Source of the DNA: Candidatus Poribacteria bacterium
GTDB taxonomy: Bacteria; Poribacteria; WGA-4E; WGA-3G
Direction of reading: 5' to 3'
NCBI GenBank assembly: GCA_958295945.1
Contig: OY282386.1
Coordinates: forward strand, 3,776,204 to 3,840,203
DNA length: 64,000 nt
In this document: positions 1-64,000 of the stretch, piece after piece
Position numbering within the stretch: the first letter of the stretch is position 1
Layout of the letters: every line of letters starts with the position of its first letter
Notes under the pieces: model-generated
Told to the model about the DNA's origin: nothing
The model's input: only the letters and a program-made list of their open reading frames with translations
Databases searched by the model: none
Translations under genes and position numbers: made by a program

Positions 1-2
1 TA

Positions 3-1487
3 CATTCTGATATAAAGGAAATTGAGGAGAATCTACCCGTTCACGACGAACCAAAGAAACTCATCAGTAACATAACAGTAGTCGCACCAACACCCATCAT
101 CAAATACAACGATGATGATGGATTTCGTCCGCATGCCAAAATGTGCGATTTCTTCAAATCTCATGCCCCCATCAAAATCGCAGGCGGCACCTATGACGCA
201 GGCAAAACCTATGGCTGCGTCGCCTACATTGACATGTTAGCAAGAAAGTATCCAGGCGCAAGACTCACATTTATCCACAAAGTACTCAACCGAATCTATA
301 AAAACATCATTCCAACGTATGTAAAGTATCTCGGATTCCATCCAACCAGTAAGAGAGATAAAAACCCAACCCCAATAGTCAAATACGGCGGTCAACAACC
401 GCTCTATTTTGAATATTGGAACGGTTCACAAATCTACATGAACGGATTAGACAATCCGAGTAACCTACTATCTGATCAATTTGATGCAGCATTCGTCAAT
501 CAAGCAGAATTAGTTACTTTTGACAGTTGGTTAGAAGTCACCGCTCGCGTCTCAGAACGTGCAGGCACATTGCCAATCGCATTTCTTATCGCAGATTGTA
601 ACCCCAGCAATCCAAACCATTGGATACGCCATCAAACAAAAAGCGGAAAAGTGGAATATTTTGAGTTGTCCTTCAAAGATAATCCTGAAATCTACAATCA
701 AGAGACAGGAGAGATAACAGAAATCGGCCAACGACGCGTTTCAAGACTACAAAACCTTGAGGGGTTGCGATACAAACGCGGTTACGAAGGCAAATGGGAA
801 TCCGCGGAAGGTCTCGTATTTGATACTTTTACACCAGATATACATATCATAGATGGCATTGATCTTGACGAAAATTGGAATCGTTATCTCAGCATTGATT
901 GGGGGTACCGCAATCCATCAAGTTGTATCTGGTGGGCAGAATCTCCCGACGACCGTCTTTATGCATACAAAGAGATCTACAAGACAGGTCTCACAAGAAC
1001 CGACCTGATTGAGATGATAGAGGAAAATACTGAAGATGAAGACTACATTCGGTATGCAGCCGTAGACAGTGCAGATCAGGATGGTGTTGAGCATCTCAGA
1101 CGTGCCCGATTTACCGTCAAGGAGCCAAAAAAATCAAGAATTGCCCAAATTGATGCGATCAAACAACGTTTGAAGGTAGACAAAACAGGAGAACCTGCAA
1201 TCTTCTTCTTTCGGAACAGACTTGTGCATTCACCCGACGAGAATTTGCGGCAAGAATTCCGTCCCTTAGATGTCACAGATGAGTTATTGAGTTGTGTCTA
1301 CGATGATAACGTAACATACACCGACAAGGATGACGAAGCCATCAAAGGCGATCATCACGGCATTGACAGCACTGCCTATCTATTACTCAGTCTTGAACAG
1401 TTTGCCACCATCGGAACAGGTGCCGTACTCCATGCAACAGGCAGAACAGATGCCCCCGCAGGCATCGGTCCCTCACGCAAAAAATAA
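3..1487 (+). CDS. Phage-type terminase large subunit, 5'-truncated by window edge
   Basis: This gene encodes a DNA-packaging motor ATPase/nuclease of the terminase large-subunit (PBSX/Terminase_3-6) type. The reading frame is open from the window edge; the first ATG at 141 lies inside the domain, because the 46 codons before it read as terminase N-terminus leading into the Walker A-like GGTYDAGKTYG. So the true start lies upstream of the window. The C-terminal half carries the RNase H-like nuclease signature: SIDWGYRNPSS, a mid acidic motif AAVDSADQDGVEHL and a final acidic motif KGDHHGIDSTAYLL. It ends at TAA 1485-1487. No portal, capsid or other phage gene follows; the next gene is a secreted protein of unknown function, so this is either an orphan/degraded prophage gene or the edge of a phage-derived block lying upstream. 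Confidence 0.85.
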   Translation, partial: HSDIKEIEENLPVHDEPKKLISNITVVAPTPIIKYNDDDGFRPHAKMCDFFKSHAPIKIAGGTYDAGKTYGCVAYIDMLARKYPGARLTFIHKVLNRIYKNIIPTYVKYLGFHPTSKRDKNPTPIVKYGGQQPLYFEYWNGSQIYMNGLDNPSNLLSDQFDAAFVNQAELVTFDSWLEVTARVSERAGTLPIAFLIADCNPSNPNHWIRHQTKSGKVEYFELSFKDNPEIYNQETGEITEIGQRRVSRLQNLEGLRYKRGYEGKWESAEGLVFDTFTPDIHIIDGIDLDENWNRYLSIDWGYRNPSSCIWWAESPDDRLYAYKEIYKTGLTRTDLIEMIEENTEDEDYIRYAAVDSADQDGVEHLRRARFTVKEPKKSRIAQIDAIKQRLKVDKTGEPAIFFFRNRLVHSPDENLRQEFRPLDVTDELLSCVYDDNVTYTDKDDEAIKGDHHGIDSTAYLLLSLEQFATIGTGAVLHATGRTDAPAGIGPSRKK

Positions 1488-1499
1488 AATCATTCGTAG

Positions 1500-1518
1500 G
1501 CGCGCTTTGGAAGCGCGC
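1500..1518. repeat. 8-bp stem-loop after the terminase gene
   Basis: GCGCGCTT (1500-1507), loop TGG, AAGCGCGC (1511-1518) is a perfect stem 12 bp after the terminase stop codon. No T-run follows, so it is not a canonical intrinsic terminator. It abuts the hairpin array and may be part of that repeat. Confidence 0.55.
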
Positions 1519-1584
1519 AGTCTCACATTGTTGAAGCGGTTTCTCTCACATTGTAAGAGCGATCTCCGAAACGCGATTTCTTCA

Positions 1585-1795
1585 GCACCAGCGGTGCGAA
1601 AGGTGTATAGCATCAGATACCCCAGAACGACCAAGCCCCAGCGGGGCGGAATGTGTCCAGAAAAATGTGCCCCGACCAATGCAAGCCCCAGCGGGGCGAC
1701 AGGTGTCCCATTGAAGAAATAGGTCCGATGACTGTGATGCTCCTTGTCCAGCGCACTGTTCAAGTCCTCAAAAAACTGTCCAAACTATAGTAAAA
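1585..1795 (+). repeat. REP-like array: three hairpins at exact 50-bp spacing plus conserved 3' tail
   Basis: Hairpin cores begin at 1585 (GCACCAGCGGTGC), 1635 and 1685 (both GCCCCAGCGGGGC), exactly 50 bp apart. The first differs from the others by a compensated base pair (A-T for C-G in the stem), which indicates selection on the fold. Each core is followed by a related G..A.GTGT segment and about 25 variable bases. The last unit continues into about 100 bp (to ~1795) that recurs in reverse orientation near 29230-29320. No transposase is visible nearby. This resembles the REP/BIME type of dispersed element; the mobilising enzyme is unknown. Confidence 0.85.
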
Positions 1796-2233
1796 TAACA
1801 AGAATTAAGAGAATACCAAATACGTCCAATTACTTAAATTCAACTTTACGGGGTTGAGCACGGATAGCAAGATCAAATTTAAGTGATTGACTTATTTTGT
1901 GTTCTTTAGTAGAATCAAAAGAAGGTGTTTGAAATGCACGAGGACGCGTGTATGACACCGGGGCAAGCAACCCCCTTGTGGGGGCGCGCCGACAGTGCTA
2001 AGTATGACAAAAGCACCATCCGCGCGTAGTCATGCCATAGTAGAGTTATGACAGGGCTGGTTTTCATTCTATCATAGGTACACTCCTATGTATAGGAATA
2101 TGAGAACCAGCATGCCCAAAGGTTAGAGTCAACAGCACCGATACTTTTTCAGTTTCCTTGCCAACCTCTCCTTTGTGGACTGTCAAAATTGTTATTTTCA
2201 TTTTCATTGACAAAATAAAAAAGGAGAAGAATA
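1796..2233. other. Intergenic region, no gene seen
   Basis: There is no convincing ORF here. It contains one small palindrome, CCCCC-TTGT-GGGGG near 1970-1984, in a locally GC-rich patch unlike its AT-rich surroundings. An AAGGAGAAG Shine-Dalgarno sits at 2220-2228, just before the next gene. Confidence 0.6.
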
Positions 2234-3118
2234 ATGTTGACAAGATCAATACTCATCGCAATAGCGATGCTTTGTTCTGTGTTCTTGTCTTGTTTGCTAC
2301 CTGCTTCCGTTTTCGCACAGGTGGCGAGAGATGGTCATCAGGCAAAAAAAATAAAAGTGTCTGCCTATGCCGCTCTTGATTCCCTCACGTATGATCTATC
2401 CGGTGCGGGCGTTGCCTATCTCGACGGTAGTTTTTATCTTGAGAACCATGACCCAAATAAACAATGCTCATTTGATTTCGAAGTACGTCTGGAAATGTTC
2501 AAACGGATTGATGCCATTAGAAAGGAGACCCTTATCCCTGATGCGAAAAATAAGACCTATGGACGACTGAATAAGGCTGTTGCCCCTTGGCATAACATCT
2601 ATGACAGTTATTCTGATAGCGTCGACTTACATATAGATTGTCTAAATCCAAAGCCCAGAGCAGGTGACACGTTAGTGATGTCTGGCACGGTAACGCTGAA
2701 TGCGACTATCGGGGGCAGAACAGAATCGTGGCAGGTAAGGGAGCACGAAGAAAATTTTGAATATGAGCAGGCAAAAGAGATACACGGTCTGGGACCCACC
2801 ACGGATGGCGAAACCTTCTCTAACAACTGCAATGCCAGAGGGGGCGATAGCTGGCAATCACTGATCAAAACAGAGGGACTGTATAGTGCGGTCTACTGGT
2901 ATGTCAAAGTACCCGGAGATACCAGTTATGATGGCACAAACGTAGAAACGGACTGGGGCGACGGTGTCGCAAAGCAGGCAACCATGACATACACTTTCCC
3001 TGATAGGAATAATGTGCCTGGAACGGGGGCTTACTACGAAATTACCGCCTACGTCTATAGATGGGATCTAAGTGTCTACACGGTTTCCTATAAAGTCTGG
3101 GTCACAGATAAAAAATGA
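2234..3118 (+). CDS. Secreted protein of unknown function
   Basis: A 294-aa protein with a clear Sec signal peptide (basic MLTR, hydrophobic core, cleavage near ASVFAQ at residue 29), so it is exported. The remainder is polar and beta-rich. The C-terminal ~90 residues (YWYVKVPGD, DWGDGVAKQATMTYTFPD) look like an immunoglobulin/PKD-like beta-sandwich, a shape-based guess only. I do not recognise the family. The start is supported by AAGGAGAAG 5 bp upstream. The TolB-like gene follows after 68 bp in the same direction and may be co-transcribed, which would put both in the envelope. The function cannot be stated. Confidence 0.8.
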   Translation: MLTRSILIAIAMLCSVFLSCLLPASVFAQVARDGHQAKKIKVSAYAALDSLTYDLSGAGVAYLDGSFYLENHDPNKQCSFDFEVRLEMFKRIDAIRKETLIPDAKNKTYGRLNKAVAPWHNIYDSYSDSVDLHIDCLNPKPRAGDTLVMSGTVTLNATIGGRTESWQVREHEENFEYEQAKEIHGLGPTTDGETFSNNCNARGGDSWQSLIKTEGLYSAVYWYVKVPGDTSYDGTNVETDWGDGVAKQATMTYTFPDRNNVPGTGAYYEITAYVYRWDLSVYTVSYKVWVTDKK

Positions 3119-3186
3119 ACATTTGCATAAACCGCTTGTCAGATGGGTATAACCCCCCATCTGACAAGAATAAATAGAGGTCAACA

Positions 3187-4212
3187 ATGAACAACAAACG
3201 CATAATCTGCTACTGCCTGCTCATCTGCTTATTGATACCAACGTTTACACATGCAAAAATCGTTTTCAAATCATATCGTGATGACAGCAGAAGCCTGTAT
3301 GTGATGGACGATAACGGCAGGAATGTTCAAAGGGTAACAACAGATTCTGTGACGTGGCCTGTTTGGTCGCCAGATGGGAAGCAGATTGCTTTTAGTAAAC
3401 ATCTCCCCGTGGCACCGGGGCAATCGCAACAGAAAGCGATATTTATCATCAATAGCGATGGCAGTAATTTACGTAGACTCACCGACGACCACGAGGAGAA
3501 TCTTAATGGGGGACGTCTTTTTGAGACGAATTGCTCTTGGTCTCCTGATGGGCAGCACATCGTATTCACTAGTGGACGGCATACCATACCGGGAAAGGCT
3601 CAAAGCGACCTCTACACGATACATCTCGAAACAAAAGTGATGCGGCGACTGACACGCGGTGAAAGTTTGTCAGCGTTCCCGACCTGGTCGCCTGATGGTA
3701 AATATATCGCTTACCGGGATACTCCACTCAACAGAATAGGGTACCCCACAATCTTTGTGATGCATGCGGACGGTAGCGGCAAACACGAACTCGCTGAGGG
3801 GGATGCGGATCGTTATCGTCTTTTTCCTCGCTGGTCTGTCGATAGCCAATCTGTTGTGTATATTGAGGATACATTGGGTTTCGTTGCTGGAGTGTTTGAT
3901 CGTGTTTTAGAAAAAGCTGTTATTCACAATATCAAAACGGGCAAACGTAGGATTGTGGACACACCAGACAACTGGTCAATCCATAGTGCGTGTTTTATGG
4001 GCAGAAAATACCTCTTGATTACAGCAAAGGGAATGGATGGCAACCCAAGTGAGTATGACATCTACCGGTATCACCTTGTTACAGGGGAAATCGTAAACCT
4101 GACCAACACACCGGCTGCAAGTGAACTCTTTATGGACTGGATCAGTGATGATGTGCTACCGGTAACCCCGCAAGACAAAAAAAAAGTGACGTGGGGAACC
4201 CTCAAGGAGTAA
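3187..4212 (+). CDS. Secreted TolB-like WD40/PD40 beta-propeller protein
   Basis: A 341-aa protein beginning with a Sec signal peptide (MNNKRIICYCLLICLLIPTF, cleavage near THA at residue ~23). The body is built of PD40/TolB-type repeats, seen as recurring WSPDGKQIAFS, WSPDGQHIVFTS, WSPDGKYIAYRD and WSVDSQSVVYIE units, each followed by strands of the DLYTIHLET type. Five or six blades are visible, so it is a single propeller without the TolB N-terminal domain. Such propellers normally act as periplasmic binding scaffolds; no catalytic residue pattern is evident. A good intrinsic terminator follows, marking the end of the 2234-4212 transcription unit. Confidence 0.85.
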   Translation: MNNKRIICYCLLICLLIPTFTHAKIVFKSYRDDSRSLYVMDDNGRNVQRVTTDSVTWPVWSPDGKQIAFSKHLPVAPGQSQQKAIFIINSDGSNLRRLTDDHEENLNGGRLFETNCSWSPDGQHIVFTSGRHTIPGKAQSDLYTIHLETKVMRRLTRGESLSAFPTWSPDGKYIAYRDTPLNRIGYPTIFVMHADGSGKHELAEGDADRYRLFPRWSVDSQSVVYIEDTLGFVAGVFDRVLEKAVIHNIKTGKRRIVDTPDNWSIHSACFMGRKYLLITAKGMDGNPSEYDIYRYHLVTGEIVNLTNTPAASELFMDWISDDVLPVTPQDKKKVTWGTLKE

Positions 4213-4239
4213 GCCCGTAATCTATAAACAACCTTTACA

Positions 4240-4277
4240 GGCAGGTATCCATTTGGGTATCTGCCTTTTCTATTTTA
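4240..4277 (+). terminator. Intrinsic terminator after the PD40 gene
   Basis: GGCAGGTATCC (4240-4250), loop ATTTG, GGTATCTGCC (4256-4265, with G-T wobble pairs) is followed directly by TTTTCTATTTT. It sits 28 bp past the stop codon at 4212. Confidence 0.85.
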
Positions 4278-4598
4278 ACTTGACAAGAAAGCGGGGAATT
4301 GTATAAACTGATAGGAATTAATTATTGTTAATAGGTTCACTTAAATAAAAAAGGGTGCTGCTTTTGCCGCAAAACAACAGCACACCCACCAAACTAAAAA
4401 TAGGATATCACAAAAAGCATACTATTGTCAAGTAAAAAAGGCAAAAAAGTTAGAAAAAAATGTGTTATTCTATTTTTAGCAACATAAGGAGCAAAGTCAC
4501 ATGTTGTTAAACCCCACCTTGAGAGCAGGTATCATCAATAGTTCTGCAGTCCATTGTCAAGTATAATTTATCACATAAAAAAATATCTGGAGGATTGT
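4278..4598. other. AT-rich intergenic region with one hairpin
   Basis: No gene is seen in the 320 bp upstream of the metallophosphoesterase. A stem GGGTGCTG (4353-4360) pairs with CAGCACACCC (4378-4387) around an A/T-rich loop; it could be a terminator remnant or leader structure. An SD (GGAGG) at about 4588 serves the next gene. Confidence 0.5.
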
Positions 4599-6350
4599 AT
4601 GTCTAAATTTCCTATTAGAACAATCGTTGTTGTTGTATTACATTTCATTATACTCAGTTCAGTTGTGTCTACAAAAGCACAAAAGCCTGATTTTCCTGAA
4701 GAGATGCCAATTGTAGAACGTCCCTTTACAGACGATCCAGAAAAATTCACTTATGCAATCATTGGAGACAAAACAGGTGGTGGATTGAATAAATGGCACA
4801 TTTTTGACCGATCCATAGATGAGATCAACACACTGAAACCTGACTTTGCCATCATGGTTGGGGATCTTATCCAAGGAGATACATCTGACAAAGGACAATT
4901 GGACGCAGAATGGGAGGAATTTTGGGAACATCAATCTAAATTAAACATTCCATTTTTGCCATTACCTGGCAATCATGACATTACGAATCGCGTTATGTAT
5001 GACTACTGGAAAAAACACATTGGTCGCACCTATTCTGCATTTACATACAAGAATTGTCTTTTTCTTTTGCTCAATACAGAGGAATGGCATACCAATAGTG
5101 GTGAATGGACAAATTGGTTTGGAGAGGAACAGATTAAATATGTTCATAGGCAACTACAATTATACACTGAGGTGCGACATACATTTGTCATGTTACATAG
5201 ACCTTTATGGCTTCAGAAACACTCAGGGTGGGAGGAGATTGAAGTTGAACTCGGTGAAAGACCATACACTGTATTTGCAGGACATTATCACAACCTAACA
5301 CTCCATAACCGCAACGACCGTAGATATTTTGTGCTCGGTGCAACAGGAGGTGGTTTCACACCACAGGAAGTCAAAGAATATGGGGCATTTGACCATTACA
5401 GTCTTGTCACTGTGGATAATGATGATGTCAATATCGCAATCATAGAACCGGGTAACATACATCCTGCTGACATAGCAACCTCAATGTTCAGAGACAAGGT
5501 ATCCAAACTAATCAACTTCAAACCGAATTTCCAACTGACAAACTATCAATCTCTTTCCAGCGGAAACCTTGAAATAACATTTGAAAACACGCTTGAAAAA
5601 CCGATACAGTTTGATTTGGTGTTTAACCCAAATGAAAAGTGGCAGATCACACCAAACAAACTAACAATTGACACGAAACCCGGTCAAACTTCAAAAACAA
5701 CTGTTACTCTTACGGTGCCATCTGACGATTTCATTCCATTTCCAGTCTATAAATATTCAGTCTTATATGGTGGTGAACAACTTCTCAGCGGAACAAGATT
5801 GTTTCACCCTATTGAAAGAGAACACATGCGTGTGTTAAAAAACTGGATGTTACTCGGTCCATTTGATCTCGGTGTGAAGAAGGCACCAACCAACACAAAA
5901 GATGTTCCGAAACAGTTCATTGAGATACCTATTGAAAAGGTAGACCATGACAGGACCTATCAAGGAAAATCAGGAGAAATCACATGGCAAGAACACATAG
6001 CTGAAATAGAACGGATCAAATTAGACAAACTATTTGGAAACGCTGAGTTAGCTTACGGCTATGGTGTTACCTATATCAAGAGTCCATCAGAAAAACGAGT
6101 ATTTGCACAAATGGGTTGGGGGAGTAACCTCGGTAAAATATTTCTTAACGGCGAAGAGATACAAGGTTCTGCGATCCCAGGAAAAAATCTGTTTTCGTGG
6201 TGGGCACATTTTGAAATCACATTGAAGGAAGGTTGGAACACCTTGACAGTTCTGTCAGCAGACTATAATGGATGGTGGGATTTTCGCATGGAGATTGCGG
6301 ATCCAGCCGATGAATTGATGTTTGGTTCCGAACCGATAAATGCTGAATAA
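4599..6350 (+). CDS. Secreted metallophosphoesterase with C-terminal beta domain
   Basis: An exported calcineurin-like phosphoesterase of 583 aa. I chose the ATG at 4599 (MSKFPIRTIV) because it follows CTGGAGGATTGT and opens a good signal peptide ending near TKAQ; the longer frame from 4554 lacks a ribosome site. The catalytic motifs appear in order: an altered first motif IIGDKTGGG (normally GDxH), VGDLIQGD, LPGNHD, MLHRPL and a final GHYHN. The metal-ligand set is thus nearly complete, with the first motif's His replaced. Residues ~310-430 form a beta-sandwich-like middle part, and the last 150 residues (WGSNLGKIFLNGEEI) resemble a galactose-binding fold seen in secreted hydrolases. The substrate is unknown. 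It stands alone between two intergenic repeat regions. Confidence 0.85.
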   Translation: MSKFPIRTIVVVVLHFIILSSVVSTKAQKPDFPEEMPIVERPFTDDPEKFTYAIIGDKTGGGLNKWHIFDRSIDEINTLKPDFAIMVGDLIQGDTSDKGQLDAEWEEFWEHQSKLNIPFLPLPGNHDITNRVMYDYWKKHIGRTYSAFTYKNCLFLLLNTEEWHTNSGEWTNWFGEEQIKYVHRQLQLYTEVRHTFVMLHRPLWLQKHSGWEEIEVELGERPYTVFAGHYHNLTLHNRNDRRYFVLGATGGGFTPQEVKEYGAFDHYSLVTVDNDDVNIAIIEPGNIHPADIATSMFRDKVSKLINFKPNFQLTNYQSLSSGNLEITFENTLEKPIQFDLVFNPNEKWQITPNKLTIDTKPGQTSKTTVTLTVPSDDFIPFPVYKYSVLYGGEQLLSGTRLFHPIEREHMRVLKNWMLLGPFDLGVKKAPTNTKDVPKQFIEIPIEKVDHDRTYQGKSGEITWQEHIAEIERIKLDKLFGNAELAYGYGVTYIKSPSEKRVFAQMGWGSNLGKIFLNGEEIQGSAIPGKNLFSWWAHFEITLKEGWNTLTVLSADYNGWWDFRMEIADPADELMFGSEPINAE

Positions 6351-6450
6351 AATATATTCCAACGCGCTTACATGAAGATTAGTTTATGTGGTGGGCAACT
6401 CGTAACATATCAATATGTGTCAATTTAAGAATATATTTATTAGTATCATA

Positions 6451-6599
6451 CCAAATTGACGTAATCTGTCCTGTGAGGTCTCCGTGCCTCGCGGGTGTGT
6501 AAAGTATTTGGCACACATCTCATCATCCATTGTCCCGCGAGGTCTCCGTGCCTTGCAATCCTAACTTTATCAGAAAGGGACAAATCAAGTTAATTGGGT
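6451..6599. repeat. MITE-like element with 22-bp imperfect terminal inverted repeats
   Basis: The left end, ACCAAATTGACGTAATCTG.. (6451), and right end, ..AAATCAAGTTAATTGGGT (to 6599), are inverted copies matching at 17 of 22 positions. Inside are two copies of a GAGGTCTCCGTGCCT-type segment (near 6475 and 6541) flanking a GTGTGTAAAGT motif. Related ends or cores recur at 32717-32822, 58597-58683 and 17462-17580. It lies between convergent genes and has no coding content. The gap 6351-6678 holds nothing else. Confidence 0.75.
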
Positions 6600-6678
6600 C
6601 CAACAAGCGTAATTGCACTAAATTGATATTTATGTGGATGAACACAGAAAACCCGCTCTACATCTGTGGAGATACATT

Positions 6679-7755
6679 TTAGTATTCAAAAGGAAAGGTA
6701 ACTGGCGCACCGTTGTTTGAACAAGAACGTCCCATAGCAACGTCAATTTCTCTGTCTTTACGTCCATTATATGCACCATATTCCGGTTCGGTGTCATTTC
6801 GGACAGCATTTGCAATACTCATCAGTTCAGAGGCAACTGTGATTTCCCCGTCACTCAATGGATAGTCCTGCAAGGGATTTTCCCATACAACTTCGGGGTC
6901 TGTATCAGCAACAAGTGCAGCGGTTGTGTCATAACCATCAACATTATTAGTTTTACGTGTAATCGTTACAGGACGTTGTCCATCAGCAGACGCATTTAGA
7001 ATCACAGCATCGTCGCGAAAACACATCCCCCGTTCTGCATAGAATTTCGTTCCATTAAAACCACGCAGCGGAGACCCGTAAGAAAGACTGGAAAAGTTGA
7101 ATATCCCAACTGCACCATCTGCAAACTCAATGACTGAATGTAACCAATCCTCTTTCTTTCGGGTTGGTTGTCCCTTTCGCCACTCGTGTTCTTGAACGCT
7201 ATACGATTTGTTGAAACCGTATACTTGTGTAGGTTCATTGTCAAAACCTACGTAACTGCGGATCAGTCCAATGCCGTGATAACCGTGACCACGAAAGTCA
7301 TTGTAAGCAGTATTTACTTTACCGAATACACCGTTGAGGATCATCTCTCGTTTAATTCGTTCAGATGGACGACGATAATAGTTTTCGTTAACCTCTAACT
7401 TTATACCGTGTTCTTTGGCTGCTTCAATCATCATGTCTGCACGTTTAAGGTCAGTGTTAATCGGTGTTTCAGTACAATAACTTACTCCGTGTTGGGAACA
7501 GAGAAGTCCCGGCACGTGATTATTGCTTGGTGTAATCACAATAGAACATACATCTGGTTTTTCCTTCTCCAACATCTCTTCGGTATCAGTATAGGCTGGA
7601 ACATCATACTTTGATCCCTGTTCAGTGACTCTTGCTTCGTGAACATCACAGACGGCAACAAGTTCCAAATCCTGAGATAATTTAGAAATAAGTGGTAGAT
7701 ATGTATTCGTTCCACGGTTACCAGTTCCGATATGTGCAATTCTGACTTTATCCAT
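6679..7755 (-). CDS. Gfo/Idh/MocA family NAD(P)-dependent oxidoreductase
   Basis: A 358-aa soluble dehydrogenase-fold protein. The N-terminal Rossmann motif is VRIAHIGTGNRG (residues 4-15), followed by VAVCDVHEARV. The canonical EKP motif that carries the catalytic Lys in this family reads CTETPINTD here, so the Lys is replaced by Thr. The C-terminal alpha/beta domain (AYNDFRGHG, WLHSVIEFADGAVGIFNFSS) is intact. The start is ATG at 7755 because GGAGGAGAATAAG precedes it closely; an upstream in-frame TTG overlaps that Shine-Dalgarno. The substrate is probably a sugar or cyclitol derivative, but the missing Lys makes even dehydrogenase activity uncertain. It is divergently transcribed from the CoA-transferase. 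Confidence 0.88.
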   Translation of the reverse strand: MDKVRIAHIGTGNRGTNTYLPLISKLSQDLELVAVCDVHEARVTEQGSKYDVPAYTDTEEMLEKEKPDVCSIVITPSNNHVPGLLCSQHGVSYCTETPINTDLKRADMMIEAAKEHGIKLEVNENYYRRPSERIKREMILNGVFGKVNTAYNDFRGHGYHGIGLIRSYVGFDNEPTQVYGFNKSYSVQEHEWRKGQPTRKKEDWLHSVIEFADGAVGIFNFSSLSYGSPLRGFNGTKFYAERGMCFRDDAVILNASADGQRPVTITRKTNNVDGYDTTAALVADTDPEVVWENPLQDYPLSDGEITVASELMSIANAVRNDTEPEYGAYNGRKDREIDVAMGRSCSNNGAPVTFPFEY

Positions 7756-7892
7756 CTTATTCTCCTCCAAAGGACTTTATCTGTCAGTAAAAACTATTAG
7801 ACATAGTCACTATTTGCTGCTAATATACCAGTGAGACTATTTTAGCAATTGTTAATCTGAAAAGCAACCGTTTACGCAAAAGGAATTACATC

Positions 7893-9080
7893 ATGGCGGG
7901 TCCATTGGATGGAATTAAGGTATTAGATTTAACAAGAGTTCTTGCTGGACCTTATGCAACGATGATTCTCAGCGATCTTGGTGCCAATGTCATAAAAATT
8001 GAACAACCAGAGACAGGAGATGAATCAAGAAATTTCGGACCCTTTAAGAACGGTTTTAGTCTCTATTTCATGAGTGTAAATCGTGGTAAACGCAGTGTAA
8101 CACTAAATCTGAAAACAGAACGTGGTAAAACTATTTTCAAACAACTTGTTCAACAGAACGACATAATAGTTGAAAACTTCCGTCCAGGAACTATGAAAAA
8201 ACTGGGTTTAGATTACGATACACTTTCCGCTGAAAATCCGCAACTGATATATGCTTCCTGTTCTGGATTTGGACAAACTGGACCTTATGCTGAAAAACGT
8301 GCGTATGACATGATTATTCAAGGGATGGGTGGAATTATCAGTATAACTGGTGAACCTGATGGAGTTCCTGTCAGAGTTGGCACATCTATCAGTGATATCA
8401 CTGCTGCACTCTTTACAACAATCGGTATTCTGTCCGCACTCCATCATCGCAACTTAACCGGTAAAGGGCAGTATGTTGATGTTGCAATGTTGGATAGTCT
8501 GGTTGCCGTTTTGGAGAATGCGATTGTGCGTTATACTGCGACGGGTGATAATCCGAAACCGCTTGGTAGTAGACACCCTGTAATAACGCCATTTGAAGCA
8601 TTCAAATCCGAAGATGGACACATTATCATCGCCATCGGAAATGACGTTCTGTGGTCAAAATTCTGTGAATTTGTTGAACGGAAAGACCTGATTACAGACC
8701 CTCGTTTCTGCACGAATGACAAACGCACCGATAATCACGATGAACTACATCCAATTCTCTCAGATATAATGTGTCAGAGGACAACAGATGAATGGATTCA
8801 TGCACTTGAAAATATAGGGGTACCATGCGGTCCTATCAATACAATTGACAAAGTGGTCAATCATCCGCAGGTGCAGGCAAGAGAGATGATAACAAAGGTG
8901 GTACATCAGTTGACAGGATCGGTAGCCGTGCCGGGTGTTCCGATAAAACTCTCCGATACTCCCGGTAATGTTGATGCACCTGCACCTAACCTCGGTGAGC
9001 ATACGGATGAAGTGTTAATTAAGGACTTGAATATGACTATTGATAAGGTCCAAACATTAAGACAGGAAGGGATTATATAA
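7893..9080 (+). CDS. Class III CoA-transferase (CaiB/BaiF family)
   Basis: This enzyme moves CoA between carboxylic acids. At 395 aa it is the standard length. Family features are visible: DLTRVLAGPYATMILSDLGA near the N-terminus (residues 12-31), VNRGKRSVTLNLK, the SGFGQTGPY segment (residues 124-132), and the likely catalytic aspartate D168 in SISDITAAL that forms the aspartyl-CoA intermediate. The start ATG 7893 follows AAAGGA at suitable spacing. It is divergent from the Gfo/Idh gene with 137 bp between. The acyl substrate cannot be told from sequence; formyl-/succinyl-CoA-type transfer is typical. Confidence 0.92.
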   Translation: MAGPLDGIKVLDLTRVLAGPYATMILSDLGANVIKIEQPETGDESRNFGPFKNGFSLYFMSVNRGKRSVTLNLKTERGKTIFKQLVQQNDIIVENFRPGTMKKLGLDYDTLSAENPQLIYASCSGFGQTGPYAEKRAYDMIIQGMGGIISITGEPDGVPVRVGTSISDITAALFTTIGILSALHHRNLTGKGQYVDVAMLDSLVAVLENAIVRYTATGDNPKPLGSRHPVITPFEAFKSEDGHIIIAIGNDVLWSKFCEFVERKDLITDPRFCTNDKRTDNHDELHPILSDIMCQRTTDEWIHALENIGVPCGPINTIDKVVNHPQVQAREMITKVVHQLTGSVAVPGVPIKLSDTPGNVDAPAPNLGEHTDEVLIKDLNMTIDKVQTLRQEGII

Positions 9081-9250
9081 TCCTGGACTTAAACTCAAAC
9101 AGTACGCGCGCTGGAATTTCAAAATACTTCTGAAAAACTCACCATTTTTATTGAAATTTTTGAAAAATCGTGAAAACTGCGTAAACATGCAATAGACATT
9201 ATGCCGATTTAATTGTCCAATGTTGCTTCATTCAAAGGCGTGGCGTGTCC

Positions 9251-9307
9251 GGGCGGGGTTTCCCCGCTCGACTGGAATACCCGTGGACGGGCGGGGAAAC
9301 CCCGCCC
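9251..9307. repeat. Double palindrome of the GGGCGGGG-AAA-CCCCGCCC family
   Basis: A 17-bp segment (9251-9267) is perfectly inverted at 9291-9307, and each arm is itself a hairpin (GGGCGGGG-AAA-CCCCGCCC). The flanking sequence CTACGAT matches the 58.64 kb hairpin, which has the same stem with a compensated pair. It is GC-rich in a very AT-rich gap (9081-9406) that otherwise holds nothing. Confidence 0.8.
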
Positions 9308-9406
9308 CTACGATGTTCACAGGGGACGCTGATTAATTCATTATAATGTCTAATTAATAAATCACCCAAATTTTGGCATGTCTTAAAGTCAATAAGTGAG
9401 AAAATC

Positions 9407-11662
9407 ATGGCAAATGAAAAGGTTCAAATATTACAAGGAACTGCCCCACTAACTTTTGAAGGTAACCTTGCTGCTCAAATGGTAGAAGACCTTGATAACT
9501 ACGTGACTCAGGCTATTCAGACTACTGTTGAAAACCGAGACTCTTTGTGGGAACGAGACTATAGTTCACACGAGGCTTATGCAGAATCTATTAAACCCAA
9601 CAGACAGCGTTTCATAAAGCAGATTGGGTGCTATGATGACCGATTACCTATAGATGAACTTACATTCATAGGAACAACAAAGGCAACAGCACACATTGGA
9701 AAAGGTGAGAACTTTACCATATCACGAGTTCGTTGGCAGGTGTTTGACGAAGTTGAAGGTGAAGGTCTGCTCTTAGAACCAATGAAAAATGTCCCTATCA
9801 TTGCACAGATAGTGGCTTTACCAGATGCGGATTGGACTCCTGAAATGATTACTGGAATAACAGATGAACTGCCTGCCTCCGCACAGTTCGCAAGACATTT
9901 AGCACATGCAGGATGCAGGGTTGTAATTCCAGTTCTTATAAATCGTGAAGATACATACTCAGGAAACCCTAAAATCGGTACCAATACCAATCAACCGCAT
10001 CGTGAGTTCATCTACCGAATGGCATACCAAATGGGGCGACACATCATCGGCTATGAAGTTCAAAAAGTCTTATCTCTCGTTGACTGGATGTCATCGTTTA
10101 ATGTACCTATCGGAGTTATTGGATACGGAGAAGGTGGATTGATCGCATTTCATAGTGCTGCTGTGGATACCCGGATAAAATCAACGGTCGTCAGTGGATA
10201 CTTTCAATCACGACAGGATGTTTGGCGTGAACCCATCTACAGAAATGTTTGGGGGTTGTTATACGAATTTGGTGATGCAGAGATTGCAAGTCTCATTGCA
10301 CCGCGAAACCTAATCATAGAAACGAGTCGGGGACCAGAGGTGATGGGACCACCTACAGCACGAGATGGTCGTAGGGGTGCAGCACCAGGACAACTCGTCT
10401 CTCCACCAAAGAAATCAGCGAAAAATGAATATAAACGTGCAAACGTAGTTTTTCAGGAGCTTGACTGTGCCGATAATATAAAATTGATCAATCCAGATGA
10501 TGACTCACCAGGTTCCGAAGAGACATTAACCACTTTCTTAGCAAGTCTCACTAAGGATGATTTTCGGATTGACAAACGCAGGACTCTTTCCGCGATTGTT
10601 GAAGAGTCCTTTGATCACAATGCACGTCAACAGCGGCAATTTATCCAACTCGTCAATCTGACACAAAGGTTTCTGCGAGAAGCCGAGACACGTCGTGAGA
10701 CATTCTTCTGGAATAAAACAGACACATCTTCATTAGACAAGTGGGAAGAAACTTGTGAAGAAATGAAGACCTATTTCTGGGATGAGGTCATCGGTAGATG
10801 TCCACCATCAGATGTGCCAGCGAATCCGAGAACGCGCCTCATTTATGATGAACCTAAATTCAAAGGGTATGAAGTTGTTTTAGATGTCTATAAAGATGTC
10901 TTTGCTTATGGAATTTTGCTGCTACCAAACGACCTTCAACCTGATGAAAGACGGCCAGTAGTCGTTTGCCAACACGGATTAGGAGGAAGAGCACAAGATA
11001 CTGCCGACCCAAACATCAATTCGGTTTATCACTCTTATGCTGCACAGTTGGCAGATCGAGGTTTCATTACCTACGCACCACAAAATCCGTATATTGGCGG
11101 TGATGCTTTTCGTGTAATTCAACGCAAAGCAAATCTGATCAAATGGTCACTTTTCTCGTTGATCATTCGTCAACATGAACGCACACTTGACTGGTTAGCA
11201 GAACTGCCTTATGTTGATGAAGACCGAATCGGCTTTTATGGATTATCTTATGGCGGAAAAACTGCCATGCGAGTGCCTGCTGTCCTTGAAAGATATGCAT
11301 GTTCTATCTGCTCAGCCGATTTCAACGAATGGATTGTGAAGAATGCTACTTTTGATTCACGGTATAGCTACATGTTCACAGGTGAATATGAGATGCCAGA
11401 GTTCGATTTAGGCAACACATTCAACTATGCAGAGATGGCAGGACTCATCGCACCACGTCCGTTTATGGTGGAACGAGGACATGATGATGGTGTGGCTCCA
11501 GATGAATGGGTGGCACATGAATTCGCAAGAGTGCGTAGACTTTATGTACGTCTCGGTATTGCGGATAAAACTGAGATTGAATTTTTTGATGGTGGACATA
11601 AGATCAATTCTGACAAGACATTTGAATTCTTACATAGACATCTTAATTTCCCAAAAACATAG
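9407..11662 (+). CDS. Large two-domain alpha/beta hydrolase (dienelactone hydrolase/acetylxylan esterase-like)
   Basis: A 751-aa cytoplasmic protein (no signal peptide) with two alpha/beta-hydrolase-like domains. The first (about 120-310) has the nucleophile elbow in degenerate form, G239-Y-G-E242-G-G, with Glu where Ser should be, followed by an APRNLIIE strand; it is probably non-catalytic. The second (about 490-751) looks active: oxyanion-side HGLGGRA, nucleophile S614 in YGLSYGGK, an acid in APRPFMVERGHDDG and a final histidine in FFDGGHKIN. The domain pair resembles secreted acetylxylan-esterase/DLH fusions but is cytoplasmic here. The THUMP methyltransferase begins 10 bp downstream, so the two are probably co-transcribed. 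The ester substrate is unknown. Confidence 0.82.
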   Translation: MANEKVQILQGTAPLTFEGNLAAQMVEDLDNYVTQAIQTTVENRDSLWERDYSSHEAYAESIKPNRQRFIKQIGCYDDRLPIDELTFIGTTKATAHIGKGENFTISRVRWQVFDEVEGEGLLLEPMKNVPIIAQIVALPDADWTPEMITGITDELPASAQFARHLAHAGCRVVIPVLINREDTYSGNPKIGTNTNQPHREFIYRMAYQMGRHIIGYEVQKVLSLVDWMSSFNVPIGVIGYGEGGLIAFHSAAVDTRIKSTVVSGYFQSRQDVWREPIYRNVWGLLYEFGDAEIASLIAPRNLIIETSRGPEVMGPPTARDGRRGAAPGQLVSPPKKSAKNEYKRANVVFQELDCADNIKLINPDDDSPGSEETLTTFLASLTKDDFRIDKRRTLSAIVEESFDHNARQQRQFIQLVNLTQRFLREAETRRETFFWNKTDTSSLDKWEETCEEMKTYFWDEVIGRCPPSDVPANPRTRLIYDEPKFKGYEVVLDVYKDVFAYGILLLPNDLQPDERRPVVVCQHGLGGRAQDTADPNINSVYHSYAAQLADRGFITYAPQNPYIGGDAFRVIQRKANLIKWSLFSLIIRQHERTLDWLAELPYVDEDRIGFYGLSYGGKTAMRVPAVLERYACSICSADFNEWIVKNATFDSRYSYMFTGEYEMPEFDLGNTFNYAEMAGLIAPRPFMVERGHDDGVAPDEWVAHEFARVRRLYVRLGIADKTEIEFFDGGHKINSDKTFEFLHRHLNFPKT

Positions 11663-11672
11663 AAAGAGTTTG

Positions 11673-12722
11673 ATGATATATTCTATTTTCGTTACAGCGG
11701 GGTTGGAAAACCTTGCCAGACAAGAGATTACCGCACGCTACGGTGATTCAAAACAATTCAAAATTATCATGAGGAAACCGCAACGAATTGTATTTCAATA
11801 CACGGGTAATCCGAAAGATTTACTGTCTCTTAGGACAGCTGAATGTCTATTTCTCGTTGTTAAACACATTCCTAAAATGACTCGTTCGCGGCGTTCACTG
11901 ACTGCTATCAGTAGTTTTCTCAACAGAAATAACTTTACACAAGCAATAAATGTCTGTCGTCAGGTTGGAATGCGTGTTCGGAAACGGATTTCATTTCGTG
12001 TCATCAGTCGCATGTCGGGATTACGAAATTTTCAAAAAAAGGATCTTCAACAGATTGTAGAAAGATCTTTGGTTGATAAAGGATGGTATCTGTCTCATTC
12101 GGACGCAGGATTGGATGTTTGGACTGAGGTGCACGGGGATGATGCGTATATCAGCATTCGTCTATCAAAACCAGACATGTCGCAACGTTCATACAAACAA
12201 GAGCAGGTTCCACAAACGTTAAAACCAACCATTGCCTATAGCATGGTGATGCTATCAAGACCGCATCAGGATGACATATTTTTAGATCCGATGTGCGGTG
12301 CGGGGACTATTTTGTTGGAACGAGCTGCTTCAGCACGCTATCGTTATCTCATCGGTGGTGACATCTCTGAAGAAGCGATATATGCAACACAAAGGAACTT
12401 TGGTAGAAAGCATCAACCACGGCAGTTCATCCATTGGGATTCAGAAGTGCTGCCGATTCAACCAGATTCTGTTGACAAAATCGTCTGCAATTTACCTATT
12501 GATAAAAGCTACAACAGAAATGACAATATGCAGGATCAATACAGACTTTTTCTCACACAATTTGAAAAGGTGATTAAACCAGGTGGGAAAATGGTGTTGC
12601 TGTCTATGAATCCTTCACTACTTGATAAGATACTCAAGCAACAGAATACCTTGTATGCGCATCAACAGGTGGGTATTCAATATGGAGGGAAACGTGGAAG
12701 GATATTTGTGGTCCACTGTTGA
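11673..12722 (+). CDS. THUMP-domain tRNA (guanine-N2) methyltransferase
   Basis: A 349-aa RNA methyltransferase. The ATG at 11673 (MIYSIFVTAGLENLAR) is chosen because the protein family begins with this (F)VTAGLE segment; upstream codons in frame overlap the hydrolase gene and are not THUMP-like. Residues ~50-160 form the THUMP RNA-binding domain, and the C-terminal half is a UPF0020-type Rossmann MTase: motif I D205-PMCGAGT, an acidic GGDIS that binds SAM ribose, and the catalytic motif IV as N273-LPID instead of the usual N/D-PPY/F. The Leu-Pro form is known in the Trm14/THUMPD-like branch. The likely product is m2G in the tRNA acceptor or core region; the exact position is not predictable. 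Confidence 0.85.
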   Translation: MIYSIFVTAGLENLARQEITARYGDSKQFKIIMRKPQRIVFQYTGNPKDLLSLRTAECLFLVVKHIPKMTRSRRSLTAISSFLNRNNFTQAINVCRQVGMRVRKRISFRVISRMSGLRNFQKKDLQQIVERSLVDKGWYLSHSDAGLDVWTEVHGDDAYISIRLSKPDMSQRSYKQEQVPQTLKPTIAYSMVMLSRPHQDDIFLDPMCGAGTILLERAASARYRYLIGGDISEEAIYATQRNFGRKHQPRQFIHWDSEVLPIQPDSVDKIVCNLPIDKSYNRNDNMQDQYRLFLTQFEKVIKPGGKMVLLSMNPSLLDKILKQQNTLYAHQQVGIQYGGKRGRIFVVHC

Positions 12723-12727
12723 AATAT

Positions 12728-12787
12728 GGCGAGGTACGAAGACCTCGCCTTACAGCTGGTTTAGGAAGCAAGGTATGAATACCTTGC
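12728..12787. terminator. Two stem-loops between convergent genes, possible bidirectional terminator
   Basis: GGCGAGGT-ACGAAG-ACCTCGCC (12728-12749) and GCAAGGTAT-GA-ATACCTTGC (12768-12787) are perfect stems of 8 and 9 bp between the stop codons of two convergent genes. Neither has a strong T-run, so they may instead be dispersed hairpins that serve as transcript ends. Confidence 0.5.
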
Positions 12788-12805
12788 GGATAGACTAAAC
12801 TTCGT

Positions 12806-13891
12806 TTAGAACTCAGGGACCTTAACTACGACCTCTTTACCTGATGCATGTGAGCGAAAGATTCCATCCATAATCACATTTGTCAGGAGCACTCCCTCTG
12901 GTGAAATCGGAGATGGTGCATCTGCTATGACCGCTTCACGGAATGCAGTCATCTGTGCAGCCCAGTTATCTTCTGGTGGGAATCCTGAGAAACTAATAGT
13001 CGTCATCCCTTCGGGTGGGTCAGGTTCCGCTGTTAATCCCTCTGATTCAACAAACTTCTTGAGATCACCTGAATATGCATCAGCAAAAACAACTGGACCG
13101 TCCAGGGATATGCCAGCTTTTGTACCAAGATGAAAATTGCCACCGAGTGAGTTTGCGTGAACTGCCCAAGAGATTTTAAACACCATCACGCCACCATTCT
13201 CAAATCGGATCCATGCTGCGCCGAACTCCTCTACATCCATCTTGTCTTTGAATCTATCATCTTGCATAGAGATGTAATCTTCAGTGATAGCGGAGACACG
13301 CACCGGTTTCGGATACCCCATTGCAAACAGTGATCTGTGCATATTGTAGACTCCGATGTCTACGATTGCCCCAGCACCTGCGGTCTTTTTATAGATGAAA
13401 GTATGCCCTGGATTACCGCGTCTTCTACATCCAGCTGATTCAGAGTAATAGATATCACCGAGTAATCCTTCATCATATAGCTTCCTTGAGAATTGGAGTC
13501 TCGGACTAAATGTGGGATTGAGACCGATTTGCAGGATTTTTCCTGATTCCTTTGCTGCGCGTACCATTGCAGTTGCATCTGCAAGCGTCGCTGCCATCGG
13601 TTTTTCGCAGAGAACGTGTTTTCCTGCTTTCAATGCTGCGACAGTGGGTCGTCTATGACCTTGATTGTAAGTCGTAACGCTCACAGCATCAAGTTCGTCC
13701 ATCTCAAGCATCTTGTTGTAACTTGAAAAAGCGTTCTTTGTGGGAACTCCCCACTCTTCTGCGGCTTGGTTTGCCTTACTTTTGATGATATCACACACAG
13801 CGATAATCTCAAAGCCACCTACTTTTTCATAGGTGCCACGGTGTGCACGTGAGATTCCACCTGTACCAATAATTCCAACTTTGACAGCCAT
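12806..13891 (-). CDS. Gfo/Idh/MocA family oxidoreductase
   Basis: A 361-aa NAD(P)-dependent dehydrogenase. The N-terminal Rossmann motif is VGIIGTGGISRAHR (4-17), followed by EIIAVCDI. The family's catalytic-site motif is intact here as CEKPMAATL (EKP), and the DIGVYNMHRSLFAMGYP helix contributes the typical active-site aspartate and histidine region. The C-terminal domain (WIRFENGGVMVFKISWAVH) is the usual alpha/beta open sheet. AAGGAGA lies ahead of ATG 13891. The substrate is a sugar or cyclitol derivative by family; nothing nearby fixes it. It is a distant paralogue of the 6.7 kb enzyme, which lacks the EKP Lys. Confidence 0.92.
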   Translation of the reverse strand: MAVKVGIIGTGGISRAHRGTYEKVGGFEIIAVCDIIKSKANQAAEEWGVPTKNAFSSYNKMLEMDELDAVSVTTYNQGHRRPTVAALKAGKHVLCEKPMAATLADATAMVRAAKESGKILQIGLNPTFSPRLQFSRKLYDEGLLGDIYYSESAGCRRRGNPGHTFIYKKTAGAGAIVDIGVYNMHRSLFAMGYPKPVRVSAITEDYISMQDDRFKDKMDVEEFGAAWIRFENGGVMVFKISWAVHANSLGGNFHLGTKAGISLDGPVVFADAYSGDLKKFVESEGLTAEPDPPEGMTTISFSGFPPEDNWAAQMTAFREAVIADAPSPISPEGVLLTNVIMDGIFRSHASGKEVVVKVPEF

Positions 13892-14025
13892 AAAGTCATC
13901 TCCTTATAAGAAATGCAAATTTGTAGATACATTAGTTTAGACGATATCCTATTGGAAATGCAAGAAAAAACTGGTCTAATACCCAATTAACTGGATTTAT
14001 CTTATTTTTCGACGGTAGGTGTGGT

Positions 14026-14122
14026 TTCCTAACCCCCCTTCCAATCTTCCCCCTTCCATCTACCCCCTTCCACCCTTCCAATCTTCCAATCTTCCAAACT
14101 TCCATCTTCCCCCTTCTCAACC
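14026..14122. repeat. Polypyrimidine low-complexity tract
   Basis: About 95 bp of almost pure C/T on the plus strand, made of degenerate CCAATCTTC / CTTCCACC units. On the minus strand it reads GGAAGATTGGAAG-like. It has no coding potential and could form triplex or slippage structures. Confidence 0.7.
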
Positions 14123-14149
14123 TAATTTTCAGTCTTATCTAATCTTCCG

Positions 14150-14183
14150 CTACAAAACCCAATGCTTTAGCTTTGGGATGTAG
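14150..14183 (+). repeat. IS200/IS605-like subterminal hairpin (element remnant?)
   Basis: CTACA (14150-14154), CCCAATGC (14158-14165), loop TTTA, GCTTTGGG (14170-14177), TGTAG (14179-14183) form a two-part stem. The form 'ACCCA..GC TTTA GC..TGGG' is the look of the right-end hairpin of IS200/IS605 TnpB elements (also the end of their guide-RNA scaffold). No tnpA or tnpB is present in the window, so this would be a relic. Identification is by resemblance only. Confidence 0.4.
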
Positions 14184-14231
14184 TAGTGGTCCTTTGAGTT
14201 GTGTCAAGAAAAATTTGACTTTTGCTATAAT

Positions 14232-14260
14232 TTGACTTTTGCTATAAAATGTGGTATCAT
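14232..14260 (+). promoter_or_regulatory. Promoter TTGACT-17-TATCAT inside a tandem 17-bp duplication
   Basis: The -35 TTGACT (14232-14237), 17-bp spacer and extended -10 TGGTATCAT (-10 hexamer 14255-14260) give a predicted start near 14267, just ahead of the structured region. The -35 lies in an exact tandem 17-bp duplication (14213-14229, 14230-14246), so a second TTGACT lies at 14215. Confidence 0.6.
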
Positions 14261-14266
14261 ATATTC

Positions 14267-14447
14267 AGTACTTTAGGATAGGATTTTCACCTCAACACTT
14301 ACCCGTGTTGAGGCCTATCCCCAATCGTTACTAACTACGGGGGGCACCCCGAAAGTCACGCCTGTGGAGTCCTGAGTCCGACCTAACGCAGTTCAGGAAA
14401 GGGTACGTGAGACGGAAGCAGGAAACGTCATTTAGGCAATATGCCTA
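14267..14447 (+). ncRNA. Candidate structured non-coding RNA (possibly omega-RNA/HEARO-like)
   Basis: There is no ORF, but the folding is dense. A long first hairpin has GGATAGG (14276-14282) pairing with CCTATCC (14314-14320) outside a 7-nt bulge, and CCTCAACAC (14290-14298) pairing with GTGTTGAGG (14305-14313). Then come CGGGG-GGCA-CCCCG (14338-14351), CCTGA (14371-14375) with TCAGG (14393-14397), GACG (14411-14414) with CGTC (14426-14429), and TAGGCA-ATA-TGCCTA (14433-14447). A good promoter ends 7 bp before. The base composition is much richer in GC than flanking DNA. An IS200/IS605-like hairpin upstream and an interrupted ORF immediately downstream suggest a mobile-element RNA without its protein gene. 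The family assignment is a guess; RNase P, tmRNA, SRP and 6S hallmarks were not found. Confidence 0.5.
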
Positions 14448-14762
14448 TTACTGATAGTTTTCTCGGTACTGTGCTATTTCTGGTACCAACACGATGTAGC
14501 ATCATTCCAACAACAGTTACCGTCTATCAGTGATATTGTCCTTCAAAGAGACACATCCAAAAAGACACAAAATAACGTCCATACAGAAAAAAACAAGTCT
14601 AAATCTGTTAGGGATACGTCGGTTCCCACAGAGCAGATAACAAGACAAACCGACACTTATGAGAAAAATACAAATATTAGTTTAGCTGCGGATTCACAGA
14701 CTTCCCCTTTTGAATTTGGTCCATATCCTGAAGTTCCTCCCGATTATCCATTTATAATTTGA
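14436..14762 (+). pseudogene. 5'-truncated small membrane-anchored protein
   Basis: An open frame of 108 codons runs from just after an in-frame TAG at 14433 to TGA 14760-14762, but it has no ATG, GTG or TTG near its beginning. It would encode a hydrophobic segment (CLLLIVFSVLCYFWYQ) followed by a long polar, Lys/Thr/Gln-rich region and a proline-rich tail ending PPDYPFII, the plan of a small single-pass anchored protein. The missing start coincides with the end of the structured element, so the gene was probably decapitated by its insertion. Use of a rare start codon (such as CTG 14451) cannot be excluded. Confidence 0.5.
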
Positions 14763-14885
14763 AAAGCAACTTTCTACAATTCTTCAAAAACGATGCCAGC
14801 CCCATACTGCCAATGCGTATTATACAAAAATAAGAAAAGAAAATATGGTATTACATGTTGAGAACAAACACAGGAGAATAAACCC

Positions 14886-16052
14886 ATGAAAAATAGAATG
14901 TTTCCAATTCTAGCAGTGATGTTTATAGTTGTAACATCTGCTGTCAGCAGTATCGCCCAAACTCCACTGTCAGAAGATTTGGAAGATATACTTGATTCAC
15001 TTCGAGATTCACTTCGAAAGGAAGCAGATTTATCTGATAGTAATAAAACGTTTAAGATCGGTAAGTCCTATATCAATGATATAAAGTATTCTCCGGATGG
15101 ATCTCGTCTTGCTGTGGCGGGACATTCTGGTGTTTTGCTCTACGATATTCATAGGCAGGCCAATGCCAAAAAAGATCAAAAGAAAGATAAACCTGTCAAA
15201 TTAGCAGGTCATATAGGTAGATGTTTACGTATAGCATTTTGTCCTGATGGCAAGATAATCGCTACTCTAAATGGTCTTGGGGACCTTTGCTTGTATGATG
15301 CAAACTCAGGAAAACACCTCAGAACAATAGAAGGAGCGAGTATAGTAGCGTTTAGTCCGGATGGGAGGATGATCGCAACGGGCGGTGATACTGACCATAG
15401 ACGTAATTTGTTTAACTTCCATCTATATGATGTTGACACAGGGAAACTCATCCGAACCTTCATAGGTCATACACATATTATCCGTTCAGTAGCGTTTAGT
15501 CTGGATGGGAGGATGATCGCAACGGGTGGTGGAAGTAGGGATAGCACAGTGCGTTTGTGGGAAACACAGACAGGAAGACACTTTAGAACTCTCACGGGGT
15601 ATCAATATGGGATCAATACTGTGGTATTTAGTCCGGATGGCACATTGCTTGCGACTGGAGGAATGGATGAACCTAGCTGTTTATGGGATGTGAAAACGGG
15701 ACAACAAATCCGAGTACTCGGAAATGGTGATGCTGAGGGGTTTACGGATTCACCTATGGATACTGCCAGTTGTGTGGCGTTTAGCCCGGTTGGGAGGATG
15801 ATCGCAAGTTCCAATCTGTTGGGGATTCATCTATGGGATGTGAATACGGGACGACTCCTCCGTAAATTCAGAGAACGAAGCATTGGTCATGGCATTAGTT
15901 TGGTGGTGTTTAGTCCAGATGGCAGAACAATCGCAGCTTGCGGTAGCAATGAAGTTGATCTGTGGGATGCTGAAACGGGACAATTCCTCAGAATGCTCAA
16001 AATACCCGATTACTTTCGGAATGAACAGAATAAAGGCAGCACAAACCGATGA
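14886..16052 (+). CDS. Secreted WD40-repeat protein 1 of a tandem pair
   Basis: A 388-aa protein with a Sec signal peptide (MKNRMFPILAVMFIVVTSA, cleavage near SIAQ) and about seven WD40 blades, each marked by FSPDG(R)MIA(T)GG and ending LWD(V)xTG. Typical units are AFSPDGRMIATGGD, FSPDGTLLATGGM and VFSPDGRTIAACG. Such a single propeller acts as a protein-interaction scaffold; no enzyme domain is present. CAGGAGA precedes the ATG. The downstream paralogue begins inside its stop codon (ATGA overlap), so the two are translationally coupled, exported together and perhaps interact. The similar first residues (MKNR.FPIL) mark a tandem gene duplication. The target is unknown. Confidence 0.88.
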   Translation: MKNRMFPILAVMFIVVTSAVSSIAQTPLSEDLEDILDSLRDSLRKEADLSDSNKTFKIGKSYINDIKYSPDGSRLAVAGHSGVLLYDIHRQANAKKDQKKDKPVKLAGHIGRCLRIAFCPDGKIIATLNGLGDLCLYDANSGKHLRTIEGASIVAFSPDGRMIATGGDTDHRRNLFNFHLYDVDTGKLIRTFIGHTHIIRSVAFSLDGRMIATGGGSRDSTVRLWETQTGRHFRTLTGYQYGINTVVFSPDGTLLATGGMDEPSCLWDVKTGQQIRVLGNGDAEGFTDSPMDTASCVAFSPVGRMIASSNLLGIHLWDVNTGRLLRKFRERSIGHGISLVVFSPDGRTIAACGSNEVDLWDAETGQFLRMLKIPDYFRNEQNKGSTNR

Positions 16053-17185
16053 AAAACAGATCGTTTCCAATATTGATGACATTGTTGATAGCATTCCCAA
16101 TTATGTCCTGTAGTCTCCAACAAGGTTCATTTGAGGGTCCGATATATGAACCACAGCAAAAGCGTCCACACCAAGACGTGAATGTGTCCTTGAGAAAATT
16201 AGAGTTCATTACGGATGTACAGTTTTCACCCGATGGCACACTGCTCGCTATTGCGACGGACATCGGGATTTTGCTTTACAGGACGAAGACTTATGACAAT
16301 CCTGAAATACTCAAAGGACACACAGGTAAGATATGGAGCATAGCGTTTCGTCTGGATGGAAAGGTGCTCGCAAGTGCAGGCCAGGACAAGATTGTCCGTT
16401 TGTGGGATGTGAACACGAGCCAACAAATTAAAATCTTTGGAATAAACCTGTCCCATAAAACTAACATTGTGTTTAGTCCAGATGGAAAGATGCTTGCAAG
16501 TGGAGGTATGAATGGTGATAGGGTTGATAACGCCTATCTGTGGGATGCGGATACAGGTAAAAGTTTACGTACATTTTCTGGACATACGTTAGCAGTGAAC
16601 GATGTGGCATTTAGTCCGGATGGAAAAGTGCTCGCAAGTGCGTGTGACGACCAAACCGTCCATCTGTGGGATGTGAACACAGGACAACAAATCAGAACAC
16701 TCACAGGACATGCTGAAGCGGTTTTGAGCATTGCGTTTAGTCCGGATGGAAATATGCTGGTGAGTGGAGGTGGATATCATAATGCTGTCGGTCTGTGGGA
16801 TCTGAACACAGGACAACAAATCAGAACACTCACTAATAATGCACACTTGGAGCAACAAATCAATGTGCAAATGGAAAAAATCAAAAAACACATAGGTGAA
16901 AAAGGGTGGAGTAACATTAATGGTGAAGATGTAGTGTTCAGTCCTGATGGAAACACTATCGCAAGTATTGGATCTTCTTTCATCCATCTGTGGGATACGG
17001 ACTCGGGACAATATCACAGAATTCACCACAACGGAAAGTATCCTAATATAGGAACAGATGTGGCATTCAGTCCGGATGGAAGCACAATCGCTTGTATAGG
17101 TTGGCATGAAGCACATGTATGGGATGTCCAGACAGAAAAGCTTATCCGAGTACTCATAAGTCATCCAAGACGAAGCACACGATGA
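16049..17185 (+). CDS. Lipoprotein WD40-repeat protein 2 of a tandem pair
   Basis: A 378-aa paralogue of the preceding gene. Here the signal peptide ends in a lipobox (MKNRSFPILMTLLIAFPIMSC, Cys21), so this copy should be membrane-anchored whereas its partner is soluble. About seven WD40 blades follow, several nearly identical (FSPDGKVLASA..., LWDVNTGQQIRTLTGH), showing recent internal repeat amplification. Start ATG 16049 overlaps the upstream stop (ATGA). It ends at 17185 with no clear terminator. Proposed role: an envelope scaffold pairing with the soluble propeller, inferred from coupling only. Confidence 0.88.
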   Translation: MKNRSFPILMTLLIAFPIMSCSLQQGSFEGPIYEPQQKRPHQDVNVSLRKLEFITDVQFSPDGTLLAIATDIGILLYRTKTYDNPEILKGHTGKIWSIAFRLDGKVLASAGQDKIVRLWDVNTSQQIKIFGINLSHKTNIVFSPDGKMLASGGMNGDRVDNAYLWDADTGKSLRTFSGHTLAVNDVAFSPDGKVLASACDDQTVHLWDVNTGQQIRTLTGHAEAVLSIAFSPDGNMLVSGGGYHNAVGLWDLNTGQQIRTLTNNAHLEQQINVQMEKIKKHIGEKGWSNINGEDVVFSPDGNTIASIGSSFIHLWDTDSGQYHRIHHNGKYPNIGTDVAFSPDGSTIACIGWHEAHVWDVQTEKLIRVLISHPRRSTR

Positions 17186-17370
17186 CCCGGTGTGCCTGAT
17201 TTCCAATCGGATCAAAGGCAGGCCAGGACACACGGACTACAAACGCAGGATGCAGGTTGAACACGGGTTCAGAAACATCATATTGTAAAAATGAGGGTAA
17301 GTGACAGGATGGGTGTGTCCAGTTCTTGTCACTAATACCATTTCTAATAGAAAACGCCGCATTTTTGTAC

Positions 17371-17389
17371 CACAAACTGCCAGTTTGTG
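17371..17389. repeat. Hairpin CACAAACTGCCAGTTTGTG
   Basis: An 8-bp-stem palindrome. The same hairpin occurs at 29534-29550 as GCAAACTGGCAGTTTGC, with the outer base pairs changed in a compensated way (CACAAA/TTTGTG versus CGCAAA/TTTGCG). It is a dispersed small palindrome. Confidence 0.65.
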
Positions 17390-17461
17390 CTGTCCTTCAA
17401 GAGATTCTTAACTAATGTTTATGGGGCAAACATTTATAGAAATGGTCCAACTTTTCACCAA

Positions 17462-17580
17462 ACATTGTCCGGCGAAATCAACGGTCCGAATGCGCTTATG
17501 GCATTCCCCGGGTCTCTGTGCTCCGCCACGTCTAAGAATTGGAGGTAACGGGCGGGCACAGAGACCTACCCGGACAATGT
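17462..17580. repeat. 119-bp nested inverted-repeat element
   Basis: ACATTGTCCG (17462-17471) is inverted at 17571-17580, and inside it CGGGTCTCTGTGC (17510-17522) is inverted as GCACAGAGACC-TA-CCCG (17555-17572). The core 'GGTCTCTGTGC' is akin to the GAGGTCTCCGTGCC core of the elements at 6.5 and 32.75 kb. There is no coding content. The rest of the 17186-17656 gap holds no gene. Confidence 0.7.
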
Positions 17581-17656
17581 GTAGAGAGAGGCGTTACCTG
17601 ATATGAAAAGTTTGGATAGGTACAAAAACTTTACACACCCTGACAGGATATTCTGA

Positions 17657-17685
17657 TTGATAGCAAGGAAAAAATGTAGTATAAT
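17657..17685 (+). promoter_or_regulatory. Sigma70-type promoter TTGATA-17-TATAAT
   Basis: The -35 TTGATA (17657-17662) and perfect -10 TATAAT (17680-17685) are 17 bp apart. The predicted transcript starts near 17692, giving a 37-nt leader before the ATG at 17729. This also shows that the longer frame starting TTG 17657 is not the real start. Confidence 0.75.
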
Positions 17686-17728
17686 TTTGAAAATTCTATA
17701 TGAGAATGAGATTGAGAAGGAGGGTGTC

Positions 17729-19543
17729 ATGAGTATTAAAGCAGACAAAAATCGACTCACACAAGCACACAATATAACAAAAATGAAGCGTGTTCACAAA
17801 CTGAATGAGATGCTCACAGTGTATCAGGAAAATAAAGACAATGAAGAACATAGCAAACAATATATCTACTGTGCTCTAATACCATCTTCTCAAATTCAGA
17901 ATTCGCTTGCTGACACTGATTGGGTTTTGACAAATTATCGTGGCATTCCCGGTGGAATGACCTATCAGAAACGGGGTGAATTGCAGCGCGAATACCTTCG
18001 CTATGGTATTGAAAATGGCGTTGAACCTTTAGTTATCAATAGAAACTTCTATGGCATACGGGAAGAATATAGTGAAATATCTGAAGAATTCCGCCTATTC
18101 CATAAACTCTATCACGAAAGAAAAACGGATCAATACATAAAGATAGATGATGCTGGAAATGAAGAAGTTGTAGCAATCGTTAAACCAGATATCATCCAGA
18201 TTCGACAAAAAGAAATTCGTCAATTCTTAGCTATTAAAGAGATGCATCTCGCGATCCAATTCATCATAAGTGAAACTTCATTACATACATTGGAAGATTT
18301 AGAATTGCAGGCTGGTGAGGAACATAAACAGGATGGATTAATGTGTTGGATGCTACGGTATGGAGACCTTCATGGAATAAATAATTGCCGTGCTTTTAGC
18401 CGATTAGTCGGAAAAAGATTAGTTGAACCGCTACCAAAGACAAAAAGTGGTTTTTGGCCATTCGCTGAGGAAGCAGATGAACAATTCGAGGAATTTATTA
18501 TTGATGTTGATGAAAACGGAGATGAAATCACTTACACTTCCAATCCTGATGATCTGAAAACCCCTGCAGATCCAGAGAATGTTCGTGGTGTGGATAATGA
18601 TGCACCGAGTTATCTAACTCCTATCCACTTTAGCAAGAAAGTATTAGACAAATACTACCAAGAATCAGGAAAATACAGAATTGAGGGTTCTTATTTAGGA
18701 TGTGGCAACCTATGGGGTGTCTCTATTGATAATCATCACAAAGATAAAGTTTGTATGTGGTTAGGAGATCTTGGACGTTACCTGCCTTATTGCGAACAGC
18801 AACATTTCCGAATACATAATATTCCTCCAACAGGAGGAATTAGCAAAACATATTTTGATCGACAGTTAGGTGCACAATTCAGAAATTCAGACATGCCAGA
18901 GCATATCTTACAACAACGTTATGATGAGTTACTAAAGGTGAGTCAAAAACATCTTGGAGAACAGTTGTTGTTAACACTAAACACAGCTGATGCATATCAT
19001 CTTAAAAACTTGAGAATTCCAGCAACGGATGAACAGCGAGATTTTGATGAGATGATTATGAGTTTAACAAAGATATTAATTGATTCACTAAACGTAAAAT
19101 ACATAAAAAAGATGATTCCTTTTGAGAAACGAGAGGAGTTTAAAGGGAAAAAAAGCATTGCACTACTTGAGGCTGCAGTACATCTTAATGAAATTGAAGG
19201 AGCAGAAAGGCATATTGATTTTCTCAGGAAACTACAGGGTTTACGCTCAAGCGGCAGTGCACATCGGAAGGGAGAAAGCTACGAGAATCTTGCAAAACAT
19301 TTTGGAATTGAAGATAAAAAACTACGAGATGTATTTACAGAAATTCTCATTAGTGCTACCTATGTCTTAGACTTCTTGATTATACTTATCAAGCGTGGAC
19401 AGATCCGTGAAATCGTTGAAAAGAACCAGATGTCCGCTGGATATGCTGTTATGGGTGAGATGATTGGAATAGTTGATGATGGTCCGACTGATAGCTCTGT
19501 CAATCACGATACAATGATTTATGAAACAGCGTCTAAGACATGA
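17729..19543 (+). CDS. Uncharacterised 604-aa protein with C-terminal HEPN-like motif, partner of PIN nuclease
   Basis: I do not recognise the family. The start ATG 17729 follows GAAGGAGGGTGTC, an ideal ribosome site. There is no signal peptide or membrane segment; the protein is charged and mostly alpha-helical by residue pattern. Near the C-terminus, R506-SSGSA-H512 fits the R-x(4-6)-H signature of HEPN RNases and sits between two long helices (NEIEGAERHIDFLRKLQGL and DVFTEILISATYVLDFLIIL), as in HEPN folds. The N-terminal 500 residues have no motif I can name. Its stop overlaps the start of a PIN-domain gene (ATGA), so the two are made together. A conflict or toxin-antitoxin type function is inferred from that pairing. 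HEPN assignment from one motif is tentative. Confidence 0.7.
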   Translation: MSIKADKNRLTQAHNITKMKRVHKLNEMLTVYQENKDNEEHSKQYIYCALIPSSQIQNSLADTDWVLTNYRGIPGGMTYQKRGELQREYLRYGIENGVEPLVINRNFYGIREEYSEISEEFRLFHKLYHERKTDQYIKIDDAGNEEVVAIVKPDIIQIRQKEIRQFLAIKEMHLAIQFIISETSLHTLEDLELQAGEEHKQDGLMCWMLRYGDLHGINNCRAFSRLVGKRLVEPLPKTKSGFWPFAEEADEQFEEFIIDVDENGDEITYTSNPDDLKTPADPENVRGVDNDAPSYLTPIHFSKKVLDKYYQESGKYRIEGSYLGCGNLWGVSIDNHHKDKVCMWLGDLGRYLPYCEQQHFRIHNIPPTGGISKTYFDRQLGAQFRNSDMPEHILQQRYDELLKVSQKHLGEQLLLTLNTADAYHLKNLRIPATDEQRDFDEMIMSLTKILIDSLNVKYIKKMIPFEKREEFKGKKSIALLEAAVHLNEIEGAERHIDFLRKLQGLRSSGSAHRKGESYENLAKHFGIEDKKLRDVFTEILISATYVLDFLIILIKRGQIREIVEKNQMSAGYAVMGEMIGIVDDGPTDSSVNHDTMIYETASKT

Positions 19544-19950
19544 TTTTTGTTGATACTGGTGCCTGGATTGCTCTGTTGAATAAAAAGGATCAATATCACC
19601 TTGATGCCGTGAATGTGTTAGAAGGTTTGCACCAACAACAGATGCGGCTTCTAACTACAGATTATGTAATAGATGAAACCGTTACCCGAATAAGGTATGA
19701 CACGAACCATTCTCTTGCCGTACTATTCCTGAACCGTATTGATCTTCTTATAGAGACTGAAATTCTAACTGTAGTACAAATTGATGAAACGGTATTTACA
19801 GCAGCAAAGATGCTATTTCTTCAGTATGACTCTGTGAGGTTATCCTTTACAGACTGCACAAGTTTTGCAATATGCAGTATGAAAAGTATCACAAAGGCGT
19901 TTGCATTTGATAGACATTTTCAGATGATGGGGATTGACTTGTTACAATAA
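19540..19950 (+). CDS. PIN-domain ribonuclease (VapC-like)
   Basis: A 136-aa protein spanning a single PIN domain, the usual VapC length. The four acidic metal ligands are in place: D5 (MIFVDTGAW), E46 (YVIDETVTR), D105 (LSFTDCTSF) and D124 (AFAFDRHF). It should cleave RNA with Mg2+. The ATG overlaps the stop of the 604-aa gene upstream (ATGA). VapC toxins normally sit behind a small DNA-binding VapB; here the partner is a large HEPN-like protein and no VapB-like ORF is visible, which makes the pair unusual. Its stop codon directly abuts the stop of the convergent cstA gene with no spacer. Confidence 0.85.
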   Translation: MIFVDTGAWIALLNKKDQYHLDAVNVLEGLHQQQMRLLTTDYVIDETVTRIRYDTNHSLAVLFLNRIDLLIETEILTVVQIDETVFTAAKMLFLQYDSVRLSFTDCTSFAICSMKSITKAFAFDRHFQMMGIDLLQ

Positions 19951-21852
19951 CTAATCAGCAGTTGCGGTTTCCAAAGGTGGTAACTCAGGATAATTCCCAC
20001 GCGCATTTCGCCATGCGATGATGCCTTCAGCAATCATCCAGACCTGTAATCCCTCCACTATAAGTCCAAATCCAAAGAGGAGATAATCACCTGTAAACAA
20101 CCATCCTTCAGGATTGAACATCTGATGCAGCATTGCCCAAGCAGGCATGAGGAGCATGACTACCATTGGCAGGAAAGCGAACCATATCGGTTTATTTCTA
20201 CGCACAAGGTAGAAGACGATGACCATGAATGCTAATCCGGCCAAGAGTTGATTTGTTGCACCGAAGAGCGGCCAGAGAGTCATGCCTCCACTACCAGGAC
20301 CGCTCGGTCCCTGTAGCAACGCTACTGCGGCAGCGAGTATCAGAGCAAACGCAGTAGCAAGATATCGATTTGTTAGTGGTTTGAACTTTGCAGTCTGTGC
20401 GAGTTCTTGAATTACGTATCGTTGTAATCGTGTAGCGGTATCAAGGGTTGTCGCTGCGAAACTTGCAACAAGAACTGCCATAATTGCAATTCCCATCTTT
20501 AGCGGAATACCGAGAGATGCAAGAAAATTTCCACCACCGTCAACAAAAGCACTTACCTTTTCTCTGAGTTTGTGGCTTGCCCAACCACCAACAACCGTAG
20601 TTGTGCCATCAGGATTAGTCACTTCTTCACCCGTTGCGTAACGTGTTCTCCACGCATCTTGATTAACAACGGGTTGAGTACCTCCCTCCTTTAAAATTGG
20701 TTGGAATGTGTAACCACCTGCAATAGTAGAGTCTGTGGTGCGGTTGAAAATACCCATTCCGATCCCAGCACAACAAGCAATAATAACGACAACGGCAAGT
20801 CCGCCTTCAAGTAGCATTGCCCCGTATCCTACGTATTGTGCATCGCTTTCGGATTCTACCTGTTTGCTTGAAGTGCCAGAACTGACCATGCAGTGAAATC
20901 CACTGACAGCACCACAGGCAATGGTAATAAAGAGGAAGGGCCAAATTGGTGGGGCATCGGGTGGTATATCCGAGGCAACTGCAGGGGCAGATGCAAATAA
21001 GTTTGCTTGTCCTGTTAATCCAGCAACAGCAAGACCAAGCACCAATAGAACAAGTGCTAATACTAATTCGTGGCTATTAATAAAATCTCGTGGTTGTAGG
21101 AGAGTCCAAACAGGCAAGACAGAAGCTATGAAGCAGTAAACGAACAGAACTAACGTCCATAGAACGACTACATTCAAAAAAGTTTCTCCAAGCAGTGGCA
21201 TACCTAACCAAGTGCTTAGATCAATCGGCAGAATGTATGCCCCGACACCCATGCCTATATACATCACACCGAGCGCGATGATAGATGGAATAAGAATGTT
21301 ACCACCGCGTCGGTAGATCCAAACACCAATTGCTATTGCAAGCGGTATCTCAATCCAGACAGAAAGGACAGATTCAGGATAGTAGGAAAAAATGAGAGCA
21401 ATGACCAGTCCAAAGATTGCGAGGACAATGGTCAATCCCATGAAGAGGACAAACAGGAACAGGAATTTAGCGCGCGGGCCGACCATTCTACCGGCAACTT
21501 CACCAACACTTTGCCCACGATTGCGGAGGGAGACGACTAACGAACCGAAGTCATGAACAGCACCGATAAATACAGAACCGAGGACGACCCAGAGTAATGC
21601 TGGCAACCATCCCCAAAACACTGCGATTGCAGGACCGACAATAGGACCTGTCCCTGCAATGCTGGTAAAGTGGTGTCCGAAAATGATCTCTTTTTTTGTA
21701 GGAACGTAATCTACATCGTCTTTGAGTTCTTGGCTCGGAACTTTCGCCTGAGGATCTAGACCGAATATCTTTCTTGCTAACCATTTGCCATAAGTGTTGT
21801 AAGCGACAATAAAGCCAACAAAACTTAAAACAGCAATAATAAGTGTGCTCAT
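19951..21852 (-). CDS. cstA: Carbon starvation protein A family transporter
   Basis: A 633-aa inner-membrane protein, full length for the CstA family, with about 16 hydrophobic segments. Family landmarks include the N-terminal VAYNTYGKWLARKIFGLD, FGHHFTSIAGTGPIVGPAIAV, GAVHDFGSLVVSLRNRGQS and AGLAFMVIVFYLVRRNKP. CstA members import peptides or pyruvate during carbon limitation, probably with H+. The start ATG 21852 has only a weak upstream GGAATT. Xylose isomerase lies upstream in the same direction after 46 bp, so co-transcription is possible and would link it to carbon acquisition. It is convergent with the PIN gene. Confidence 0.95.
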   Translation of the reverse strand: MSTLIIAVLSFVGFIVAYNTYGKWLARKIFGLDPQAKVPSQELKDDVDYVPTKKEIIFGHHFTSIAGTGPIVGPAIAVFWGWLPALLWVVLGSVFIGAVHDFGSLVVSLRNRGQSVGEVAGRMVGPRAKFLFLFVLFMGLTIVLAIFGLVIALIFSYYPESVLSVWIEIPLAIAIGVWIYRRGGNILIPSIIALGVMYIGMGVGAYILPIDLSTWLGMPLLGETFLNVVVLWTLVLFVYCFIASVLPVWTLLQPRDFINSHELVLALVLLVLGLAVAGLTGQANLFASAPAVASDIPPDAPPIWPFLFITIACGAVSGFHCMVSSGTSSKQVESESDAQYVGYGAMLLEGGLAVVVIIACCAGIGMGIFNRTTDSTIAGGYTFQPILKEGGTQPVVNQDAWRTRYATGEEVTNPDGTTTVVGGWASHKLREKVSAFVDGGGNFLASLGIPLKMGIAIMAVLVASFAATTLDTATRLQRYVIQELAQTAKFKPLTNRYLATAFALILAAAVALLQGPSGPGSGGMTLWPLFGATNQLLAGLAFMVIVFYLVRRNKPIWFAFLPMVVMLLMPAWAMLHQMFNPEGWLFTGDYLLFGFGLIVEGLQVWMIAEGIIAWRNARGNYPELPPLETATAD

Positions 21853-21898
21853 AAGCCAATTCCAGATTCTTCAGGATAGTCAGACAAATTCAATTGAA

Positions 21899-23068
21899 TT
21901 ATCTGACACCGGTAATAATCTCGAATGTAAGTTGATCTAACTTTTCGTATCCAAGTCCTTTTTGCGCGATTGTATCAGGTTTGAAGTCAATCTTTCTCAA
22001 TTTCTCAGTATTCTCTGCACTGTAATTTGCCATAATTGCTTCAAGTTCAGGGTCCCGCGCCCGCAAATCAGAGAGGATTCCTTGAATCTCAGCATCTTGA
22101 TTGAATTGGTTTGCCTTTTCTTTGAGTATCAGATAACTCCGCATGCATCCAGCTGCGAAGTCCCAAACCCCTTGTTCATCTTCAGTTCGGTATGCGTGTG
22201 CATCAAAGTGTCGATTACCATCCCAATTGACATCTTCAAGAAACTTAACGAGGAAGAACGCACTCTTAACGTTTTCTGATCCGAAACGTAGGTCTTGGTC
22301 AAAACGACTCATCTTCTGGTCGTTTAGGTCAATATGGAAGAGTTTTCCTGCTTCATACGCTTGAGCAACCCCATGCAGAAAACTCAAACCTGCCATAGTT
22401 TCGTGAGCAAATTCAGGATTGACACCAACCATTTCTGGGTGTTCAAGAGTCTCAATGAAATGGAGCATGTGTCCCGTAGTAGGTAAGTATATGTCTCCTC
22501 GAGGCTCATTCGGTTTTGCTTCTAATGCGAATTTTAGGTCGTAGCCTTGGTCGAGAACGTAGTTCGTGAAGTAGTTCATTGCTTCACGGTTCCATTTTAC
22601 TGTGTCTGGACCGTCCTTTGCTGCATCAACTTCTGCCCCTTCCCGACCGCCCCAAAAGACATAGACTTTTGCTCCAAGTTCTACTCCGAGATCAATTGCA
22701 TTCAAAGTTTTTTGAATAGCAAACGCTCTTACTTTTGGGTCGTTAGAGGTGAACGCACCATCTTTAAAAATCGGATGGTAAAACAAGTTGGTTGTAGCCA
22801 TCGGGACTTTCATACCGTGATCATCAAGTGCTTGCTTGAATTCACGCACAATTTGATCGCGTTCATTTGCTGAAGCATCAAACGGGACAAGATCGTTGTC
22901 GTGTAAGTTGACTCCGTAGGCTCCTAATTCACTTAGTTTTTTCACGCTATAGGTGGGTTTGAGTGGTGGTCTTACGACATCTCCGAATGGGTCTCGTCCG
23001 GGATTTCCAACGGTCCACAACCCGAAAGTGAACTTATGTTCAGGTTTGGGTTGAAACTGATCTGACAT
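21899..23068 (-). CDS. xylA: Xylose isomerase
   Basis: This enzyme interconverts D-xylose and D-xylulose with divalent metals. At 389 aa it belongs to the short class I (actinobacterial-type) isomerases. Motifs are complete: [17 protein letters not shown] (N-terminus), [18 protein letters not shown] with the catalytic His, [27 protein letters not shown] with the Lys/Glu metal site, VNPEFAHE and LFHIDLNDQ, and the [10 protein letters not shown] metal ligand region. GGAGCTATTGA precedes ATG 23068. Downstream is cstA. No xylulokinase is adjacent. Confidence 0.96.
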
Positions 23069-23138
23069 TCAATAGCTCCTATCTTTTATTAGTTTAAGTT
23101 GGATTATAACACATTTGCATTATTTTTTACAGAATATT

Positions 23139-24461
23139 TCACACGCTCAAATGTTTGTCTATATTTTTGAGCACGTTATCGTACTCAGCTTCTAATTCCA
23201 GTGGAGTGTTATGATAACGCGGAGGAGGCTGATCGCGAACTACATTGTGATATGCCACTTTGAATTCTGGGAATTTCAGTCCAGTTGCTGTTGAAATCAC
23301 AATAACTCTATCATCTTTCTGTATCTGTTTCCGTTCAATCATTTTGATAAGGACTGCCAAAGCAACACCGGTGTGTGGACAATTAAATAGTCCAGTTCTA
23401 TCAGCTCGTGCCGCTGCATCTGCTAACTCTTCTTCTGATGCTTGGTCGACAATGCCATCAAACTGTTTTAGCACGCGAACTGCACGGTGTATTGAAACGG
23501 GATTGCCGATTTGAATAGCGGTTGCTTGGGTAGATTGTGCTGTGATGGCTTTAAACTCCGTGAATCCTGTCTGATAACTGCGATAAAGTGGGTTCGCCCG
23601 TTGTGCCTGTGCACATGCAATTCGCGGCAGTTTGTCTATAATACCGAGTTCTAACATCAATAGGAAACCTAAACCGAGAGCAGAAACGTTGCCAAGATTA
23701 CCGCCGGGTATGATGACCCAATCAGGCACTTCCCAATCAAACTGCTGCACTATTTCAATACTGATGGTTTTTTGTCCTTCAATTCGAAGTGAATTGATTG
23801 AGTTTGCGAGATAGAAGTCTTTCCTTGCAGCGAGTTCTTGAACGATTGCCATGCATCCATCAAAATCTGTCTCCAGCGAAAGTGTCAATGCCCCGTTTGC
23901 GATGGGTTGTATCAATTGCTCTCTGGTAACCTTTTCTTTTGGTAATAAGATGATTGCGGGGATACCCGCTGCGGAGGCATAGGCGGCTAATGATGCGGAT
24001 GTGTCTCCTGTTGATGCACACATAACGGCACGGATGTTACCTGACTCCGATATAATCTGGTTTACCATTGAGACGAGTACCGTCATGCCAAGGTCTTTGA
24101 ATGAACCGGTATGACTGTTTCCACACTGTTTAATCCAGAGATCGGAAACACCGAGTTGACTGCCAAACCGTTCTGCCCAGAAAAGATTTGTACCACCTTC
24201 ATACATAGAGATGATATTATTATCTTCAACAGTCGGACAAACAAGTTCTTTTTTTCCCCAGACGCCGCTTCCGTAAGGATATTGTGTGCGCATATAACGT
24301 TTTTCAAAAAGACATTTCCAATCTTCTGCGCTTCGCTGTTTCAACACATCCATGTCGTGTTTGACCTGTAACAACCCATTACAATTTTTGCAGCGATAGA
24401 TGATTTCAGTGAGTGGATACTTACATCCATTTTCACATTCGAACCAAGCATTGTAGTTCAT
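23139..24461 (-). CDS. thrC: Threonine synthase
   Basis: PLP enzyme converting O-phosphohomoserine to threonine. The 440-aa protein has an N-terminal zinc-ribbon (C9, C13, C24, C27), as in many threonine synthases of this branch, then the PLP lysine K122 in HTGSFKDLG and the phosphate-binding PGGNLGNVSALGLG. The C-terminal STATGLKFPEF segment is typical. Its ATG overlaps the end of scpB by 4 bp (ATGA), so it is translationally coupled as the last gene of the site-2 protease-scpA-scpB-thrC run. Confidence 0.93.
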   Translation of the reverse strand: MNYNAWFECENGCKYPLTEIIYRCKNCNGLLQVKHDMDVLKQRSAEDWKCLFEKRYMRTQYPYGSGVWGKKELVCPTVEDNNIISMYEGGTNLFWAERFGSQLGVSDLWIKQCGNSHTGSFKDLGMTVLVSMVNQIISESGNIRAVMCASTGDTSASLAAYASAAGIPAIILLPKEKVTREQLIQPIANGALTLSLETDFDGCMAIVQELAARKDFYLANSINSLRIEGQKTISIEIVQQFDWEVPDWVIIPGGNLGNVSALGLGFLLMLELGIIDKLPRIACAQAQRANPLYRSYQTGFTEFKAITAQSTQATAIQIGNPVSIHRAVRVLKQFDGIVDQASEEELADAAARADRTGLFNCPHTGVALAVLIKMIERKQIQKDDRVIVISTATGLKFPEFKVAYHNVVRDQPPPRYHNTPLELEAEYDNVLKNIDKHLSV

Positions 24462-25090
24462 TGTTCTATTTCCTCTTGAACGGTGTGAATATTCTCATGA
24501 CTGTTTGATGTCGTAAGCAGTTGTTCAATCTCTTCAAGAGATGGTAATTCGGATGGGTCTTTTAGTCCGAACTGTTGTAAGAAAGTGTCGGTAGTGGAAA
24601 ATAGAAGCGATCGTCCAGCACCCTCTTTTCTGCCAGATACACGGACGAGTCCTTTTTCAACAAGAGCACTGATGACACTGTCACTATTTACGCCACGAAT
24701 AGTGGATACTTCATTTCGTGTGACAGGTTGTTTGTAAGCGACTATTGCGAGTGTTTCTAATGCTGAAGGTGATAGTGTGACACGCACTTGTTGGATGTAG
24801 AACTTCCGAATCCATTCTGAATATTCTGGTTGGGTACATATTTGAAAACCGTTAGCAATTTCAATCAATCGGAAACTTCTATTCATCTGATGATAATCTT
24901 CTTTGAGTTCAGAGAGTGCCTTCCTAATCTCACGCACGTTCATTTTTGGAATTGCATGTTGAAACTGTTTTACTGTGATAGGTTCACTTGCAGCAAACAG
25001 AATTGCTTCCAATATTGATTTCGTGTTATTCTGTGGTTTTTCATCAAGTTTTTCTACTTGATCTTCAACGACAGTAATTTCTGATTCCAT
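24458..25090 (-). CDS. scpB: Chromosome segregation and condensation protein ScpB
   Basis: The winged-helix kleisin-associated subunit of the SMC-ScpAB condensin. The 210-aa protein has two winged-helix domains; the conserved core VTLSPSALETLAIVAYKQPVT, ..ST-IRGVNSDSVISALVEKGLV, GRSLLFSTTDTFLQQFGL is full. There is an extra N-terminal stretch of about 25 polar residues. It lies 22 bp after scpA and overlaps thrC by 4 bp, one operon. Confidence 0.95.
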   Translation of the reverse strand: MESEITVVEDQVEKLDEKPQNNTKSILEAILFAASEPITVKQFQHAIPKMNVREIRKALSELKEDYHQMNRSFRLIEIANGFQICTQPEYSEWIRKFYIQQVRVTLSPSALETLAIVAYKQPVTRNEVSTIRGVNSDSVISALVEKGLVRVSGRKEGAGRSLLFSTTDTFLQQFGLKDPSELPSLEEIEQLLTTSNSHENIHTVQEEIEQ

Positions 25091-25112
25091 TGTCTGATAT
25101 TTCCTTGACTCT

Positions 25113-25889
25113 CTATGTAGTAGAAGTAATACTCGTTGCTTTCACCAGATATATGCTTTCAAACAGACCGGTCTGGACAGACACGATTTTACCTAATCTG
25201 ATGAGTTCTAAAATAGCAAGAAATGTAACAATAAGGTCTAATTTCCTTGATGACAGTGGAAAGAGATCATCAAAAAGCAATTGGTCTGAAGTTTCTAACT
25301 GATTTTCTATAAACTCCATTTTTTCTTCAACAGTGACTGTTTCTTCTTCAACCGTCTCGTATTCATCATCCATATCAAGTTGTGCAACTCGTTCATTGAT
25401 GTTTTTGAAAGCAGAAAGCAGGTCAAAGAGTGTGGCTTTAATCTCGTAAGAACGCGTATCATCTAATTCTGAATGCAGTTTAGAACTTCTATTGTATATT
25501 GTTGTGCGGCGTTCGGCATATATATCTAATACTTGTGCTGCTTCTTTGTACCGTTTGTATTCTAATAGTTGTTGTACGAGTTGTTCTTGATTTCCTATTG
25601 AATTATCGGTTTTAGTTTCGTTCTTTGGGAGAATATTTTGTGACTTTATTTGTAATAAGGTGGCTGCCATGACCAAGAATTCAGATGCTAAATCTAAATC
25701 CAACTGCTCCATAAGATTAATGTATTCAAGATAACGGTCGGTAATTTTTGCGATCTGAATGTCATAAATATCCATTTCCTCTTTCTGAATTAGATGAAGG
25801 AGGAGATCAAGTGGTCCCTCAAAACCGTCAAGTTTTACAGCATATATTGGGTGTGAAGAAGGATGAGTTAAAGAAAGTTCAGCTAACAT
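25113..25889 (-). CDS. scpA: Segregation and condensation protein ScpA (kleisin)
   Basis: The kleisin that bridges SMC heads. The 258-aa protein has the canonical N-terminus VKLDGFEGPLDLLLHLIQKEEMDIYDI, then ITDRYLEYINLM and a C-terminal winged-helix (FLAILELIRLGKIVSVQ). The ATG at 25889 begins about 17 residues before the motif with a weak ribosome site; translation may be coupled to the protease gene 42 bp upstream. Partner ScpB is directly downstream; smc is not in the window. Confidence 0.95.
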   Translation of the reverse strand: MLAELSLTHPSSHPIYAVKLDGFEGPLDLLLHLIQKEEMDIYDIQIAKITDRYLEYINLMEQLDLDLASEFLVMAATLLQIKSQNILPKNETKTDNSIGNQEQLVQQLLEYKRYKEAAQVLDIYAERRTTIYNRSSKLHSELDDTRSYEIKATLFDLLSAFKNINERVAQLDMDDEYETVEEETVTVEEKMEFIENQLETSDQLLFDDLFPLSSRKLDLIVTFLAILELIRLGKIVSVQTGLFESIYLVKATSITSTT

Positions 25890-25931
25890 AGTCGTTTGAG
25901 TAATGCGTACAAGTTAATCTATCATACAAGT

Positions 25932-26624
25932 TTATCGCAAACCAATTATTCCCGCTATTATTTCTACAATATAAAGACTTATGAAACTGAGTATTCTAAG
26001 GGGACTTGGAATATTTATTAAGTATGGTAAAAATATAAGTGCCATTAGAATTGGCATACCGTAAGGTGCAAGTTTTTCAAATTCTCGGGATGCCCGTTCT
26101 GGTAGTAGACCATTGACTACACTAAATCCGTCTAATGGAAATAGAGGCAACATATTAAAAACTGCAAGAAATATACTTATTATTGCTGATCGTTCTAAAA
26201 ACTTGTAGATAACTAATTGCGTTTCGGAATTATAGGGTTTAAAGTCTATTGATAATTCCAATACCTTGATAATACCGAAAATCCCGAAAGTCAATATGAT
26301 ATTCATGAAGGGACCTGCAGCGGCAATCAGCATAAGATCTCTTCTTGGATTTTTCAGATTATATGGATCAACCGGAACAGGTTTTGCCCATCCAAAGAAT
26401 CCTCCTCCATAAAGTGAGCCTACCAAAGGTAAAATTAATGTTCCAATGGGATCAATGTGTACTGCGGGGTTGAACGACATGCGTCCTAAATCTTTTGCCG
26501 TTGGGTCTCCTAACATATTGGCAGATTTGGCATGTCCCCATTCGTGAAAAGTTAAGAGTATAATGAACTGACAGACGATAAGAATCGCTCTGGCAATGTT
26601 GTCTGGTGAAAATAAATCCATCAT
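25932..26624 (-). CDS. Site-2 protease family membrane metallopeptidase (M50)
   Basis: A 230-aa integral membrane zinc protease, minimal M50B form without PDZ or CBS domains. The zinc motif H27-EWG-H31 lies in the first membrane segments and the second motif, NMLPLFPLDGF, is the usual (N)xxPxPxLDG variant contributing the third ligand Asp. About five to six transmembrane helices. It heads the run leading into scpA-scpB-thrC, a neighbourhood often seen for this family. Two adjacent ATGs (26624, 26621) are possible starts. Confidence 0.92.
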   Translation of the reverse strand: MMDLFSPDNIARAILIVCQFIILLTFHEWGHAKSANMLGDPTAKDLGRMSFNPAVHIDPIGTLILPLVGSLYGGGFFGWAKPVPVDPYNLKNPRRDLMLIAAAGPFMNIILTFGIFGIIKVLELSIDFKPYNSETQLVIYKFLERSAIISIFLAVFNMLPLFPLDGFSVVNGLLPERASREFEKLAPYGMPILMALIFLPYLINIPSPLRILSFISLYIVEIIAGIIGLR

Positions 26625-26647
26625 AATTCTTTTCTATATCTTATGAG

Positions 26648-26767
26648 AACCTAAGTTGCTACGGACTGAATATTAATCATCAAAATACGTTATTGAACGA
26701 AGAAACAAAGGATTTCAGCATATTTTGGTGCCACTTCATATAAATCGGGGTTACAAACCCATCCAAC
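26648..26767 (+). repeat. 120-bp dispersed repeat, copy 1
   Basis: From AACCTAAGTTGCTAC to ACCCATCCAAC this matches 29402-29521 over its whole length in the same orientation, with about 15-20% differences and a few small indels. It lies between the CCA-adding enzyme gene and the site-2 protease gene. No ORF or clear terminal inverted repeat. Confidence 0.8.
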
Positions 26768-26805
26768 AAATGATAGGTGGTAACTTACGCTATGATATGA
26801 AAAAT

Positions 26806-28260
26806 CTAAGCTCTTTCTTGGTTCTTAAGTTGTTGATAGCGTGTATATCCATCGGATTTCGATTTGATTTTTCCATCCAATTGATCATGAAATATTACCT
26901 TGAGGAGTCTTTCAAAGTTTTTACTTGGTTCCTCACCCCATTCAATTAGGTCATCACCATTGATAATTGGTTTTTTTGGACGCAAGTTAAGTAGGTAATC
27001 ACCAATCTTAGTTCGTTGTGTTTCGGATATATTTTTGTTACAAAAAGCCAACACAATGGCTTCAAGTGGAAAAGGTTTTAGGATGTGGTAAATATCACTT
27101 TTTTTCGTTGTTTCAGCAAGAGTTCCAATGACTGGTTGAAGTTTCCGAAACGCGGTATTTGGTGTCTGCACTTGGTAGAACTGTTTATCGCCATAGACGA
27201 AAGTTTTTTCGTTTTCGTTGTCTACGATACAGCACTTTCCGTTGTGGAACTCAAATTTTGTATCTTTTGATAGTGATATTCCAATCTCTTCTATTCCAGA
27301 TCGTATTTCTACTTCATTCAAGAGGTCTTTTTGTAAGTTTGAAATTCTCCGTAATTGATGCTTTAAAACTAATTTGAAACTGAGTGCTTCAATAATATAA
27401 ATCGGCAGACCTTGTTTATTGTCTAAACCCAAAAATGCAAGCCAATGAATAAGATTATGATCTAAATCTGTGTCAGTAATATGTTCAGAAGACCACGAGA
27501 AAGCCAATTGTGCTGTTTGAAAGTCATAATGGAAAGTTGAAGGTCTTTCCCATCCGAAGAAAATATCTTCAAATACTTCAAATTCATCAAGAATGTCTAT
27601 AATTTTGGGTGCATTTTCCTCTGCCAATATGTTCTCAATTTCATTCCGTATCCGTTCCCCGCTGAGTTGTGAAATGAGTGGAATAGCCTTGTGTATGCGT
27701 TCATTATCCGAATCTGATATTTGAAAGTTATACCGTCCTGCATACCTACATGCACGAAAAATACGGGTCGGATCATCTATGTAACTATTGTTATGTATAA
27801 CACGGATGGTGCCAGTTTTTAGATCCTTAAGTCCGTCTGTTTTATCAATAATAGTCCCAAATGAATTATTATCCAAACACATTGCTAATGCATTGATTGT
27901 AAAATCTCTACGTAGTAAATCCTGTACAATTGTGCCTCGCTCTACTTTAGGTAACGTTGCAGGTTTTTGATACGTTTCACTACGAGATGAGACGAAATCG
28001 ACTTTGGGTTTTGTCAGACTCTCTGGTGTAACAGTGGCTGTGCCAAATTGTGGATGTGTCTGTAAAGTTCCATTCCAACGTTCTTGCAACTGTTTTGCTA
28101 CACTGATTGCATCTCCTTCCACTACGATGTCAATATCTAAGTTTGGGCGTTTAAGGAGTAAGTCTCTGACAGAACCCCCGACCAGATAGACATGTTTGCC
28201 ACCTATCTTACCGATTTCACGTAATGAATCTGAGAGTGCATCAGGGATAATCAGTTTCAT
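26806..28260 (-). CDS. cca: CCA tRNA nucleotidyltransferase / poly(A) polymerase family
   Basis: Adds or repairs the tRNA 3' CCA end (or polyadenylates RNA). Class II nucleotidyltransferase head: VGGSVRDLLL (residues ~27-36), catalytic LDIDIVVEG with D42/D44, RRDFTINALA, and DDPTRIFRACRYAGRY. The C-terminal half (~280-484) is the less conserved helical tRNA-binding region; no HD domain motif is evident. The start is taken as ATG 28260 (MKLIIPDAL); an in-frame TTG at 28284 has no better ribosome site. CCA adder and poly(A) polymerase cannot be separated by eye. Confidence 0.9.
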   Translation of the reverse strand: MKLIIPDALSDSLREIGKIGGKHVYLVGGSVRDLLLKRPNLDIDIVVEGDAISVAKQLQERWNGTLQTHPQFGTATVTPESLTKPKVDFVSSRSETYQKPATLPKVERGTIVQDLLRRDFTINALAMCLDNNSFGTIIDKTDGLKDLKTGTIRVIHNNSYIDDPTRIFRACRYAGRYNFQISDSDNERIHKAIPLISQLSGERIRNEIENILAEENAPKIIDILDEFEVFEDIFFGWERPSTFHYDFQTAQLAFSWSSEHITDTDLDHNLIHWLAFLGLDNKQGLPIYIIEALSFKLVLKHQLRRISNLQKDLLNEVEIRSGIEEIGISLSKDTKFEFHNGKCCIVDNENEKTFVYGDKQFYQVQTPNTAFRKLQPVIGTLAETTKKSDIYHILKPFPLEAIVLAFCNKNISETQRTKIGDYLLNLRPKKPIINGDDLIEWGEEPSKNFERLLKVIFHDQLDGKIKSKSDGYTRYQQLKNQERA

Positions 28261-28308
28261 TTTACTATGGTTATAGTAATCCAATGGAGAGCAATAAGAA
28301 CACTTACA

Positions 28309-28989
28309 TTATACAAATGCAAGAACCCGAGTGGGTGCACCTGAACTCTTTGCTAACTTTAAGGGGGCAATCACAACGAAAAAATGTGTTGGTAGCTGAC
28401 TCAAATTGCACAAATCTTCTACGTGTGGAATCCCTGCACCGAGAAAAACAAGGTGTGCAGGAGGTAGACCATCGTATAACGGAGGATGACCTGCTACAGA
28501 GTCTATACTACAAGCATCTGTTCCAATAACTTTTATACCTTTCTTGACGAGGAGTTCTGCGGCATCTTCACTGAAGCCAATCCATTCACGGTTGAAGTTG
28601 TCTTGATAGACAAATCTATCCATTCCTGTTCGCATAAAAACGATGCTATCTTTTGGAATTTCCGAATTTTCAGTCATCCATGCTTCAACATCTTCAGCCG
28701 TCACCGCATCAGTTGGTTTTTTGATAGCAGAGAAATCCATTAAGATTGCGTTTCCAGTCAATTTCTCTTTAGGTATTTCTGCGACAGTATATCCATCTGG
28801 ATACATCAGACAAGGTGTATCAATGTGTGTAGAGCAGTGTCCGGACATATCAACACGGCTCTCAAAGTATCCATCTTTTTCTAATGTGGCTTGATCGTAT
28901 ATGTTAACAGGATCTATCGGCAGTTCCCGCGGACTATCTTCGTCTACTATGTAGGATAGATCCAGCACGTTTTGGTAGTCAAGGTGCAT
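28309..28989 (-). CDS. Cyclase family protein (kynurenine formamidase-like metal hydrolase)
   Basis: A 226-aa protein of the cyclase/arylformamidase fold. The metal-binding signature HxxTHxDxP is present as H51-CSTHIDTP (H51, H55, D57). Further landmarks are GFSEDAAELLVKKGIKVIGTDACSID and the PPAHLVFLGAGI segment. Family members hydrolyse amides such as N-formylkynurenine or cyclic esters with Zn/Mn. No tryptophan-degradation gene is nearby, so the substrate is open. It lies 48 bp upstream of cca in the same direction. Confidence 0.9.
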   Translation of the reverse strand: MHLDYQNVLDLSYIVDEDSPRELPIDPVNIYDQATLEKDGYFESRVDMSGHCSTHIDTPCLMYPDGYTVAEIPKEKLTGNAILMDFSAIKKPTDAVTAEDVEAWMTENSEIPKDSIVFMRTGMDRFVYQDNFNREWIGFSEDAAELLVKKGIKVIGTDACSIDSVAGHPPLYDGLPPAHLVFLGAGIPHVEDLCNLSQLPTHFFVVIAPLKLAKSSGAPTRVLAFV

Positions 28990-29122
28990 ATTTTATCTCA
29001 ATTTCATTTATATGTAGTTGAACAAGTATAGCATATTAGACAGAACAATTCAAGTAGCAAATAATAATGGGTGTGTAATTGTATATAGGCATTCAATTGT
29101 GTGATAATATGGCACTATCTCT

Positions 29123-29198
29123 TAGGTCGGGTAGAATCCATAGCGAAATCCGATTTCTTATAGTGGCATGTCGGGTTTCGTTAACTCTGCCCGACCTA
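29123..29198. repeat. 76-bp hairpin element
   Basis: TAGGTCGGGTAGA (29123-29135) is inverted at 29186-29198 (12 of 13 bp), with a second nested stem CGAAATCCGA / TCGGGTTTCG. It is AT-neutral, non-coding and resembles a palindromic REP/MITE unit. Confidence 0.7.
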
Positions 29199-29229
29199 CA
29201 ATCTATTATGACGGATGTATAATTATACT

Positions 29230-29385
29230 GTAGTTTGGACAGTTTTTTATAGACTTGAATAATAGTCTGGACAAGGAGAATCACAGCCATCATTCCTATT
29301 TCTTCAATGGGACACCTGTCGCCCCGCTGGGGCTATAGATCGTTTGTTCACGATGTGCTGGACACATTTCGCCCCGCTGGGGCTG
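29230..29385 (-). repeat. REP-like two-hairpin array, inverted copy of the 1.6-1.8 kb array
   Basis: Hairpins GCCCCGCTGGGGC begin at 29321 and 29371, again exactly 50 bp apart. The flank 29230-29320 (GTTTGGACAG... to ...TTCTTCAATGGGACACC) is the reverse complement of 1695-1795. The variable 25 bp between hairpins differs from that of the first array. Confidence 0.85.
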
Positions 29386-29401
29386 CCCATTTTGATATTC
29401 T

Positions 29402-29521
29402 AACCTAAGTTGCTACCTGCTGAATATTAATCATCAAAGGACTTTGTCAAACGAAGAACAAAGGCATTCTGCATATTTTAGTGCCACTTCATAACAATCG
29501 TGGTTGGAAACCACTCCAACA
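29402..29521 (+). repeat. 120-bp dispersed repeat, copy 2
   Basis: A direct-orientation copy of 26648-26767. It sits 17 bp from the REP-like array, so the 29.1-29.55 kb gap is a stack of four different repeat types and holds no gene. Confidence 0.8.
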
Positions 29522-29533
29522 GCAGTAGTGTAC

Positions 29534-29550
29534 GCAAACTGGCAGTTTGC
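29534..29550. repeat. Hairpin GCAAACTGGCAGTTTGC
   Basis: A palindrome related to 17371-17389 with compensated outer pairs. It is the fourth repeat unit in this gap. Confidence 0.6.
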
Positions 29551-29642
29551 GCTACAATTGTGTGCAAGTAATTATAGATTTCGAAGGCTGAAATGGTCAT
29601 GAATCTTGCGAAACATTTAACAGCGAATTCTTTATGTCTTTC

Positions 29643-30032
29643 TTAAAATATCATTGTAATTTTCCTCCACAACGACGTACAATTGACGTACAATAGTCCG
29701 TACAACTGTACGTTGTTTAAGTTGTTGATAGCATTGTCTACATAAGGGTTAAGAAAGGTTTTTTCAAAAACAAAATTTTTTTTAAATTGTACGTCATCCA
29801 CATTCAGTTTCGGTGTGTAAGAAATCGGAGATGGAAACCTTCCCTGCATAATCTGGTATGATAATTCAATAGTTAAGAATATCGTTTTCAAAATGTCAGT
29901 AAGTGCACTTAATTGCGCGTCTATGACCGGTTTTGTTTCTGATCTGCCACAATATTGAGCTGTCACTCTATGGAATGACGTGAACATTTGCTGGACAATC
30001 TCTGTGACATGTTTAACCTGATCTGTATACAT
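29643..30032 (-). CDS. Hypothetical 129-aa protein
   Basis: I do not recognise this protein. The first 70 residues are amphipathic-helical (VKHVTEIVQQMFTSFHRV, LTDILKTIFLTIELSYQIM), suggesting a helical bundle. It has no signal peptide. The 3' end of the gene runs through a cluster of GTACAA/TTGTAC repeats (about 29678-29717), so the C-terminal ~25 residues may be recently altered. Reality of the gene is supported by a good promoter 40 bp upstream, but no strong Shine-Dalgarno is visible. Confidence 0.5.
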   Translation of the reverse strand: MYTDQVKHVTEIVQQMFTSFHRVTAQYCGRSETKPVIDAQLSALTDILKTIFLTIELSYQIMQGRFPSPISYTPKLNVDDVQFKKNFVFEKTFLNPYVDNAINNLNNVQLYGLLYVNCTSLWRKITMIF

Positions 30033-30072
30033 GTTTGATTACCTACATTTCAAAACTATTTATGTGACACAT

Positions 30073-30102
30073 ATTATAACGTAAGTAACTAACATAAGTC
30101 AA
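30073..30102 (-). promoter_or_regulatory. Promoter TTGACT-18-TATAAT on the minus strand
   Basis: Read on the minus strand, TTGACT (30102-30097) and TATAAT (30078-30073) are 18 bp apart. The predicted start is near 30066, about 34 bp before ATG 30032 of the hypothetical gene. Confidence 0.6.
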
Positions 30103-30227
30103 GTAAAAAAGGAATATATTTGGCATATATTCATTCTTTTGTGTATTTTCTTAGAACAATTGTATATATTTCTCTGGATGTTGCATTTTTGATCATTTGG
30201 TTATCCTGAATTGATTGTAAATTCACA

Positions 30228-31001
30228 TCATTGTTCTTCATTAAAATAATCAAGGATTGTAGTTTGCAGTACTCCATTCGTTGCTACCAGTGAAGCAGTG
30301 TCTTTCGTGATGGTTTGTCCTTGTATATCCGTAACCATGCCTCCTGCTTCCCGCACAATAACAGTTATTGCAGCAATGTCCCAGACACTTATTGCTGCTT
30401 CAACCACAACGTCCGCTCTGCCAGAAGCCACAAGGTGATACATATAGAAATCACCAAACCCTCGGGAACGTGCAGTGTCGTTGATTAGGTTGTAGATACC
30501 ATCAAATGTGTTCTTTTCTACAAACCATTTCAATCCACCATGGCAAATCATTGCGTCTGAAGGTTCTGAAACATTTGAGACCTTTATCGGTTCATCATTT
30601 AGAAATGCTCCTTTACCCTTTTCAGCATATAGTAGCTCATTTAACAATGGGGCATTGGAAACACCGAGAATAAGTTCATCTTCTTTCATCAGTGCGATTT
30701 GCGTGCCGAATATAGGAATATTACGAATGAAGTTCTTAGTTGCATCAATAGGATCAATGATCCAAGTATAAGGTGATGTTCCTACTTCTGTCCCAAATTC
30801 TTCACCTAAAAATCCGTGGTCTGGAAATGTGCTCTTGATGGTTGCTCTGATGGCTTCTTCCGCTTCTGTATCTGCACGGGTGACTGGTGTTTCATCGCTC
30901 TTTAGCTCAACTTTGAGAGTGCTTTCATGGTAATATTTCGTTATTATATCTTCAGCCTTTTTCGCTGCATCAATCGCAACGGTTAAATAGTCACTGGTCA
31001 T
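30228..31001 (-). CDS. Inositol monophosphatase family phosphatase (histidinol-phosphatase-like)
   Basis: A 257-aa Mg-dependent phosphatase. Metal-site motifs: GFLGEEFG (E67/E68), the central D83-PIDATKNF (family consensus DPIDGT; here Gly is Ala), and the C-terminal WDIAAITVIVREAGG carrying the third Asp. The TKNF/IRN context is closer to histidinol-phosphatase or archaeal-type FBPase/IMPase members than to SuhB. AGGAGG precedes ATG 31001. The DCC protein gene lies 18 bp upstream. No other his gene is present, so the substrate is uncertain. Confidence 0.88.
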   Translation of the reverse strand: MTSDYLTVAIDAAKKAEDIITKYYHESTLKVELKSDETPVTRADTEAEEAIRATIKSTFPDHGFLGEEFGTEVGTSPYTWIIDPIDATKNFIRNIPIFGTQIALMKEDELILGVSNAPLLNELLYAEKGKGAFLNDEPIKVSNVSEPSDAMICHGGLKWFVEKNTFDGIYNLINDTARSRGFGDFYMYHLVASGRADVVVEAAISVWDIAAITVIVREAGGMVTDIQGQTITKDTASLVATNGVLQTTILDYFNEEQ

Positions 31002-31019
31002 GTATCCTCCTATCTGATT

Positions 31020-31394
31020 TCAATCCGTATGTTTTTTCCACAACCGTCGGGTCATCTTAGAGAAATGTTGACGATGTTTTGCGATAAATCGATAGATTGC
31101 TTCTGTAAGGTGTGAAAAACCGGGTAATTTGTTGTAGCACCAAAGAAATGTGCTGTTGTCCAATGCACGTAGGATTGCCTCAACACCTGAATAGACCTGT
31201 CCAGTTTCTAATATCAACTTCACTGAGGATTGAAAATCGGAAACTGGTATCTCAGGAAAATTCGCAGCTACATCCTGATATGGGGCATAATCTATACGGT
31301 CTTTGGTGACATGTTTCCAACGAAAAATCCAATATTTGCAGAAATCACAGTCCCCATCATATACAAGAATGGGTTTGTAAATTTTGGATTCCAT
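31020..31394 (-). CDS. DCC family thiol-disulfide oxidoreductase-like protein (DUF393)
   Basis: A 124-aa thioredoxin-like protein named for its VYDGDCDFC motif, here with C16 and C19. The rest (VEAILRAL, WCYNKLPGF, ..YRFIAKHR) follows the family. It could exchange disulfides, but no substrate is known for the family. The 18-bp gap to the phosphatase gene suggests co-transcription. Confidence 0.88.
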   Translation of the reverse strand: MESKIYKPILVYDGDCDFCKYWIFRWKHVTKDRIDYAPYQDVAANFPEIPVSDFQSSVKLILETGQVYSGVEAILRALDNSTFLWCYNKLPGFSHLTEAIYRFIAKHRQHFSKMTRRLWKKHTD

Positions 31395-31441
31395 CTATCT
31401 TTACCATTTCACAAACCCACAGAGAATTCTGTTGACTGCGA

Positions 31442-32671
31442 TCAATTCCATGCCTTACCTATTTTTTCTATTGCTTCTACAATTTGATCCATGTCCGATT
31501 CAGTGCCAAGGAACATATTTTGGAATAACCATACACTCGTTTCACATACCATTTCTGTATTTGGACAGGTTAATGTGCGTATCAGGTGCGGATATTTTTT
31601 AGCGACATGGGCCATGCCAGGTTCTTCGGATAGCGGGGAACGGTAACCGATTGAACACGGGACTCCTTCAGCGGCTAATGCATTCACAAATTCTTGTCGT
31701 GATTTACCACCGAAACCTTCTGGATCATACTTCATACAGTAAAGGTGATATCCGTGTGTAGTTGCCCAAGATGCAAGTTTAGGTGGCGTGATTCCTGGGA
31801 TGTTTTCCAAAGCATTAGACAGATAGGTCGCATTTCGGTTGCGTCTGTCTGTTTGTGTTTCAAGTAGATCTAATCGGACAGACAAAATGGCAGCGAGATA
31901 TTCAGATGGACGATAATTCCATCCAAGACGCGGATATTCCCATCTTGCACCGCCGGGAGCACGTCCTACATTCATAAAGGCACATACCCTATCATGTATG
32001 TCTTTGTCGTTTGTTGTGACCATGCCACCCTCACCAGATGTCAGGTTTTTTGATGATTGAAAACTAAAGGCTCCTACATCGCTCAGACTTCCTACTTTTT
32101 TTGTGAGATATTCGGCCCCGTGTGCTTGTGCACAATCCTCAATGAGTTTTATTTGATGACGGTTGGCAATTTCTCTTAATTCTCCCATGTCTGCTGGATG
32201 TCCACCGAGATGTACGGGGAGAATCGCACGGGTTTCAGGAGTAATCGCTGCTTCCACTGCATCGGGATCAATTGTAAATGATTCTGGACAGACATCTACA
32301 AAAGCGACGGTGCAGTTACGTTCTAAGACTGCACTTGCTGTTGCGACAAAAGTGTAGTTTGGTACGATGACTTCTCCACCGTCGCTAAACCCATCAAGGT
32401 CAAGTGCCGCTGCTAAAGCAGCACTGATTGAGTCAGTGCCGTGTGGCATGAATATGGCGTATTGTGTTCCAGTATATTCAGCATATTGTTCGCAGAAACG
32501 GGGTATCAGAGAACCACCTGACCCTTCGTGACCGCTCAAATAGACTTCACGTAGTGAGGGTTCAATCTTTGATTCCCATTCTTCTGTGGTAGTAATTGGC
32601 CATTGTTTCCATGGGTGAGTTTTTGTGTTTCTAACAGGTGTTCCACCAGAAATCGCTAATTGTTTTGACAT
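31442..32671 (-). CDS. DegT/DnrJ/EryC1/StrS family PLP aminotransferase
   Basis: A 409-aa sugar aminotransferase-type enzyme. The internal aldimine Lys is K208 in FSFQSSKNLTSGEGG, with the PLP-binding IEDCAQAHGA (D179) and VIVPNYTFVATASA. The C-terminal part (WNYRPSEYLAAI, CLYCM..) is normal. GGAGAT precedes ATG 32671. The family transfers an amino group to keto-sugars in nucleotide-sugar or aminocyclitol pathways; no sugar-nucleotide gene is adjacent, and the Gfo/Idh genes are 18 kb away. The substrate is unassigned. Confidence 0.92.
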   Translation of the reverse strand: MSKQLAISGGTPVRNTKTHPWKQWPITTTEEWESKIEPSLREVYLSGHEGSGGSLIPRFCEQYAEYTGTQYAIFMPHGTDSISAALAAALDLDGFSDGGEVIVPNYTFVATASAVLERNCTVAFVDVCPESFTIDPDAVEAAITPETRAILPVHLGGHPADMGELREIANRHQIKLIEDCAQAHGAEYLTKKVGSLSDVGAFSFQSSKNLTSGEGGMVTTNDKDIHDRVCAFMNVGRAPGGARWEYPRLGWNYRPSEYLAAILSVRLDLLETQTDRRNRNATYLSNALENIPGITPPKLASWATTHGYHLYCMKYDPEGFGGKSRQEFVNALAAEGVPCSIGYRSPLSEEPGMAHVAKKYPHLIRTLTCPNTEMVCETSVWLFQNMFLGTESDMDQIVEAIEKIGKAWN

Positions 32672-32716
32672 TAATATCTCCGACTAAATAGGTCTATAAG
32701 CAATTATATCTCTAAT

Positions 32717-32822
32717 ACCAAATTGACGTGATTATTTTTTTAATATAGTCAGCATTGCGAGGCACGGAGACCCCGCACTACAATGGATGGTAAGAAATTA
32801 GTGGCAAGAACTTTACACACCC
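32717..32822. repeat. Member of the ACCAAATT / GGTCTCCGTGCC element family
   Basis: Starts ACCAAATTGACGTGATT (32717), like the left end at 6451, and contains GCGAGGCACGGAGACC (32754-32769) and TACAATGGATGG, the inverse of 6.53 kb sequence. It ends with ACTTTACACACCCA, the inverse of the TGTGTAAAGT motif. Non-coding. Confidence 0.7.
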
Positions 32823-32832
32823 ATAGTAAATG

Positions 32833-33549
32833 TCAATCATGTTCCATTTTACGGACACCGTTCTCATATTTAACCTGATATGGAACATCAGGAACATCCA
32901 TCATACGAATTGCAAGTTCACCAAATGTAATGAGCGGTTCAGAAAGGAGAAGCAATTCATCCAATGATTCTGATGGCGTCTTATCAGTTGTATCAAGCAC
33001 AATTTTTAGTCCTTTATGCGTAAACAGCGATTTATCTATCTCTTCTTGAAAGCGTTGTTTTAGTTTGGGTATATCCTCGGTCTTGATAATCTGATATTCA
33101 TGTGGATCTGCTTCCATTCGCTGTTGTATTGCCTCATCACTTGCAGTTACGTGTATCATGACAACATCCGGTAAACGCGCTTCCATAACTTGTACTTCAT
33201 ATCCGCGTTGTGCGCGGTGATGATAGTTACTATAATACGGACAATTAGGATCATCACCATAGACAGAAGTATAGACTAATTCCTCAATGTGCCAACCAGC
33301 TATCAGTGTGTTAGGATAGTTTTTGATTACTTCAACATGATACTGTATTTGCATCCGCTGCATCCGCTCCTTGACATCATTAGGGAAGCTTATGTAAGCT
33401 GCTCTTGATTCTGGACTCAACGTTGAATCAGGTATTGTAAAGTGATCGTCAACATGAACTGACAGTTTCCGATGACGATAATATTCGGTCAAGAGGTTAA
33501 TCATAGTTGATTTTCCTGCGTATTCAATACCGACAAAAATACATCTCAT
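32833..33549 (-). CDS. P-loop kinase-like protein (thymidylate kinase-like), substrate unknown
   Basis: A 238-aa soluble protein with Walker A G7-IEYAGKST at the very N-terminus, as in dTMP kinases and other small-molecule kinases, and a helical lid-like region (QRMQIQYHVEVIKNYPNTLIAGWHIEE) plus VVMIHVTASDEAIQQRMEAD, a typical base/adenine-side element. It lacks the DRY/ dTMP-specific motifs, so it is probably not Tmk. Start ATG 33549 follows AGAGGAATTCT. The phosphoryl acceptor is unknown. Confidence 0.7.
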   Translation of the reverse strand: MRCIFVGIEYAGKSTMINLLTEYYRHRKLSVHVDDHFTIPDSTLSPESRAAYISFPNDVKERMQRMQIQYHVEVIKNYPNTLIAGWHIEELVYTSVYGDDPNCPYYSNYHHRAQRGYEVQVMEARLPDVVMIHVTASDEAIQQRMEADPHEYQIIKTEDIPKLKQRFQEEIDKSLFTHKGLKIVLDTTDKTPSESLDELLLLSEPLITFGELAIRMMDVPDVPYQVKYENGVRKMEHD

Positions 33550-33679
33550 AGAATTCCTCTCAATAAAGTAAGAAAAAGATTATACGATATCCACATAAAG
33601 GATTATCAGGAAATCAGAAAACTGTCAAGAATCTGTGTGATTGAGTGTGTGTAAAGTTTTTGGCATTAACGGCATAAAT

Positions 33680-33739
33680 CATAGTAGGAGGGAACTCCGA
33701 TTCCCGATCTATCGCGATTCGGAGATCGTTCCTACTATG
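33680..33739. repeat. 60-bp hairpin element, copy 1
   Basis: CATAGTAGGA at 33680 and TCCTACTATG ending at 33739 close a hairpin whose 30-bp arms match at 24 positions; the inner parts read CTCCGATTCCCGA and TCGCGATTCGGAGATCG. A second copy lies at 39224-39289. The rest of the gap 33550-33868 holds nothing recognisable except a TGTGTAAAGTTTTTGGCA motif near 33646. Confidence 0.8.
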
Positions 33740-33868
33740 ATATGGTTTTGAAATACATCCAAATATTGTTGAAATGCAAATCTATCCTACAAGGCTGTGT
33801 AGCAAGGCAAAGGGAAGTATCTGATGGAGTAATTTTTTTGGGCATAATATACATCAAATCAATAATCA

Positions 33869-34165
33869 CTATGTGTTTTCACCCTCTTGTTGTGTATTTA
33901 GCTGCTCCTTTATATCTGTTAATGAGTCGTTCATTCTTGCTAATATGATTAAGACTTCGCAGACGACACGTAATATGATCGGATATTGGACAAACCAAAG
34001 AAATAGAACTAAAGGTAATCCATACAAATATGTACTACCAAAAGTAAGTAAATTCGCAACAATTTGATAGATACCTGCAATAATACAGAAACATAGACCA
34101 AGCCTAAACACTATTGGGATTATTACCGGAATTGTTATTTTCTTGAAATTGAAAAAATCTTTCAT
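33869..34165 (-). CDS. DUF4282-type small membrane protein
   Basis: A 98-aa protein with two transmembrane helices (IPIVFRLGLCFCIIAGIYQIV and LPLVLFLWFVQYPIILRVVC), then a conserved-looking R..CEVLIILARMNDSL segment and a polar tail, as in DUF4282. The role is unknown. AAGGTGG precedes the ATG. It lies 32 bp downstream of the aldolase gene in the same direction. Confidence 0.75.
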   Translation of the reverse strand: MKDFFNFKKITIPVIIPIVFRLGLCFCIIAGIYQIVANLLTFGSTYLYGLPLVLFLWFVQYPIILRVVCEVLIILARMNDSLTDIKEQLNTQQEGENT

Positions 34166-34197
34166 AGGTCCACCTTATTTCTATTCAAAATGTATGC

Positions 34198-34953
34198 TCA
34201 GTTTCTTGCATTTTCTGCTCGTTGTTTATATGCTGTCGCGCCAGTTGAAATCCATCCACCAACACCAACAAGTAGAAACTGAACTCCTGCCTTCACGTAT
34301 TTCTCAACGGAATCATCTAAAGCCAATGTGCCAGCAATACGTCCTGTATCTTGGATTCGTGCCAAGGTATTGTCAATTGTGTTCTGCACATCAGGGTGGT
34401 GGTGATTACCGATGTGTCCCATAGAAGTCGCTAAATCTGATGGTGCTACAAAGAACACATCTATGTGGTCAACAGTGAGTATTTCGTCTAAGTTGTTCAC
34501 TGCTTCAATGTCTTCGATGAGAACAACTAACAACGTCTGGTCATTTGCCACCTCAAAATAGTTGTCAACACCATATCCTTGCCGACTGGTGAACATTCCG
34601 CGATGTCCAATAGGTGCGAACTTACCACCATCCACTACGTTCTGTGCTTCTGCTTTTGTGTTGACATGCGGGACGACAATTCCCATAGCACCGCAGTCCA
34701 ATGTGCGGTAAATCAATGCTTGGTCATTACGATTGACTCGCACGACTGATGTCATGCCCCATAAATCAGATGCGCGTGTGAGATCACCGAGATTTGTTGC
34801 GTCTGCACTGCCGTGTTCACCTTCTAACCATACACCATCAAAGTCGTTGGGTCCGAATGCATCTATATCATCCGCATTTGTCAGTCCTGCAACGATGTAT
34901 GCAGATTCACCATTTGCTAGTTTTTGCTTAATTTTATTTGGTCTAATTTCCAT
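34198..34953 (-). CDS. HpcH/HpaI family aldolase
   Basis: A 251-aa class II (metal-dependent) TIM-barrel aldolase cleaving or forming 2-keto-3-deoxy acids. Motifs: FDGVWLEGEHGSAD with the catalytic His, the metal-binding LLVVLIEDIEAVNNLDEI (Glu) and DVFFVAPSDLATSMG (Asp). The start is ATG 34953 (MEIRPNKIK) with AGTGAG ahead; the longer frame to 35022 would overlap the ceramidase-like gene. With the corrected start the two genes are 22 bp apart, an operon. The substrate is unknown. Confidence 0.9.
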   Translation of the reverse strand: MEIRPNKIKQKLANGESAYIVAGLTNADDIDAFGPNDFDGVWLEGEHGSADATNLGDLTRASDLWGMTSVVRVNRNDQALIYRTLDCGAMGIVVPHVNTKAEAQNVVDGGKFAPIGHRGMFTSRQGYGVDNYFEVANDQTLLVVLIEDIEAVNNLDEILTVDHIDVFFVAPSDLATSMGHIGNHHHPDVQNTIDNTLARIQDTGRIAGTLALDDSVEKYVKAGVQFLLVGVGGWISTGATAYKQRAENARN

Positions 34954-34975
34954 TATTTTCTCACTTTCTGTAGAT

Positions 34976-36298
34976 CTATTTTGCAAGGAATTCTGTTGGT
35001 AGGACTTTATGAACTGTATCAATCACTAATTGTTCAACACCTGAAGCAAAACGCGTCGGTTGTCCGAAATAGATCATCGCACCACCGCCTTCATATCCAC
35101 CTTCTGCTAATACACGTTCAGATGGGATATAGCCGGGAAAAGCATTTGCATAAGCACCTACCCATAGACGTTTGGCATCATACTCTTTCTTCAGACGCAG
35201 AGAAAAATCTACTACTACCTCACTTGCAAGGAAGATGATAGCTAACTCCCCACCAAAAGTCCATGCTTGTACTGGATAAGAAATATCTGTTTTGATTTCC
35301 TGTCCATCTTTTATCATATCAAGATGTTTTTGGGCATGATAACCGATTGCGCCACCTTGTGCTGCTTTTTCTTTCCATTCTTCCTGAGTAGGTAATTTAT
35401 CAAATGGTAAATTTACTCTTTCAAAGGCACCTACGGGTAAATTGTTAAGAGAAGTTGCTTTTCTTTCAAGCTGATGATTAACCTCTTCAGCAAGTGCACG
35501 ACCGTGTTCCTTTGCATAATCGAGACGGGTTTCAAATACTTCCTGTTTTCCTTCAGGCATAGGACGCATCCGAGATTCTGGATTTGCATCTGCCCCACAG
35601 CCTATTGTGATTAAAGCGGTCACATTTGGGTGTGCTTTCTGTATCTCCTCTTGTGCAAATCCTGCCCAATCTCCGCAGATATGGTTGTCTGAACCTGCTA
35701 AGGTTGTGCAGTGGCAGGCATAACTTGCCCATACAGCATGAAGGTCTCCATCGGCATTGGTAAACTGTAGGACAGGTAGCGAATGATCTACCGGTCCACC
35801 ATCTGTTCGACGGTTCTTAGCAAAACCAACTTCACCAATGTTCCAAGTTAAATGACACGGTGTTCGTCGTGTGATTGCTTCCATTGCAAGTGCTTCCAAC
35901 CAGTTGCCAAGTTCACGAGTGTAACGGTCTATTGTTTCCTGTTCTTCAGGTGAAATATCTGCGCTGAATATGAAGGCTGCTGAGTTAGTCAGACAAGGTG
36001 CACTGTGCGTGTGTGTAAAACATGCAACAAAATTCTCACGAGGTATTCCTGTTTTACCTTCAATACGAATGGCTAAATCTTCTGTGAATTCATCTGGCAA
36101 TCCACAGTTTTCAACCGTTATCATAAGGACAGGATCTTCGTCATCGCCACCGATAACAAGTGCCTTTGCCCATATCCGTTGAATGATTCCTTCGGATACT
36201 GTTCGTCTACTGCCATACCCGTTGAGACGGATTGGGTAATCTGGGGTTATATCGATTTGTGCAACACCAACTTCAATAAGATTATCATGTTCTGCCAT
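34976..36298 (-). CDS. Neutral/alkaline ceramidase-like hydrolase
   Basis: A 440-aa protein related to the N-terminal zinc-amidase domain of neutral ceramidases: VGVAQIDITPDYPIRLNGYG (start), ..ITVENCGLPDEF, FVACFTHTHSAPC (zinc histidines), SYACHCTTLAGSDNHICGDWAGF and the IGCGADANPESRM segment. It lacks a signal peptide and the C-terminal Ig-like domain of true ceramidases, so it is probably cytoplasmic and may act on another amide or ester. AAGGA precedes ATG 36298. It is next to the HpcH/HpaI aldolase. Confidence 0.85.
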   Translation of the reverse strand: MAEHDNLIEVGVAQIDITPDYPIRLNGYGSRRTVSEGIIQRIWAKALVIGGDDEDPVLMITVENCGLPDEFTEDLAIRIEGKTGIPRENFVACFTHTHSAPCLTNSAAFIFSADISPEEQETIDRYTRELGNWLEALAMEAITRRTPCHLTWNIGEVGFAKNRRTDGGPVDHSLPVLQFTNADGDLHAVWASYACHCTTLAGSDNHICGDWAGFAQEEIQKAHPNVTALITIGCGADANPESRMRPMPEGKQEVFETRLDYAKEHGRALAEEVNHQLERKATSLNNLPVGAFERVNLPFDKLPTQEEWKEKAAQGGAIGYHAQKHLDMIKDGQEIKTDISYPVQAWTFGGELAIIFLASEVVVDFSLRLKKEYDAKRLWVGAYANAFPGYIPSERVLAEGGYEGGGAMIYFGQPTRFASGVEQLVIDTVHKVLPTEFLAK

Positions 36299-36368
36299 TA
36301 CTTAATTCCTTTACAATTGTATTTCATACAGATAATTGGCTTACCTATCCTATTACAATGTTTCCTAT

Positions 36369-37289
36369 CTACTCCATTTCCATAGCGTCAGCAAACACAT
36401 CTTCAAGTGAATGTTTTACTTCCCGCAATTGACGCAATTGAACTCCAGTTTCATGTGCTAAATTAAAGAAGAACCTTCCATCAGTATGGTCGTTTGCTGT
36501 TGATGTAACACGGACGCGTCCATCTGAACGCAACTCGGTATCATAAGGAAACTTATCCAAGGCTACAAGGTATGCATCACGATCTCCTACTATTTTCAGA
36601 TCATAAACTTGACCCTGATTTTTTCTCAATGCCTCTATTTCTCCGCTGATGACAAGACTCCCGTGAGAGAGCGCAATTACATAGCTACATGTCGATTCCA
36701 CATCGGGTAATAGATGCGAAGATAGAATCACATCAATACCTTTATCCACAGCAATGTCCTTAACAAGTGTTAACATTTCCTCTCTACCCGTTGTATCCAT
36801 ACCATTTGTTGGTTCGTCAAGCAACAACATCTTCGGGTCGTGCACTAATGCCTGTGCTAACTTCACCCGTTGCCGCATTCCCGCTGAATATCCACTGATA
36901 GGACGGTATCGTTCTTCATCAAGACCAACATAATATAACACTTCATGTGCACGTTGCATTGCATCTCTTGCAGGCATACCACAGAGTTCACCTGCGTAAG
37001 CCACAAGTTGAACGGCAGTCATTTGAGGAATTAAACAATCGTCTTCTGGCATATATCCTACCTGTTGACGAATTGATAGATAATCGGTTTGCACATCTAA
37101 ACCGAAAACAGACGCATTCCCACGACTTGGATTTAGGAATCCGAGTAGCATCTTAATCAATGTGCTTTTCCCCGCACCATTGGGACCAAGCAAACCGATC
37201 GCACCACCACTCTCTAATTCCACAGATAGGTCATCTAAAGCAGGATTTGTTCCAAAAAAGACTGAGACTTTGCTGACTTCTAATAGCAT
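36369..37289 (-). CDS. ABC transporter ATP-binding protein
   Basis: A 306-aa ABC ATPase of the drug/antibiotic-exporter type (DrrA/CcmA-like). Walker A GPNGAGKST (~35-43), Q-loop VGYMPEDD, signature YSAGMRQRVKLAQAL, Walker B MLLLDEPTNGMD and the switch HLL. A C-terminal ~80-residue extension is usual for this subgroup. The membrane permease would be expected next to it but none is adjacent in the window (the downstream gene is ceramidase-like), so the partner is elsewhere. It starts 3 bp after the alr stop codon without its own ribosome site, so translation is coupled to alr. Confidence 0.92.
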   Translation of the reverse strand: MLLEVSKVSVFFGTNPALDDLSVELESGGAIGLLGPNGAGKSTLIKMLLGFLNPSRGNASVFGLDVQTDYLSIRQQVGYMPEDDCLIPQMTAVQLVAYAGELCGMPARDAMQRAHEVLYYVGLDEERYRPISGYSAGMRQRVKLAQALVHDPKMLLLDEPTNGMDTTGREEMLTLVKDIAVDKGIDVILSSHLLPDVESTCSYVIALSHGSLVISGEIEALRKNQGQVYDLKIVGDRDAYLVALDKFPYDTELRSDGRVRVTSTANDHTDGRFFFNLAHETGVQLRQLREVKHSLEDVFADAMEME

Positions 37290-37292
37290 TTG

Positions 37293-38420
37293 TTAAAAAT
37301 CACTCTCTTTATATATACGTTTGACGCGTTTTCCAATACGGGTTAATATTTCATAGGGGATCGTATCTGCCTTCTCAGCAATTTCATTGACACTGATTTC
37401 TTCGTCTCCTTGCTTTCCAATCAACACCACTTCTTCACCAATTAATACGTCATCGTTTTGTTCTAACTTTACAACCATCAAATCCATACAGATACGTCCG
37501 ATGATCGGACGACGATTTCCTCCGATCAACACATCGCCCCGATTTGACAAGGCGCGCGGATATCCGTCACCGTAACCGACTTGTATACCTGCGACACGAG
37601 TACGAGAAGTTACTTTATAGGTCAATCCATAACTTACACCTTCCCCCGCTTCAATATTCTCTACCCAACTGACGCGGGATTTCCAAGTAATAGCAGGTTC
37701 TAACGGTATCGGTTTTTCATTTCCAGGATAGATTCCATACAAACTCAAACCGGGACGAACGGCATCATAATGGGATTCAGGTATGACTAAAGCAGCTGCA
37801 CTGTTTGCGGCATGTTTGATTGTGCTATTTGGGACGTTCTCAATCGCTGAGGAAAAACGTTCTAATTGCAGATACGAAAAACTTTTATCGACTTCATCAG
37901 CGGTTGCAAGATGCGTAAACACACCATGGATTTCAAAGTCTGGTTTAATTTTCAATTCATTAATGTACCTTGCCGCGTCGTTGTAGTGTATTCCACTGCG
38001 GTTCATACCTGTATTTATATCCACATGAACCCTAACTCTTGAGGGGTTCTCTTTTGCAATGTCAAATATCTTTTTCATATCTCTCAGCATCTTAATTACA
38101 GGCCAATTGTCAACTGCAGTGATAAAATGATTTTGCACAATTGATTCTGCATAATATGGATAAGGAGTAAAGAGAATAAATATACGATTGTCAATTCGTG
38201 CTTCGCGCAATTCAATTGCTTCTTCAACAGTTGCGACAGCGAACATATCGGCTGTATATTTCAGTGTATTTGCAACAGCAATCGCACCGTGTCCATAGGC
38301 ATCAGCTTTCACGACTGCAATTAATTCTTTCCCTGTGTATGTCTTTATTGCATGAGCATTTCTACGAATTGCTATGAGATCTACTTCTAATTCTGATCTT
38401 ATGTCAGTGAAAATATACAT
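37293..38420 (-). CDS. alr: Alanine racemase
   Basis: Makes D-alanine for peptidoglycan. The 375-aa protein has the PLP lysine K38 in AVVKADAYGHGA, the NTGMNRSGI and HAANSAAAL segments, the second catalytic Tyr in GVSYGLTYK, and the GYGDGYPR and IGRICMDLMVV motifs near the C-terminal beta domain. It is complete. No strong Shine-Dalgarno is visible at ATG 38420; it follows the PKD lipoprotein gene by 8 bp, which suggests coupling. Confidence 0.96.
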   Translation of the reverse strand: MYIFTDIRSELEVDLIAIRRNAHAIKTYTGKELIAVVKADAYGHGAIAVANTLKYTADMFAVATVEEAIELREARIDNRIFILFTPYPYYAESIVQNHFITAVDNWPVIKMLRDMKKIFDIAKENPSRVRVHVDINTGMNRSGIHYNDAARYINELKIKPDFEIHGVFTHLATADEVDKSFSYLQLERFSSAIENVPNSTIKHAANSAAALVIPESHYDAVRPGLSLYGIYPGNEKPIPLEPAITWKSRVSWVENIEAGEGVSYGLTYKVTSRTRVAGIQVGYGDGYPRALSNRGDVLIGGNRRPIIGRICMDLMVVKLEQNDDVLIGEEVVLIGKQGDEEISVNEIAEKADTIPYEILTRIGKRVKRIYKESDF

Positions 38421-38428
38421 ATTGTAAT

Positions 38429-39181
38429 TTATTGAATTTCAGTAATAGTACCTTCTGCCCCTATCAACGTTAACTTTCTTAGCAGCCATGCGTCTTGCAT
38501 TACGCTCACAACTTCAAGGGTCAGAGACAACTCATAATTCCCAGGTTCTCGGATAACAGATGACACATCCACTTCATCGGCAATGGGAATCATTTCTAAA
38601 GGTTGGACTTCCCCGATTGCACGATTTCTCACTACAGATGCACCGTTGATTGAGATACTTAAAAAAGCACCTGTTCGTGCCGTGTCCTGGAGAATATCGT
38701 ATCGTAGACGCAAGTTATTTTGGATCACTTGCTGTACATTCAATTGGAATGTTAGGGATTGTGTGAACGAATTCCCTTGCCAGTAGCGATTAGGAGTGGC
38801 AACTATGGCATGTCCAATATTGACAGTAATCCTGAGTTCATCCTTTTCTGTTACAGTGCCATCAGATACTTCAAGGGTAATGGTGTAAGAACCTTCAGTT
38901 TCAGGTGCAATATAAACAACGTTTGCACCTTCCCCCGATATTCTCCCACCAGATGTACTCCATCTGTAGACCAGAACATCAGCATTTCCAGAGTATGTTA
39001 TTGTAGCAGATATTGTGGTGGTATCCCCAATATTAATGCTATTGGAAGCGGATGCTAAATCAACATCAAGCATCTCTGAATCTAAACTTAGTGGATCGTT
39101 AATATCACATCCGGTAAGAACACAGAGTGAAATTAGACAAGAGATTAGTAGAATATGGATTTGTATATATCTGTTTTTCAT
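38429..39181 (-). CDS. Lipoprotein with PKD-like domain
   Basis: A 250-aa protein with a signal peptide ending in a lipobox (SLCVLTGC, Cys25). Residues ~40-120 form a PKD/Ig-like beta domain (YRWSTSGGRISGEG, SYTITLEVSDGTVTEKDELRITV). The second half is a beta-rich domain without known name. Surface or periplasmic, perhaps a binding protein; the function is unknown. It lies directly upstream of alr. Confidence 0.8.
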   Translation of the reverse strand: MKNRYIQIHILLISCLISLCVLTGCDINDPLSLDSEMLDVDLASASNSINIGDTTTISATITYSGNADVLVYRWSTSGGRISGEGANVVYIAPETEGSYTITLEVSDGTVTEKDELRITVNIGHAIVATPNRYWQGNSFTQSLTFQLNVQQVIQNNLRLRYDILQDTARTGAFLSISINGASVVRNRAIGEVQPLEMIPIADEVDVSSVIREPGNYELSLTLEVVSVMQDAWLLRKLTLIGAEGTITEIQ

Positions 39182-39223
39182 ATCATTTATGGTAGAATTT
39201 AGAATTAAATGAACATTAGGAAT

Positions 39224-39289
39224 TGTAGGAGGGAACTCCGATTCCCGATAATCACTGAATTAAATCGCGATTCGGAGATCGCTCCTACA
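39224..39289. repeat. 60-bp-class hairpin element, copy 2
   Basis: TGTAGGAG (39224) and CTCCTACA (to 39289) close a hairpin sharing GGGAACTCCGATTCCCGAT and TCGCGATTCGGAGATCG with the copy at 33680. A partial relative (inverse AGCGATCTCCGAAACGCGAT) occurs at 1558-1577. Confidence 0.8.
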
Positions 39290-39350
39290 GTGGTGTGTAT
39301 AATTATTTTCATACTTCACCATATATTATACCATTATAATGATAAAATGA

Positions 39351-40127
39351 TTAGATTGATTCTGTTTTTCTTCCTCGAAACCACAGGAACAATAAAATGA
39401 GGACGATAGAATTCACAAGCAACATTGTTGAAATGGCATTAAGCTCAGGTGTGATACCAAACTTGATACTTGAATAAATATGTACAGACAGAGTCGTATA
39501 ACCAACACCTGCAGTGAAGAATGTGATGACAAAATCGTCTATTGAGAGTGTAAATGCCAACAGAGCCCCGCCTATGATCCCCGGTGCGATAAGTGGAAAA
39601 GTGACCCGCCAAAATGTTTGCCATTCATTTGCCCCAAGGTCAAGTGCTGCCTCCTCTACCGTTGCATCGTATCCTTCTAACCGTGCACGAACAACAATTG
39701 TAACATAGGCTATGTTGAAAACTACATGTGCAAATATGACGGAAGTTAGTCCTAATGGATAGTCAACCACCGTTCTATAGAACGTCAATACTGCGATAGC
39801 CAGAACTATATCTGGAATTATCATCGGAAGGAATAAAGTTTTAATGAGTGAATCACGAAATCTAAACCGATATTTTTCTATTGCAAGTGCTGCTGCTGTT
39901 CCAATAATTGTTGAGATAAAAGTTGCCACGCCTGCAATTATCAGACTATTCTTGCATGCACGCCACACATTAGGGTTCTTGAACAGTTTCCCATACCAAG
40001 CAAACGAAAATTCCTCCCATACTGATATCTGATTGCCACTGTTGAATGAGAAAACAATGACTACGAAAATAGGAATATAAAGAAATAGAAAAACTAAGAT
40101 TATATTGGTTTCAAGTAATCGTTTCAT
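39351..40127 (-). CDS. potC: Spermidine/putrescine-type ABC transporter permease PotC
   Basis: A 258-aa inner-membrane permease with six transmembrane helices and the EAA loop VEEAALDLGANEWQTFWRVTFPLI near residue 150. N-terminus MKRLLETNIILVFLFLYIPI matches PotC. It lies 40 bp after potB. The ATPase (PotA) and binding protein (PotD) genes are not in the window, so the transporter is incomplete here. Confidence 0.9.
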   Translation of the reverse strand: MKRLLETNIILVFLFLYIPIFVVIVFSFNSGNQISVWEEFSFAWYGKLFKNPNVWRACKNSLIIAGVATFISTIIGTAAALAIEKYRFRFRDSLIKTLFLPMIIPDIVLAIAVLTFYRTVVDYPLGLTSVIFAHVVFNIAYVTIVVRARLEGYDATVEEAALDLGANEWQTFWRVTFPLIAPGIIGGALLAFTLSIDDFVITFFTAGVGYTTLSVHIYSSIKFGITPELNAISTMLLVNSIVLILLFLWFRGRKTESI

Positions 40128-40167
40128 TCTTTTGTTTAGCAGTATTATATGTTTGTCAATTGTCTCT

Positions 40168-41016
40168 CTATGTTTCTACAGATTCACGACCTTTTAGGGT
40201 GCGAAAATACAACACCGTACCCACGAGCACAATAATCATAAGTATGAAAGAGAGTGCAGCACCAAAAGGAAAATCTCGCGCTGTTTTGAATTGTCGTTCA
40301 ATGACATTTCCGATAAAGCTAACTTTCCCACCACCAAGGATGTCTGGTGTTAGAAATGCACCAACCGTCGGAATAAAGACTAACATTGACCCGGCAAGTA
40401 TACCGGGTAGACTCAATGGTAATGTGATGTGCCAGAAAGCATGTCTTGAAGATGCCCCCAAATCCTTCGCTGCATCTATCAGAGACATATCCATCTGCTC
40501 TAACGCAACATATAGTGGGAGGATCATAAATGGTAAATATCCGTATACCAGACCAATCTGCACTGCAAATGGTGTGTTTAGGAGTTCAAGTGGTTGAAAA
40601 CCTGGAATTAGAACTGAAAGCGATGAATTCAGAAGTCCTTCTGTGCGAAGTATGAGTATCCACGCATAGGTGCGGATGAGAAAGTTGATCCAGAATGGCA
40701 GGACGACAAGCAGTAACAGGACATTACGGAATTTAGGACGGTAGTATGCAAGATAATAGGCAAAAGGGTAGCCAACAAGTAGACAAATGGCAGTGCAAAC
40801 GAATGCTGTTGAGACTGACCGCCAGAGGATGCGGAGATAGATTGGATCAAAAAAACGTTGGTAATTTTCTAAAGTGAACTGTGCTTCTATACCACCGTAC
40901 GTACCACGTTTTAGGAAACTATAGATGAAAACAGAAATTAGGGGTAGAAAGAAGAATATGAGAAGCCAGAGAATTACGGGGGAGAGTAGGATTAGGATTC
41001 GCGAATTACGTGGCAT
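40168..41016 (-). CDS. potB: Spermidine/putrescine-type ABC transporter permease PotB
   Basis: A 282-aa permease with six membrane helices and the EAA-type loop DMSLIDAAKDLGASSRHAFW. The GAFLTPDILGG segment is typical of PotB. Its ATG lies inside the 3' end of the restriction endonuclease gene (11-bp overlap), with no ribosome site of its own in intergenic DNA, so its translation depends on the defence operon. This is odd for a nutrient transporter and suggests that the defence genes displaced its original upstream region. Confidence 0.9.
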   Translation of the reverse strand: MPRNSRILILLSPVILWLLIFFFLPLISVFIYSFLKRGTYGGIEAQFTLENYQRFFDPIYLRILWRSVSTAFVCTAICLLVGYPFAYYLAYYRPKFRNVLLLLVVLPFWINFLIRTYAWILILRTEGLLNSSLSVLIPGFQPLELLNTPFAVQIGLVYGYLPFMILPLYVALEQMDMSLIDAAKDLGASSRHAFWHITLPLSLPGILAGSMLVFIPTVGAFLTPDILGGGKVSFIGNVIERQFKTARDFPFGAALSFILMIIVLVGTVLYFRTLKGRESVET

Positions 41017-44014
41017 TTTGTTTCATAAACTCACGGATATAGTTTTGTATGTTCCACGGATCGGTAATTTCAAGAAAATCCCATTTTCCAAACTCTCCAG
41101 AACCATTCACTGCTGGTAACCACATATTTTTGATAGTATTGACCTTTTGGACTTTATCTTCCCTTGGCATTCCAGAAACTTCAAGAATAAGATTGACAAT
41201 ACCATCGTTAGAACCGTTATTTGCTATCCGAATACGGGCAATAAAATCTGGAACATATTGACGGCTTTCCCCGTTGTGATTGATGTATGGAATCGTGAAA
41301 TCTAAGTTATGGTTTTTGACATAGGCAATTACTTCATCCATTTGTTCCAGTGCCTGTGCTGTCTTCTGCTCCCAAGATTCTGTATCAGCCACTACATGAG
41401 TTATGTGGCATTTATCAGGTTTTGTTTCCCAAGTTGGACGTGAGGTCTCAAATAGGACATCTGACGTTGTTCCAGTGCGACCCTTTATACGCGAAGATTG
41501 TGAAAAAATTGGGATGAATATCTTCTCTGAAGTAGTGACTTTAGAATCTGTTCCCTTGGACTGTTGTTCACCATTGAGGATCCCCATGTAGATACGATAT
41601 GCAGCCTTCCGAGCGATTTCATTGATATGAAAAAACTGCGGATATGTGTTGTCTTTATAAGTAACACATTCTTTCATCCACTTGCGCGTGATATGAAGTA
41701 GTTTTGAAAAAAGCCACCATTTTGCATCATCATCGGTATCACAAAGGTGGTTATCCATGAGTACTTTTGTAAGATAGAACTCAGTTTCTTGCTGCCGGTA
41801 TTTTGATAAATATGGCAATTCAACCTCTTTTATTACGCCTGTAATACCTTCAATCTCTATACGAGAAGGAATTTCTGCTGTTGATAGTTGGTAATGAGAA
41901 TCTTCAGTGAAATTGGCATCAACGTTCTGAGATGGTAAGCATGGGCGATATCCAGCAATTTTCGGAAATGTGATTTCGCACTTTGCTTTTCTTTCGGGTA
42001 CAGCCTTAACTTCAGTAACAGGATTTGGTTGGACTGCTTTTCCACTACCAGTTGCTGGGATAAATGAGAAGGGGACTCCATATACTTCAGCGTACTCTGG
42101 CGGAAATGTTTCCAACTCTATATCGTTGTCATTGACCTTAATAGTTGTCTTTTCAAAATCATAAGTTGATCGGCGCAAGCCTCTCCCGACAACCTGTTCA
42201 CAAAGTAGTTGTGTGCTAAAGGCGCGTACGCCAAGGATATGTGTTACTCGTCTTGCATCCCATCCTTCACTTAACATTGATACAGAAACGACACACTTGA
42301 TTTTTTCGCCCAGTTTACCTCGCTTACCAACAGTGTTCAGGACTTCGCGTAGGAGCTCTGCATCTGTGACTTTCTCCACATTCATCTTGCGTCTAAACTG
42401 TTCAATCTGAGTTCGTGCGGCTTTCTTAAATGTATCACTAAGTGCTTCACCAGATTCCAACTGCTTGCTATCAATTAGAAGTGTGCTCATTTTTTCACTC
42501 CAGATACCGTTTTCTTCGTTACTGAAGATTGGTAAATTCCCTTGAACAAGGACCTTTTCTCCATCAGCAGTCTGTTTCTCCCATCCAGCAATCCAGTCGT
42601 AAACGAGTTTGGACACTTTCGTATTGTTGCAAACGACAATCATGACAGGTGGTGTTAATCCATGTTGATCTTTCTGCCATAGATCGAACGACTTTTCATA
42701 ATTTGTATAAAGACTTTGGAGTGCTGTTTCCAATTCTTGAGGTAGATGTGGTTCACCACCGCTTGTAATGCCTTTGAGTTTAGGTCCAACAACATGCCAA
42801 AGTCGGCGATAAATCGGATCGTTTGCCATTGTATCGTCTGCCACTGGTACCCGTGGCACCTTTGCAATGCCACTTTCTATTGCATCTATCAATGCAAAAT
42901 CTGATACGACCCACGGGAACAGAACACCTTCCTTAAGTTTTTTACCGCTTTGGGTAGTAGTGGAATAACCGGAACCACTTAGGAAGAATGGGGTTGCAGA
43001 TAAATCGTAGATAGTTTTTATGCCTATTTTTTCTTTCACTGCATAGAGTCCACTTATCCAAAGGCGTGGATTGTCATTTGTTAACTCAGCTTCCTTATCT
43101 TGTTTTCGTCGGAAACAGTGGTGTGCTTCATCGTTCAGAACAATGATGTTCTTTTTTCTACCAAAACTTCGACAGACGCGCGCGACCATCTCATCAGGTG
43201 TTTCAGTGAAATTTTTCGCGCTGTCTTTTCCCAGAACCTGCGCGCCTACTTTGCTCAATTCCTCTTTTTTTCGGGTTTGAAAAGCGTGATAGTTCGTAAT
43301 AATGATTTTCGCTTGACAGAGCGTGTCAAAGTCTCCGTGTGGAAGCAAATTCATTTTTTTATAGTCGTTTTCAGGGTTTTCAGGAAGAAGTACTTGCAAG
43401 CGATCACGTATTGTTACGCCAGGGGTGACAATGAGAAATGCATCAGTATAACGTTCACTTCGGGAAGTTGCTCTTTTGTTTAAGGTGTGATACACAATTA
43501 GCATCGCCATGACCAATGTTTTACCAGTCCCTGTTGCCATCTTGAATGCAACTCGGTATAGGTCGGGGTTCGCTTCGTTGTTCAGATTCAATAGTTGTTT
43601 ATGGAATGAATCACTGCGATTCTTGTTTTCACATTCATTCAGATAGATAACGGTTTCTACTGCTTCACGTTGGCAGAAAAAGAGACGTGGTTCGTTTTCA
43701 GGATTGTTCCAATGTTCAAGTAGTCGTTTTGTCGTAGGCGTTACTCCTGGATAACCACTCTTGCGCCACGCTGTTACTTGGGCGCGCACTTTGTTGATAA
43801 AAACGTTTGCCTCCCGAAGTTCCGGGTCGGAAAGAAGTTTCATTTGCGCGTCCTGTGACTGTTTTTTCGGTTTCGGCATCGGGACAAAGTATTCACTTTG
43901 ACGTCTACCTTCTTCAATATCCTCAGTAATCCCACGCGGCGTAAATTTGAAGTGCCGTTGTGGTTCCTCAAACGGACTGTTGATGACTGGATTATCTATG
44001 ATGACTTTTGACAT
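41006..44014 (-). CDS. res: Type III-like restriction endonuclease subunit (SF2 helicase-nuclease)
   Basis: A 1002-aa DEAD/DEAH-type translocase-nuclease. Helicase motifs: I FKMATGTGKTLVMAM, II VLNDEAHHCF, III LSATPFFLSG, V SVSMLSEGWDARRVTHILG, VI LLCEQVVGRGLRR. A C-terminal nuclease-like segment reads YVPDFIARI...NLILEVSG, a PD-(D/E)xK pattern with the last Lys changed to Ser. The size and plan fit a BPTD_3080-like/type III Res protein. It lies 20 bp after PIN1 and belongs to one long minus-strand run with mod at 51.2 kb, from which it is separated by about 4.5 kb of ATPase-PIN genes. Confidence 0.9.
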   Translation of the reverse strand: MSKVIIDNPVINSPFEEPQRHFKFTPRGITEDIEEGRRQSEYFVPMPKPKKQSQDAQMKLLSDPELREANVFINKVRAQVTAWRKSGYPGVTPTTKRLLEHWNNPENEPRLFFCQREAVETVIYLNECENKNRSDSFHKQLLNLNNEANPDLYRVAFKMATGTGKTLVMAMLIVYHTLNKRATSRSERYTDAFLIVTPGVTIRDRLQVLLPENPENDYKKMNLLPHGDFDTLCQAKIIITNYHAFQTRKKEELSKVGAQVLGKDSAKNFTETPDEMVARVCRSFGRKKNIIVLNDEAHHCFRRKQDKEAELTNDNPRLWISGLYAVKEKIGIKTIYDLSATPFFLSGSGYSTTTQSGKKLKEGVLFPWVVSDFALIDAIESGIAKVPRVPVADDTMANDPIYRRLWHVVGPKLKGITSGGEPHLPQELETALQSLYTNYEKSFDLWQKDQHGLTPPVMIVVCNNTKVSKLVYDWIAGWEKQTADGEKVLVQGNLPIFSNEENGIWSEKMSTLLIDSKQLESGEALSDTFKKAARTQIEQFRRKMNVEKVTDAELLREVLNTVGKRGKLGEKIKCVVSVSMLSEGWDARRVTHILGVRAFSTQLLCEQVVGRGLRRSTYDFEKTTIKVNDNDIELETFPPEYAEVYGVPFSFIPATGSGKAVQPNPVTEVKAVPERKAKCEITFPKIAGYRPCLPSQNVDANFTEDSHYQLSTAEIPSRIEIEGITGVIKEVELPYLSKYRQQETEFYLTKVLMDNHLCDTDDDAKWWLFSKLLHITRKWMKECVTYKDNTYPQFFHINEIARKAAYRIYMGILNGEQQSKGTDSKVTTSEKIFIPIFSQSSRIKGRTGTTSDVLFETSRPTWETKPDKCHITHVVADTESWEQKTAQALEQMDEVIAYVKNHNLDFTIPYINHNGESRQYVPDFIARIRIANNGSNDGIVNLILEVSGMPREDKVQKVNTIKNMWLPAVNGSGEFGKWDFLEITDPWNIQNYIREFMKQNAT

Positions 44015-44034
44015 TTGGCATAACTCCTATTGCC

Positions 44035-44583
44035 TTAACTTGTTTTCGATCTCTGTCGTTCCTCACGTCTTTTATGGAGGTGTTGAATGTTATCCTCACA
44101 GATAAATTCAACGATTAAACCGTTCTCAACGAAAATCTCTCGCGATCCATACCACTGGCTATCTACTGATTGTAGAAGCGTGGCTTTTTGTTGATGGACA
44201 TTTTCGTACACAACTGCTACAGCAATAAACTTTTTGTCGTCCGAGTCAAAGTCCTGGAACGCATCAGGTAATTCTTCAAAACTGGTTTCATCTGCAGTCG
44301 GTGTAATATGTACTTGCACACATTGCTCCTGATTCTCATAGTTGCGAATGAACCATTCCAGAAAGTACCCGCCGCTACGCTCAACCGTCGGCGGCTCGTC
44401 ATCTTCAAGATAGTTCATATATTCACGGAGTATTATCCATTTATCGTCAATCACTACTTTTTCAGTTCCTTCAATAATCTCATCTAACCGCTCTTGACAT
44501 GCAATAACACATTCGGGCCACGCTTGTTCAGACATGCCTTTTGCGGCAAGGATAACGTTTGTATCTATAACAACAGCTTTCAT
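44035..44583 (-). CDS. PIN-like nuclease 1, partner of ATPase 1
   Basis: A 182-aa protein with a PIN-like arrangement: D7 (VVIDTNVIL), E54 (ILREYMNY), D116 (DSDDKKFIAVA) and D141 (LQSVDSQW). It should be a metal-dependent RNase, or a DNase. The start codon overlaps the stop of ATPase 1 (ATG/TAA region, 1 bp), and res follows after 20 bp. It is about 35% identical by eye to the second copy at 46427-46933, especially around the acidic residues and CQ.RL..I. The C-terminal basic tail (HKRREERQRSK) is lacking in copy 2. Part of a two-gene ATPase-PIN module. Confidence 0.75.
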   Translation of the reverse strand: MKAVVIDTNVILAAKGMSEQAWPECVIACQERLDEIIEGTEKVVIDDKWIILREYMNYLEDDEPPTVERSGGYFLEWFIRNYENQEQCVQVHITPTADETSFEELPDAFQDFDSDDKKFIAVAVVYENVHQQKATLLQSVDSQWYGSREIFVENGLIVEFICEDNIQHLHKRREERQRSKTS

Positions 44584-45902
44584 TAACCCTCCGCTTCTTT
44601 CTGGCGTTTCATCTGTTCACGTGTCATTTTTAGGAGATCACCTCTCACATTCCCAAAAAAGTCTTTCGGCCAGTTTTTGATGTTACCAAGTTCATCTAAC
44701 TCCAGAGGTTTAATTTTAGAAGTGCCGTTTTCATTCTCACAAAAATAGAGGGCAGTTTGATTAGCACCAATCTTCTGTTCTGCAATCCGCAGTTGCAGCC
44801 GTGTTAAAAGATGTTCGCTATGGCTTTCAACTAAAATCTGAAGTTTTCGTTCATTGATAACTTCTATCAACAGATCTGCTATGTCAACTTGTGCTTTGGG
44901 ATGAAGGTGAATACCGGGTTGTTCCAAAATTAAGGTTGAACCTACAGGAGCATAGTAGCAGAGTCCCAAGACAGGTAGAAACTGCGATAGTCCGTACCCC
45001 ATATCAGCAAGTGTGATTTTAGGTCCAGATTCTTTCAACTGAATACGGACATCATAATCTTTACCATCATGATTGTCTGATCGTTCTAATATAAAAGAAT
45101 TGGCAAGGTTCATTTTACGTAACCATTCAGATATTCTCTCCTCAATTGATACTTCTCCCTCGTCGTGTTGAATTGTTTTTCTATCAACACGTGCTGAGAG
45201 TAGAGCGTCAATTGTTTTATCTCCCAATCGTCCTATATCTTTAGGATGATCGCCTTCCCAATGATACTGTCTTTGTGGATGTGCGCGAATAGGACCAAGA
45301 TAAAAGACATGTGAAAACAATACTTCAAATGCAGATGTGTATTTGTTAAGGGAATTTACCGATTCAGATGTTCCTAATGTCATCATACCGTAACAATTAC
45401 TAAGTTGATTGATTATATCTCCATATTGACTACGTGGGAAAGATATGCGACCATCACTGTACATTATTTTGGCCACTCCATCTAATGTAGGCCCATAGTT
45501 TAGACTTTCCAAATTCAATTTACCGTTTTTTAAACGAAATATACCTTCGTAGGCAAATTGTTGTAAGTTTCGTTCCCATACAGAACCATCTTCAGGTATA
45601 TTGAAATATGGTCGTAAATTTGTAAGATTGCACTGAAATTCAAATTCAAGTGGTGCTATCAATTTATGATCATGAATTACCTCGCGAAAATCTCCGAGAT
45701 TCACATAAGAAGTTTCATCACCAAAAAAAATAACTTCCTCTGCATCTTTCCTCTCTGCAGTTTGCTTAAGCAATAGCAGCATCTGCAACAGACTACTCTT
45801 CCCAGAACTATTCGTCCCGAAAAAGCCTGTCAACGGCGCAAGTTCCACCTCACCGCTATCCTTCCACGATTTGAAATTTTTCATTCGGATATGTGTAATC
45901 AT
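44583..45902 (-). CDS. ABC/SMC-like AAA ATPase (DUF3696 type) 1
   Basis: A 439-aa ATPase of the OLD/AriA/RecF-like group. N-terminal MITHIRMKNFKSWKDSGEVE is the hallmark recF-like strand, followed by Walker A G29-TNSSGKSS, an ABC-type signature in LADMGYGLSQF, Walker B STLILEQPGIHLHP and the switch VESHSEHLL. The C-terminal ELGNIKNWPKDFFGN segment is of DUF3696 type. There is no nuclease (TOPRIM) domain in the chain; the PIN protein encoded next probably supplies it. A strong -10 promoter lies upstream. It is the clear tandem paralogue of ATPase 2 (46930-48255), with long stretches identical (first 50 residues, the Walker B region). Confidence 0.88.
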   Translation of the reverse strand: MITHIRMKNFKSWKDSGEVELAPLTGFFGTNSSGKSSLLQMLLLLKQTAERKDAEEVIFFGDETSYVNLGDFREVIHDHKLIAPLEFEFQCNLTNLRPYFNIPEDGSVWERNLQQFAYEGIFRLKNGKLNLESLNYGPTLDGVAKIMYSDGRISFPRSQYGDIINQLSNCYGMMTLGTSESVNSLNKYTSAFEVLFSHVFYLGPIRAHPQRQYHWEGDHPKDIGRLGDKTIDALLSARVDRKTIQHDEGEVSIEERISEWLRKMNLANSFILERSDNHDGKDYDVRIQLKESGPKITLADMGYGLSQFLPVLGLCYYAPVGSTLILEQPGIHLHPKAQVDIADLLIEVINERKLQILVESHSEHLLTRLQLRIAEQKIGANQTALYFCENENGTSKIKPLELDELGNIKNWPKDFFGNVRGDLLKMTREQMKRQKEAEG

Positions 45903-45925
45903 TTTTTTTGTCTCCAGGTTGACAT

Positions 45926-45954
45926 ATTATAATGTGAGCTCCGTTTAACTTTAA
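45926..45954 (-). promoter_or_regulatory. Candidate promoter ahead of ATPase 1
   Basis: On the minus strand: -35 TTAAAG (45954-45949, 3/6 match), 17-bp spacer, perfect -10 TATAAT (45931-45926), and GGAG before ATG 45902. Would allow module 1 and res to be transcribed independently of mod. Confidence 0.45.
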
Positions 45955-46020
45955 TGCACAATAGGATCGGTACTGCAAACGCTTAGCCCCTTTTTATCCA
46001 TCGCAATCGAGAGAACTCTC

Positions 46021-46436
46021 TTACTCCCACAGTAGGACTTTTCCATCTCCACAACCACTTACAAGTGTCCAACTATCTGGCGAAAAACACAAATTGTTAA
46101 CTTGTGCTGTATGTTCAGTCCGCGTTTTCAACAGTTTGCCTATGTTAACATCCCATAGCAGAATTACGCTGTCGTCATATCCACCACTGGCAAGTATGCA
46201 ACTATCCGTGCTAAAAGCGAGAGCGCGTGCATAAGCGTTCCTCTCATGCCTTGTAAATGCTTGGCGTTGTTCACCGGTAGCAACATCCCATAAATCAATA
46301 CTGTGGTCCCAAAGTCCGCCACCAGAGGCAAGTGTACGACCATCCGTACTGAATACTGTGCAAAAGGCTCTGCCGGTTACCACTGCAAGAGTTTTGAGGC
46401 ATGCACCTGAGGTAATGTCCCATAAACTAATAGGTA
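46021..46436 (-). pseudogene. WD40-repeat gene fragment
   Basis: About 138 codons of WD40 repeats (ISLWDITSGACLKTL, FSTDGRTLASGGG, LAFSTDSCILASGG, LCFSPDSWTLVSGCG) with no start codon or signal peptide. It begins abruptly inside the last codons of PIN2 and ends in a stop after GKVLLWE. It is a piece of a propeller gene (three blades) left in the defence island, resembling the WD40 genes at 14.9-17.2 kb. It is probably untranslated or makes a useless product. Confidence 0.75.
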
Positions 46437-46933
46437 TCCTCTTCACAGATAAGGTCGACGGTGACTCCGTGATTTTTAAGCGCATTCATATATTCAAGCC
46501 AACCTCTATCTATTGCCAATAAGATAGTTGGCACTTGTCCAGCATCGCGCTGATATGCAAGCGCAACAGCGATAAATTTTCGATCATTTTTGTGGAAACC
46601 CGTTAACGCGTCATCGCTGTTTGGAAACTCTTCAAAATCTGTGCCGTTTCCAGCTAACGGTGTGATAACCACCATTGGGCAGATGTTCGGGTTCCCCTGA
46701 TTTTGCAATAGTGTTTTTACAAACACATCACCAATTCCCTTTTGAGTCCTTAAATTTACATATTTCTTGTACTCATTAAGTATTCGCTGGCGATTATCAA
46801 CAACTACCTTTTCATGCTGTTCGAGAATCTGTTGAAGTCGATCTTGACAACGTTCTATACAGTCAAGTGAGGCATGGGATGCCGCGCCATTTGCAATCAC
46901 GATAACGTTCGTATCCACGATAACAGCGTTCAT
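46427..46933 (-). CDS. PIN-like nuclease 2, partner of ATPase 2, C-terminally clipped
   Basis: A 168-aa paralogue of PIN1 with all four acidic residues kept: D7 (VIVDTNVIV), E54 (ILNEYKKY), D117 (HKNDRKFIAVALAY) and D142 (LLAIDRGW). Its ATG overlaps the 3' end of ATPase 2 by 4 bp. It ends LICEEDTY followed by stop, where PIN1 continues ICEDNIQHLHKRREE; the sequence directly after this point is the WD40 fragment, so the last ~17 residues were lost by a recombination junction. The catalytic core is intact, so it may still be active. Confidence 0.75.
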   Translation of the reverse strand: MNAVIVDTNVIVIANGAASHASLDCIERCQDRLQQILEQHEKVVVDNRQRILNEYKKYVNLRTQKGIGDVFVKTLLQNQGNPNICPMVVITPLAGNGTDFEEFPNSDDALTGFHKNDRKFIAVALAYQRDAGQVPTILLAIDRGWLEYMNALKNHGVTVDLICEEDTY

Positions 46934-48255
46934 TCACCCTCCGCTCTCTTTCTGCGTTCCATTTCTGCTTTAGACCTCGCAAACAGTTCACCCATCTCAT
47001 TGCCAAAAAAGTTTTCTGGCCAATTTGAGATGTTACCGAACTCATCCATTTTTAAGCGTTCAATATTAGAAACGCCCTCATCGTTCCGACAAAAATAGAG
47101 AGCAGTTTGATCACTGTTAATCTTTTCTTCGGCAATTCGGCGTTGTAAACGGTTTAACAGATGTTCACTATGGCTCTCCACCAAAACCTGAAGTTTTCGT
47201 TCATTGATAACTTCTATCAGCAGATCCGCTATGTCAGCTTGTGCTTTGGGATGAAGGTGGGTACCGGGTTGTTCCAAAATTAAGGTAGAACATTCTGGGG
47301 CATAATAACATAAAACGAGAATAGGTAAAAACTGCGATATTCCGTACCCCATATCCGCTAGCGTTACCTTTGCGCTGTCAGGTGCATTTTGGACGAGGAC
47401 ATCATAATCCCGATCCGTCCCTGCACTACTGCGTTTAATCATAAAGGAATAGGCAAGATCCATTTCTCGCAGCCACCAAGAGATTCGTTTTTCAATGGGG
47501 ACATTTTGTCCTTCGTAAGGGGTTGTTGTTTGATCCACACGAGCGTTTAGTAGTGATGCAATCAAATCTTCACCATTTTGCCCAACACTATCAGGGTCTG
47601 TCCCTTCCCAATGATAGAGGCGTTTCGGATGGACACGAGTCGGACCAAGTGGGTAAACATGCTTAAACAAATTTTCAAATGCAGAGGAAAGTGGGAGTAA
47701 AAGTTGAACCTGTCCACTTTCTGGCGGACCATAACACTTAGTAACGCTGACTTTGCCCTTTTGTCTATGTCCATAAAAAAGGTTTCCATTTTTCCACTTT
47801 ATTTCCTTAATATCTTCCGGTCCAACGGTATAAGAGAAATGCTCAATTGACATACTTCCAGTATTTTCTCTGATAATAGTATCATAAATGAAACTATCAA
47901 TATCTAACGCTGCAAAATCATATAGTGGCCTATATCTGTCAATCTGTTGAAAGGTAGTGATAGTTAATGGTTCTTGGAGCTTGCATCCAAACCCCAACTC
48001 AAGTGATTCCTCCACATTATGTCCATGAATCACTTCACCGAAACTACCGAGGTTGACGAGAGAATTTTCATCACCAAAAAAGATAACTTCCTCAGCGTCT
48101 GAACGTTCTGCTGTCTGCTTAAGCAATAGCAGCATCTGCAACAGACTACTCTTCCCAGAACTATTCGTCCCGAAAAAGCCTGTCAACGGCGCAAGTTCAA
48201 CCTTACCGCTATCTTTCCACGACTTGAAGTTTTGCATTCGGATGTGTGTAATCAT
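46930..48255 (-). CDS. ABC/SMC-like AAA ATPase (DUF3696 type) 2
   Basis: A 441-aa paralogue of ATPase 1, with the same RecF-like start (MITHIRMQNFKSWKDSGKVE), Walker A GTNSSGKSS, ABC-type signature LADMGYGISQF, Walker B STLILEQPGTHLHP and VESHSEHLL switch. The central sensor region (about residues 75-190) is strongly diverged between the copies while the ATPase core is almost identical, as expected if that region recognises a trigger. GGAGGCAGGAAAAG precedes ATG 48255. It overlaps PIN2 by 4 bp. Confidence 0.88.
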   Translation of the reverse strand: MITHIRMQNFKSWKDSGKVELAPLTGFFGTNSSGKSSLLQMLLLLKQTAERSDAEEVIFFGDENSLVNLGSFGEVIHGHNVEESLELGFGCKLQEPLTITTFQQIDRYRPLYDFAALDIDSFIYDTIIRENTGSMSIEHFSYTVGPEDIKEIKWKNGNLFYGHRQKGKVSVTKCYGPPESGQVQLLLPLSSAFENLFKHVYPLGPTRVHPKRLYHWEGTDPDSVGQNGEDLIASLLNARVDQTTTPYEGQNVPIEKRISWWLREMDLAYSFMIKRSSAGTDRDYDVLVQNAPDSAKVTLADMGYGISQFLPILVLCYYAPECSTLILEQPGTHLHPKAQADIADLLIEVINERKLQVLVESHSEHLLNRLQRRIAEEKINSDQTALYFCRNDEGVSNIERLKMDEFGNISNWPENFFGNEMGELFARSKAEMERRKRAEGE

Positions 48256-48281
48256 CTTTTCCTGCCTCCGTGTTAACGCTA

Positions 48282-48467
48282 ATTGTCTGAACCAGGATTC
48301 ACTGGATTATAGGATTTTCAGGATTATAGTGCCTTCTGCTATAACCGTTTGTTCTCCACAGCAATTCAAAAGGTTCTGAAGATCATGCACGCTTGCTTGT
48401 TCCAAGAACATTATACCACCAATAATCCTGAAAATCCTATAATCTTGCTAATCCTGGTTCAGACAAT
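48282..48467. repeat. 186-bp element with 45-bp terminal inverted repeats
   Basis: The first 45 bp (ATTGTCTGAACCAGGATT...) and last 45 bp are inverted copies matching at about 39 positions, including the GATTATAGGATTTTC core. It has no ORF. It fills the gap between mod and ATPase 2 and would fold into a giant hairpin in RNA. MITE-like. Confidence 0.88.
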
Positions 48468-48479
48468 AAACATCTATCA

Positions 48480-51167
48480 CTAAACTTTATATTCCTTCAT
48501 CACCTCGTCACCGTAATGATTGATGACCTTCACCGCAATTTTCCCAGATTCAGGCTTGGCAAACGAGATACTTTCTGTCCGATACAGTGCTTCCCACGCA
48601 TCCTCGTTAATTTCTGTTTTGAGTGCTTTTTTGAGCTGCTTATACGGTTCGTTTTCACCTGTGAAATATGCATGCCGCACGATAAACGCCTCGCCATTGT
48701 AGGCAGTATCAATGAACCAACACGCGATGTCTTCCGGTGTCCCTGAACGGAGCAACCCCTGTCCTGGATCGTATACATCTACACCTAAGAGTTTGACAGA
48801 AACAGTGCCATCTTGATTTTCTACAATCTCCACGTCTGGTTCGCCGAACACCATAAACAGATTGCCCTCACCCGTGTTTTTGAGTTCGCGTACCATCAAC
48901 TCAGGACTAATTTTGACAGGAAGTATCGGTAAACTTCCGATGCGTGTGTCCTCATCAGCGGTGTAACCCTCAAAAGCGAATCCTGCAACGATTAAGAGGT
49001 CGTACTCGGAGATTTTTCTCACTGCCTCCTTCGCAGCTTCACGTATCCACTGCTTACCTACGGTATCATACTGCGGTCCGATGCTGATAGCAATGTTTTT
49101 TGTTTTCTCGTCTTTATCTGTCCATACACCTTCAGCATGTATCCACTCACCAGGATGTTCCTCTAACCAATCGAAAGTGATGCGCTGATCCTTGAGACGA
49201 TTTTGCACCCCTGCTGTTTTGAGATGCTCAAGGATATGTTTATGGTAATCTTGCTCTGTTTCTGAAGGGACAGAGGTTGGGGCACCGTTTTCGGCATCCG
49301 CAGATTCAAAAACAAGATGTGGCGATAAACTCTCTACTGTAAAGGGACCTGTAACGCGGACGCGTTTTTTGTCTATATAAGGTTGATCATAAAGTGTCTC
49401 ACTTTTTGCCCGTTTTGCGGTAGAAGCATCCATTGTAAGCTGCCGTTCACGTTTTAGTGATAGCCATTCACGATGCAGTTTCTGAAGTTCTGGATCCCAT
49501 GAGGAATCGGTTTCGGTTGGTACCTCCCACTCTTCCCAATTTTGTTCAGCAAGTGCATTCATTTCTGTGCGTCGTGGGTCTAATTTCTCTGCATATTCTG
49601 CGTGGATATCGTCAATCTCTGTATTATTTGCCATATCAGAAAGACTAACATACGGTGCTGTTTTATAGCAGAAACCCGCCTTGATATCGTCCACATCTTG
49701 AAGGCGATAGTACGGATATTTAGCAGCCATGAGACGAGTGCGTGCCAATGCAAGTGCTACCTTTGACGTATCTACTGTTATCCAACGCCTGCCCCACTGC
49801 TCTGCGACATAAGCGGTTGTGCCACTACCACACGTTGGATCGAGGACTAAGTCCCCTGGATCTGTTGTCATGAGTATACATCTTTGGATAACTTTAGGGT
49901 TAGTTTCAACGACGTAACTTTTTCCTGAACGTCCACCTGCAGTATCTGTCCAGAGATTAGTAGTGGAACGCCCTGGCGAATCAGCGGAATATCGAATATA
50001 ACGGAGTGATTTACCAGGAGCGAAAAGTCTGCCCTGTTTTGCCATCCTATCTAAACCCTCACGACTTGCTGCCCAGCCTCTGTCGCTTGTAGGAACGAAA
50101 ATTTTCCCTTCAAACTCATAAGGATACGTTGCATCACCAGCAGTTTGTGATGTTACTGAATAATCTACAAACCTTCGACTTTCTTCAGGCAGCAAAGAAG
50201 GATCTTCTTTTTCTTTACTTCTCATTCCACGGCGCGTACCATCTGGCAATTCAACTTTTTCATAGGATTTGAGAAGAGGATCAGGAGCGCGTTCATTCCA
50301 TTCCATGTAGAGTTGACGGTACTTTATCTCATCTTTATTTTTTGCATACCATAGCAGATAGTCAAAAACTGAAGATATGGAAGAAGATGAAGTTAATTCA
50401 CCTCTTGTCCATGCTACCGTAGTAACAGCATTTTCACCTCCAAATACCTCGTCTAACACACACCGGACAAGGTGCATGTTCTCATCGCTAATTTGGACAA
50501 AAACACTGCCTGAATTATTAAGCAATTCGTGCACAACAACAAGTCGGTCCCGAAGATAGGCGAGGTAAGAGTGAATGCCCAATTCCCAAGTATCACGGAA
50601 CGCCTTAATCTGTTCAGGTTGAGGCGTAACACCTTCTATTTTTGCATCATCAACGCTTTGTTTTCGCGTACTGACTTGCCAATTGCTGCTGAATTTGATA
50701 CCGTAAGGCGGATCAAAAAAGATTGTCTGGACACTATTTTTGAGTCCCTCTTTTTCAGCAAGAGAGTTCATCACAGCAAGCGAATCGCCAAGGATAAAGC
50801 GGTTATGCCAGTTCTGTTCGTGTTGGTAAAACTCAATTTTCTGTTCAAAGTCAAGGTTTTCAAACCCTTCAAATAGCGATCCGATTTGATCTGATTCTTT
50901 CTGCTGTTGCGCGCGGAGTGCCTCGATTATGGCTTGCGGTTGGATATGTTCCTGAATGTAGATAGGAACTGCAGGCACTTCAAGATCATTGTCGTTCTGT
51001 TGGTCTTTGCCTTTCCAAACTAATTGCGGGTCAAGGGCAATATCTCGTGGGTAGCGTGTTGGTTTGAAGTCATCGTCTTCTGCAAATCCACTGAGTTCTT
51101 GCGTTGGATTGTTGGGTAATTTGTCGGAATGTTCATAATGGTTAATAGGTTTTTTTGGCATAGGCAA
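48480..51167 (-). CDS. mod: Type III-like DNA methyltransferase (Mod)
   Basis: An 895-aa site-specific adenine/cytosine-N4 methyltransferase of beta order. Motif IV D152-PPYG is near the N-terminus (IFFDPPYGIKFSSNW), and the SAM-binding motif I comes later as VLDPTCGSGTTAYVAEQWGRRWITVD. Between them is the target-recognition region. The ~400-residue C-terminal part (SPHLVFESADAENG, GKIAVKVINHYGDEVMKEYKV) is an extended domain of the kind that partners with BPTD_3080-like Res. It starts the restriction-modification run that ends with res at 41.0 kb. Confidence 0.92.
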   Translation of the reverse strand: MPMPKKPINHYEHSDKLPNNPTQELSGFAEDDDFKPTRYPRDIALDPQLVWKGKDQQNDNDLEVPAVPIYIQEHIQPQAIIEALRAQQQKESDQIGSLFEGFENLDFEQKIEFYQHEQNWHNRFILGDSLAVMNSLAEKEGLKNSVQTIFFDPPYGIKFSSNWQVSTRKQSVDDAKIEGVTPQPEQIKAFRDTWELGIHSYLAYLRDRLVVVHELLNNSGSVFVQISDENMHLVRCVLDEVFGGENAVTTVAWTRGELTSSSSISSVFDYLLWYAKNKDEIKYRQLYMEWNERAPDPLLKSYEKVELPDGTRRGMRSKEKEDPSLLPEESRRFVDYSVTSQTAGDATYPYEFEGKIFVPTSDRGWAASREGLDRMAKQGRLFAPGKSLRYIRYSADSPGRSTTNLWTDTAGGRSGKSYVVETNPKVIQRCILMTTDPGDLVLDPTCGSGTTAYVAEQWGRRWITVDTSKVALALARTRLMAAKYPYYRLQDVDDIKAGFCYKTAPYVSLSDMANNTEIDDIHAEYAEKLDPRRTEMNALAEQNWEEWEVPTETDSSWDPELQKLHREWLSLKRERQLTMDASTAKRAKSETLYDQPYIDKKRVRVTGPFTVESLSPHLVFESADAENGAPTSVPSETEQDYHKHILEHLKTAGVQNRLKDQRITFDWLEEHPGEWIHAEGVWTDKDEKTKNIAISIGPQYDTVGKQWIREAAKEAVRKISEYDLLIVAGFAFEGYTADEDTRIGSLPILPVKISPELMVRELKNTGEGNLFMVFGEPDVEIVENQDGTVSVKLLGVDVYDPGQGLLRSGTPEDIACWFIDTAYNGEAFIVRHAYFTGENEPYKQLKKALKTEINEDAWEALYRTESISFAKPESGKIAVKVINHYGDEVMKEYKV

Positions 51168-51208
51168 GTCTCCTATTTAAAGTAAGTCCATAGCACTTAC
51201 GCAAACTG

Positions 51209-51526
51209 TTAACTATCGTCGTTCGGCAGCCCGATGTCATCAATTGTTTCTGCGGTTAATGCTTTGTCAAAAATAGTATCAAGGCGAGCTATGTCATGTA
51301 TCAAGTGAATCTTGTATTTAACAGGATCAGGAATAGCACGAAATCGGGAGTATAGTACTTTGATAATGCTTTCCTGTTTTGCCAGCTTTTTACCTTGCTC
51401 TATGCCTCGTTTTACACCAAGTGCTAAATTGGGTTCTATACCTTTTGCAATACTTTCTGCTATAGTTTTTGAATAGCCTGCTACAAAGCCTTGTTCTCTG
51501 GCAACGTCTACTACTGTTTTTGCCAT
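51209..51526 (-). CDS. Stand-alone Rpn C-terminal-tail protein (RpnS-like)
   Basis: A 105-aa protein homologous only to the C-terminal tail of the Rpn nuclease encoded next to it, with no nuclease domain. The start ATG 51526 (MAKTVVDVAREQG) lies behind a GGAGGTAGAAAAC ribosome site; an ATG 15 bp earlier overlaps that site. Sequence parallels: MAKTVVDVAREQG versus MAQSIIDITKEQG, and ending RLDTIFDKALTAETIDDIG versus RLNSLFEKAATIDTLDDFD. In known rpn loci, an internal start makes such a tail that blocks the toxic nuclease; here the tail also exists as its own gene. Antitoxin role is an inference. Confidence 0.7.
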   Translation of the reverse strand: MAKTVVDVAREQGFVAGYSKTIAESIAKGIEPNLALGVKRGIEQGKKLAKQESIIKVLYSRFRAIPDPVKYKIHLIHDIARLDTIFDKALTAETIDDIGLPNDDS

Positions 51527-51571
51527 GTTTTCTACCTCCATCTCGTGTGCCTGTTGTGCGCTATAACGATT

Positions 51572-52642
51572 TTATTCATCAAAATCGTCAAGTGTATCAA
51601 TAGTTGCGGCTTTCTCAAAGAGTGAATTGAGGCGTGAATGGTCCTGTATGCCGTTAATTTTCTTGGTAATGGTTTCTGGGAGAGTCTCAAACTTTATTTG
51701 CAGTAGTTTGATGATGTCCTCCCGTCTTGCTTGTTCTTTGCCTAGTTCTATACCTTGTTCTTTGCCTAGTTCTATACCTTGTTCTTTTGTGATATCAATG
51801 ATTGATTGTGCCATGTTTTCTACCTCCATATCATGGGCATGCTGTTCAATAAGCGTTATTAGTTCCTGGTGTTCTTCAGTGGGGCGACGATGTAAGATTA
51901 ACAAAACCAAATAGGCAAACGCCTTGCGCCGTTGTGGTGCTTTTGTTTCGTCAAGTGCTTCAAGGTAGGAGCCCACTTCAAGCATAGCGGTGCTTAGTGT
52001 TTCCTTATCCGCATTTTCCTTTTGAAGAACCGTTAGTAACCACCCTAATGGATGGTCAGTTTCCTTTAGGGCCGCTGTCTCTGTTTCATTTACACTGAGA
52101 AACAGCGTATCAAATTTTGGAACGAACCGTGTAAGCACATCGGGTATATCCATTATTGCATCAAGGGTCAGTGGGTTGCTCCACCGCCTTTCGCCCGTGT
52201 AATATACAATTGGAAGGATTGGGCGGAAACGCCACTGACTTTTAGGTACATTGTCAGTTTCCCATCCTCTCCGTTGTGAATCCCAAATCTGCATCATGTA
52301 AAACAGCACACGGAACCCCATTATAGGGTCAACCGTGGATTGATGTTCAATGAGGATATAAATAAGTAGTTCGTCTGTTCCCGATTCGGTCTGAAACGGC
52401 ACGTTAAACACCATGTCAGCCTGCTGCTCACGCAGCGTGTCGGAAATAAAGCTCTTGTTAATTTGTGATAGGCGACTAAAATCAATATGTTCCACCAATT
52501 CACTTGCAAGAATTTCTACCAGGTCCCGGACACACTCTTTATTTTCAAACAACCAGCGTGTACTTCGGTCAGGAAAGGGGTCAAGTGGAGTATCGAAAAA
52601 GCTAAGTATTTCCGGTTCTTGGGTGTGTTCAGTTTTTGACAT
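51572..52642 (-). CDS. Rpn family PD-(D/E)xK nuclease (recombination-promoting/anti-phage)
   Basis: A 356-aa Rpn/transposase_31-type nuclease. N-terminal SFFDTPLDPFPDRSTRWLFEN, core catalytic residues D76 (QADMVFNVPFQ) and E99-H-Q101 in LLIYILIEHQS, the usual Rpn variant of PD-(D/E)xK. The C-terminal tail holds an exact tandem GIELGKEQ repeat and the MEVENMAQ site with an internal ribosome binding sequence. Start ATG 52642 follows AGGAGCTTA; the longer frame to 52675 overlaps the MoeB gene. Rpn proteins cut DNA non-specifically and can stop phage growth; it heads the defence island. Confidence 0.88.
   Translation of the reverse strand: MSKTEHTQEPEILSFFDTPLDPFPDRSTRWLFENKECVRDLVEILASELVEHIDFSRLSQINKSFISDTLREQQADMVFNVPFQTESGTDELLIYILIEHQSTVDPIMGFRVLFYMMQIWDSQRRGWETDNVPKSQWRFRPILPIVYYTGERRWSNPLTLDAIMDIPDVLTRFVPKFDTLFLSVNETETAALKETDHPLGWLLTVLQKENADKETLSTAMLEVGSYLEALDETKAPQRRKAFAYLVLLILHRRPTEEHQELITLIEQHAHDMEVENMAQSIIDITKEQGIELGKEQGIELGKEQARREDIIKLLQIKFETLPETITKKINGIQDHSRLNSLFEKAATIDTLDDFDE
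51812..51827 (-). promoter_or_regulatory. Internal ribosome binding site and start codon in the Rpn gene
   Basis: GGAGGTAGAAAAC-ATG (minus strand; ATG at 51814-51812) is a near-ideal Shine-Dalgarno and start inside the rpn gene, giving an 80-aa in-frame product (MAQSIIDITKEQG to the normal stop). The identical site precedes the separate tail gene at 51526. Confidence 0.75.
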
Positions 52643-52671
52643 TAAGCTCCTAATCTGAAATTCACCTTTTA

Positions 52672-53859
52672 TCAATCCGCAGCAGGAGCAAATGTTTCAG
52701 GATTTTCAGCTGCTGCATCGTAATCTTCAATCAGTTTTGTTATACTCGGGTTTTCACCGCATAGCGGACAATTTTCATCACGAGGCACTTTCATTTCACG
52801 ATAAGTCATACTCAGTGCATCATAAAGAATTAGCCTACCGATAAGCGGTTCACCGAGACCAAGAATATACTTAATCGCTTCAGTTGCCATCATCACACCG
52901 ATAACGCCTGGGAGCACGCCCAGGACACCTGCTTCACTTCAGCTTGGCACCAAGCCGGGTGGTGGAGGCGTAGGATACATGCATCGGTAGCAAGGACCTT
53001 CGTTCGGTTTGAAGAGACTTACCTGTCCTTCAAATTGGAAAATGCTACCATGCACAATCGGTTTGTTCATCAGAACTGCAGCATCGTTGACAAGAAATCG
53101 CGTTGCGAAGTTGTCGCATCCATCAACAATCAGATCGTATTCCGAAAAAATCTCCTCAACATTGTCTGCAGTGAGTCGCAGGTTATACGGTGTAATCTCA
53201 ACATCTGGGTTGAGTGATTTTATCGTAGTAGTTGCCGACTGAACTTTCGGTGTGCCAACTGCTTCTGTCCTGTGAAGAATCTGACGTTGTAGATTGCTCA
53301 ACTCCACAACATCTGAGTCAATAATCCCCATCTGTCCAATACCAGCAGCACCAAGATATACACCAGCAGGCGAACCTAATCCACCAGCACCGACGAGTAA
53401 AACTTTAGCATCAAGTAATTTTGCTTGTCCACGTTCACCAACTTCGGTAAGCATGAAGTGACGACTATACCTATCAAGTTGCTCATGCGACATCTCTTTA
53501 TCTTGTACAGTTGGGAATCCAGCAGTAGACCAGTCTCTGTATCCACCCGCCATGGATACGGTATCTGTATATCCCATCTCACGCAACGATTTTGCTGCGA
53601 GGAGTGAACGTGATCCAGCAGCACAATACACCACAACCTTTTGATCTCGGTCAGGAATGTAATCTTCAACAGAGAATTCCAGCATCCCACGAGTTACGTG
53701 AACAGCATCGGGTATATAACCCGCACGATATTCATCTTCATCGCGAACATCTAGCAGTACAAAGTCACTTCCATTTTCCTTGTTTTCTTTAACGTCTGTG
53801 GCTGTGACTTCTGGGATCTCTGTCTTTGCCTCCTCTACGATTTGCCTATACGATTTCAT
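52672..53859 (-). CDS. Rhodanese-MoeB/ThiF fusion, probable selenoprotein (in-frame TGA)
   Basis: A 395-residue protein if TGA 52941-52939 is read through. The start ATG 53859 (MKSYRQIVEE) follows GGAGAACAATTT. Residues ~25-110 are a rhodanese domain with the catalytic Cys in VVVYCAAGSRS. Then follows an E1-like MoeB/ThiF adenylyltransferase: LLVGAGGLGSPAGVYLGAAGIG (ATP), DVVELSNLQRQ, VDGCDNFATRFLVND, and zinc cysteines in PCYRCMYP and NCPLCGE. The TGA falls in PPPPGLVPS-U-SEAGVLGVLPG, where relatives have the conserved Cys, and the frame continues normally to the end. A SECIS-like hairpin follows. The likely role is activating a ThiS/MoaD-type sulfur carrier. A point mutation to a stop (pseudogene) or a sequencing error is the alternative. 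Confidence 0.78.
52907..52941 (-). promoter_or_regulatory. TGA codon with SECIS-like hairpin
   Basis: TGA at 52941-52939, then 14 nt, then CCTGGG-CGTGCT-CCCAGG (52924-52907): a perfect 6-bp stem with a 6-nt loop whose second base is G, 22 nt after the TGA. Bacterial SECIS elements need a stem-loop just after UGA with a G in the first two loop positions at 16-37 nt, which this meets. The element lies within coding sequence that is itself conserved, so chance pairing is possible. Confidence 0.65.
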
Positions 53860-54072
53860 AAATTGTTCTCCAAAGTATATAGTTACTTTTTTCGTCAATA
53901 ACGACTATTTCATGTGTTCAACGGTGGTCCATAAGCTTCTGGATTCCTTTGTAATCCTGAAACGATTATAGCATGATTCTCGTGCCTTGTCAATCATTTT
54001 GATATGTGTATTAGTTTTCATATTTTCTGCCTATCAGATAGTGACACATTTGGATATCCATGGTTAAATATG

Positions 54073-54101
54073 TTGATATTTGCTTTGAGGTATGTTATTA
54101 T
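54073..54101 (+). promoter_or_regulatory. Promoter TTGATA-17-TATTAT
   Basis: The -35 TTGATA (54073-54078) and -10 TATTAT (54096-54101) are 17 bp apart, 40 bp before the GTG start at 54141. Confidence 0.55.
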
Positions 54102-54140
54102 GTGACTAAAGAGTTTTAAAACTTAGAGGTGAAAGAAAAA

Positions 54141-55784
54141 GTGAATGATGGGTTTGATGATGACCATGACTCATCGCAGGGACCAGGTGACACTTCAAGT
54201 CTTGGTGTAGAGTTATCCGCACAACAAGTTGAAATTCACCGTAACCTGAAATCTATTGGACCTGAGATAGCTGCATATTATTTAGATGGGATCAGGATTC
54301 TACAAAACAAGGACCTAGAAACTGCAGCGAGTCTTTTAGCACATGTTGCACGGGAAATTGATGGGGGTTTAAGGGATATTTTATCCAGCGACGAAGTCAA
54401 GAGACATATACAAAGCGAACTCACAGAAGCAGTCTTAGTTAAGTTAGGAAACTATAACGAATTAAAAGACCGTAAAGGTCATATTGCTTCAATTTTGTCA
54501 GCACTAAACATTGATGGAGTTCACTTACTTTCTATTGATGACTCCCGCGTTAGACTTGCTATTAGGTGGATAAAAGTCGCTAAGGACTTTGTCAGATTTG
54601 CTCATCGTCATGGGGTAGGAAAATCTCCTCGAAGGATAGAAGATTTTGAAGGACTCTGGTTTGAATTTGAATCAGTATTGGTTGATTTAGTTGGGCATTA
54701 TCTTAATCTGCTTGACAGATTGGATCGAATTCGGATTGCCCAACCAACTCCGGAAAGAAGAGAGGTGCTGCGAAATTTGTTAGAATCCGAAGCAAGGCGT
54801 ACGTATTTTTTTGGCAGCCTTGAATCAACTAACTGGTTGATACCTCTGAAAGAGGATGGTTGGTTTGATCCAGTTCATAATCCTTATCCTCAAGAGGACC
54901 CCGGTCAACCTGGAACATTTCGCATACCTACTTGGCATGCTTTTGAATATATAACGAGGATTTCCACACATTCAAAAGTTGATATTGATTTACTCGTGGA
55001 CATTGTGAATTCTATCATAAACTATACTGACGACAACGGAGAGAGGATCGAAAATAATAGAACAGACCTACAGATTATCAAAATTATCGTTACACTTCCA
55101 ACGGACATGATAGAATCTCAGCATATCGATTTTATGGGAACAGCATTGAAATCTAAATGGAAGTCCGGACTTGTGGATAATGAAATAGGTCAAACGATGC
55201 TGCCTAAGTTTCTTGATGAAGGTAAACGAGAGTTAACTCTTGCATTACTCAGAATAATCCTTGAAGTCAGAACCGTTGATGGGCGAATCTGTCCTATAAT
55301 GGATGAGCCCTGGCTTGAAGATGCTCTCAAAAAACATGGACAAGTTATCGCAAATTTATGTGGAATAGAAGCAACTCAAATTACGCTTGAACAGATCCGA
55401 GTTATTGATAGGGAAGATCCATTTGCTTTTAACTTTATGCAATTGGTTGAAAGTGATATCTCCCAACTTTCAGTTGCGGATTATACTGAATTGATTGTGA
55501 GTTTTACAAGTCTTCTCTATCAGTTTGCTGAACCCAACAATATCAAGATGACTGTTAAAAGACTTCTTAATGAACCACATACAATTATCCGACGGATTGG
55601 AGTTAATGCAATTAACCACCATTACGACGATTTAAAGGATCTATTTTGGAACTGGGAAGGCAATCCACTTGATGAATATGAATTGAAACCTGAAATGTAT
55701 CAATTGATTCAAACTAATAGTTCTAATTTTGACGTTGACGAAATGGAGCAGATGTTACAATGGATAGAATCAACCCAGGGCTAA
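54141..55784 (+). CDS. Uncharacterised large helical protein, N-terminal part (probably split gene)
   Basis: A 547-aa soluble, helical protein of unknown function. The start is taken as GTG 54141 after AGAGGTGAAAGAAAAA; a GTG at 54129 overlaps that ribosome site. No signal peptide, membrane segment or known catalytic motif was seen. The C-terminal end stops abruptly after MLQWIESTQG, and the next ORF, in another frame and overlapping by 25 bp, continues with DDETQAKYVAYRRREWLSAL, which reads like its natural continuation. So the two are probably one ~1,120-aa gene broken by a frameshift near 55.77-55.80 kb. They may alternatively be coupled separate proteins. Confidence 0.7.
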   Translation: MNDGFDDDHDSSQGPGDTSSLGVELSAQQVEIHRNLKSIGPEIAAYYLDGIRILQNKDLETAASLLAHVAREIDGGLRDILSSDEVKRHIQSELTEAVLVKLGNYNELKDRKGHIASILSALNIDGVHLLSIDDSRVRLAIRWIKVAKDFVRFAHRHGVGKSPRRIEDFEGLWFEFESVLVDLVGHYLNLLDRLDRIRIAQPTPERREVLRNLLESEARRTYFFGSLESTNWLIPLKEDGWFDPVHNPYPQEDPGQPGTFRIPTWHAFEYITRISTHSKVDIDLLVDIVNSIINYTDDNGERIENNRTDLQIIKIIVTLPTDMIESQHIDFMGTALKSKWKSGLVDNEIGQTMLPKFLDEGKRELTLALLRIILEVRTVDGRICPIMDEPWLEDALKKHGQVIANLCGIEATQITLEQIRVIDREDPFAFNFMQLVESDISQLSVADYTELIVSFTSLLYQFAEPNNIKMTVKRLLNEPHTIIRRIGVNAINHHYDDLKDLFWNWEGNPLDEYELKPEMYQLIQTNSSNFDVDEMEQMLQWIESTQG

Positions 55785-57484
55785 CAGACAACAATGACGA
55801 TGAGACGCAGGCGAAATATGTGGCGTACAGAAGACGCGAATGGCTTTCTGCCTTGATGGAAACTGGCAATGAGAATGTTCTTGCTGCCAATAGGAAATAT
55901 GAAAAGATCAATCCTGAACCAATTGAAAATCCAGGCTATAATCGGCACATTGAAATTTGGGCAGGCAGCACTAGTCCTCTAACAGTGGAGCAATTATCGA
56001 GTCTATCAAATATACAGATTGCTGAGTACATCACTAATTTTAAGCAAACAGAAGTCTTCCGTAAGTCTGACCCGACAGAGCGCGGCTTAGCACAGACGCT
56101 TGAGAAAAGTGTAGTTGCAAGTCCACAAAAATTTGCTGATAATCTAATGCCCTTTGGATATATCTCAAGTTTCTACCAATCTTCGCTATTACACGGGTTC
56201 TTAAAGGCATGGCGTGATAAAAATTCGTTTGATTGGTGCGCTTTGCTGATATTCATCCGCCAGATTCTTTCATTAGAACACTTCTGGAGTGTGCAGTACA
56301 AAGTTGGCTTTAACTATAGGAATTGGATTCTTTCTACAGCCGCCGATTTGATAAGAGAGGGAACAAAAGATGATAAACATGCATTTGATGCCCAACTTTT
56401 GCCTCTTGCTGAAGAAATTCTGTTGATTCTTGTGGAGAAAGCTGAACCAAGCATTTTCACGCCGAAAGATTCCTCTCTTGATGCCTTAAGTTCAAATAGA
56501 GGTAAAGTGTTTACTGCGATGATAAACTATGCCTTAAGGCACGCACGTATTAACGAAGATAAACTTGGTGGTATCAGATGGCCACGATCCATCAAAGCTG
56601 ATTTTACCAAAAGATTAGACCGGATCGTTGAACCATCGCTTGAGTTCTCCTACACGCTGGGACTTTACTTGTCATGCCTATCTTATCTTGATAAAGAGTG
56701 GGTCATTAGTAATATAGACCACATCTTCCCGCTGCATGACGAAGATCATTGGCAAACTGCTTTTTCAGGATATCTGATACATTCGCGAGTTTACGAAGAG
56801 TTATATTCTTGGTTTAAGGCAAACGGACACTATCAGAAAGCATTGATTACAGATTTTGCTGATGTTGAGGTATTGGATAGACTTGTTAAGCATATCTGTA
56901 CAGGTTGGATAGAAGACAGCGAAACCTTGGATGATAAAGGCAGTCTTATTTATCAGTTGATACACTGCAGTAACCCCAATCTTCTTTCTGGCGTGGTCTA
57001 TTTTTTCTCGCGCCGCAAGGATAACTTATCCGAGAAAGTGAAAGAAAAGGTCATACCAACGTGGCGTGCCTTGTTTGAAGTCCTTTCGGAACATAGCGAA
57101 GAAAAGGAATATCAGGCAGTTTTAAGTCCTCTATCCATGTGGTTGGGACTTATTGATAAAATAGATGATGAAGTGCTTGCATGGGTAAAAGTATCCATGA
57201 ACTATCTTGACAAGGTTCCGGGGTACGCTTACACCTTATCGCGTGTTATTGAGGCTTTGCAGAAACATGTGTTGACAACACCAGAGAAAGTTGCAAAAAT
57301 TTATCTTGAAATCCCTACACGTGAAATGTGGTTTCTTGGACAAACGAAAAAAGACGAAGTTGAAGAAACCATCCGAATTCTATACAAGAAAGGGCATAAG
57401 GATATTGCCGATGAAATCTGCAATCAATTTGGAAAGGCAGGTGTTGACTTCATAAGATCCGTTTATGAAGAATCTAAACATTAG
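55760..57484 (+). CDS. Uncharacterised large helical protein, C-terminal part (probably split gene)
   Basis: 574 aa from ATG 55760, with no ribosome site of its own beyond coding sequence of the upstream ORF. It is rich in long amphipathic helices with alternating Trp/Leu (SFYQSSLLHGFLKAWRDKN, HTAFSGYLIHSRV-type, MWLGLIDKIDDEVLAWV), a HEAT/TPR-like solenoid impression. Unknown family. The first ~10 residues (MDRINPGLTD) probably do not exist in the natural protein; homology-like sequence begins about DDETQAKYV. No partner gene is adjacent besides its upstream half; the LamG gene follows after 260 bp with its own promoter. Confidence 0.7.
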   Translation: MDRINPGLTDNNDDETQAKYVAYRRREWLSALMETGNENVLAANRKYEKINPEPIENPGYNRHIEIWAGSTSPLTVEQLSSLSNIQIAEYITNFKQTEVFRKSDPTERGLAQTLEKSVVASPQKFADNLMPFGYISSFYQSSLLHGFLKAWRDKNSFDWCALLIFIRQILSLEHFWSVQYKVGFNYRNWILSTAADLIREGTKDDKHAFDAQLLPLAEEILLILVEKAEPSIFTPKDSSLDALSSNRGKVFTAMINYALRHARINEDKLGGIRWPRSIKADFTKRLDRIVEPSLEFSYTLGLYLSCLSYLDKEWVISNIDHIFPLHDEDHWQTAFSGYLIHSRVYEELYSWFKANGHYQKALITDFADVEVLDRLVKHICTGWIEDSETLDDKGSLIYQLIHCSNPNLLSGVVYFFSRRKDNLSEKVKEKVIPTWRALFEVLSEHSEEKEYQAVLSPLSMWLGLIDKIDDEVLAWVKVSMNYLDKVPGYAYTLSRVIEALQKHVLTTPEKVAKIYLEIPTREMWFLGQTKKDEVEETIRILYKKGHKDIADEICNQFGKAGVDFIRSVYEESKH

Positions 57485-57682
57485 TAGATATTTAATTTGC
57501 ACAATTCTTAGAGTCGTCACTACCAATATTTGCCTTGGACCTACCACGAATTCATATATAGACTAAATTTTGCGCCTCATATCAATTTTTCGTTTTTCAA
57601 TTTATTCTAAAGTGTATCAACCTTTCTACCCATAAGAATCTAAGCAAATACTGTAATTTAGTTCCCTAAACTCAAAGAAACA

Positions 57683-57691
57683 TGGTATAAT
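57683..57691 (+). promoter_or_regulatory. Extended -10 element ahead of the LamG gene
   Basis: TGGTATAAT (-10 hexamer TATAAT 57686-57691, TG extension at 57683) lies 55 bp upstream of ATG 57746. The -35 (TTCCCT 57662) is poor. The remaining gap 57485-57745 is AT-rich and holds no gene. Confidence 0.45.
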
Positions 57692-57745
57692 ATTAACGCG
57701 TTCAAAGCACAGAAGTAAGTAAAATCTTACAAAGGAGAAATTACA

Positions 57746-58492
57746 ATGTCTAAGGTATTCTTAGTGTTACTTTTATGCTCATCTATATTCACGAGTATAT
57801 GTCTTGCCAATCCTGCTGATGATGGACTTGTCGGCTACTGGTCCTTTGATGAAGGGAATGGAAAAACTGCAGCAGACATAACTGGCAACGGACATGATGG
57901 AGAATTTGCTGGGGATCCAAAATGGGTCGCGGGAAAATTTGGTAATGCACTTGAATTCGATGGTGCTGACGATCATGTTGTTGTAGATGATGACGACGCA
58001 TTAGACCTAACGGAAAAAATTACATTGATGGCATGGTTTAGTCCAAATGAAGCACTGACAAGTCGTAGGTTAATGGTTAAAAACGATTCTATCTTCGTTA
58101 TATTTGACTTCGGTAATTCTAAGGATAGTATTGATTTCCTTGTGAAACCAGATAACAACTTTGCTGAATCGAAAACAACAGATTGGAAGATTGGTGAATG
58201 GTATCACTTTGCAGGGACGTTTGATGGAAAAACACTAAAGGTCTATATAAACGGTATACTTGAAGGTGAAGGTGCGAATAACAAACCTATTGCCCCATCA
58301 GACTTAGAACTCTGGATCGGTGGTGACGATTTTGGCAGACCAACGGATCATTTCCCAGGTAAAATAGATGAGGTGCGTCTCTATGACAAGGTCCTAACAG
58401 AAGCGGATATCCAAAGAGTGATGGATACGCCAGCAGATGTTGAACCACTTGGAAAAATGGCAACAACTTGGGGCAAAATAAAGTCAAATTAG
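57746..58492 (+). CDS. Secreted LamG (concanavalin-like) domain protein
   Basis: A 248-aa exported protein: signal peptide MSKVFLVLLLCSSIFTSICLA, then one LamG_3 jelly-roll domain. Landmarks: LVGYWSFDEGNGKTAADITGNG, FGNALEFDGADDHV, ITLMAWFSP, WYHFAGTFDGKTLKVYINGI and KIDEVRLYDKVLTEADIQ. It probably binds carbohydrate or a glycoprotein outside the membrane; no catalytic domain is present. AAAGGAGAA precedes the ATG. Confidence 0.9.
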   Translation: MSKVFLVLLLCSSIFTSICLANPADDGLVGYWSFDEGNGKTAADITGNGHDGEFAGDPKWVAGKFGNALEFDGADDHVVVDDDDALDLTEKITLMAWFSPNEALTSRRLMVKNDSIFVIFDFGNSKDSIDFLVKPDNNFAESKTTDWKIGEWYHFAGTFDGKTLKVYINGILEGEGANNKPIAPSDLELWIGGDDFGRPTDHFPGKIDEVRLYDKVLTEADIQRVMDTPADVEPLGKMATTWGKIKSN

Positions 58493-58596
58493 ATTCTTAA
58501 AGTAAGACCTCAGCTGTTCACATACTAAGGTATGTTCTGTTTGTTTACCGAACACACCTTGTCTATTCCATAATTCCGGTTAGAGAATTCAATAAC

Positions 58597-58683
58597 ACCA
58601 AATTAACTTGATTTGTCCTGTTTTTGATGCTGCGAACACGGCGGGCAGGGGAACCCTGTCCCTACGATTTAGGTTAATTTGGT
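58597..58683. repeat. 87-bp element: 11-bp inverted ends around a GGGCAGGG hairpin
   Basis: ACCAAATTAAC (58597-58607) and GTTAATTTGGT (58673-58683) are perfect inverted ends, the same end family as 6451 and 32717. The centre is GGGCAGGG-GAA-CCCTGTCC (58643-58661), the 9.25-kb hairpin with its middle G-C pair changed to A-T/G-T. CCCTACGATT follows as in 9300-9314. Confidence 0.8.
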
Positions 58684-58716
58684 ATAATATTCAAAATGCA
58701 CACATAATATTTGGTT

Positions 58717-59538
58717 TTACAATACTGAAGTCGAACTCGGTAATCTCCAAATACCCAATAGGGCAAGTAGCGATAGATTTGGAAATAGCAATGGTGCAAA
58801 CAATGGTGCGCCATAAATGAACCTGTCAGTTATCTTCATTCCAGGCGCGTGCAAATCTGCTGTAAAGTGCAAGAGAAATCCAGCAAAACCCACTATGATA
58901 TTAACTCCTAAAACCACAACACAGAACTTCAGGAATGAAGGTTTGTATGGAAAGATGAATAGTGTTGCCAAACATCCAAGGGCCATCGCACTTGTCCAGA
59001 CCGGTAACCATTCTGTTATGTTGAAAAACCCATTCTGTGCGTGATCAAGAACAGAAAGCAGGAAATTCCCGCACCAACCAAGTCCAGCCAAAAACAGTAC
59101 CCATTGTGACCATTCAAATTCGGTATCAAGGATCAATCCATTCATTATTAAGAGCAAACCTACACCAGTAAATGCAAGGGGTGCTACAAATGGAGCAGCA
59201 TACACAAGACTTTTCAACGTCAGCTCTGAGAAGAAATGACTGTTCAAATGAAATAGCATGCCCCCTATGCCGACACCAATTGCCCCCCATCCAATCCCGA
59301 ATCGAAACCAATGTTTCCACCGTTTTTTTCTGGTGAGCACAGTTGGTACTAAAAGTATGGACGCGAAGAGTGAAAAATAAAAAGGCACCCATTCAGCGGA
59401 ATGATCAAACGCATTGATGGAGTGGGCTATGTAAACATCAAGTGCAAGAAACGCAAGGTTTATAATTATAAAAATATCAAGTAGTTTTGCAGCGAAACCG
59501 TTATTCGCTTGTATACTTTTCTCTAAGTTCTTTGGCAA
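58717..59538 (-). CDS. Multi-pass membrane protein, partner of octaheme cytochrome
   Basis: A 273-aa integral membrane protein with about eight hydrophobic helices (LLDIFIIINLAFLALDVYI, VPFYFSLFASILLVPTVL, SLVYAAPFVAPLAFTGVGLLL, and others) and several membrane histidines (H114/H117-type HLNSHF, HAQNGFF, LHFTADLHAPG). The only plausible start is TTG 59538, inside the cytochrome gene (38-bp overlap), so the exact N-terminus is uncertain. Strong coupling suggests it is the quinol-side or anchor partner of the cytochrome; family not recognised. Confidence 0.75.
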   Translation of the reverse strand: MPKNLEKSIQANNGFAAKLLDIFIIINLAFLALDVYIAHSINAFDHSAEWVPFYFSLFASILLVPTVLTRKKRWKHWFRFGIGWGAIGVGIGGMLFHLNSHFFSELTLKSLVYAAPFVAPLAFTGVGLLLIMNGLILDTEFEWSQWVLFLAGLGWCGNFLLSVLDHAQNGFFNITEWLPVWTSAMALGCLATLFIFPYKPSFLKFCVVVLGVNIIVGFAGFLLHFTADLHAPGMKITDRFIYGAPLFAPLLFPNLSLLALLGIWRLPSSTSVL

Positions 59539-60736
59539 TCTCTTTCAACTCCGTCATCTTTAGCAGAAGTTCATAGTTTCCGTGCCACTGCACAAAATCC
59601 GCACCCCCCATAAACGCACCGTGTTTGGCAGTTCTACCATAGTAGTGCCAAAGGTCAAAGTAAAGGAACTCGATCGGTTCGTCAAAAGGTTTGTCGGTCA
59701 ATAGTCCCTCATCACGTAGCGATTGCATCAACTTTTGTGCTTCAACTATTTTTGCATTGGTGTCAACTACAATTCCTTCAGCTTCTTGATAATATTTCTC
59801 AACATTTTGCTGGGTGTGACAACGCAAACAGGTCTCTTTCATTGCATCTTGTCCCTGATGATAAGTTGGACGTTTGTCAGATACGGCAGCAAAAAGCCAA
59901 TAAGAGAGTCGTTCGCTTGTATCGTGTGTCACCTTCAACCCATCTAAACCACTCAAATGACAAGTTACACATGTTGGAACGGACATGTCAGCCGTGGTCA
60001 AACTCTTAGGGGATGCGTCAAGATTCATACTTGCCTTTTGTGCATTGTAAAGCACACCATGCTTTGATTCATGGTAAATCTCAATTTGTGAATGGTCAGG
60101 TCCCATGTGACACTGTCCACATGTTTGCGGCTCCCTTGCCAATGCAACAGAAGAAGAATGTCTTGCATGGCAAGCAGTACAAGTACCAATAGAACCATCG
60201 TCGTTCGGTTTTCCAATATCATGACACCCTAAACAACCAACATCTATAGCATTCTGTCCTTCCGCTATTGCCAACTGATTGGGTGGACGATTAACTGCTC
60301 CTTTATGATATTTCTCTGCGAAAGCAATCTGTTCCGCAGTAAAGTCCTTAGCACCGGCAACAGCTGCCCAGGCCGGTGCCGCATGTCGACTTCTCAGAAA
60401 CTGTGTGTATTCTGTTAAATGGCACGCACTACAATTCTTGGCAGTAAGAGACTTAGCGATTGTAAAACCCATGTGTGCCTGTGACTCTTGTTTTTTAGCT
60501 GCTCTATGACAATCTAAACAATTCACTCCGTGCTTTGCATGCATACTCCGTTCAAACTGATGAACAACTGCAGATGTTTCTCTTCTATGGCATTCAGCAC
60601 ATTTACCGGAGGCGCGCACAAAGTCAGCACTCGGTTGGTTTCTCTCCACTTGTGGACGATTCGCATTGAAAATTAAAACTATGACAATTAATGTTGCACC
60701 TAAAAAAACTGAAAGGAAGATTGATTTAAATGACAT
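59501..60736 (-). CDS. Octaheme cytochrome c, hydroxylamine oxidoreductase-like
   Basis: A 411-aa protein with an N-terminal membrane anchor or uncleaved signal (residues 5-23) and eight CxxCH heme sites at C46, C73, C102, C168, C186, C206, C256 and C303. The sixth, CGQCHMGPDHSQIEIYHESKH, matches the HAO catalytic-heme neighbourhood. It is in the HAO/ONR superfamily, so it should process nitrogen (hydroxylamine, nitrite) compounds, either oxidatively or reductively; the cross-linking Tyr of true HAO cannot be placed by eye. It acts outside the inner membrane. The overlapping membrane gene downstream probably links it to the quinone pool. No cytochrome c maturation gene is in the window. Confidence 0.88.
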   Translation of the reverse strand: MSFKSIFLSVFLGATLIVIVLIFNANRPQVERNQPSADFVRASGKCAECHRRETSAVVHQFERSMHAKHGVNCLDCHRAAKKQESQAHMGFTIAKSLTAKNCSACHLTEYTQFLRSRHAAPAWAAVAGAKDFTAEQIAFAEKYHKGAVNRPPNQLAIAEGQNAIDVGCLGCHDIGKPNDDGSIGTCTACHARHSSSVALAREPQTCGQCHMGPDHSQIEIYHESKHGVLYNAQKASMNLDASPKSLTTADMSVPTCVTCHLSGLDGLKVTHDTSERLSYWLFAAVSDKRPTYHQGQDAMKETCLRCHTQQNVEKYYQEAEGIVVDTNAKIVEAQKLMQSLRDEGLLTDKPFDEPIEFLYFDLWHYYGRTAKHGAFMGGADFVQWHGNYELLLKMTELKEIAKELREKYTSE

Positions 60737-60929
60737 CTTGATTTTCCATTCGATTTCTGATATAATATGTTAAAGAAAACATCACTATCCACAGATTAGT
60801 TCTTCAAACAAATCTGAAAAATGAATATGGATATACGTTCATAATTTAACATGTTGAAAGTAAAAAATCCAATCTTTCTAATCATGGTAATATTCTATCA
60901 CGGCTGTTGAGGAACAGAAAGGACTATTA

Positions 60930-62549
60930 ATGACGAGCCACCTGAAACGCCCCGTCGCACTCATCATACGAGATGGATGGGGCTGTAATCCTTTTCCTGA
61001 ATATCAGGAAGCAAACGCTGTTCACCTTGCAAAGACTCCTGTAGATGACTGGTTAAGACAGAACTATCCAAATGTCCTAATTCACACATCGGGTGAAGAT
61101 GTGGGATTACCCCCTGGAGTTATTGGCAACAGTGAAGTTGGACATCAAAATATCGGTGCAGGACGGATTGTCAATCAAGAACTCCTACGCATCAGCACAA
61201 TGATTCGTTCCGGTGAGTTCACACGGAACGATGTGCTTTTAAATGCTATCGCACATGTCAAGAATAATAATACTAATCTACATCTCATGGGTTTAGCAAG
61301 TGATGCTGGTGTTCACAGTTCCCTTGAACATCTCTATGGATTACTCTCGCTTGCCAAAACCAACGGGTTAAAATCCAATCAAGTCTTAATACACAATTTC
61401 AGTGATGGTCGGGATTGTCAACCTGATCTCGGTATTAAGTTTTGTGAACAAATTGAAACGAAAACTAAACAAATGGGTGTTGGACAAATCGCATCAGTCA
61501 TTGGTCGTTTCTATGCAATGGACAGAGATGATAGATGGGATCGCGTTGAAGTTGCCTACCGTCTGTTGACTGAAGGTGTTGGCTCACATGTAACTACAGC
61601 AACACATGCATATAATGATTACTACAAAAAACCTGACGATACAAACCGCAAAGGTGATGAATTTATAAGACCCGCTGTAGTTCTTGATAGCAATGGAAAA
61701 CCACTTCCTCGTATTTCTGATGGAGATGCTGTTATTTTCTATAACTTTAGAGGTGATCGTCCACGTGAACTTACAAAAGCATTCTGTTTGGATTCTTTCC
61801 CATACCATGCCGAAGGAAAAGATGGAGTAGAACGCGAAATGGGTTTTAAACGGAATTCAAAAATGAGCGTTAAGTTTATTACAATGACAGAATACGAACA
61901 GGGATTACCTGTTGAAGCGGCAGTTACAAAACCACCGAAGATGTCAAATACACTTGGTGCTTATATGAGTGATAATGGATTAACGCAATTCCGTTGTGCT
62001 GAAACAGAAAAGTTTCCACATGTAACATTCTTTTTTAATGATTACCGAGATGAGCCATACTCAGGAGAAGATCGTCAAATTATCCCTTCACCACGCGACG
62101 TAACAACTTATGACCAAAAGCCTGAGATGTCTGCTCCAGGTGTAACAGTTGAGATGTTGCGTAGAATAAATATGGATAAATATGACCTGATGGTTCTGAA
62201 CTATGCAAATGGTGATATGGTAGGACATACTGGTTCACTATCGGCTGCAATTAAGGCAGTTGAGGCAGTGGATGCAGGTGTCGGAAAAATTGTAAATGCA
62301 GTTTTGGAGAAAGGTGGAGCACTCATCGTCACTGCAGACCACGGCAACTGTGAGCAGATGATTGATCCGGTTTCAGGTGGCATTCATACAGCACATACAA
62401 CCTATGATGTTGATCTAATTGTTGCGGATGACAGATATAAGGAGCATCAACTCAAAACTGGTGGTAGACTTGCAGATATTGCACCGACAGTTCTACGACT
62501 ACTCGGTTTACCACAACCTTCAGAGATGACAGGCGAATCCCTAATTTGA
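60930..62549 (+). CDS. gpmI: 2,3-bisphosphoglycerate-independent phosphoglycerate mutase
   Basis: A glycolytic enzyme of 539 aa, full length for the two-domain alkaline-phosphatase-like iPGM. Metal and nucleophile motifs: LIIRDGWG (D15), VIGNSEVGHQ with phospho-Ser S68, SDGRDCQP, GRFYAMDRD, FFNFRGDR-type YNFRGDRPRE, HVTFFFNDY, LMVLNYANGDMVGHTG and VTADHGNCEQM. GAAAGGA precedes ATG 60930. prs follows 59 bp later, so they are probably co-transcribed. Confidence 0.96.
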   Translation: MTSHLKRPVALIIRDGWGCNPFPEYQEANAVHLAKTPVDDWLRQNYPNVLIHTSGEDVGLPPGVIGNSEVGHQNIGAGRIVNQELLRISTMIRSGEFTRNDVLLNAIAHVKNNNTNLHLMGLASDAGVHSSLEHLYGLLSLAKTNGLKSNQVLIHNFSDGRDCQPDLGIKFCEQIETKTKQMGVGQIASVIGRFYAMDRDDRWDRVEVAYRLLTEGVGSHVTTATHAYNDYYKKPDDTNRKGDEFIRPAVVLDSNGKPLPRISDGDAVIFYNFRGDRPRELTKAFCLDSFPYHAEGKDGVEREMGFKRNSKMSVKFITMTEYEQGLPVEAAVTKPPKMSNTLGAYMSDNGLTQFRCAETEKFPHVTFFFNDYRDEPYSGEDRQIIPSPRDVTTYDQKPEMSAPGVTVEMLRRINMDKYDLMVLNYANGDMVGHTGSLSAAIKAVEAVDAGVGKIVNAVLEKGGALIVTADHGNCEQMIDPVSGGIHTAHTTYDVDLIVADDRYKEHQLKTGGRLADIAPTVLRLLGLPQPSEMTGESLI

Positions 62550-62608
62550 ATGTGTTCAAACGATATACCCAAATAAATTGTCTCTATAATTACTAAGGAG
62601 ATTTTGGA

Positions 62609-63601
62609 ATGTCCAATTTGATAGAACAAGTTCGTAGTGATTTCAGACTATTTGCAGGTCGAGCTAACCCCACATTGGCAAAAGAAATTGCTGCGAAATT
62701 AGGTGTCGAACTGGGAAAAATTACAGTCGGTCCATTTCCAAACAGTGAAACACGTGTACAGATTGAAGAAAGTATACGCGGAACCGACATCTACATCGTA
62801 CAACCGACATCAGAACCGGCTAATGAAAATCTGATGGAACTCCTTATTACCATTGATGCCATGAAACGCGCATCCGCACGACAAATCACGGCGATTATTC
62901 CATACTTTGGTTATGCACGACAAGATCACAAAACTACTGGAAGGGAACCTATCAGTGCCAAACTTGTAGCAAACCTATTAACTACTGCAGGGGCAAGCCG
63001 TGTTATTGCTATTGATTTACACGTGCCACAAATTCAAGGGTTTTTTGATATTCCAATGGATCATCTCACTGCACTCACCACGTTAGCAGACTATTTTCGT
63101 GGAAAGGATATTCAAAACGGTGTAATTGTTGCCCCTGATGTAGGGCGTGCAAAACTCGCTGAAAAATATGCAAAAATTCTCCGTCTGCCTTTAGCCATTA
63201 TGCACAAAAGAAGAAACGGTGCTGATGGTCAAGATGTAGAGTTTGTTGAGTTAGTTGGCGATGTAAAAGGAAAAACGCCGATTATCATTGATGATGAAAT
63301 TGCTACGGGTGGCAGTATATATCAACAAGCGCAAGCCTTAGCTGCAGCAGGGGCAGAACCTGCCTATGTGAGCATCGCACATGCTGTTCTCGTAGGGCCT
63401 GCATTAGAAAGACTCAGACACCCATCAATTCGCGAAGTTGTCACTACAGATACAATCCCAATTCCAATTGAAAAGCAACTTGGTGGTAAAATAGAAGTGC
63501 TTTCTATTGCCCCACTGCTCGCTGAAGCGATTTTAAGGGTTCATCAACAAAGGTCTGTGAGTCAAGTTTTTCGAGATAAACATCTGGATTTTGCAGTATA
63601 A
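62609..63601 (+). CDS. prs: Ribose-phosphate pyrophosphokinase
   Basis: Makes PRPP from ribose 5-phosphate and ATP. The 330-aa class I enzyme has LFAGRANPTLAKEIAAKLG, IVQPTSEPANENLMELL, the ATP site IIPYFGYARQDHKT, IDLHVPQIQGFF, VVAPDVGRAKLAEKYA and the PRPP loop PIIIDDEIATGGS. AAGGAG precedes ATG 62609. It is complete. Confidence 0.96.
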   Translation: MSNLIEQVRSDFRLFAGRANPTLAKEIAAKLGVELGKITVGPFPNSETRVQIEESIRGTDIYIVQPTSEPANENLMELLITIDAMKRASARQITAIIPYFGYARQDHKTTGREPISAKLVANLLTTAGASRVIAIDLHVPQIQGFFDIPMDHLTALTTLADYFRGKDIQNGVIVAPDVGRAKLAEKYAKILRLPLAIMHKRRNGADGQDVEFVELVGDVKGKTPIIIDDEIATGGSIYQQAQALAAAGAEPAYVSIAHAVLVGPALERLRHPSIREVVTTDTIPIPIEKQLGGKIEVLSIAPLLAEAILRVHQQRSVSQVFRDKHLDFAV

Positions 63602-63629
63602 CAATGTTTTCGCTCTTGCTGAAAAATAA

Positions 63630-64000
63630 ATGATTCCTATACTTTATCTTAGTCATTGTGGATCAAATATCGGTGGGGGCGAAAAACAACTCTATTACCT
63701 TGTAACGCATTTGGACAGAACATCGTTCGATCCTTATGTAATTTGTCCTGATGATGGTATTTTCGCACAACAGTTGAGAAATGCCAATATTCATACCACA
63801 ATTATAGACCTTCCACATTGGCGAAAAACTAAATCTATCTTATCCCGACATATATCTTCTTCTAAATTAACAGATTTTGCTAAACACAACAATATCCAAG
63901 TAGTACACACTTCAGATTCTTGGTTAAATCCATATTTGTGGAAATTGAAAAAAAGTCTAAGTATTCCAGTTATCTCACATGTAAGGAATATACTCAATCC
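63630..64000 (+). CDS. Glycosyltransferase family 4-like protein, 3'-truncated by window edge
   Basis: The frame from ATG 63630 stays open to the window end (123 codons). N-terminal MIPILYLSHCGSNIGGGEKQLYYLVTHL is the GT-B glycine-rich start of GT4 enzymes, and VVHTSDSWLNPYLWKLKKSL is the matching nucleotide-fold strand. It is cut before the catalytic C-terminal domain. No clear ribosome site; it lies 28 bp after prs and may be coupled to it. Confidence 0.8.
   Translation, partial: MIPILYLSHCGSNIGGGEKQLYYLVTHLDRTSFDPYVICPDDGIFAQQLRNANIHTTIIDLPHWRKTKSILSRHISSSKLTDFAKHNNIQVVHTSDSWLNPYLWKLKKSLSIPVISHVRNILN

What the first reader, a model, noticed from the sequence alone, without database searches (positions are those of the whole stretch)
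43990..48260. Duplicated ATPase-PIN module nested inside a type III-like R-M locus
Between mod (51.2-48.5 kb) and res (44.0-41.0 kb) sit two tandem copies of an overlapping gene pair: a RecF/OLD-like DUF3696 ATPase plus a PIN-like nuclease. The pairing is like PARIS or OLD systems (ATPase sensor plus nuclease effector) but with a PIN domain instead of TOPRIM/DUF4435. I cannot match it to a named defence system. All genes point the same way and are tightly spaced, suggesting one composite defence system or an R-M system carrying an abortive-infection guard.
Basis: partly seen in the sequence, partly recalled or inferred. Interest (0 to 1): 0.85.

Follow-up and report, generated by a model that had tools for sequence, protein, structure and literature searches.

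The report
Mosaic ATPase–PIN defence cassettes beside R-M
Two copies of a probable phage-alarm gene pair (an ATPase and an RNA-cutting PIN enzyme, already catalogued as candidate HEC-03) sit inside a restriction-modification locus of a sponge-symbiont-type bacterium, and relatives show that the ATPase's putative sensing segment is swapped between copies while its tail stays with one PIN type.

Summary
Two overlapping ATPase–PIN pairs lie between mod and res in a Poribacteria-phylum genome. The claim that no named system fits is wrong: both pairs match PADLOC's candidate HEC-03, defined by embedding in defence loci. The PIN tetrad (D7, E54, D117, D142) is invariant in 95 relatives, and the ATPase motifs are intact.

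New here: (1) The pair, not the R-M system, is the constant resident of a conserved site 5' of potB: 15 loci with R-M, 20 without, none with R-M alone. (2) The copies are old paralogues, not a recent duplication. (3) At this site cassettes are mosaics. ATPase residues 81–200 are hypervariable and unlinked to the PIN, while the ATPase tail co-segregates with the PIN. Pairs elsewhere in these genomes show no such shuffling. (4) Outside this phylum, six loci have an RNA ligase directly after the PIN, pointing to RNA as the target.

Best explanation: an OLD/PARIS/PrrC-like sensor-plus-RNase alarm whose exchangeable sensors diversify in tandem arrays, living beside R-M without depending on it. Anti-phage activity, trigger and RNA target are inferred. 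New variant of a known candidate kind.

The parts
46930..48255 (-). ATPase1 (HEC-03B; AAA_15 + DUF3696), mod-proximal cassette, 441 aa
   Evidence: PADLOC HEC-03B E 1e-110; Pfam AAA_15, DUF3696; AF2 pLDDT 90, Foldseek OLD/GajA/PtuA/Rad50
46427..46933 (-). PIN1 (HEC-03A), 168 aa, effector type 3
   Evidence: PADLOC HEC-03A E 7e-31; tetrad D7/E54/D117/D142 invariant in 95 relatives; AF2 pLDDT 95.6; typing
44583..45902 (-). ATPase2 (HEC-03B), res-proximal cassette, 439 aa
   Evidence: PADLOC HEC-03B E 4e-106
44035..44583 (-). PIN2 (HEC-03A), 182 aa, effector type 1
   Evidence: PADLOC HEC-03A E 5e-26; typing
47656..48015 (-). putative sensor segment of ATPase1 (residues 81-200; 81-180 hypervariable; beta-rich insert 85-168)
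   Evidence: mean pairwise identity 0.21-0.34 over residues 81-180; unlinked to PIN; DSSP of model
45303..45662 (-). putative sensor segment of ATPase2 (residues 81-200); different sensor type from copy 1
   Evidence: 15-22% identity to copy 1 over residues 81-160; sensor type 19 vs 5
46933..47175 (-). ATPase1 C-terminal tail (residues 361-441, includes DUF3696), linked to PIN1
   Evidence: tail-PIN distance correlation rho 0.66, 0/1000 shuffles (residues 401-441)
46021..46426 (-). WD40-repeat gene fragment between the cassettes
   Evidence: Pfam WD40 E 4e-18; sequence
48480..51167 (-). mod: type III-like DNA methyltransferase (optional neighbour)
   Evidence: PADLOC MTase_III PDLC03632 831 bits
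41006..44014 (-). res: BPTD_3080 family restriction endonuclease (optional neighbour)
   Evidence: NCBIfam NF046055 1057 bits, above cut-off
48282..48467 (.). 186-bp inverted-repeat (MITE-like) element between mod and ATPase1
   Evidence: 46-nt arms 91% complementary; core motif found 9 times in the genome, 2 of them here
40168..41016 (-). potB-like permease: 3' anchor of the conserved site
   Evidence: syntenic across the family

Best explanation
Each unit is a HEC-03 cassette: an OLD/Rad50-like ABC ATPase that senses infection and holds or gates a small PIN RNase. A phage-made trigger, read mainly by the hypervariable beta-rich insert (about residues 81-180), changes the ATPase state. The PIN, docked on the ATPase's C-terminal DUF3696 tail, then cuts RNA, probably tRNA or other translation RNA, and stops phage production at the cost of the cell. 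In this bacterial family the cassettes live at one fixed site 5' of potB as arrays of 1-3 positional paralogues. Recombination in the conserved ATPase blocks swaps sensor segments between cassettes and lineages, while tail plus PIN move together. The flanking R-M system is a companion that comes and goes, not a required partner. Shown: gene content, synteny, intact motifs, mosaic structure, tail-PIN linkage, recurrent defence-gene neighbours. Inferred: anti-phage function, sensing by the variable insert, docking on the tail, RNA as substrate, abortive outcome.
For: Family: HEC-03A/B matches. Active sites: PIN D7/E54/D117/D142 invariant in 95 PINs of the phylum and in 68 PINs from many phyla; Walker A, D301/G303/G305 and Walker B/H-loop residues invariant in 56 ATPases. 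Fold: ATPase top hits OLD, GajA, PtuA, Rad50; PIN weak hits led by PIN domains of Nmd4, a M. tuberculosis TA complex and SMG6. Pairing: 93 of 95 ATPases have an intact PIN directly downstream. Fixed site: 15 pair+R-M, 20 pair only, 14 neither, 0 R-M only. Mosaicism: sensor-PIN rho 0.05 (135/1000 shuffles), tail-PIN 0.66 (0/1000); control clade elsewhere in the genomes inherits pairs whole; flanking genes vertical, potB-potC 0.91, potB-res 0.79; clean swaps, e.g. L125/L126 tail+PIN 95-100% identical DNA but codons 81-300 at 32-63%. Arrays: 10 of 10 carry different sensors and different PIN types. RNA target: RNA ligase directly after PIN in Tistrella, Azotobacter, Aeromonas, a Phragmitibacter MAG, an Acetobacteraceae MAG and Rhodococcus. 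Defence context elsewhere: Hma (L230, L235), type I REase (L240), type IIG (L242).
Against: No functional assay exists here. Hypervariability could reflect relaxed constraint rather than recognition. The tail-PIN linkage could be physical proximity on DNA rather than docking, although equally close ATPase windows (281-320 vs 361-400) are unlinked (rho 0.06). RNA ligase loci are outside this phylum, and no ligase was found beside the Poribacteria pairs. Within effector types PIN tracks species only moderately (0.60 and 0.48 for the N-terminal part of types 3 and 5, none for type 1), so part of the effector module also moves. Different sensors in one array are expected by chance (10195/20000 shuffles).
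Confidence: 0.6

Rival explanations
1. PrrC-like guard: the pair is held inactive by the flanking mod/res complex and fires when a phage anti-restriction protein disables that complex.
For: Same layout as prrC inside a type Ic R-M locus, where PrrC is silenced by the R-M enzyme and released by phage Stp (PMC2610378). At the potB site R-M never occurs without the pair (15 of 15 have it; Fisher p 0.002, not corrected for kinship). PARIS senses Ocr (PMC12409363). HEC-03 also sits beside Hma, type I and type IIG genes.
Against: 20 of 35 pair-bearing potB loci have no R-M, and the non-potB clade mostly lacks this R-M. A guard silenced by R-M would be toxic once R-M is lost. The same R-M family occurs without the pair (L131, L132; L257).
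Confidence: 0.15
2. Independent neighbours: HEC-03 and R-M merely share a defence hot spot 5' of potB, and the nesting is an accident of insertion between mod and res with no functional link. (Not exclusive with the best explanation, which concerns the pair's own mechanism.)
For: HEC-03 present with or without R-M; other guests sit between mod and res of the same R-M family elsewhere (UPF0175+DUF3368 in Picosynechococcus, DUF3800 in Thermus).
Against: No R-M without a pair at this site; embedding beside several unrelated methylation-based systems suggests that the company is favoured.
Confidence: 0.4
3. Toxin-antitoxin module: the ATPase is the antitoxin of a VapC-like PIN toxin, selected for stable maintenance rather than phage sensing.
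For: PIN RNases are the classical VapC toxins (general knowledge); small overlapping two-gene unit; present on conjugative plasmids.
Against: The ATPase has a complete set of conserved ABC motifs and a hypervariable insert, neither needed for a simple antitoxin; gene order is ATPase first with no short antitoxin; the pair is chromosomal at a fixed site in this family.
Confidence: 0.12
4. DNA-targeting system: the PIN cleaves invading DNA, as TOPRIM in OLD/Gabija does.
For: Nearest ATPase folds are DNA-linked OLD, Gabija and Rad50.
Against: Recurrent RNA ligase partner in four bacterial classes and PIN RNases as the nearest structural matches, though weak.
Confidence: 0.12

Closest known systems
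HEC-03 (PADLOC; Hma-embedded candidate of Payne et al. 2024, bioRxiv 2024.01.29.577857, not read here)
   Same: Both proteins match HEC-03A and HEC-03B over nearly their full length; pair found embedded in a defence locus
   Different: Host locus is type III-like R-M rather than Hma; tandem arrays with sensor shuffling; R-M optional
PrrC / RloC anticodon nucleases
   Same: ABC-ATPase plus RNase, lying inside R-M loci; RNA-ligase connection
   Different: Separate polypeptides; PIN instead of the PrrC/RloC nuclease domain; no zinc hook; often without R-M
PARIS (AriA-AriB)
   Same: Two-gene ABC ATPase sensor plus nuclease effector; ATPase shares AAA_15 similarity with AriA models (E 5e-28)
   Different: Effector is PIN, not TOPRIM/DUF4435; HEC-03B scores far higher than AriA
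OLD / Gabija GajA / Septu PtuA
   Same: Nearest solved folds of the ATPase
   Different: Those carry TOPRIM in cis or pair with an HNH nuclease (general knowledge); no PIN partner
MADS MAD3
   Same: Weak similarity of the ATPase N-terminus (E 2e-11)
   Different: Far below the curated cut-off (44 vs 420 bits); neighbouring genes are not a MADS locus

Membership tests
HEC-03 | PIN-like protein matching HEC-03A | tested here: met
   E 5e-26 and 7e-31
HEC-03 | DUF3696 ATPase matching HEC-03B, best model by far | tested here: met
   354 and 369 bits vs next model 219-220
HEC-03 | the two genes adjacent on one strand | tested here: met
   1-4 nt overlaps
HEC-03 | embedded in an Hma system in at least some genomes | tested here: met
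   HmaB - pair - HmaC in L230 and pair - HmaC in L235; in the window the host is type III-like R-M
HEC-03 | anti-phage activity | not testable with these tools
   no assay; validation status of HEC-03 not found in held papers
PARIS | AriB DUF4435/TOPRIM effector | tested here: not met
   partner is HEC-03A PIN-like
PrrC/RloC | nuclease domain fused to the ABC ATPase | tested here: not met
   nuclease is a separate PIN protein
PrrC/RloC | linked to an R-M locus (PrrC invariably; RloC rarely) | tested here: inconclusive
   15 of 35 potB loci
Gabija / OLD | TOPRIM domain in the ATPase protein | tested here: not met
   439-441 aa ATPase with a DUF3696 C-terminus; no TOPRIM model among the Pfam matches
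Type III-like R-M (neighbouring mod/res) | N6/N4 methylase plus ResIII helicase-nuclease | tested here: met
   but res has Ser/Thr in place of the PD-(D/E)XK lysine
VapBC toxin-antitoxin | small DNA-binding antitoxin upstream of the PIN gene | tested here: not met
   upstream gene is the 440-aa ATPase

The most novel reading that the evidence does not exclude
A bacterial innate-immune locus that diversifies by segment shuffling: tandem ATPase-PIN cassettes at a fixed chromosomal site exchange hypervariable sensor segments by recombination in conserved blocks, while the ATPase tail and its PIN RNase travel together as an effector module, comparable to HsdS target-domain shuffling or NLR-type repertoires.
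Probability: 0.5. Interest if true: 0.8.

Novelty: new variant of a known kind. Interest (0 to 1): 0.62.

Why it matters
ATPase-plus-nuclease alarms (OLD, Gabija, PARIS, Septu) are widespread, but which part of the ATPase recognises the phage is often unknown. Natural mosaics that keep the tail and PIN constant while replacing residues 81-300, or keep the ATPase and replace the PIN, make that directly testable by swaps. The fixed site and single-copy flanking genes give a clean setting to study how such sensor repertoires evolve. The RNA ligase partner in other phyla gives a testable hint that the PIN cuts RNA. The locus also shows that nesting inside R-M genes does not by itself mean one composite system.

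Tried and rejected
Literature for HEC-03, NsnB and DUF3696+PIN gave no functional study in the held library. Recent tandem duplication: rejected, copies nest with other genomes. Recent gene conversion within arrays as the general cause of similarity: within-array identity exceeds both between-genome values in only 0-2 of 15 comparisons per block; in the window only codons 321-360 qualify, and codons 1-48 tie. Loss of the res catalytic lysine as a consequence of hosting the pair: rejected, the same Ser/Thr occurs in relatives without it. Phage carriage: no match in 50,697 phage records; only 3 relatives among IMG/VR contigs, not followed. Profile search of PIN against solved structures: none. 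Searching other phyla with the genome search failed because the centre must be a G handle. Chance alone explains different sensors within arrays (about half of shuffles) but less easily different PIN types (232 of 20000); the latter fits positional paralogues.

Full report
WHAT IS THERE. The window is 64 kb of a 5.34 Mb single-contig genome. Relatives recovered from named records are Candidatus Poribacteria MAGs. Reading the minus strand 5' to 3': an Rpn-like nuclease, mod, a 186-bp inverted repeat, ATPase1-PIN1, a WD40 fragment, ATPase2-PIN2, res, then potB- and potC-like permeases (the permease names rest on my reading of the sequences and on synteny). The ATPase and PIN genes overlap by 1-4 nt.

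WHAT IT IS. PADLOC names both PINs HEC-03A and both ATPases HEC-03B with strong scores. HEC means Hma-embedded candidate, from a 2024 preprint that I could not read here; later papers cite it for the guilt-by-embedding approach (PMC12988326, PMC12255303), and the first of them says several HECs have antiviral activity and names HEC-06. I found no statement on HEC-03. The pair is therefore a catalogued candidate, not an unnamed system. The PIN tetrad D7, E54, D117, D142 is invariant in 95 PINs of the phylum and in 68 PINs from many phyla. The ATPase keeps its Walker A, Walker B and H-loop residues. AlphaFold gives confident models (PIN 95.6, ATPase 90.0). The ATPase resembles OLD, GajA, PtuA and Rad50 heads. 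The PIN gives only weak structural matches, among which PIN domains lead.

THE R-M NEIGHBOURS. mod is a type III-like methyltransferase and res a BPTD_3080 family enzyme. In the phylum, res orthologues above 1300 bits numbered 18; 17 have the pair(s) between mod and res or beside res, and one contig ends too early to tell. Taken alone this suggests a composite system. The site itself says otherwise. All but a few of these pairs lie immediately 5' of potB. Across 56 potB loci examined there are 15 with pair and R-M, 20 with pair and no R-M, 14 with neither, none with R-M alone, and 7 uninformative (Fisher p 0.002, not corrected for kinship). L104 and L054 keep only fragments of res or mod beside a pair, which looks like R-M decay leaving the pair. 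res distances track potB (rho 0.79), so the R-M looks vertically inherited at this site and repeatedly lost. More distant members of the R-M family have mod and res adjacent with no pair (L131, L132).

TANDEM COPIES ARE OLD PARALOGUES. In the ATPase tree window copy 1 groups with L061 and L049 copy 2, and window copy 2 with L127, L113 and L116; the two copies share 58% identity but each is 71-75% identical to its best outside relative. In ten tandem loci all PIN types differ within the array and all sensor types differ. In 9 of 10 arrays the PIN types keep a fixed order (type 5 or 6, then 3, then 1; L047 is the exception). This fits an ancestral array of positional PIN paralogues with later losses.

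MOSAIC CASSETTES. For the potB clade, distance matrices of 40-residue windows fall into three blocks: ATPase 81-200, ATPase 201-340, and ATPase 361-441 together with the whole PIN. Correlation with the PIN is 0.05 for residues 81-200 (135 of 1000 shuffles), -0.02 for 201-320, and 0.66 for 401-441 (0 of 1000). The control clade of 41 pairs elsewhere in the same genomes shows positive correlations of about 0.3-0.8 throughout. Flanking housekeeping genes are congruent (potB-potC 0.91, potB-alr 0.88), so noise is not the reason. Individual pairs show clean swaps at DNA level: L125 and L126 have tail and PIN 95-100% identical while codons 81-300 are 32-63% identical; L050 copy 1 and L048 copy 1 are 95-98% identical over codons 201-260 but 42-43% over 101-180; L049 copy 1 and L091 have ATPases 92-98% identical over codons 61-300 but PINs only 29-77%. 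Residues 81-180 have mean pairwise identity of 0.21-0.34 against 0.73-0.96 in the Walker blocks, and form a beta-rich insert in the model. The window's two copies share codons 21-40 exactly and 90% of codons 321-360, but 29-48% of codons 81-180.

OUTSIDE THE PHYLUM. A genome scan found 434 relatives, 80 kept. Non-Poribacteria examples sit beside HmaB/HmaC, a type I REase and a type IIG enzyme. Eleven plasmids carry a relative. In Tistrella, Azotobacter, Aeromonas and Rhodococcus plasmids and in Phragmitibacter and Acetobacteraceae MAGs an RNA ligase (PF09414; annotated as such in Rhodococcus) follows the PIN directly. PADLOC has no model for that ligase.

HOW IT PROBABLY WORKS. By analogy with PARIS, where an ABC ATPase detects phage proteins and releases a tRNase (PMC12409363), and PrrC, an ABC ATPase-RNase silenced by a linked R-M enzyme and countered by phage tRNA repair (PMC2610378), I infer that the ATPase senses infection, mainly through its variable insert, and licenses the PIN docked on its tail to cut RNA. 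The RNA ligase partner elsewhere supports an RNA substrate. None of these functional steps is shown here.

LIMITS. Trees used short searches. Distance correlations ignore phylogenetic non-independence except through the control clade and flanking-gene comparisons. Within PIN types, PIN distances follow the species only moderately, so effector modules also move. Many genomes are fragmented MAGs.

Noticed in passing
L246, L224, L249, L250, L251, L253 (downstream of the PIN gene): An RNA ligase (PF09414) gene directly follows the HEC-03 PIN in six loci of Alpha- and Gammaproteobacteria, Verrucomicrobiota and Actinomycetota; the PADLOC library has no model for it.
   Followed up: partly
41006-44014 (res), motif near residues 920-945: The res subfamily reads PDF...LEVSG or LETSG, with Ser/Thr where other members have the PD-(D/E)XK lysine (EIKG). 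Shared by relatives in Chloroflexota, Cyanobacteria and Methylococcales, so independent of HEC-03; nuclease activity uncertain.
   Followed up: partly
46021-46426: WD40-repeat gene fragment lies between PIN1 and ATPase2, abutting the PIN1 stop codon.
   Followed up: no
48282-48467: 186-bp inverted repeat (46-nt arms) between mod and ATPase1; its 17-nt core occurs 9 times in the genome, MITE-like.
   Followed up: partly
G000:C1:420652-421067 (L004, L015, L055): Remnant of a third HEC-03 pair in the same genome: truncated ATPase N-terminus and PIN N-terminus.
   Followed up: partly
51209-52675; also L149, L150, L151: Rpn/YhgA-like nuclease plus a C-terminal fragment upstream of mod; in some genomes without HEC-03 an Rpn gene occupies the moeB-potB interval.
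   Followed up: partly
L256 12112-12856: In Picosynechococcus pAQ5 a UPF0175 + DUF3368 pair lies between the BPTD_3080 res and its methylase, another guest at the same position of this R-M family.
   Followed up: no
L152, L153, L157, L160, L147 (5' of potB): Other potB loci carry an uncharacterised ~390-aa gene before potB and ~1180-aa opposite-strand genes; no PADLOC match.
   Followed up: partly
L120 and L107 (one genome, G032): A HEC-03 pair lies upstream of mod and another pair lies beside res on a second contig, suggesting an array that flanks mod.
   Followed up: no
L260, L261, L262: Three IMG/VR contigs encode HEC-03A relatives (30-40% identity).
   Followed up: no
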